The notes under the pieces: generated by a model
Told to the model about the DNA's origin: nothing
The model's database searches: none
What the model saw: the letters and a program-made list of their open reading frames with translations, nothing else
Position numbers and translations under genes: made by a program
Source of the DNA: Bactericera cockerelli
Taxonomy: Eukaryota; Arthropoda; Insecta; Hemiptera; Triozidae
Direction: 5' to 3'
Length of the DNA stretch: 64,000 bases
Assembly: GCA_024516035.1 (NCBI GenBank)
Contig: CM044961.1
Location: 11,839,229 to 11,903,228, forward strand
Shown here: in pieces, positions 1 through 64,000 of the stretch
Position numbering within the stretch: position 1 is the first letter of the stretch
Layout of the letters: the number at the start of each line of letters is the position of its first letter

Positions 1-756
1 TTGTTCTTGATACACTCCATTCGGTTCTTCTGGTTGTATACTTTGCTCTTTTTCACCTGCTCCGTGGACTGCTTCATTATGAGTTTCTTTACATCTCGTT
101 CTCTCTTAAGGGACATGCCAGAAATGTCTATGCCATCGTTTTCTTCCTCCTCCTTATCGCTGCCCTCGTCTTCATTTTCATATTGCACCTGGGGAAAAGA
201 TGAGAATGTGATCATTTTCTATCTGTGAGAATAAAAATATCTTAGTAGGTATTTATAGGTAATTCAAAAAAATTGGAACTTAAAACATACATGACTAACA
301 CCCATGGGATGAACACTCTATTTTCTACTCCATGCAAACTCAGTTGTCACTGTTATTTAATTTATTTTTCCTTCCAAAAATTTTAAGTACTAGGTTACAC
401 AAAATGATTATTATAGTTCATTCCACCCTGAACATAAGGCAAACAACATGACTATTTACACTTAAAAGTTCTTGGAAGGAAGAAAAAAACCTCCCTTTCT
501 TACCTGATTCTTTCCTATCCAGCAATTCTCCTGGGCAATATCAGCTGTGCTCAGTTCAAGAATGCTCACTGAATGACTTGGGAGATCATGCTCTTCGGCT
601 AGTAAATTTTCTAATTCAGGTATTGGCTCATAGGACTTGACCAATTTCTTGTATGACTCCTTTGCCTAAAATAGAAAAGTAGGATTCAAATTTTCAATAT
701 AAAGTTAAAAAATAATGGTGTTAACAACCACCATTTCCTAGGGCTAGGCCAGGTAG

Positions 757-788
<32 letters not shown>

Positions 789-2395
789 CATTTATAAAAC
801 CAAGGGCCAAATTTTATAGCAGGATTAAATTTTAGATAAGCCAGACTGTCCTTTAACACGTTCGTTACCGAACGGCCATATGTGGATGTTTTTGTGTTTT
901 TCTCTGGGACCGAAAACACACATGTGGCTGTTATCAAAATTTTAACGAGGGACCGGACATCCATATATGGCCTTTTTGAGGTAGGTTGTTAGTATTAGAA
1001 CAGATATAGGATCGATTCTTGTACAAATACGATGCCAAATATGCAACAACAAAAAAATTTTGGTCCCCAGGATGCAACATTGCAACAGCGACTTTACCGC
1101 CCGGTCCCTACGTAAAACTTGAAAAAATTGGCTTGGTAACGAACGTGTTAAGTTGTACTGTAGTGGGCTGTGATTAGTTGAAACTCTGACTTGAAAGAGG
1201 TTTAATATTTGTAATTGATTAAATTTAATTATTGTATCATAAGATCTCTTCAAAAAAATTGTTGCTCAGCATTACAAAGAGTCTTCTTAAGATTTTTTAA
1301 TTGTAATATCAACACTATATTTTAATTTAACAATGTACTTTTCAAATTATTTTACATTATATTCTTTAAACTGTGGTAATTCCACCACTAGTCATTACTC
1401 GTACAAATAACTACTCTGTTTTTCCTCACAAGGTATGGGTATGAGATGGTGCCAAACAACCAAAATAAAGAGTAGAATTGTATCTACCTAACTGGGATCC
1501 AAAATTTCAAACCCAGGTCAATGCACACAGTGCTCTTGGCTATAGTGCAATACACCACTACTTAGAAATTAATACTAATAATAATAGTGGAAGGTAACCA
1601 CCAGGCAAGGTTAATACTTATAGCATTTTCTACCACATAACCCTCAGAGTCTGATTTTTATGTATTCATATACCTACTCATATAAATAAGTAAATATTTA
1701 TGCATTGGGTGAGATTCAAACCAATGGATTCCTACACTACCTGGATTACCAGACTAGCAATTTAACTGTTTGACTTTTAATGCACATTGTCTGGCAGGAA
1801 AAACAGCTCAAAAAATAAATTTAAGTACCTCTTTCTTGATTCTCTTCTTTTCTTCTTTCAATTTTTGCTCAAGTCTTTCTTGATTCCTCTGTCTCCTTTC
1901 TTGGTTTCTCTTTTGAAAGCCTGTTAAATAATCCCTGAAATGAATTAATTTTTTTTGTTGAAATATTAAAAAAAGCACAGGTATTTTTTGCCATAGAATA
2001 CTGTGATTCGTAGAACATTACTCACTCTAAAGTCCAGCTAGTTACCCAGTCATTTGCAATATTATCACAAAATCAATTTTCTCTGTAAAGCTTGATTCAC
2101 TGAAGAGCTAAAAAGAATGGCTAAAAGTTAAGTGGGTAACACATCCACACAGTATGAATATGGTTGTGGAAAGCAGTTTTTTGGCTCAAAGATGAAGAAA
2201 CATAGATCCAAATAGTGATTGCCTACCATTTATATGTTGCTGATTGGCAAGATAAATAGATGATGAAGGATATGAGGCTACTTACTGTCGGGCTTTCTCA
2301 TCAAACACAAGGTTGACTTTGGTTCTCCTGTTAATAGGTTTCTTAAACCTCCTCACAACAAAGCGGTTCTTCGGTTCAAAACTAACCACGTTCAT
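1..2395 (-). CDS. NOL12: NOL12 / viriato homologue (nucleolar protein 12), 3' end truncated by window edge
   Basis: The NOL12/Nop25 family (Rrp17 in yeast, viriato in Drosophila) are small nucleolar RNA-binding proteins needed for rRNA processing. Four minus-strand exons join in frame: 2286-2395 (ATG at 2395), 1829-1934, 504-665, and 188 running off the left edge. All visible introns are GT-AG. The N-terminus MNVVSFEPKNRFVVRRF leads into a basic segment, and the exon 1/2 junction encodes LVFDEKARQDYLTGF, the family hallmark. A long charged K/E/R helix follows (KRNQERRQRNQERLEQK), then an acidic middle and a basic tail near the window edge (KVYNQKNRMECIKN). At least 188 codons are visible, close to the usual 200-220. 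Identification rests on remembered family motifs, not a search. The stop codon is outside the window. Confidence 0.88.
853..1151. mobile_element. TTAA-flanked MITE (piggyBac-type), copy 1
   Basis: The ends are inverted repeats, TTAACACGTTCGTTACC on the left and its near-perfect complement GGTAACGAACGTGTTAA on the right. TTAA at both termini is the piggyBac target signature. Inside are inverted copies of a short motif around CCATATGTGGATGT. No transposase. It lies in NOL12 intron 2, between the exons at 504-665 and 1829-1934. Confidence 0.75.
1560..1785 (-). repeat. tRNA-derived SINE family B, copy 1
   Basis: Read on the minus strand, a tRNA-like head (GTTAAATTGCTAGTCTGGTA with a degenerate B box) is followed by a body ending in the ctctgagggtta and accaccaggc motifs and an (ATT)n tail. 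Related copies lie at 4470, 6722 and 56820. It lies in NOL12 intron 2. Confidence 0.65.
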
Positions 2396-3219
2396 GACTG
2401 CTGATGCTATTAATTTATTTGTTAGCAGTAAATCAAATTGGGAACTTTTTATTTTTTGAAATTTGATTTATAACAGAATTGATACCACATCAGGGAAGTG
2501 GAAGTGGACAAGTTACACAGACACACACAAGTGGTAATGTGGAAATTCAAATATTTGAAATTTCCCTCCTCTGAGCATGTGACTAGCGAAATTCTTATGA
2601 AAACATAGCGAGGCCGTATTCACCTACATAACGAAATTTTTAGGGTTTTTAAAAAGTCACTATGTTCACAAGTATTAATTATTTGAATTTTCTGTTTTGT
2701 AACGTCTATTTTTTGTAATCAACTAATCAGTATTCAGTATCAGTATCAGTACTGCCTCAGTAATCAAACTAATCTTATATAAAATCTATTCATAATCTTA
2801 TCTTTTTCTTTGAGTTTCTTGCTTTCCTGTGGCTTTTTCTTGTGATAAGTAAAATAAAGCATAATAAGTTAAAAGAAATATTAAATTATAAAAGAATGTC
2901 TTAACTGTTCTGTTTTGTCTACTTTTGAAAAGGTGAGGAGTCAGTGAATCACATCAAAGAAGTTTTTCAATGTTTCCTGGAACCATCAGTTCTTTGATTT
3001 TAAGTAAAGTTCTAAATTATTCTAAAGAAAACTAATATCACCTCAATAAGCACTCCATAGAAACTAGGTAATCAATTGATTATTTCCTATTATTTTTACA
3101 TGTAAAGAAGCAAAAGAATTGTATAATAGAATATCTTGAAAACTAAAGGTACAACAATAACACAATAGTTAAATTATTCTCAATATTTTTTTTCTTTCAG
3201 GAAATCATTCCCTGTGAAA
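2396..3219. promoter_or_regulatory. head-to-head intergenic interval between NOL12 and the 3201 gene (candidate bidirectional promoter)
   Basis: The NOL12 start codon (2395, minus) and the first recognisable ATG of the next gene (3220, plus) face each other across 824 bases. The interval is AT-rich with no recognised repeat and no clear TATA position. A 5' non-coding exon of the plus-strand gene may lie here, because the exon at 3201 begins after an acceptor (tttctttcag). A bidirectional promoter is inference from geometry only. Confidence 0.35.
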
Positions 3220-6164
3220 ATGAGTCAGATGCCATTCACCAAGAGAGAGGTAATTATTTACTTATTTATAGGTACATCTAGAAACCAAAGGTAAACCAAA
3301 GTCCAGTGAGGTGAAAACTTTGTGATGCTGTCATTCTGGCCCAACTCAGGCTGGGTGAGGTTAATGTGGGTAGTAGGCTTCTGAGTTTCCTGCAAATGGA
3401 GGGTAAAAGCTGCATCTCAAGATGACCTAGCTGTTGAATGGGATGTAATACCACAGTAAATAATCCATTAAAAAAGATGAGTAATTCACAGCCTTATTTT
3501 GTAGCTATGAAACTGAAGAAACAGCAGCTGTAGTATGTCTCCCATCTGATAAGAGAGAAGTGACACAATACTTCCCATTTAGGTGCTGGGTCAACACAAA
3601 CTCATGGGAAAGTATCCCTTTCAAACAACTGTAATCAAAATTTGATTTTATTTGTGGCTCGGGGGTTTGAACTTGGGACCTTCTGTATGACAAGTGAGTA
3701 TCTTACCACTGAGTTAATTGTGCTCTTGTTTATTGGTCATTTTATAAATAGATATTTTTTCTGGTGGTATGAAAAACCAAGATTGGTGGAGCTATTGTTA
3801 TCATCTTATTATTACTATTACTGTTTTATTGTTCAATAGTCCTCATTTTTTGTGCATGTTTTAACATTAAGCTATTAGATAGAACTTGAAAAATATACCA
3901 AGTGTTCTTTAAAAATAAAATGAAAAAAATATCTGCAATCTTACTATAAGAAACTCTTTTCTTCTAATTTTCAGCAAGCTCAAATTGAAGAGTCCATCTT
4001 GAAAACTACCAACTTGAACATTCAGTCCATTCTTAAGTGCACCAAATATAATGAGGTCATCAAGCAGCTCTGTTATATGTTGGGCTATGAGATCATTCAG
4101 ATTAAAACCCTCCTGGGGAATATGGAAGACATGGGAGTATCATTTGGAGGCCCTGTGTTAGTCTTGGATCATGTGACCAGTAATGATCATTCAATTAATG
4201 AAACGGCTGTGGAGAGACCAAGAAGATCTGTACATATGAGACAGAAGATTGAGAATCTACTTGCAGTGAGGAGGAAGATAGAGAAATGTGTGAGCAAAGT
4301 AATGCACAAGAAATTACAGGCCATGCTCTTCTCTGGTATGTCTATTGGGTTTCTTACATGACCTATTTAGGGAGAAATGTATTTAATGTTGTTGCTGAAG
4401 CACCTAATGATGGCTTCTAACTGGGTCAACTTTTATCTTTCCTAGGCATTTCTTTCTGAGGCATACATGTAATAATAATACTACTCTTTAGTGGAAGGTA
4501 ACCACCAGGTGAGGTTAATGCTTCAACCATGTTCTACCACCTATCCCTCAAAGTCTAATTATTGTATGGTTGTATACTCAAATATATGAGGAAAATAACA
4601 TGCATTGGATGAGATTTGAACCTATGGATCTGTACGTTACCTGGATTACCAGACTAGCACCTTAACCACTTGACTACCAATGCACATGTACTTCATGAAG
4701 AAATATTTCTTCATTCTAAATTAAGTACATTTCACCCCAAATAATGTACTTTTTTTTAAATATGAACTATGTAAAAGTGAAAGAAAAAATAAAAGGGATT
4801 ATCATGTAGGAAGGCATTGCAGTGACAGTTTATTTTATTCAATACTAAAGAACAAACTCAACCTAAATTCATGTATATCTTTATTTTTCAGGTAACCGAT
4901 TTCTCTGTTATTCTAAGGAGAACATGCGGATGGACAAGAATTCAATGCTTTCAAACCTGAAGCAAATTGAGAACATGAAACTTCAAGACAAAAAGACCTG
5001 TACCGCAACCATAACAGAGTGAGTATAAAAAGATCTTTTTGCATGGTTCAGTATACTTTGAGGATTTTACAGTCATGTCAGCACATGCATAGCCCAAAAG
5101 AAACTGCTAAATAGTTTGATTGGCCTATGTTATATCTTCAACAACACCTTGTGGCTGAAAGTACAGGTAGAGGGTGCCATTGTTTCAATCTTTTTCAAAC
5201 AAATTTAAGAATTTTCCAATTAATGTACTTTTCTCCTGTCATCAGGGATGCAGAGTATGTTGCAGATCTGTCTGACATCTACGTAAAGAGAGGCATGGAC
5301 AATTATAATGCTGTGGAGACTCAGCTTGACATGGAGACTTTAGAACAGGACTATATTCAGTGCAACAAGGATATGGTAAGTACAAACTTGGTCATGTCTG
5401 TACTGTGTACCTCTGAACATGTATGTGTTCTAGTTTTGCCTGTGCATGTCACCAGGGTCAAATATTACAAGATATCAAGAAGTTAAGTAACAACTACTTT
5501 AAGAGGTACAAAGAGGAAATGTGGCATCCGTGTTGAGCACACTGGAGAAAGAAGATGTTTTAAATGAAATATATCATATCAATTAAAACCTAAAAAAAAC
5601 TACTCTAATATTAAATTACACAAACTGAGAATTTTTTAAAGAGAATAGCATACTGAAGCTATTATCTACTGACCTGTTTAGAGATTAGCAGAAAATTTCG
5701 GTGTAGCTCACACTGCTAGAACAACGATCAAAATAATCAAAAGCTCTAAAAACAAGGTTGTGTATCTACCATACCTTTTTTCCTGTTAAATTCAATCCCA
5801 TGACAAAGTAAGGAGATGACAAATGTCTTGTTGATAAAAATGATAAATATCTTAGGGGTGGATTACAATATTTACAGTTCTTCTTCATTGAGCCAAGACT
5901 ATCTTTAAATTCGGAGCTATGGATTTCCCCTTGAAATAATTTCCCTTTCTTTACCCTCAGATCCACATGATGTACCGCAAGTTTGGCAAACGCTCTGTGG
6001 CGTTCTTCAAAAATCTCTATGATGCCAGCATGCAAGAACAACTGGATGACCAATACGTTAGTGTTCCTGTCCAATGTCAGAACTTTCTACCCTATCTTAT
6101 GCAGCTAGATCTCGTAAAACGACATCCACACAATGATAGGCTGGTCAGGATGACCAGTTTTTAG
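3201..6164 (+). CDS. unrecognised multi-exon gene, helical protein of about 283 residues
   Basis: Five exons join in one reading frame with GT-AG introns: 3201-3249 (ATG at 3220, after acceptor tttctttcag), 3975-4335, 4892-5018, 5246-5375 and 5961-6164 (TAG). The consistent phases across four junctions make this a real gene. The protein starts MSQMPFTKREQAQIEESI, is rich in charged helical stretches, and has an aromatic, basic C-terminal part (IHMMYRKFGKRSVAFFKNLY). I see no signal peptide, membrane segment or zinc finger. I do not recognise the family. The frame before the ATG at 3220 is open to the acceptor, so coding may begin in an unseen upstream exon. A possible donor (gttagt, 6057) means 6164 may not be the true end. 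Confidence 0.65.
3310..3440 (+). repeat. 5S-derived SINE, 5'-truncated copy (body only)
   Basis: Shares the body module (ccaactcaggctgggtgagg, gtttcctgcaaatggagggt) with the 5S-headed copies at 37570 and 30885, but only the last few bases of the 5S-like head (gtccagtgaggtgaa). It lies in intron 1 of the unrecognised gene. Confidence 0.6.
3478..3725 (-). repeat. tRNA-derived SINE family C, copy 1
   Basis: Minus-strand copy: degenerate tRNA head at 3655-3725, then the body with the tacttcccatttaggtgctg and aagtgacacaatact motifs and the end motif cacagccttattttgtagc. It matches the copies at 19160, 33885, 45440 and 47634. Confidence 0.7.
4470..4692 (-). repeat. tRNA-derived SINE family B, copy 2
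   Basis: Same organisation as the copy at 1560: accaccaggtgaggttaatg body on the left, tRNA-like head (aaccacttgactaccaatgc) on the right. It lies in intron 2 of the unrecognised gene, between 4335 and 4892. Confidence 0.65.
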
Positions 6165-9100
6165 TATGTTTTCCTTCTTTTCTTTTGTTTACTCAAGGCA
6201 ACCTGTTCCGGTACAATTTCCAAATTTTGGATTCTTTTACACATATTATTTCTTTAGCTTCAGTACCTACCATGTAAGTTAACTTTTGTTATTCTCCAAG
6301 AGAGTTAAAACTGATTTAAAACAAAACTATTTTGGTGTCGGATAGACTTACCTACTAAAATTCAATATTTTTTGAAAATTTCTATAAAAAAAACTGTCCG
6401 AGTGGGAATTCAATTTTTTCCCATAGTTGGGCTGGAATGTAACCCTACTTAGGAAATTTTTTGAGATAGATGAACACAAATTCAGAAAATGCAAAATACC
6501 AATCTTACTTAAAATTAACTTACATGGTATTGAAGCTTAAGTGGTGAAATTCTGTATACCAACATATTATATTATTGATGTTATGAAACTTATTTTTTGT
6601 ATGTCCAATTTATAAGTAGAAAAGTGAATGGACCAGCCGACCTTGAACATTGTCGCCGTGACGTGCCTTATCTTTTTTTTGTCATTTAAACAGTATGTAT
6701 GCCTTTGTAAGATAAACCTGTTCTATGTTAGTCAAGTGGTTAAGGCGATTGTATGATAATCCAGGTAGCGTAGAGATCCGTTGGTTCTAATCCGGACCCA
6801 ATGCATGAATTTTTCCTTATTAATTTAAGTATATGACCACATAATAATAAGACTCTGAGGGTTAGGTGGTAAAAAATTCTTTAAGCATTAACCTCGCCTG
6901 GTGGTTACCTTCCACTAAAGAGTATTATTATTGTACTAATATGAGGGTAGATCTTCTTTCCTCGTGAGGAAAATATTTCTGGCAAAGTAATTGTTGCTAC
7001 TGGATTAATTGTCTTTTTTCTGCCTTCTGTTTCGCGATGATAATACATAAAAAATGCTTTTATTTTGGTATATTATAAATATAAACTCTTTCAGAAGTTT
7101 TTTTCTGACAGAAAAGGAGAAAATAAAAACAGACCTCACCATAATTTGTTCAATCTATACAAGGAGTTTTTATTAAACAAGAAGTCAACAGAGGTTTAAA
7201 ATATAATATATATTATGTATTCATCCGATAAACTTGAATCATACGCTAAAGAAGGTAAGGTTATGTTTTAACAGCTATGAGTATTTTAAATAAGGTATTT
7301 CGTAATTTTAATATTCATAAATATTATGTACTTAGTAAAAGGTAATATTTATCTAAAAATAAATCAAAACCTTCGACATTGATGAGAATAGATTCAATAA
7401 CGTTTTACATTTAAGTCACATTTTAGCAATTTAACAAGTTAGGTACTTCCCAAGTGTCCCTGAACGTAAATGAACTCTTGAAAATACACAGGGTTATTTT
7501 CTTGGGTCCCGTTGTCCACGGCAGTGGAATAGTTAAAGTGACTTTTGTTCCCTGGAGGCTGAAGAAAAGAGCTCTTTCCATGACTTTGAAGAGGAATAAA
7601 ATACAATTTATTATAACTTCAATTAAAGTTGTGTAATTAGAATTTGAGCTTATCAGTCGAAACAATACTCTCACCAATGTGGAAAGCTTTGAAAATCTTG
7701 ATTCGAACATTCAAGTACTGTTAGAAACCATGTTGCATAGATTGGGGATCTTGGAACTTGGCTATGTTTTTTTTTTATATATATAAAAAACTCAAGTTAG
7801 ACGTGAGTTCCAATTAATAATACATTACTTAATTTCAAAACTTGTAAAACGGAGGACTCACGAAAAGTCGAATCTCCTCTTTAAGTTCATCTAGAACAAA
7901 AAATATTGAAATTCTTTTTTCCAATTGACTATTGCTGTTTTGTTTGTCTACAATTTTTCTTCTAGCTATCAGAAAAAAAAGAAAGTAATTAATATGTTTA
8001 TAGAATGTCTCTTTCTTTGTATAGAGCTTTCTTCACACCTTACTAACAAGGGATAGAATATCCCTGGTTTAACTGTCGAAGTAAGACTGAGAAAATCCTA
8101 TACTCCAGCAGTCAAACAGGCCTTGTGTATTTCATTGTTTAAAGGCATTGCTTATAGCAAAGGTAATGTTCTCTTTTTACAATTTCACCGACTTATTCAT
8201 TATTTAACATAAACTTCCCCAATCTAAGCCGCTGTTTTGTTAACTTAAAATCCTATTACAGATAAAACTAGACTAGAAACACGATTGCCAATTTTTAAAA
8301 AAAATCTTTTTGGTAATTTTTACATGTGTTAAAAAAATCTTTTCTTCTTATTCTGGGTTTCTCTGTTAATAATGGCAGGAGAGTTGGCACTATCTCCATA
8401 AAGTCCCCAAAAAGCTGAATATTTTACTTACTAGTATATTTTTGAACTGCTCTAGAAAAAGAGTAAAATTTCGGGGTCAGCCTAATTTTTATATTAAAAT
8501 TAATAGCTATTCCAGAACTTTATAAACACTCGGTAAAATTCTTTTCTGTCCAGTTAAATTAAGAAATAAATGTACACTTATTAAAATTTACATTTCAATT
8601 TAATGTGAAATAATTTTAAAATATCCAGAACTTACCATGATGCTTCAATCAATCTTGCAGTTGAGTTTTACGTATCTAATTATTATTTTATTTACCTAGG
8701 AATTGAACACGAAATTAGAAGGAATATTGACGCTTTTATGTATAAGCTTCAACGTTTCTCCCTGGAAATTAGCTCCCTTGAAAACTCATTGGTTTTGTGG
8801 CGTGTTGTATCAATTTTATGGCTACTCCTTAACATCGCTTGTCCCTATAATAAAAAGTGCAGAAGTTTTGCAATTTTACAGGTGATTTTTTTTCCAATGT
8901 TTTTCTCAAAAATCAAACTGACAGCCTCACAAGATGGGCCAGTTGTATGACGTGTGAACAACCCGATACATATCTGGACCAGAAAGTCTCTTAGTAAGCA
9001 GGGGGCTGTTGATATTCCTCACCGCCTGTGAACAAAGTAAACAAAATCCATATCGATTAAGGTAAATTCATTCACTCACTTGTTTTTATACCTACTCAAT

Positions 9101-9433
9101 CACTCAACATCACTACCCAGCTTGGCCCAACATCCCTGAACTATCTTCACATTCACGAATCGTAAATTTTATGATTTGTAATAATAAGTTTAATTTCATT
9201 CAAATTAATTTTTCAAAATAGAAAATTATGTAGCGTTCCGACCCGCCAAGACAATCAAAATAGTTCGCACGTTACCAAGTAATATTATACTCCATTAAGT
9301 ATGTATTAATTGTCTTACATATAATAAATACTTTTCTTTCTATAGGACGAGGGAAGTAACAAGCAGTTATCCTGTACTCCGCACGAAACCAAATTCAAAT
9401 CAACTTAGACATGATTGTAAAAACGGCCATGCC
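6165..9433. other. intergenic region between the unrecognised gene and synaptogyrin
   Basis: AT-rich DNA with one SINE (6722-6930). Beyond that I see no gene, splice-consistent ORF or recognised element. ORFs of 60-95 codons at 7423-7710 and 8703-8950 have no recognisable motif and no supporting junctions. Confidence 0.5.
6722..6930 (+). repeat. tRNA-derived SINE family B, copy 3 (best oriented copy)
   Basis: The head reads gtcaagtggttaaggcgatt, an A-box-like segment, with a B-box-like ggttctaatccgg 55-60 bases on, as in a tRNA-derived Pol III promoter. The body follows (gaccacataataataagact, cctcgcctggtggttacc) and the end is attattattg. Full-length reference for this family in the window. 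Confidence 0.7.
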
Positions 9434-9571
9434 TTAGTATGTAGAGTTAGAATAGCTCTTACCCTCCGTGTCCGGGTAGGAGTTGTACTGAGCTGCCTCA
9501 GGCATGGCCGGGAAATCCATGCCTTCCACTCCTTGCAGGAACCTCTGGTAGGCAAACCAGCCGGACCCCGC
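9434..9571 (-). CDS. Syngr: synaptogyrin exon 4 (cytosolic C-terminal tail)
   Basis: Minus-strand exon running from 9571 down to 9434. Starts AGSGWFAYQRFLQGVEG and continues MDFPAMPEAAQYNSYPDTEG. It reaches TAA at 9434-9436 after 13 more codons unless a GTAAGA donor at 9462 is used. Confidence 0.8.
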   Translation of the reverse strand, partial: AGSGWFAYQRFLQGVEGMDFPAMPEAAQYNSYPDTEGKSYSNSTY

Positions 9572-12500
9572 CTGTGAGAAACGAGAAAATAATATTATTT
9601 CAATTTTATTGTACTAAAGGATACATATTGTATGTGTTCAAACTTACATGCTAATTAACAAATTAAATTAAATCTAAGTTATATATTAAAATAGGTACAC
9701 TATGTAGGAACAAAGAGCATTTAAATAATTTGAGGACTAGAAAAGAAAAATTAAAAATATATAAACACAAATAAAAACAGAAAATTGCCTGTGGCAATCT
9801 CTTCCACCCAACCCTTTGTATGTATTTTGTACTTTAAAGAAAGTTTATGACGAAATATATACTAGTGTACCCTGTGTAGCTGGTGTACATGTATACATTG
9901 TTTACCTACATAAAAAAACAAAATGGCCTAAGTAAGAAAACAAAATGGCGGAGTAGGGGTCTCCAGTGCTGTGTTATCTAATACTTACTCAGGTGAATAT
10001 TGAGAAGAAGAAAAACAATTCACTGCCAATTATGAACAAATACTATTTATCATGAATGGTGATCAAAATTTTCAATATTTTTTTTTATACAAAAAACCAA
10101 CACAATACTTCCGATTTCTAATATTGGAAATTTCTCGGAAGTAAAATGGCGGAGGAGGGGTTTCCAGACTCTCCAGTGCTGTGTTATCTATACTCACTCA
10201 GGTGAATATCGATAAGAAGGAAAGCAAAATGGCGGAGTAGGGCGCGGTTTCCTGTGATGTGTCATCTAGTACTTACCCAGGTGAAAATCAACATGGTATC
10301 CGTTGTTGTGTTACCTAATATTTTCCCACATGCATATCAAAAATAGTCTCCAGTGCGCCGTTATCTAATACCTACCCAAGTGAATATCGAGAAGAAGGAA
10401 AACAAAATGGCGGAGTAGGGGTCCCCTGTGCTGGCAGATTCTGGCACATCTTTCTCAGTGGTGTCGCTCCACTGGTTGGCGAGGTAGCAGAAACTGATGA
10501 AGTAGAGGACTGCCCACAGACCTGGCAATTTTATAAATACAGTGGGTCACTTTCAGATGAACTTTTTCATAGACCTGGCAATTTTATACATAAAATGGGT
10601 CACTTTCAAATGAACTTTCCTTTATAGCAAATGACTGATTCTGATGTAAATACACAAGAAGAAGTCATTTCAACCATGAAAATCACGAAAAACGAATTCC
10701 AGATTCGTGGTTATTTCGTAAGCAATGGTGAGACTCTTCCAGTGGTATAGTCTCTGGAAGAAGTTTTTTTTTGTACCTACAGTAAATAATAAAATTCTTA
10801 ATTCAATTTTATTATTACCTGAATTCTTTTTTGTACAAGTATTAATCTAAGTGTCGGATTTTTATTTTACGCTATCTATTTCGATCTGACTGAATCCAGT
10901 GGGTGGATACGTATTCAAACTAATCAGGGCTGTTTACATTCGGTTAAAATTTAATAATATATGCTACAATGTTCAATTTTTATCCATCTGAGCAAATTAT
11001 AGGACTTTTCCAATCTTTAATAACCCAAATCTTAATTTTGCCTATAAATCCGCCACTGGTCGCTGCTAACATTAAGCAGCTACTCAGTTTCCCTCCACCG
11101 CTGAGCACACCACTCACCGGAGAACCCCATGTCTCCCACGACGAAGTGTTTGCGGCTCTTGGCGGACGACATCTGCTCGAAGAAGTACTCGCCCGCCACG
11201 AAGCCCGCCGCCCCCAGGAGCCCGAAGAAGCCAATGGTGGAGCCGTACATGCAGGCAGAGGCGTCCTTGTGGAACACGCAGATCTCCTTCTTGGCGTCCT
11301 CGGGGTCCTGGTACCAGCTGCCCGAGGAGATGCACCAGTAGACGATCACGCCGAACAGCTGAGGAGGACAACAGGAAACTTTTAAAAATCATTTTTAATT
11401 TTAGTTATATATATAATAATAAATTTTAAGAAAATTTGAAGCGATTGGATATGCGACCCCTCTGTAGAAACAACTATCCAGAAAAGTGTGATCCTGCAAA
11501 CATGTCATCTTGTGCGGAAATTTTTAAACAATTAATTTTAACTACTAGTTATAGTTTTAGTGAGATAGACTGAAATGTCTCCTCACTATTAACTTAGAAG
11601 CAAAAAAAAAAAATGTATCTACTCGAAATAATAATAATATCGCCTTATTTATACTGCCCGATTAGGAGGACTATTAAAGTCCCATTATTCCAGCAGTAAG
11701 CCCAAGACATATTATTATGTGGTAAAAATCCCAAATGGGAGGATAAACTTGTATGTCCCGGCTGGGTTTCGAAACCTACGACCTCTGGATTCACAGAGTG
11801 CCGCCTTTACCACTGAGCTACCGGGACAGACCGGTAGCTCAGTGCCGGAATCCCACTGGGTGCAACATTCGACAAAATGTTTCGCAACGTTTCATGCTCC
11901 ACTCTTTCTTTGGAATCAAATGATATCCAACCCACTGACTTCGCACCGCTTTGCAGTATTCCCATTTAAAATTCAAAACAGAACGTTGGGCAGCGTTTTG
12001 CAATTAAATGTTGCACTCCGTTGGATTTACACAGCCTCAATAAATACAAAACTCTTCGTGCTAAAAAAAAAGTTAAAACAATTCAAAACAAACTTGCCTA
12101 CAAATTTTGACTTACAAGAAATAGGTATGTGTATTTTTATGAAACCTGATACCACAGTTATTTTCTTTTAGGCCACGTTTTGAATACAGGAAATTAATAA
12201 TAATAATAATAAAAAAAGGTAATTAATATAACTGTAGAGTGTAGACGATATTATACTTCTAATAAGTAGGTTCTTTATCAAGCACTCTAGTGTGTGGGCA
12301 TTAGTGTGTGGTCAAAATTTCAAATAAATGAGAAAAAAATATGCATTACGTGGATTCGTATCTCACGATATGAAAAAAATATGTATGGGCTGGATTCGAA
12401 TCCTTCCCAAGATAGATCACACCACCAAGCTTACGCTCTATCACTCGTCCGATAGGACTAGACCCGTTTTTGGAAGGCCTATCTGAGGAAGGTACATCTC

Positions 12501-13064
12501 TATACATATATAAAACAGAAAAAAGGACTACCTATGTTTGTTTGTCCGGAGTTGTTTAGCCAAAACGGTAAGAAATAGCGAAAAATGTCTCAGAATTGAC
12601 CCCCTCAAAACCATTATCGCTTTGTCCAGAAAAATTATAAAAAGTTCAAAAAGGCATTGCTGTCCAGCAGTACGGCCATGCCTTAGTAAATTTGAAATTT
12701 AGTCCCGTTGCAAAGCACGGTCAAACGGCTAGTATTTGTATACGAGTACTACGGAGTCGGTAAGCTGCAGCGCAGATCATAAGCGTCTGATACATGGCTA
12801 CGAAAATTTCCGACCCTACTCCTGCAGGGTGAGAATAATAGAAGTAGATAGATAGTTCAGTGAACAAATAGTAAATAAAACCCTTGTCGATATACATAGT
12901 GGTGATGGCATTCAAAGAGAAACTCCACCACACCTCCATTGAAAGAAGGTTAGCAAGTTCACTTACAAAGCACAGAATTTTGATGACGACCTGAGGTTTC
13001 CGCACAAAGGTTGTAGGATCGAACGTGGCCCCTGCTTTCCAGCGCCATATGCTGCCGTCGACAT
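9434..13064 (-). CDS. Syngr: synaptogyrin homologue (four-TM synaptic-vesicle protein), one apparent frameshift
   Basis: Synaptogyrins are MARVEL-domain tetraspan proteins of synaptic vesicles and other secretory vesicles, with both termini cytosolic. Four minus-strand exons are visible: 12967-13064 (N-terminus MSTAAYGAGKQG..., then TFDPTTFVRKPQVVIKILCF), 11118-11358 (end of TM1, cysteine-containing loop, TM2 and start of TM3), 10376-10521 (LWAVLYFISFCYLANQW, then SAILFSFFSIFTW, conserved TM segments) and 9571 downward (GSGWFAYQRFLQGVEGMDF, cytosolic tail). Phases agree at every junction if one base is missing from a G run at 13029-13032; as printed, exon 1 changes frame there. The tail ends at a stop at 9434-9436 or is spliced at a GTAAGA donor at 9462. 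Both are possible, so the true C-terminus is uncertain. Confidence 0.85.
9920..10400. repeat. tandem decayed copies of the synaptogyrin exon 3 donor region
   Basis: The plus-strand motif aaaatggcgg(a/g)ag(g/t)agggg recurs at about 9944, 10145, 10228 and 10405. The 10405 copy is the coding end of exon 3. Each is associated with a ctccagtgctgtgttatcta segment and a gtgaatat(c/t)ga(g/t)aagaag segment, the latter being the complement of the coding FSFFSIF region. Three copies are degenerate and lack the reading frame. Confidence 0.7.
10376..10521 (-). CDS. Syngr: synaptogyrin exon 3 (TM3/TM4), flanked by tandem copies of both its edges
   Basis: Encodes LWAVLYFISFCYLANQW...SAILFSFFSIFTW. The acceptor ATTGCCAG|GTCT is repeated 53 bases upstream (plus-strand 10571), and the donor-side segment recurs three more times in decayed form downstream. 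Donor GTAGGT at 10375. Confidence 0.88.
10518..10620. repeat. 53-bp tandem duplication of the synaptogyrin exon 3 acceptor
   Basis: agacctggcaattttata begins at 10518 and again at 10571, each followed by a gggtcactttca(g/a)atgaac segment. On the minus strand each copy contains ATTGCCAG|GTCT, so the 3' splice site exists twice. Confidence 0.8.
11118..11358 (-). CDS. Syngr: synaptogyrin exon 2 (MARVEL core)
   Basis: Starts after a CTCAG acceptor with LFGVIVYWCISSGSW. It covers the end of TM1, a loop containing two cysteines (EICVFHKDASAC), TM2 (GFFGLLGAAGFVAGEYFFEQ) and the start of TM3 (HFVVGDMGFSG). Donor GTGAGT. It is markedly GC-rich compared with its surroundings, which creates long shadow ORFs on the other strand. 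Confidence 0.9.
11626..11828 (-). repeat. tRNA-derived SINE family A, copy 1
   Basis: On the minus strand: TGTCCCGGTAGCTCAGTGGT (tRNA 5' half and A box), a B-box region gttcgaaa at about 70 bases, then gtatcctcccatttggga-type body, gcttactgctggaataatgg, and a tail of cagtataaataaggcgat plus (TTA)n. Confidence 0.8.
11845..12035. repeat. MITE-like repeat (ggatcccactg family), copy 1
   Basis: Begins atcccactgggtgcaacatt, then gcaacgtttcatgctccact and cttcgcaccgctttgcagta. Related copies lie at 16485-17034 and, in multiplied form, at 49310-49655. Confidence 0.5.
12370..12480 (-). repeat. isolated tRNA-like SINE head
   Basis: A reverse-strand B-box-like gattcgaatcc at about 12392 is followed by an A-box-like stretch at about 12440-12470. 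No cloverleaf is intact, so this is a SINE remnant and not a tRNA gene. Confidence 0.4.
12497..12732 (+). mobile_element. Helitron-like non-autonomous element, copy 1
   Basis: Starts TCTCTATACATATATAAAAC after an A and ends CGGCTAG before a T, the 5'-TC / CTRR-3' and A|T insertion signature of Helitrons. A short hairpin (CCGTTG...CAAACGG) precedes the end. 236 bp, no ORF. Shares acggccatgcctt with the copy at 14267. Confidence 0.65.
12967..13064 (-). CDS. Syngr: synaptogyrin exon 1 coding part, with 1-base frameshift in a G run
   Basis: ATG at 13064 opens AYGAGKQG, the typical synaptogyrin start. The downstream half (FDPTTFVRKPQVV) is in another frame. Length is 98 bases; 99 would give phase 0 and join exon 2 (LFGVIVYWC) in frame. 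The simplest explanation is a base lost from the CCCC tract (plus strand) at 13029-13032. Donor GTAAGT at 12966. An acceptor-like cttgcag precedes the exon near 13122. Confidence 0.75.
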
Positions 13065-13671
13065 TGTCCTCACCAACACTCGAACCAGAACCAGAAGACC
13101 ACGACCAAAAAACAAAGTCACCTGCAAGATTACGAAAAGACGTCCTTAAAGTGCCGCTTTAACTTAACGTTCTAATGAGAAACTATCGAAATCACAAAAT
13201 AAAAAGACTCGAAAAAAAAAGAGAGTGAAAAATTCGATGGTCACGGATAGCAGGAGGAAGAGAAAAATCTGAGGGTGTGCGTAGTATTTCTCGCCACTTT
13301 TTGGGGGTGAACTATTTACGAGAAGGGATGGCGGTGTTATCTGAGAGAGAAAAGTGGGGGTGATATTACAAAGAGGGGGGGAGTAGGGGTTTTCACAAAA
13401 GCGCCCCCTTGCTTTTGTACAGCGGGGGAGGGTTATGGATTTTTGTCCACAGCTGCAACGCATGCGCACAGAGGGCTTTCTATTCTCATTATTTATTTTT
13501 CCTTCTATGAAGAGATGGAAAATGTATGTTTCTGAACTGACGAGAATGGTTGATGGTGAGAGGCGTCCAATATCTGAGAAACTTCGACGGCAGAATGATA
13601 ATGAGGGCAGTCGGGATTAATGTATGTCTTTGGGACGGTCAGTCTCCACTATATGCTATTATTATGTACAT

Positions 13672-13876
13672 GAAATAATAATAATATCGCCTTATTTATA
13701 CTGCCCGATTAGGACTATTAAGCCCCATTATTCCAGCAGTAAGCCCAAGACGCATTATTATGTGGTAAAAATCCCAAATGGGAGGATAACTTGTCATGTC
13801 CCGGCTGGGTTTCGAACCCGAGACCTCTGGTATCTTTGGATTCACAGAGTGCCGCCTTTACCACTGAGCTACCGAG
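13672..13876 (-). repeat. tRNA-derived SINE family A, copy 2
   Basis: Nearly the same as the copy at 11626: tail aataatatcgccttattta on the left, tRNA head ending ccactgagctaccg on the right, gttcgaac B-box region between. Confidence 0.8.
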
Positions 13877-13899
13877 AAGTAGTTACGATGACCGGGTGA

Positions 13900-14030
13900 G
13901 TATTTCGGCTAGTACACAGACCCGCAGGTTTGAATCCCGGCAAGGTCGGAATTTTTCTAGGCTGTAGGTACCTAGGTTTTTACAGTTTACACAGAGCCCA
14001 CTAATGCCTTGTGAGTGGAAATGATAATTA
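13900..14030 (+). repeat. tRNA-derived SINE remnant
   Basis: A B-box-like ggtttgaatcccgg follows a degenerate head. The body has cacagagcccactaatgcct, like the gcccactcaagccttgtgaa stretch of the copy at 17590. Confidence 0.45.
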
Positions 14031-14266
14031 TAATAAAATCAAAAGTTGTGATGTCCGGATATATTATAATTAGGTATGTAGGCACATCACAACTAAATAA
14101 ATGTAGCGGGTGCAAGTGGTTTTCTAAAATGTTATAAGGTTCTTCGTGTCATTATGGCTCGTAGAGTGGAACATTAATGTTCAAAAAATATCCAAGATTC
14201 TCGGTTTAATATTAAAATTTGAAAACCAATTTTTTAAAATAATCTTATTATTAATAATAAATAATA

Positions 14267-14496
14267 TCTTAATATATAAATGTCAAAGACACTGACCACT
14301 GACTGATCATCGCTCTACAGCCTAAACCGTAAGTCCTAGGAAGCTGAAATTTGGTAGGTAGCTTTGTCTTATAGTCTAGATGTGCAATAAGACGGGATTT
14401 TTCGAAACTCCCACTACAACACCTGCCATTGGCGAAAAAGGATTTTTTGCTTTCACGGCCATGCCTCGGCCCGCAAAGCGGGCGACAGCCCGTTAG
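14267..14496 (+). mobile_element. Helitron-like non-autonomous element, copy 2
   Basis: Starts TCTTAATATATAAATGTCAA after an A and ends CCCGTTAG before a T. A strong terminal hairpin is visible: GCCCGC AAA GCGGGC followed by gacagcccg. 230 bp. Same family as the copy at 20484. Confidence 0.75.
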
Positions 14497-15039
14497 TTAC
14501 CTATAAAGCAAGAGTCAAGTATTTGAGTTGATATGAAAATCCATGCGTATGAACACGAAAAGTAAAGTTCATAGGTAAGTTTAGTAAATTAATACTTATT
14601 TACTAAACTTACTGAAATATTTTCATCATCAACAAAGTTCATTCTTCCCTGAAATGGTTAATTACAAATAACAAGAATATTTGATTCGTGTATAGGTACT
14701 ATGCCAGTTGGCAACTCTTTGTTTAGAGCAGTTCAAAAAAATATTTTGTTAATAAAAAATATGAAGACTGGTAGAGAAACTTGGTTTTTTTTTAAAAAAA
14801 AAAAAAAAACTTTAGGCACTCATAAATCTAATGCATATTGAATGACTTTTTCTTGACACTTAGTCATCTCTGTTTTTCTTGACACTCAGTCATTTCTGTT
14901 TCTTCGAACTGGTACGTCCAAATATAAGCTGATTTATTATGCAGACCATTTACAGAAGAAGTTGTAAAATTTGAATACCTATCATCTCTTTAAGAAAGCG
15001 TTTTATTCTCCATTCACTCAAGAAACAACAACCCACATT

Positions 15040-15200
15040 AAATTCACATAGTCCGGGTTAGGCACGCGGAAACCAAAAGTTGAGTATAGTCATTCACATT
15101 GTTTCGTGCTATCTGGGTAACCTCATTGAACGTTGCTTAACTTCAGTGACAAAACGAGAACTGGTGTATTCAAGGTGCCATTGACGCTCGCTACTGCAGG
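15040..15200 (-). repeat. 5S-rRNA-derived SINE, copy
   Basis: On the minus strand: gcaccttgaatacaccagtt, ctcgttttgtcactgaag and ttaagcaacgtt, closely following 5S rRNA helix/loop sequence. The body after the head is diverged. Confidence 0.7.
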
Positions 15201-15361
15201 TCCTTTAAAAATATTACAAAGAGAAAAGTATTGATTTAACTTCTATGTTCGAGCTGTTAAAAATGGGTCAAATCTATTTAACGCAATAAAAGCTGCAATT
15301 TTTTATTCAATCGATCTGAAATTTTCATGGCATGTTGCATACATTTTTTGAATTTAATATT

Positions 15362-15550
15362 GTCTGTCCCGGTTGCTCAATGGTCAAGGCGTCTATCTGC
15401 CAATCTAGAAGTCGCGGGTTCGAAACCCAGCCGGGATATGGCAACAAGTTATCCTCCTATTTGGGATTTTGACAACATACTAATACGTCTTGAACTTACT
15501 GCTGGAATAATTAGACTCATTTCTCCTGATTGGGCAGTATAAGTAAGGTG
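15362..15550 (+). repeat. tRNA-derived SINE family A, copy 3
   Basis: tgtcccggttgctcaatggt head, gcgggttcgaaacccagccg B-box arm, gttatcctcctatttggga body, gggcagtataagtaaggtg end with TTA-rich tail. Confidence 0.8.
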
Positions 15551-16484
15551 ATTATTATTTTTCAAAAACTTTTGAATGTTTTAAAAAAGTAGGGACGTTT
15601 TTTTTTAATGTAATTTGTTGCAATAAGTTGTGACAGGTCTTATAATATAAGAAAAAACCCTAAAATAAATTGAGCATAAATTGAGCGTAATTTTTAAATT
15701 CAATGTTACAACACTGTAAAAGAAAACGTTGACAGAGGATAAATGAATCCGGAAAGTATGCGGCTTGTCACTATAATAGGATCATCAAGTGGTAGAGATT
15801 TCCATACACAAACATAGCCTTAATTGCCTCAAGCCGCAAATTTTTACTTAAATTTCGGGAATTATTTGTAATCTTCCGGTAACCGAATCTTTCCAAAATA
15901 GCTGTGCGATGTTGTTTTGTTTTACCAGGTTCTTCAACCTTGCAACCTTCGCAATAAATTTTAGGTAAATGGAGATGTGTTGTGCCTGTGAGCGGCTTTC
16001 TGTGTGAGAATTTTCACAATTTGTGTAAAGAAAACTCAAAATTATACAATTGATTGAATTCTATTGAAAAATAAAATAAATGAGCTCCACTTACCTTTGC
16101 TTTCACATATATGACGCGTGTTCTTTTTCTTTAAGTTTAGTTTTAACTTACTTTTAATCTAGTGAAATCACTATCTCATTGTGAGAACCTTATTGTGCTT
16201 CTTCAGTATCAGTAGGAGAAGAAAGATACTACTATCAGGAACAATTATTAATACATAGGACAGGTTAATGTGGTAAGTTTGGCAATCATGTATACTTGAA
16301 GTAATTATATGCATGAACTTAAAGTAAAATTGTAGACACTAGAAGATACTGTTGATAGCATTCTAGCATCAGCCATCAGGACATCATACCAACAATGGGT
16401 CTCTCATGAGGTGTGGTACAAGTTGTGCCTGACATACTCTTTTTTTTTAATATAGTAATAGCTATGGTGTGAAACTATTGCTGA

Positions 16485-17034
16485 GATCCCACTGAGTGTA
16501 AAATTTTGTTGCGCAATGTTTCATACTTCACTCTTTAAGGTTGATTCTTACACATCCGTGACGTAACAGTGCCCCGTCCATGACGTGATCCTTCCAGCAA
16601 AGGAAATCAGATTCTTGTAGGCCATATTCTCACTCGCCCGGCAAGTGACAGTGCTTGTACCATGATCAGGCACATTCCTTATGGATGATATTTTTCGATT
16701 TTCACAGCTGTGAACATTTTGATTTTACCAGTGTTTCCCCTCAATTACCAACTTTTTCACATTTTTAGCTGTGTTTTCACGCAAGTGCACTGGCACAGTT
16801 GGAGCACTGACCAGTGTGAATAGAAATCACTTTGGGTTCACAGCTGGTAGAATCATAGACCGGTCACGGCACTGTCACATCATGGATGTGTGTGAATCGA
16901 CCTTTAGGATGAAATGAGAACAAACCCCACTGACATTTGCAACACTTCCCATTTAACATCTGAGAGAAAATGTTGTGTAACATTGCTAGACAAAATGTTA
17001 CACTCCTGGCTTCTGTGGGATCCTGGCTTTTGTA
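16485..17034. mobile_element. MITE of the ggatcccactg family carrying a second MITE inside
   Basis: Left end gatcccactgagtgtaaaat, right end cttctgtgggatcc, imperfect terminal inverted repeats. Internal motifs (gcgcaatgtttcatacttca, cacttcccatttaa) match the 11845 and 49310 copies. It is interrupted by the element at 16538-16903. Confidence 0.6.
16538..16903. mobile_element. nested 366-bp MITE with TTA target duplication
   Basis: Terminal inverted repeats AGGTTGATTCTTACACATCC and the complement of GGATGTGTGTGAATCGACCT. TTA lies directly outside both ends (16535-16537 and 16904-16906), a PIF/Harbinger-type duplication. No ORF. Confidence 0.75.
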
Positions 17035-17589
17035 TGTTAACAATATTCTAATATGACAGTCAGCATTTATTGCATGGGTTTAATCACATACAAGGTGATT
17101 TTCAGATTGATTCTCTGTGACCAGATCCAAGTAGGTACTTATGTGGTATCTCAGATAGAAATAGGACCACAATTACAATGTTTTTAGAGCTCACTGATTG
17201 ATTTATGAACAGATAAAGAACCCAAAAGTCCTCACTATCACTGGTTAGCGTGAATGTGTAGATTAGAAGGCAGTTTATTACTACAATTTTTGTTATACAT
17301 TCAGGATAGCTCTATTCACCTTCACAAATGAACACTGATTCTGCTACAATAAATTTAAAAAAAAATACACCTAAGTCAATTTTTCATGTAGTTTTATGTC
17401 ATATATTTTGGTCCCTCAGAACCTTGATTAATTATCTTTTTAACAGTAACATAGAAAATGTTTTCAGATTTGATCCCCCACTAAACAAAAACCCATAGCT
17501 TACTTTTAATTTTAAGAAATCAAAGTTGGATAAAGCCAGCATCTATGGCACATTAAATAACCCACTTCAATACATACACAAACATACAA

Positions 17590-17870
17590 AATACATGGGA
17601 AACCTTGGTCTAGCATTTGCAAGCTTGGCTTGCACACCAGGTGACCTGGGTTCAAATCCTGGCAGATATCAATACTTTGGATTTCTGGGCCCACTCAAGC
17701 CTTGTGAAGTCAATTGGGGTAGTTGTAGAGTGGGCAATCACCAGTAGAAACATTACAAGATTGATATCAGAATATGATGGTTGGTTGGAGATATGATGCA
17801 TTAGCATTAGTTCTTGTAATGTCGATGCTACCCATTAAAAATTGTCACAAAATAACACAAGTAACTAGCT
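17590..17870 (+). repeat. tRNA-derived SINE (family with gggcccactcaagccttgtg body)
   Basis: Head around 17605-17665 with a clear B box (gggttcaaatcctgg), then a body including gattgatatcagaatatgat and cattagttcttgtaatgtcg. The later part resembles 27960-28080 in reverse complement. Confidence 0.55.
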
Positions 17871-18957
17871 ATTAACTTTCAGTACTTTTTGATATCAGTT
17901 GAGATTTAGAAGAAAATTGATATTCCTAAAACCTAAATACTAGAAGACTTCATGTGTTTTTTTTTTACATTTGGGCATCTGAATCAGTCTCCTCAACACA
18001 CTTAAAATTACAAAGTCCCCAGAGTGAGAATTGGTCATACCCTCATTACTCATAGCCACCTTTTTTTATTTTAAGAACCCCCACCTCTTTGTCAGTGTAA
18101 TTTTAACCTGACTTCAACATATATGGTACATAATATCCTCAGATATTTTGTCCCTAATTAACACTACCTTCGTGGCATTATTGATATAATTTTTTTGTAT
18201 TATATCTAATGAACTGAGGCTCTAGTTTTGTACATAAAGCGCATAAAAAATACACTGCCAATTATGGACACAATACTATGTTGTGATTGATTCACATTGT
18301 ATACACATGGCAATTTTGAGATTTTATACTAAATCACTTGTATCTCCAAAACCGTTGAACTGATTCTCTGGCACACAAATCAATCTAACTTTAGGTGCTA
18401 AACATGAGCAATATACATGTACTGGTTTTTCATTGTACTTAACTTTTTATATCCCCTCCAAAAAAGTTAGAGGTCTGAAGTTTTTGGTAAAATGAAAAAC
18501 CAATAGTTCAAATTGTGTTCCTAAGATTTGTTTGAACTTAGAATTTTATGTGAATTTCATAAATGAAATACAAAATAGTTGTTTCTATTTAAAAAAAAAA
18601 AAAAAAAAAAAATTTAGGGTCAATTTTTATTCTATTTTTTTGACAAGTACTGACTGTCAAACTAATAAGTATCACTGAATCCCATGAAAATCACCATATA
18701 GTACATCTCAAAATTCCAAGCCATTCTTGAGATATTTGACTGGATCATAAATTTTGGGACACTCCTGTATTATTTTAAATTAAATTGACAGGTGTTCATG
18801 TGAAATTGTACACCCATTATACAACATTATACCTAGCAACTGTACATAGTTACTATTAAACTCACTTCCACAGAGTAACATCACATCTTGTACTCCTTAC
18901 AGATTTCAACCCAAGGCATGAAGTCTTCAGTAATTCCCCCGTATTCTAGTAGCTATT

Positions 18958-49001
<30,044 letters not shown>

Positions 49002-49309
49002 GTAGGTTCGAATCCCGTGGGTGGAAAATTTTTGCGAGTGTTTTTTTTTTTTTCGTCGATCATTTCATAAAGTTGAACCTGGATCTGAGATACTATCCTT
49101 TCACAGATTGTTGTGTTTATATATTGACATTTGTAAATAGGACTAGCTCCGTTAATAAACACCCGTTTACCGGGCTTATTATTAGTATTATTATTTATTC
49201 AATTTCCTTTTTCTCTTATATCCAGGTTCGATTGTACTTTTTTCTAATGAGCTCTGTTTATGTTTAGACTAAGTGAGCATGACGAGAATGTAAGCCCGGA
49301 AATTTTAAA

Positions 49310-49655
49310 TGGGAAGCATTGCAAAGCCTTGCAGTACTTCCCATTTAAAGGATGAGTGAAGTATGAAACGTTGCGTAACGCTTTGTTTCGAATTTTAAAT
49401 GGGAAGTGTTTCAAAGCCTTGCAAAGTCAATGGGGTTAGATATCATTTGATCCTCTCGAATTTTAAATGGGAAGTGTTGCAAAGCGTTGCGAAGTCAGTG
49501 GGGTTAGATATCATTTGATACTCTCGAATTTTAAATGGGAAGTGTTGCAAAGCATTGTGAAGTCAGTGGGGTTTATATCTCATTTGATACTTAAGAAAGA
49601 GTGGAGCATGAAACGTTGCGCAACAAAATGTTGCATTCAGTTGGATCCGGGTATA
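49310..49655. repeat. ggatcccactg-family MITE with three tandem internal units
   Basis: cgaattttaaatgggaagtg … gaagtcagtggggtt … tatcatttgatcctct repeats about three times (period near 75), then gagcatgaaacgttgcgcaa and gcattcagttggatcc close the element. Confidence 0.7.
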
Positions 49656-50429
49656 AGCACTATTTTGGAAAAGTATAGTATAGTAGTGCTTTATTTAGAC
49701 TGTCAGCTCGAGACAGGGAGTCCCAAGTAGTGTCGGTGATTAAGAAATGAGTAAGGCGAGTGAGTTGTTTGTTTACATTTCTGTCATGCCCACTTCCCTG
49801 CTCACTTCGGCTGAAGGTAAACCTACCCTAAGAGCTTTCGAAAGTGTTCCAGTCGGTCAGTTTTCCTTTAAATTTGCGAGTTGAACACACAAGTCTGATC
49901 AGAAAGTCACTGGGCATGCGATTTTTTTTAAAACCAATTTTGCGTTGTCCAGATTTGGAAACAAGGTTGATTTTGGTTGTTGGTTCAATAGATATGCTTT
50001 TTTTTCTCTCACAAATACTTCTTTCATTGTTTTGTTTGTTTGCAAATTTGTGGGTTTCTGTTTTTAACACTCGTAAAAAATGTTCACTGACTTAATACAA
50101 CCATCAATTTTTTTAGCACAACTATTGTTTTGATCATATCTGGTAATTTATTTGCCATACACAATGTTTTCATTGAGGATGCAATGTGTAATTCAGGAGT
50201 CGGGTTTAAATATACAGATACGTAAGATTTGATAACACTGCTTTCTCAAGGAGCTAATATTGACTCAATTTTGTTTGTACCGCAAACAATATAAAGTGTT
50301 GTATGCACTTATTTGCACTACAGAAGAAAAAAACATTTGCAGATTTAGTTTACAAATAAATTTCAGTATACAGTAAAAGTCAACGGATAGGTTCACCTCA
50401 TATTACATTTTCCGCCTCAAATTTCTCGT

Positions 50430-50870
50430 GTTGTGTTGTTCCGGCCATTTGTGCTAACTTGTGTCTTTTGTTTCTCTTCTTCTTCTTCCTTTACTTTCTC
50501 CACCACCTCCATTTATCTCTTCCTTCCTCCCACTCCTACACCTTTCTCTCTATTGTCGATCATGTTCTTCCTTCCACTCTCTTTCTCTACCACTATCTGT
50601 TCCTCCGCCTCGTCTTACTCTCTATCCATCCATCTACCCTTCTTTCCCTCCTTTTCTCTCTTTCTATTCTTAACTCCACCCATTTCCTCTATTTTCTTCG
50701 ACTGTTGATTCAACATTTTTCCCATAACTCCTCTCAATCCACCTCCGTTGTGTTTCCTTGTCCATCCTCTCTTTCTCTTCATCTCCACCTTCGACGTTGT
50801 GTTGCCGTCCTCGACAATTCCTTTCCTCCTCCACCGCCTCGTCTTGACTCCATCAATCCCCCATCATCTA
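50430..50870. other. pyrimidine-rich low-complexity tract abutting the gap
   Basis: About 440 bases dominated by C and T (ttctcttcttcttcttcctt-like) on the plus strand. Long ORFs here are compositional. Confidence 0.8.
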
Positions 50871-50876
50871 TTTGAA

Positions 50877-50976
50877 NNNNNNNNNNNNNNNNNNNNNNNN
50901 NNNNNNNNNNNNNNNNNNNNNNNNNNNNNNNNNNNNNNNNNNNNNNNNNNNNNNNNNNNNNNNNNNNNNNNNNNNN
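50877..50976. other. assembly gap, 100 N
   Basis: Exactly 100 consecutive N, the usual placeholder for a gap of unknown size. Confidence 0.99.
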
Positions 50977-52125
50977 ACACTGCTGTTCAAAATTTTCCTT
51001 GCTGATGTTCTAAATTCAACTTGCTGATCAAAATTTTCCTTGCTGATGTTCAAAATTCTACGTGCTGATACTCAAAATTCTACATGCTCATGTTCGAAAT
51101 TCTACGTGTTGATGTTCAAAATTCCATGTGCTGATGTTCAAAATTCTACGTGCTGATGCTCAAAATTCTCCTTGCTGATGTTCAAAATTCTACGTGCAGA
51201 TGATCAAAATTCTATTTGCTGATGATCAAAATTCTTCGTGCTGATGTTCAAAATTCTACTTGCTGATGTTCAAAATTCAACTTGCTAATGTTCAAAATTC
51301 TACTTGCTGATACTCAAAATTCCATGTGCTGATGTTCAAAATTCTACTTGCTGATACCCAAAATTCTACGTCCTGATGCTCAAAATTCTACTTGCTGATA
51401 CTCAAAATTCTACTTGCTGATACTCAAAATTCTATGTGCTGATGTTCAAAATTCTACATGCTTATGTTCAAAATTCTACTTGCTGATACTCAAAATTCTA
51501 CGTGCTGATGTTCAAAATTCTACTTGCTGATACCCAAAATTCTACATCCTGATGCTCAAAATTCTACTTGCTGATACTCAAAATTCTACGTGCTGATGCT
51601 CAAAATTCTACTTGCTGATACTCGAAATTCTACGTCCTGATGCTCAAAATTCTACTTGCTGATACTCAAAATTCTACGTGCTGATGTTCAAAATTCCACG
51701 TGCCAATGTTCAAAATTCTACGTCCAGATGCTCAAAATTCTACTTGCTGATGTGTAAAATTCAATGTGCTGGTGCTCAAAATTCTACTTGCTGATACTCA
51801 AAATTCTACTTGCTCATGTTCAAAATTCTTCTTGCTGATGTTCAAAATTCGACGTGCTGGTGCTCAAAATTCTACTTGCTGATACTCAAAATTCTACTTG
51901 CTCATGTTCAAAATTCTTCTTGCTGATGTTCAAAATTCGACGTGCTGATGCTCAAAATTCTCCTTGCTGATACTCAAAATTCCACGTGCTAATACTCAAA
52001 ATTCTACTTGCTGAAGTTCAAAATTCCACGTGCTGATGTTCAAAATTCCACGTGCTGATGTTCAAAATTCCACGTGCTGATGTTCAAAATTTCACGTTCT
52101 GGTGTTCAAAATTCCAAGTTTTCAA
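50977..52125. repeat. 22-bp minisatellite, about 50 copies
   Basis: Consensus tgctgatgttcaaaattcta plus c(t/g), with tact/tgtt and cat/cgt variants, starting at the gap edge. The array probably extends into the gap. Confidence 0.95.
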
Positions 52126-52261
52126 AATTAGATGTTATGATGACACTGCTTGCCAAACACCACAACACTAGTATCAAAATTCACAGCAAACAAGAAATTC
52201 ATGAGAAAAAAGATTCCACAAAGATCCCCTGGTTCCCCAACACCCAGAAACATCATTCCAG

Positions 52262-52530
52262 ATGGCGGCATTTGCTTCTGGTGGAAATGTGGTGAAGGAT
52301 GGGAAGCAATCTAGAATCTCCTGGACGCATACCTTTCCAGTACTCCCACCCACCCCACTCTTCCTGATGGAAAGTGAAGTCAAGAAAATAATGGCGTACC
52401 TAGCCCAAAGAATCCAAACTTTGCTGAAAACAAAGTCTTCTGAGAGCTGTAGTTCCAATCCTGGCAGATTCTTTGACTCGTAATTGGCATTTGTCAACTA
52501 AATAAAACATCCTAGGTACAGAAATCCTTG
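52262..52530 (+). CDS. possible terminal exon of unknown identity
   Basis: After an acceptor-like cattccag, an ORF (52262-52483) reads MAAFASGGNVVKDGKQSRIS then WTHTFPVLPPTPLFLMESEV and stops. An AATAAA follows within 25 bases (ctaaataaaacatcc). I do not recognise the protein, and its phase does not continue RBBP6 exon 13. It could be a lone 3' exon or chance. Confidence 0.25.
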
Positions 52531-53229
52531 TGTTTTTATTATTTCTTAACAGATCGATCTTAGCCTCATACTCCTTTCTTTTTTTTCAATATGTCTTATA
52601 CTTTATTTTGTACAATATATGTAAACTTAACCCAAAAAATTAACATATATACCCCTCGTCGAAAGTTTTAGACACCTGGTCTAAAACTTGTGTTGACTGA
52701 GGGGGACTTGTGTTGATTGAGAGGGTGTGTTGACTAAGGGGGTATTTCTTACATGCATATCTCGAAACGTTCCATCTAGGTATATTACGGGTCGATTCAT
52801 AAAATCTCTCCACTATTGTCTGTCTTTGAAAGCTTCTTCCCGTTCTACATCTTGCCAGTGGAAACTTACAAGTGTAATGCCAATTTTTTTTTCTTCTATT
52901 ATGTTTCCAATAGTGGCCCGCGGACTTTTTCGGAAAAGAAATATGGCCCAGAGACTGAAAAAGGTTGAAGACCCCTGAGCTAGTTTGTTCTATGTCTATA
53001 GTTGTCTAACAACTATAGACATAGAACAGACTAGACAATAATTAAGTAAATTTGTTCTTTCAATATAAGTCTCTTTAGTCAGTCTACAGATTTCCTTTTC
53101 CTATATCTCAGGACAAAATAATTAAATCCTTATGTCAGTAGAGTTTTAAAGGAAAAAAAGAATTTACCTACTCGTAATTGATAATTATGTTAAAAACATG
53201 GGTTAAAATAATATTTTTTTTTTATATAT

Positions 53230-54235
53230 AGCAACTGTCTACACTTCCAACAGAAAAAGGTTTTCTGAAGAAAGCAATACTTGACAGGATATTTGCGTTA
53301 TTCTTGAATGAGACTAAGAGAGATCAGGTTTCTCATTCATATTGTTGTATGTGTACATGGCATTAATTAATGGGGACTTTAATAAGAGGTTGAAAGTTGG
53401 TGTGTTGGGGATGTAGAACAAGGGCTTATCAGAAGATCTAAGCCTGTGGTTAGGTACTCTGATTTCTGTTTTTTCTATAAGGTACGAGCTACTTGAAGAT
53501 CCACTGTAGACTTTTTTAAGTAGTTTTATTTGTTCAGAGTGTCTTCTCTGTGTTAACGTTTGTATCGGCAGATTATCAACAAGCAGCTCGTATTCTATGT
53601 AGTGGGGGTATAATGGATAGAAACCATTTTCCCTCTTAAATAAGTGCCTTAAGAAGCATGCCTGAATCCGCTCGATGGACTTTTTACCGCATTGTGTAAG
53701 GAGGAGCCAGATAAGGGATCCGTATTCAAGGATAGGGCGAACGAGTGAAAGATATAGTATTTCTATTATTTTAGGATCTTGGATGGGTTTAGAGTGCCTG
53801 ATTACCATTCCCAGTCTTCTATAAGCTTTTTGTCTAATTTCTTCGCGGTGTTTGTCAAATGAAAGGTCGTTTTGGAATGTTATACCCAGGTCTTTATATT
53901 GGGAGACATATTTTAATGTGGTACCATTAATTGAGTACGTAAATTGGGTATTCGGAGTTCTGCAGGTAGTATATGACATAATGTTACATTTATTAGGATG
54001 GAAATTGAGACCTACCGAATTTAGCCACTGAGAGACAGAATTTAGATCATATTGAAGGAGTTGGCAGTCATGATCATTTTTGACAACTTAGAAGTTTTTT
54101 AGGTCGTCGGCGTATAATAGTGTTTTTGAATATTTCACATGTCTATGTATGTCGTTGTAAGTCAGGATAAACAGAAGACTACTTAACTTTGACCCTTGTA
54201 TAACACCCGAGGGCGGACTTAAAAAATCTTAAAAA
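53230..54235 (-). pseudogene. 5'-truncated LINE fragment (end of reverse transcriptase and downstream region)
   Basis: Minus strand from 54235: PPSGVIQGSKLSSLLFIL, then the RT catalytic motif LLYADD followed by an in-frame stop, then an open stretch 53979-53314 (YVSQYKDLGITFQNDLSFDK, FLRHLFKRENGFYPLYPHYI). Inactive. Confidence 0.8.
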
Positions 54236-54334
54236 ATAAATAAAAAAATCTCAAATTCACTAAAAAATTATAATGAAGACTCAGGTATTTTCTGTTTTTT
54301 TTTTTTTTTAACTATTTCCCGTTTTTCTCCTCAG

Positions 54335-54463
54335 GATGCTATGGAGTGCAGGACACTGCCAGTATTTCCTCTACGGTGTCCTCCTGTTCAACAGAGCCCT
54401 GGTTCTGTGAGTCATGTCGTGCAGGCATTGCCGAGCCCTCGTGTGAACTGTGTCCCAACTTTG
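54335..54463 (+). CDS. PHF14: PHF14 exon a (end of PHD1, zinc knuckle)
   Basis: CYGVQDTASISSTVSSCSTE then PWFCESCRAGIAEPSCELCP: the last zinc ligands of PHD1 (CxxC) and the knuckle cysteines. Acceptor ctcctcag, donor GTGAGC. Enters in phase 1, so an upstream exon must exist. Confidence 0.92.
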
Positions 54464-57400
54464 GTGAGCTTTTCTTTCTTCATTTATCTTTAAATCAAAA
54501 GATGTTGGTAAAATATACCCTCACTGATAAAATAATTTTTTTTTAGAAATTAAACAATCTGAAACCAAAAGTGTGTTGCAATACATCATAGTTAAAGGTT
54601 ATACAAAAAAACTTCTATATCAGATATAGCTACCTATGATCAACAGATACCACAAAATTATGATATTAAAAACACTATTGAGCATATTGTGTTATCATCA
54701 CATTGTTTACCCAAGTTGGAATTTTGCCTATTTGTGCCTAATTGACTGAAAACAGAGAGATCTAAGTTTTAACTAAATTATTGAAATATATTAATGTGGG
54801 CACTTTCCTTTTTATACAGTAAAATACTATGTTTATCCTGCAAGAATGAGACTAAAGAGTTCCTTTACTCTCACAGTCTGAATCTAAATTTTATATAGAG
54901 ATTTCATATTTGGAATTACATACATTACATACAATGTAAATTTTAAGACTGCACAAACTTATGCCCTTTTGAAAACTATTCATGTCCCTTGTTATCATTT
55001 ATTACAAATGTAAATAATGAAAAATTTATTACAAATACTTGTACAGTCTTAGTATTAATAAATTGTACACTTGGGGCATTGTCCCGTTAACTTTTAAAAA
55101 TAAAAATAAATAAAATAAAATTACATTACTTAGAAGCCCACATTTTTTGTATTAGCTTAGGGAAAGTGTTTGCTTTGTAAACTATATGTATATTGATTCT
55201 AAATAAAACAATTTATCTTATCTATCTTATCTTACTGAACATCCAGGAGGCATCTTCAAGGAGACTGACGTGGGCAAGTGGGTGCACCTGGTGTGCGCCC
55301 TCTACATCCCGGGGGTGGCCTTCGGAGAGGTGGACCGGCTGAGCAATGTGACCCTGTTTGAGATGCCCTACGCCCGGTGGGGGGCCAAGTGCTGCGCCCT
55401 CTGCCAAGATGAGAGTTTTGCCCGCACGGGTGAGTTGCACTTATTCCTAACTTCTTTAAAAAATATAGATGATTTTTTTTTATCATTCAGAACTTATAAG
55501 TGATATTCATTAAGAAGTTAGCAATATGATATGATATTAAAAACACTATTGAGCATATTGTGTTATCATCACATTGTTTACCCAAGTTGGAAATTAGCCT
55601 ATTTGTGCCTAATTGACTGAAAACCGTGAGATCTAAGTTTTAATTAGAATATTGAAATATATTTCAAGTTAGCAATATTTCATAAATTCTGTTCACGTTA
55701 TACTTGTTCTCTACACTATTTTATTATATAATATTATACAGTAGAACCTGGATTTAACCCATTGCGTACCGTGCCTTTTTAACCTGATAACCCCAGGAGA
55801 CCGGGCTCAATTCAATCTATTTCAGCTGTCTATCACAAATGATACACAGGTTTCCTGTGATATTTAATAAGTTATATATACGTAGGAGTCCATGTCTATC
55901 ACATGTGATACCCAAATAATGAGTCCGCTTAGCATGCAAATTTTGTTATACTGTCTATCACATTTGATAACCAGCCTCTAAGATAAGGATAACCCCGTCT
56001 ATCTTATCTGATAACCAGGTATCCAGAAGACATACAATGTCTATCATATATGATACCCATGGTACGAAATGGGTTAAGAGAATTTTCAAGTAATGGGTTA
56101 AGAGAATATTCTTTTTCATTTTTATTTTATATATTGTTTTTTTTTTCTTCATTTTTTCACTGTTAATATTATTATTTATATGTACATAATGTCCTTTTGT
56201 ATCTAATAAAGAATTATATAATAATAATAATAATAATAAGTAATTAGATTTTTTTTGTATATCCAGGTTTCTGTTCTAATGAGGTTATTTTCCCTTATAC
56301 AGAGGTCGACTTGAATTTTTTTCTCTTACATTCAGGTTTCTCTTATATCCAATTCTACATTGTAACCTAGTCTATTCTTCCTCAGGTGTTTGCATCCAGT
56401 GTGACGCGGGAATGTGCCGCACCTACTTCCACGTAACTTGTGCTCAGAGGGAAGGACTGCTCAGTGAAGCAACATCCGAGGAAGTGGACCAGGCTGATCC
56501 TTTCTATGCTCACTGCAAGCTTCATGCAGACAAGGTAACACCATACAACTATCTTCTAGCATGGATAAGAACCCAAATTATTGATCATTCGGGCTGTCTC
56601 TCTTAGACTCAGAGGTACTAGAAAAACTGTAAAGAGTCTACCTTATGAAGATGGAGCTGGATTACCAGTGATCTACTGGTAATATGTAAACCATTATTTC
56701 TTCTTCATAGTGATGTCAGTCTGTTGATTAAATATAAATTATATATTTCTTATTAAAAAATATCAAATTTTCTTCGTTTCATCATTATTAAAATTGTAAG
56801 GAATAGTTATTCCATGACTATAAAGGAATATTATGTGACCACATAATAATAATAATAATAATAATACTCTGAGGGTTAGCTGGAATAATTTGACCATTAA
56901 CCTTGCCTGTTCACTATTCACTAAAGAGTATTATAGCCAGCTTTGATGGCACCTTGAATGCAGTTGTCACTGAAGTTATACAACGTTCAACAAAGTTAGG
57001 TGACCATTCAAATTCGAACCTCCCGAGGTGCTGGATTTTCCCGGTTTTACTCAGACTGGGTGAGTTTATTTTTGAGTAGCTGGTTTGTGAATTTTTTTTA
57101 AATTCAAATACCTACACTTGAAGTTATAGATTATAACAATCAAGCAATAACTGGTATGATCATTCATTCACTCATTCACACATGTATTCATTTAAATAAA
57201 TCCCCCGTCGTGATATGACCATGCAGTTGAAAGCAAGGTTAAACCCAAATTAAAAATAGTATTATTATTATTACTGGACTGTCCACAATTTGGGTGGAAG
57301 AGATTGCCACAGGCAATAAACCCGCCCTTTAGGTAGGACATTATTGTTATTTTCTTTTTTACTTATTTATTTTGTCATTTGTTTGTTGTTTTTTTTTTTT

Positions 57401-59023
57401 CTTAATTTTATACTGTTACCATTGTACTTTGTCCTCCTAATAAAGCTTAAAAAAAATCGCCTCCCAGGTCCTGATCAAGAAGCGCAAGCGCAACTTCCTC
57501 TCGATGGTGACGCGCAGTGCGCTAATGCGTCGACAGCGCAGCCTAGAGGCGCAGGACAGAGACAAGACGTACGTGCGCATCCAGAGGAAGCTAGCCAAGT
57601 ACAAGCTCAAGTATGTGGATATGAAGACTCTGCGGAACCCTCCCTGGGGTGAGTACAAGCTCAAGTATGTGGACATGAAGACTCTGCGGAACCCTCCCTG
57701 GGGTGAGTACAAGCTCAAGTATGTGGACATGAAGAGTCTGCGGAACCCTCCCTGGGGTGAGTACAAGCTCAAGTATGTGGACATGAAGACTCTGCGGAAC
57801 CCTCCCTGGGGTGAGTACAAGCTCAAGTATGTGGATATGAAGACTCTGCGGAACCCGCCCTGGGGTGAGTACAAGCTCAAGTATGTGGATATGAAGACTC
57901 TGCGGAACCCTCCCTGGGGTGAGTACAAGCTCAAGTATGTGGATATGAAGACTCTGCGGAACCCGCCCTGGGGTGAGTACAAGCTCAAGTATGTGGATAT
58001 GAAGAGCCTGCGGAACCCGCCCTGGGGTGAGTACAAGCTCAAGTATGTGGATATGAAGAGCCTGCGGAACCCGCCCTGGGGTGAGTACAAGCTCAAGTAT
58101 GTGGACATGAAGAGTCTGCGGAACCCTCCCTGGGGTAAGTACAAGCTCAAGTATGTGGATATGAAGAGCCTGAGGAACCCGCCCTGGGGTAAGTACAAGC
58201 TCAAGTATGTGGATATGAAGACTGCGGAACCCACCCTGGGGTGAGTACAAGCTCAAGTATGTGGATATGAAGACTCTGAGGAACCCTCCCTGGGGTGAGT
58301 ACAAGCTCAAGTATGTGGATATGAAGAGCCTGAGGAACCCGCCCTGGGGTGAGTACAAGCTCAAGTATGTGGATATGAAGAGCCTGAGGAACCCGCCCTG
58401 GGGTGAGTACAAGCTCAAGTATGTGGATATGAAGAGCCTGAGGAACCCGCCCTGGGGTAAGTACAAGCTCAAGTATGTGGATATGAAGACTCTGCGGAAC
58501 CCGCCCTGGGGTGAGTACAAGCTCAAGTATGTGGATATGAAGAGCCTGCGGAACCCGCCCTGGGGTGAGTATTACTTCCGAGAAATTTCTAATATTAGAA
58601 ATCGGAAGTATTGTGTTCGTTTTTGTAAAAAAAAAAAAAATATTTTTGCTCGGATTTCAATTTTTTTCATAATTATTTCTGGACGTTTCATAACCTCCTG
58701 AGCAAATTTAGTTTTGTGTCGGTCCGTCGGTCTGTTAAAAGTATTCCTTGTAACGCGCAAATCTCAAAAGTCAAAAAAAAACATGTATCTCCTTGTATCT
58801 CCAAAACGACTGAACCGATTTTCTTCAAATTTGTTTTATATGGTAGAATGTCGTTTTTCTTACATTCTAGATTCTACAAAAAATTCTGTACCGGCAAGTC
58901 GTGGTCCTTATTTTTAAACCCCTCCCTCTCTCCTCAACAGTTCCCACTCAGAAGCTGGCGCGGCCACTCACCTCCTCAGCCTCGCTCTGCCGCGCCCTCC
59001 TCCACAAGACAAAGCTTATGGAG
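54335..59023 (+). CDS. PHF14: PHF14 homologue (PHD-finger chromatin reader), partial: 5' exons not seen, 3' end beyond window
   Basis: PHF14 is a nuclear multi-PHD protein that binds histone H3 tails through a PHD–knuckle–extended-PHD module. Five exons are visible: 54335-54463 (end of PHD1 and start of knuckle), 55247-55429 and 56386-56534 (extended PHD), 57468-57648 (basic helical linker) and 58941-59023 (VPTQKLARPLTSSAS, collinear with VPREKLPRPLTSSAS of vertebrates). All phases agree using the first donor at 57649. The N-terminal acidic region and the first half of PHD1 should precede 54335 but are absent, and the later PHD fingers must lie beyond 64000. The 57468 exon is followed by a 54-bp tandem array that repeats its donor 18 times. 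Confidence 0.92.
54685..55670. repeat. about 125-bp direct duplication in two PHF14 introns
   Basis: gatattaaaaacactattga … gttatcatcacattgtttac … gcctaattgactgaaaac occurs at about 54660-54785 and 55532-55660, on either side of exon b. Confidence 0.75.
55247..55429 (+). CDS. PHF14: PHF14 exon b (extended PHD first part)
   Basis: GGIFKETDVGKWVHLVCALY then IPGVAFGEVDRLSNVTLFEM and KCCALCQDESFARTG. WVHLVCALY is the diagnostic extended-PHD segment. Donor GTGAGT, phase 1. Confidence 0.95.
55754..56077. mobile_element. TTAA-flanked MITE (piggyBac-type), copy 3
   Basis: TTAACCCATTGCGTACC and its near complement GGTACGAAATGGGTTAA, TTAA at both ends. Inside are five copies of a short palindromic motif of the type gtctatcacatgtgatacc. 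It lies in PHF14 intron b. Confidence 0.85.
56386..56534 (+). CDS. PHF14: PHF14 exon c (extended PHD second part)
   Basis: VCIQCDAGMCRTYFHVTCAQ then REGLLSEATSEEVDQADPFY and AHCKLHADK: the final ligands CxxC…HxxC…CxxxH. Acceptor cctcag, donor GTAACA, phase 0. Confidence 0.95.
56820..56945 (+). repeat. SINE family B, partial copy 4
   Basis: tgaccacataataataataa, ctctgagggttagctgg and attaaccttgcctg … ctaaagagtatta; head missing. Confidence 0.6.
56943..57265 (+). repeat. 5S-rRNA-derived SINE with full body
   Basis: agctttgatggcaccttgaa, ttgtcactgaagttatacaa (5S-like), then actcagactgggtgagttta, cccccgtcgtgatatgacca and gttgaaagcaaggttaaacc. The last parts match the 62930 copy. Confidence 0.78.
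57288..57455 (+). repeat. SINE/LINE-tail family D, copy 4
   Basis: ttgggtggaagagattgcca, caggcaataaacccgccctt and tactttgtcctcctaataaa with A tail; nearly the same as the 34500 copy. Confidence 0.7.
57468..57648 (+). CDS. PHF14: PHF14 exon d (basic helical linker), first unit of the tandem array at its end
   Basis: VLIKKRKRNFLSMVTRSALM then RRQRSLEAQDRDKTYVRIQR and KLAKYKLKYVDMKTLRNPPW. Phase 1 at donor GTGAGT (57649) joins exon e to read W-VPTQKL. A family D repeat ends about 15 bases before its acceptor (ctcccag). Confidence 0.9.
57600..58570 (+). repeat. 54-bp tandem array of the PHF14 exon d 5' splice site, 18 units
   Basis: Unit = 18 codons, YKLKYVDMK(T/S)LRNPPWG(E/K), each ending TGGG|GT(G/A)AGT. 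Donor positions: 57649, 57703, 57757, 57811, 57865, 57919, 57973, 58027, 58081, 58135, 58189, 58241, 58295, 58349, 58403, 58457, 58511, 58565. Fifteen are GTGAGT and three GTAAGT. Unit 12 is 52 bp and shifts the frame, so read-through stops at 58242-58244. Mutations are mostly shared silent changes, which suggests recent or homogenised expansion. Confidence 0.95.
58941..59023 (+). CDS. PHF14: PHF14 exon e
   Basis: After cctcaacag: PTQKLARPLTSSASLCRALL then HKTKLME, donor GTAAGA, phase 0. Strong collinearity with the family right after the helical linker confirms the exon d splice. Confidence 0.92.
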
Positions 59024-59074
59024 GTAAGACCTATGTTCTGTAATTCCGGTTTTGTCCAATCTATTCCACCCAAT

Positions 59075-59268
59075 CCAAGGGTTGGGTGGAAGAGATTGCC
59101 AAAGGCAATAACCCCGCCCTTTAGTGAGGACATAATTATATTATGTATATATTTATATTATTTTTTCTTTATTTTTTTTCTTCTATTATATTGTATTTTA
59201 ATTTGTAATTATTTGTGTTGTATATAATATGTCCTATTAATAAAGTGTAAATAAATAAATAAATATTT
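59075..59268 (+). repeat. SINE/LINE-tail family D, copy 5
   Basis: gggttgggtggaagagattg, ccaaaggcaataaccccgcc, tatgtcctattaataaagtg and (AAAT)n tail. Confidence 0.72.
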
Positions 59269-59309
59269 ATTGAGGTATTTTATTTTGTACAAAAAGTTGT
59301 TGATATTGT

Positions 59310-59575
59310 ATTCAGCTTGGCTACAGCTAGGGGAGTGATGGTCTCTATCCAAATTTACTATAAAAGTTGGCTCGTTCTGAAGCACATATTTCTATATGCG
59401 GTCAACCATCGCTATCGTGAGAACGTAGGCTTTTTATTTTTAATCCAGTAAACCCTTTAGGGAACTCTGTATGATAGCCTTGCTTGTCAGGGTTGGATAG
59501 TCTGTTCTCTGTTTATAGTTCTCTAGCGAGACACTGGTCTTCTTTCTGTTTCACATCCCCCAGCCAGACAACAAA
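59310..59575 (-). repeat. retroposon X, copy 5
   Basis: attcagcttggctacagcta … gttggctcgttctgaagcac … ctctagcgagacactggtct. Confidence 0.68.
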
Positions 59576-59931
59576 ACTTTTGTAGTTGTTTATTTTGTGT
59601 TTTTTTTTGTTTTTGAATTGAATTGAATATGATAACTTTATTGAACAATAATTATTTACAATGTATAATATCTCCTAAGATAAGTCTACCTTTTTCGGAG
59701 ATGATCTCTTTCCGAAAGGTTCATTAATTTCATATTTTTTTAATTCTTAAAGTTCTCTAGATATTAGCTACATAATATTAGGTTGTAAGCACAGAAAATA
59801 AATAAAATTTTATTTTTACAATCTAGTGACACTTGAAAAGGCAATTGTCTGCTATGATTTTTCTCTCAACTATTTATGTAAAATAATACTTTTTTTAATC
59901 TTCTTCTTCAGTGTTTGTCTATTTTCTTCAT

Positions 59932-61581
59932 CTAAAAATCTTCACAGAACTTATTCAGTAAAGTAGGTATGATGTACCCTAGCCTTCTTTGACCGTACTG
60001 GATGGTATATACATGTGGCCTATTGAATTTTTGTTGCCTGAGTCCATATTGATGTTCTGTGAGCTGCCTAAAGTTTTTATTAAAAAAATTACTGTATAAA
60101 TTTACAAATATTGAAAGTTCTTCTGGTGTAAAACATCGAATATTATTATTTTGAAACAGAAGTTTTTTAATTTTGGTTTGTTGACTATCTAGAGGTTTCA
60201 AAACATACTGAGGTGCATATGTGTATAATGTGACACCATACCTCAGAAGTGAGTCAACCAAAGAAAAATATATTGACACTTTAGTACTCATTGGTAAGTT
60301 GCCTGCATTTATTACAGTTAGTTGGTATTTTAGAATTCTAAGTTTAGAGCACAAATTGTAAACATGTCTTTTCATTTTGAATTCGCTGTCTATAATTACC
60401 CCTAAATATTTTGCCTCGTTTGTATATTCTATTTGGTGACAGGAACAGATGGTTGTGTAGGATTTCGTCTCCAGGCATTTGCGGCTGTGACATAAGATTT
60501 TAAAATTATTCATGTTGGTTTTTTTACTCTTATAGCCCATCACTAATGCTTCGGTTTTCTTTTCATTCAGGTATATGTTATTATTATAAAGGTATTTCTG
60601 TAAATTAATGAAATCTACCTGAGCATTAGCGACGGCATTTTCTACTTCTTTGTGAATTGACACGATACAGCTGTCGTCGGCAAACATTTTGAGGTTTGTC
60701 TTCCTGTGTATGTATTTAACGTCGTAGGTGTATAAATTGTACCACGTAGGGGAATTTACCCCCCCCTGACAAAGGCCTTGATTCACTGGCAGCTCGTCGC
60801 TTACTATTTTTCCAATTCTGGTCACTTGCTTTCTATTCTTAAAGTACTCCGCAAATATCGGGTGCCATATTCCCACTTGTTTGAGTTTCCTGAGGAAGGC
60901 TGCGTGATCTATTGTGTCGAAAGCGAGGCTCAGGTCCAGCAGTATGACCACCACACACTTCCTTTGATCAAGGGCGGTATTAACCTCTTCTGAAAACTCT
61001 TGAAGTAATGATATTGTACTTTTTTCACTCTGAAAACCATGTTGAAATTCCGGAATTATATGATTGGTGTCTAGGTATTTTTTTGTTTGTATGTTAATGA
61101 ATTTTTCTAATACTTTCTCTATAATTGGTAATGAACCTACCGGTCTGTAGTTTCCTAAATCATCGGACTTTCCTTTTTTATGCAGCGGTGTTATACATGA
61201 AATTTTAAGTTCTTGTGGCATTACAGAGTGTTTAAGCATCAAATTTATCATCTTTGTTATTAAGGGAGTAAATAATATCGAGTTATCAATAATATTTTCA
61301 CTCTTAATTCCATCGAACCCTTGACCCCTTTTCTTCATATTTTTTAGAATTTTTTTAACGTCTGTCTCTGTTGCGTTCCTTAGGTACATACTTGTAGTAG
61401 TATTATGGTACTCGTGTTCGATCATTTGGACATCTAGGATAGGGCCATTATTTTTAGTTTTAAGTTTTGTTATTTGATCGATAAAATTTGTATTAAACCT
61501 GTTTGCCAATTCTTTTAAGTTTTGAGTTTGAAATTGCCGTTTCAATTTTATTTCATTCTTTATTAATTTATTAATTTCCAT
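59932..61581 (-). pseudogene. LINE ORF2, reverse transcriptase part
   Basis: 549 codons. RT motifs in order: CITPLHKKGKSDDLGNYRPV, LLDLSLAFDTIDHAAF (first catalytic Asp), NQGLCQGGVNSPTWYNLY and the catalytic box MFADDS, then the thumb and a C-terminal region. The endonuclease frame ends 19 bases inside its start, so the two halves of ORF2 are separated by a frameshift. Confidence 0.9.
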
Positions 61582-62783
61582 GTTTTCAACATGTCCCCTT
61601 TAGCTCCTTCAAATAGCTTGTATAGATAGATTCTTTTTTCTTTTTTTATTATATTGTTGGTAACATTTCTTTGTTTTTTATATTCCTCGTGTAGACTCCA
61701 ATTATTTTTATTGTTCCGCCATTTTTTTAATAACATGTTTTTCTTTTTTATTTCGTTTTTTACCCTGTTAGTAAGCCAGGGAATCTCGTATAGACATTGT
61801 TTTTTATTAATTTTTTTCATGGATGTATCGTAAATGTTGGTAAAAAAATTGAGAATTTTCTTATATAATTCTACAGGATCTTCTATCTTTTGGAGCTCAG
61901 TCCAGTCAACTTCCTGAATTTTTTTCATGACCGTCTTATTATCAATAATATCTATTGTATTTTCTCTGTCTATTAGTACTGTTTCCCGGATCTTTTTACC
62001 TATTCTGATAGCTGTAAAATAGTGATCGGCTAATTTATCGAGAATCACTGATGATTTTGTAGAAAAATGCCTGGGGTTTAATCTGACGTTAATGTGATCG
62101 ATACATGTACTTGTTATTTTACCATCCAAAATTTCTTCTCTTGTAGGTTTCGAGATTGATGTTGTTATGGCATTGTTATAAAGTATGTTGAGGTATGTGG
62201 AATTTTTATTTGTTTTTTTCAGCGTACAGATATTCAAGTCCCCGATCATAATAATGTTTTCATCTTTTTTGATAGCATTTTGTAGCCAGAAATTTAGATC
62301 CGTAAGAAAAGTCTCTAATTTTTTTTTGGGTGATCTATAAATTGCTATGAAAACAAATTTAAGTTTTGATATTAGGTGAGTTACCCTGATGTTCAAGTTT
62401 TCTGCCTCATCGAAGTTGTAATCCAAATTTTCGATAGTTAAATGATTTCTAAAGAATATTATCAAGCCACCTCCTCTTTGCATCATTCTACATTTACATA
62501 TTTGGGTAAAATTCCTCAACTTATACGATAACGCTTCCTCATCATTTACGTTAACTTCCGTTAGAATCAACATGTCTAGTATAGGGAGAAGATCTTTTAT
62601 CTTAATGCAGAGTAGTTCCCAATTTAGTTTAAGACTTCTTATGTTAATATGAAGCACAGATAATAATTCTTGGTTTAAATTATTTTGCCATTCTACCAAA
62701 TTTTGTGATAATTCGCATTCTGATTGGATATTCCTAATTTGGTTCATTAATAATATATTATGATTTCTATGCATTTTAAACAT
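61563..62783 (-). pseudogene. LINE ORF2, AP-endonuclease part
   Basis: 406 codons. Endonuclease landmarks: LSVLHINIRSLKLNWELL, LTEVNVNDEE, RGGGLIIFFRNHL, IYRSPKK, MIGDLNI (catalytic Asp/Asn) and IDHINV (Asp-His). It stops at 61563-61565 right after KTWKLIN, where the RT frame should continue. Confidence 0.88.
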
Positions 62784-64000
62784 TGGGTTGAAATCCTATT
62801 TTTCTACGCATTTTGTAGTATTACATTTTACCAATATCCTCCATACATAAAATTTTTATTGGGTTGGAACCAACTGTTTTTCTTAGCAAAATCTTACCAT
62901 CTTTTTTTTTTTTTTTTTTTAAGTGGGGTTTAACGTCGCTTTCAACTGCCATGGTCATATCACGACGGGGGTTTTACCCTCCATTCGCAGGAAACTCACA
63001 AACCTGCTACTCACATTGACCTCACCCAGCCTGAGTGGGGCCGGGAAAAGCCAGCGTCACGAGAATTAGAATTTTTTACCCACAGATATTCGTATCTCTT
63101 TTCTTTTTTAATTTTACTTGCTTCGAACAATATTCTTTTGTAGTATGTACACAGGGCCTCATTAATATAAATATCGGTCGAATCCTGGTTAACCGTATTC
63201 CCCATTTTAGAATACACTTTTTCCTTTTTTATTTTCGCTAGTGCTGTGTTTCTATCGCTGTGCGATTTGAAGGTTGCTAAAATTGTTGTTTTTTCTTCTC
63301 CGTTTTCCGCCACTTTAGTGGTCATTTCCGTTTTGAATGGTATTGCCTCTGATTGTAGTCCTGCTTTTTCAAAAATATTTTTTATAACTGTGTCAGGGTT
63401 AATGTTTTTGTTTTTTTATGCCTGAGATTTCAAATTTATTATTATATTCCTTTTGAGCCGTCTCATTTATTTGAATTTCCATATTTTTCAATCTTGTACG
63501 CAATTCTTTATTTTCGCCTTCGCTCTTGTCTAGCCTTTTCTCCATTAGTATAATTTTTTGTTCTAAAGCTTTCACTGTTTTTGTTGCGTCCTCCACTATT
63601 TGACCATGGAAGTTAAGATTCTCTTCGAAATCATCCAATTTTTTGCTAACCTTTTTTTCCGAAGCATCCATAACCCTTGTAATTTTGTTCTCGAACTCAT
63701 TAAATCTTCTATCAAACATTACCATTAACTGATTGACTGCTGGGTCGAGTGGTTCACCGCGCCCCTCATCACCTCCCTGCCCTGCCGCCTGACCTGCACC
63801 TGCTGTCCCGTTCTCATTGAAACCATTGTTTCTACACACTGTACATCTCCATGCTCCTTGTCTTTTGGGCCCCATAGATCTCCATGAGCTGGCAGTTACA
63901 GTTGTACATTCAAAGTGGTACATCCCTTTGCAGATTCCACAAGTCGCATAGTCACCATCCCCCGGCAGCGCTGCATTACAGTTTCCTCCGCATTTAGACA
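62784..64000 (-). pseudogene. LINE ORF1 with N-terminal PHD-like finger, broken by a frameshift and a SINE
   Basis: From the right edge: a zinc-finger pattern (KCGGNC … YATCGIC … YHFEC … WRCTVC), linker, coiled coil (63400-63720, heptad-like L/I/K/E) and, after a frameshift at about 63410, FKSHSDRNTALAKIKKEKVY … RILFEASKIKKEKRYEYLWV, a basic C-terminal domain like those of CR1-type ORF1 proteins. The N-terminus is outside the window. Confidence 0.78.
62900..63068 (-). repeat. 5S-type SINE (5'-truncated) inserted in LINE ORF1
   Basis: Minus strand: cgtgacgctggcttttcccg, actcaggctgggtgaggtca, gtttcctgcgaatggagggt, aaacccccgtcgtgatatga, then an A tail of about 20. It interrupts the ORF1 frame between YLWVKN and KILLRK. 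Confidence 0.85.

Follow-up and report, generated by a model that had tools for sequence, protein, structure and literature searches.

The window, a stretch of 64,000 nucleotides of the Bactericera cockerelli genome, contains an exon whose 3′ end is repeated in tandem together with its 5′ splice donor, raising the question of which of the 18 resulting donors would be used and how such an array comes about. The reading preferred here, with a probability of about 0.7, is that this is a minisatellite of 18 copies, each unit combining the final ~49 bases of PHF14 exon d with the 5′ splice donor; the first donor is predicted to be used, and the other 17 units to be spliced out with the intron.

Anatomy of the PHF14 exon d array

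By homology, the gene hosting the array is PHF14. The joined exons beginning at 54335, 55247, 56386, 57468 and 58941 match the PHF14 structure 7d8a in the PDB (E 2e-72, residues 1-168 of 242), and the best three of 1145 relatives, among them those of the psyllids Diaphorina citri and Cacopsylla melanoneura, show 93% identity across the query. The features of the locus are as follows.

50877..50976, no strand: 100-N scaffold join; the window copy of PHF14 begins exactly at the contig edge here, and its 5′ exons lie outside the window (sequence)
54335..54463, + strand: PHF14 exon a, PHD region (homology, exon joining)
55247..55429, + strand: PHF14 exon b (homology, exon joining)
56386..56534, + strand: PHF14 exon c, with one donor in the window copy and a 46-bp array in the upstream copy (copy comparison)
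57468..57648, + strand: PHF14 exon d with donor 1 in use, 181 nt, including unit 1 (psyllid orthologues read ..RNPPWVPTQKL..)
57600..58569, + strand: array of 18 units of exon d 3′ end plus donor, 17 of 54 bp and one of 52 bp (TRF, exact unit listing)
57649..57654, + strand: donor 1, GTGAGT, with its GT at 57649-57650; predicted main donor (on the strength of orthologues and sibling arrays)
58194..58245, + strand: unit 12, 52 bp, two bases short, which closes the frame (exact listing, translation)
58242..58244, + strand: TGA met by read-through in the exon d frame (translation)
58565..58570, + strand: donor 18, GTGAGT, with its GT at 58565-58566, adjoining single-copy intron (exact listing)
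58574..58609, no strand: hairpin element, a dispersed long inverted repeat directly behind donor 18, with a second copy at 10107-10142 (sequence)
58941..59024, + strand: PHF14 exon e, VPTQKLARPL.. (homology, exon joining)

TRF calls the array at 57598-58571 as 18.1 copies of 54 bp with 96% matches, and its donors are all intact GTRAGT (GTGAGT in 15 of 18, GTAAGT in 3 of 18). The unit length is a multiple of three, and the exon d frame is open from 57468 across donors 1-11 and through units 1-11. The initial annotation had named the gene as PHF14, described the unit as the end of exon d plus its donor with 18 donors in all, equated 54 bp with 18 codons so that donors 1-11 are in frame, and placed the closure of the frame in unit 12 at 58242-58244; each of these points is borne out by the homology matches, the exact listing and the translation. 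The unit, as a PHF14 exon end joined to its donor, is of the same make as the exon-intron boundary VNTR of the CBS type. AGTA is found at both outer edges of the array (exon side ..CCAAGTAC.., intron side ..GTGAGTAT..), which leaves a 4-base ambiguity in the unit phase and offers a microhomology through which the first duplication could have arisen.

The exact unit core has 43 matches in the 565.0-Mb genome (1032 contigs), 18 in the window and 25 in a copy of the gene ~155 kb upstream, and all 43 lie at PHF14, unlike what a dispersed satellite or mobile element would show. RNA structure is rejected as an explanation, with 57560-57780 folding no better than shuffles (z 0.5) and the strong fold near unit 18 taking in the dispersed hairpin element. 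A LINE-like element with a weak match to an endonuclease besides its reverse transcriptase (PF00078) occupies 59932-62795 on the minus strand, in the intron after exon e.

All three of the best relatives carry a single unit, reading ..YVDMKSLRNPPWVPTQKL.. or ..YVEMKGLRNPPWVPTQKL.., and donor 1 joined to 58941 would thus yield the conserved protein; splicing from donor 1 restores the orthologue sequence ..NPPWVPTQKL... The initial annotation had also suggested, with comparison with PHF14 of related species as one check, that the array could act as a protein-length switch, in which alternative use of donors 1-11 would give PHF14 with 0-10 extra 18-residue repeats. The 18-codon unit speaks for such a switch, as do the in-frame donors, 1-11 in the window copy and 1-10 in the upstream copy, and five of eight distinct unit substitutions are synonymous where 21% is expected (p = 0.013), a hint of coding constraint that is too little for a switch claim. 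Against it, the comparison finds no near-exact exon d repeat in 239 fetched homologues, 112 of them with the PPW unit end and the protein of the species itself not among them. A protein search with the repeat, a repetitive query run against database proteins of ~142-451 aa only, yields no match at E <= 1e-3, and a search with the two-unit isoform yields no near-identical protein among 120 listed of 176 matches. In addition, any unit has a 1 in 3 chance of triplet length. The sole repeated protein in the 239 is a PHF14 prediction from the moth Plutella xylostella (P0004), in which 29 aa are tandemly repeated close to the exon b/c region.

A second PHF14 copy with different donor numbers

The upstream copy is 5′-complete and lies on the same strand as the window copy. 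The contig behind the 100-N join duplicates sequence ~155 kb upstream, and the window copy aligns piecewise to ~26 kb of the upstream copy, with mostly 93-99% identity outside the arrays and lower identity in some pieces. Exons a-e differ between the copies at 0, 7, 3, 3 and 7 sites, respectively, and as the proteins are identical these 20 base differences are synonymous. The window copy is probably an uncollapsed allele of the upstream copy, a reading favoured because the window copy starts at the 100-N join and a second copy of the PHF14 5′ exons is absent among 40 candidates scored of 5363; the uneven divergence, with exon e differing at 7 of 84 sites, counts against it.

In the exon d array of the upstream copy, 10 in-frame units are followed by units of 113 bp that also contain upstream exon sequence and intron sequence. 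Next comes an LTR-like insertion of ~4 kb at C7:11741352-11745325, which has a 98% similar counterpart farther downstream, and after it ~10 more units. The exon d donors number 18 in the window copy versus 16 + 10 in the upstream copy, and all 44 found across the three arrays are GTRAGT, with one additional unit having lost its donor by deletion. Within the 113-bp units (L010 5589-6098), the exon part is immediately followed by ~41 nt of AT-rich sequence with GT at its start and AG at its end, which may be a mini-intron. Exon c has 19 donors in the upstream copy versus one in the window copy, the array consisting of 18.4 identical 46-bp units made up of the last 40 exon bases and the donor AAG/GTAACA (L010 3222-4069, C7:11738222-11739069). 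Inspection by eye against the single-donor copy reveals no microhomology at this duplication. Exon k, which ends in ..KLMGW and lies beyond the window (C7:11916108-11916954, L014), has in the window copy eight copies of a ~115-bp unit with donor, the last with an altered donor, and the upstream copy has one.

The duplicate contigs at the PHF14 locus and the 100% identity of the exon c array over 18.4 copies would fit arrays inflated or invented by long-read assembly. Such an artefact is nevertheless highly improbable, as unit variants are common to both PHF14 copies, the ~4-kb LTR-like element interrupts one array, and array units at unrelated genes are diverged (90-97%).

Splice-junction arrays in neighboring sequence and genome-wide

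The array is one of many at splice signals in the genome, which the earlier reading, made from the window alone, could not show. In 318 kb of the contig, TRF and flank inspection identify arrays at eight exon-intron junctions, six at donors and two at acceptors, of which three belong to PHF14, two to ribonucleotide reductase (RNR), one to seryl-tRNA synthetase (SerRS), and two to transporter exons. The SerRS exon (match to 4l87, E 4e-25) carries four copies of a 124-bp unit, followed by a frame, VRYGQTKK, that we take to be the next SerRS exon. Arrays of the RNR large subunit are found at exon a (30 bp in 23 plus 22 copies; match to 3hnc, 3e-32) and exon b (56 bp in 11.7 copies; match to PF02867, 3.5e-20), and the frames downstream of them, SCFLL and GILQYDMW, are presumably the next RNR exons. 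RNR exon a occurs twice on one scaffold (C7:11811835 and C7:12172909, 361 kb apart), both times 100% identical to the query peptide. The SerRS exon is present intact once in the genome, together with three truncated copies in its own array, and no second intact copy is found in the genome search (4/4 candidates scored); the SerRS mRNA would therefore have to pass via the four-donor array. The acceptor arrays comprise 29 copies of a 75-bp unit at an SV2-like exon and 29 copies of a 47-bp unit at an MFS exon, and the two exons possibly belong to one gene. A further array of 46 copies of a 50-bp unit, with mostly MAG/GTRAGT donors, is without homology support.

The frames of the six donor arrays bear on the protein-length switch, as the sibling arrays do not look made for translation. 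Unit lengths are multiples of three in only two (54 and 30), and in four (PHF14 c, PHF14 k, SerRS and RNR a) translation beyond donor 1 is halted by a stop codon before the first extra unit ends. The frame stays open in the exon d array of PHF14 and over the initial units of RNR b, where the 56-bp unit shifts the frame. Together with the homologue comparison, these four stopped arrays and four non-triplet units make the switch unlikely as an account of the exon d array, and the suggestion is not supported.

After removal of TRF rows with a period outside 20-250, with under 3.5 copies, or with overlaps, 26 rows are kept for the 318 kb, which by our own count represent 19 distinct array loci, 8 of the 19 being homology-supported junctions. 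Binomial tests with n = 21 or 22 and k = 6 to 8 give p values of 4e-9 to 9e-4 for the junction arrays if 100-300 junctions are assumed in the 318 kb, and of 4e-9 to 0.01 over all settings with 100-500 junctions, to be read with the 318 kb being no random sample and homology tests being run only on arrays that look like junctions. A donor match of at least 8/9 is found in 5 of 25 arrays (4.0% expected, p 0.003) and a match of 7/9 in 13 of 25 (21% expected, p 7e-4), a moderate generic donor excess; the donor-array claim is carried by the homology-supported junctions and the genome counts.

The genome counts set triplets of a word, spaced 27-59 bp apart, against the same pattern read backwards. 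The word CAGGTGAGT gives 1285+1209 = 2494 triplets versus 16+24 = 40 backwards, and CAGGTAAGT gives 228+384 = 612 versus 7+0 = 7. The shorter donor words GGTAAGT and GGTGAGT give 3431+3803 = 7234 versus 327+302 = 629 and 7085+7764 = 14849 versus 1252+1051 = 2303, respectively, and the control AGTGATG 1381+1081 = 2462 versus 1146+999 = 2145. The acceptor TTTCAGG, a single 7-base word, shows little excess (234+458 = 692 versus 265+307 = 572). As single words outside arrays in the 318 kb, the donor words are not notably commoner than their reverses (GGTAAGT 51 versus 41, GGTGAGT 41 versus 46).

Since each array gives many matches, triplet counts overstate the number of arrays. The first 100 listed CAGGTAAGT places (C1 to 45.5 Mb) represent 9 arrays, extrapolating to ~55-110, and the first 100 listed CAGGTGAGT places (C1 to 15.7 Mb) represent 6 arrays, extrapolating to ~150-215, where some of the listed arrays may be copies of one another. 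Counted as arrays over the first ~5 Mb of C1, the 7-base words on their own give no distinction between donors and the control (GGTGAGT 8 arrays, GGTAAGT 5, control AGTGATG ~7). With the 9-base words, there is a clear genome-wide excess of donor-bearing arrays.

Predicted first-donor use and a proposed route of donor array growth

First-donor use, a prediction from genomic sequence, is probable because four of the six donor arrays are stopped just past donor 1 and the SerRS exon is without a second intact copy; for most of the genes concerned, no later donor would give a correct product. A tandem duplication across a donor would be self-healing, as exon and donor survive complete in the first copy and later copies turn intronic, so that donor arrays could grow nearly without cost, and duplications within exons would be purged by selection. 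Acceptor duplications would be more harmful, as the upstream acceptor copy comes first and would add sequence to the mRNA, and the weak acceptor excess fits this proposal. Low-level use of donors 2-11 would insert in-frame 18-residue repeats into PHF14; such a leak is possible and would be harmless to the frame, with no function indicated. Counting against first-donor use, published work on competing donors often finds the intron-proximal one favoured, a preference that would pick donor 18 and break the reading frame, and counting against the proposal more generally, two acceptor arrays do exist, one with a 47-bp unit.

An array of donors could also be useful in itself, if a run of many U1 sites improves exon definition where the acceptor is poor, as at exon d (AATAAAGCTTAAAAAAAATCGCCTCCCAG), or represses a cryptic poly(A) signal within the preceding intron. 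The exon d acceptor sits directly behind AATAAA and an A-run, and the uniform GTRAGT of the 44 exon d donors agrees with such a role. Against it stand the single-donor versions of exons c and k in the other PHF14 copy and the donor windows, whose conservation does not consistently exceed that of the other unit positions (rank 15/54, 2/30, 15/56 and 32/50), and the role is improbable. Strong donor conservation inside arrays as a sign of function is thus not found, as expected if the donors are passengers. Of 31 donor changes in the 50-bp array, 26 conform to the consensus, a figure in which inherited changes are counted many times and which could reflect inheritance of a few changes.

Self-healing alone leaves unexplained why donor arrays have a higher per-base density than purely intronic arrays, and some added mutability at exon ends or donors appears to be required. 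We suggest, with some doubt, that 5′ splice sites themselves might seed tandem amplification via a donor-specific process, e.g., transcription- or U1-coupled breakage at exon ends, by which probably hundreds of donors would have become minisatellites, with essential genes such as SerRS being correctly spliced from the first donor.

The anatomy of a single such locus is known from human CBS, where Lievers is said to have described in 2001 a VNTR at the exon 13-intron 13 boundary along with alternative splicing. By its name, c.1444_1467+7(16_21), this 31-bp VNTR has a unit of 24 exon and 7 intron bases in 16-21 copies, and single-base differences between units are described (PMC2630376). It resembles the PHF14 array in the account given there in having an exon end plus donor as unit in multiple copies, and differs in that 31 bp is not a triplet length and that one locus in one gene is concerned, whereas here there are many loci and the first 11 donors of exon d are in frame. 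The same source describes CBS 844ins68 as a tandem duplication at an intron-exon junction with two competing splice sites, the added copy being spliced away to leave a normal mRNA; unlike the PHF14 feature, it is a single 68-bp duplication and no array, and a title cited there speaks of 3′ splice site selection (PMC2630376). In work on intron gain, a tandem duplication over an intron-exon boundary similarly carries splice signals along, but the case concerns one duplication at an intron 1/exon 2 boundary with a new intron reported, whereas the present case is one of donor arrays known from genomic sequence. The intron-gain model of duplication of an exonic AGGT segment (PMC4974935) does not fit exon d, as the unit spans the native donor GGG/GTGAGT. 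A splicing role has been proposed for minisatellites of C. elegans, which are linked to alternative splicing, although the motifs are intronic and the word donor is absent from the main text of that report (PMC4039745).

Among the reports listed by a limited open-licence literature search, none describes donor minisatellites as a class spread over a genome, and a genome-wide, donor-biased class of splice-junction minisatellites appears to be new. Spliceosome choice among identical 5′ splice sites has been studied mostly with engineered constructs. Endogenous genes with 4 to 43 near-identical donors in a row and varied unit length and frame would reveal the rule of choice in ordinary RNA-seq and, if donor seeding is true, would constitute a natural experiment on choice among equal sites. 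Should further words confirm the bias towards donors over acceptors, it would point to a so far unrecognised route by which splice junctions influence a genome's mutation spectrum and the growth of its introns.

Two further tandem repeats in the window adjoin apparent splice sites of a neighboring gene, which we take to be RBBP6-like. An array of 21.8 copies of a 30-bp unit (43716-44354) begins a few bases inside the intron, directly after an apparent donor of this gene, and a 167-bp duplication in two tandem copies (39097-39436) spans what looks like an acceptor and the start of an exon in that gene.
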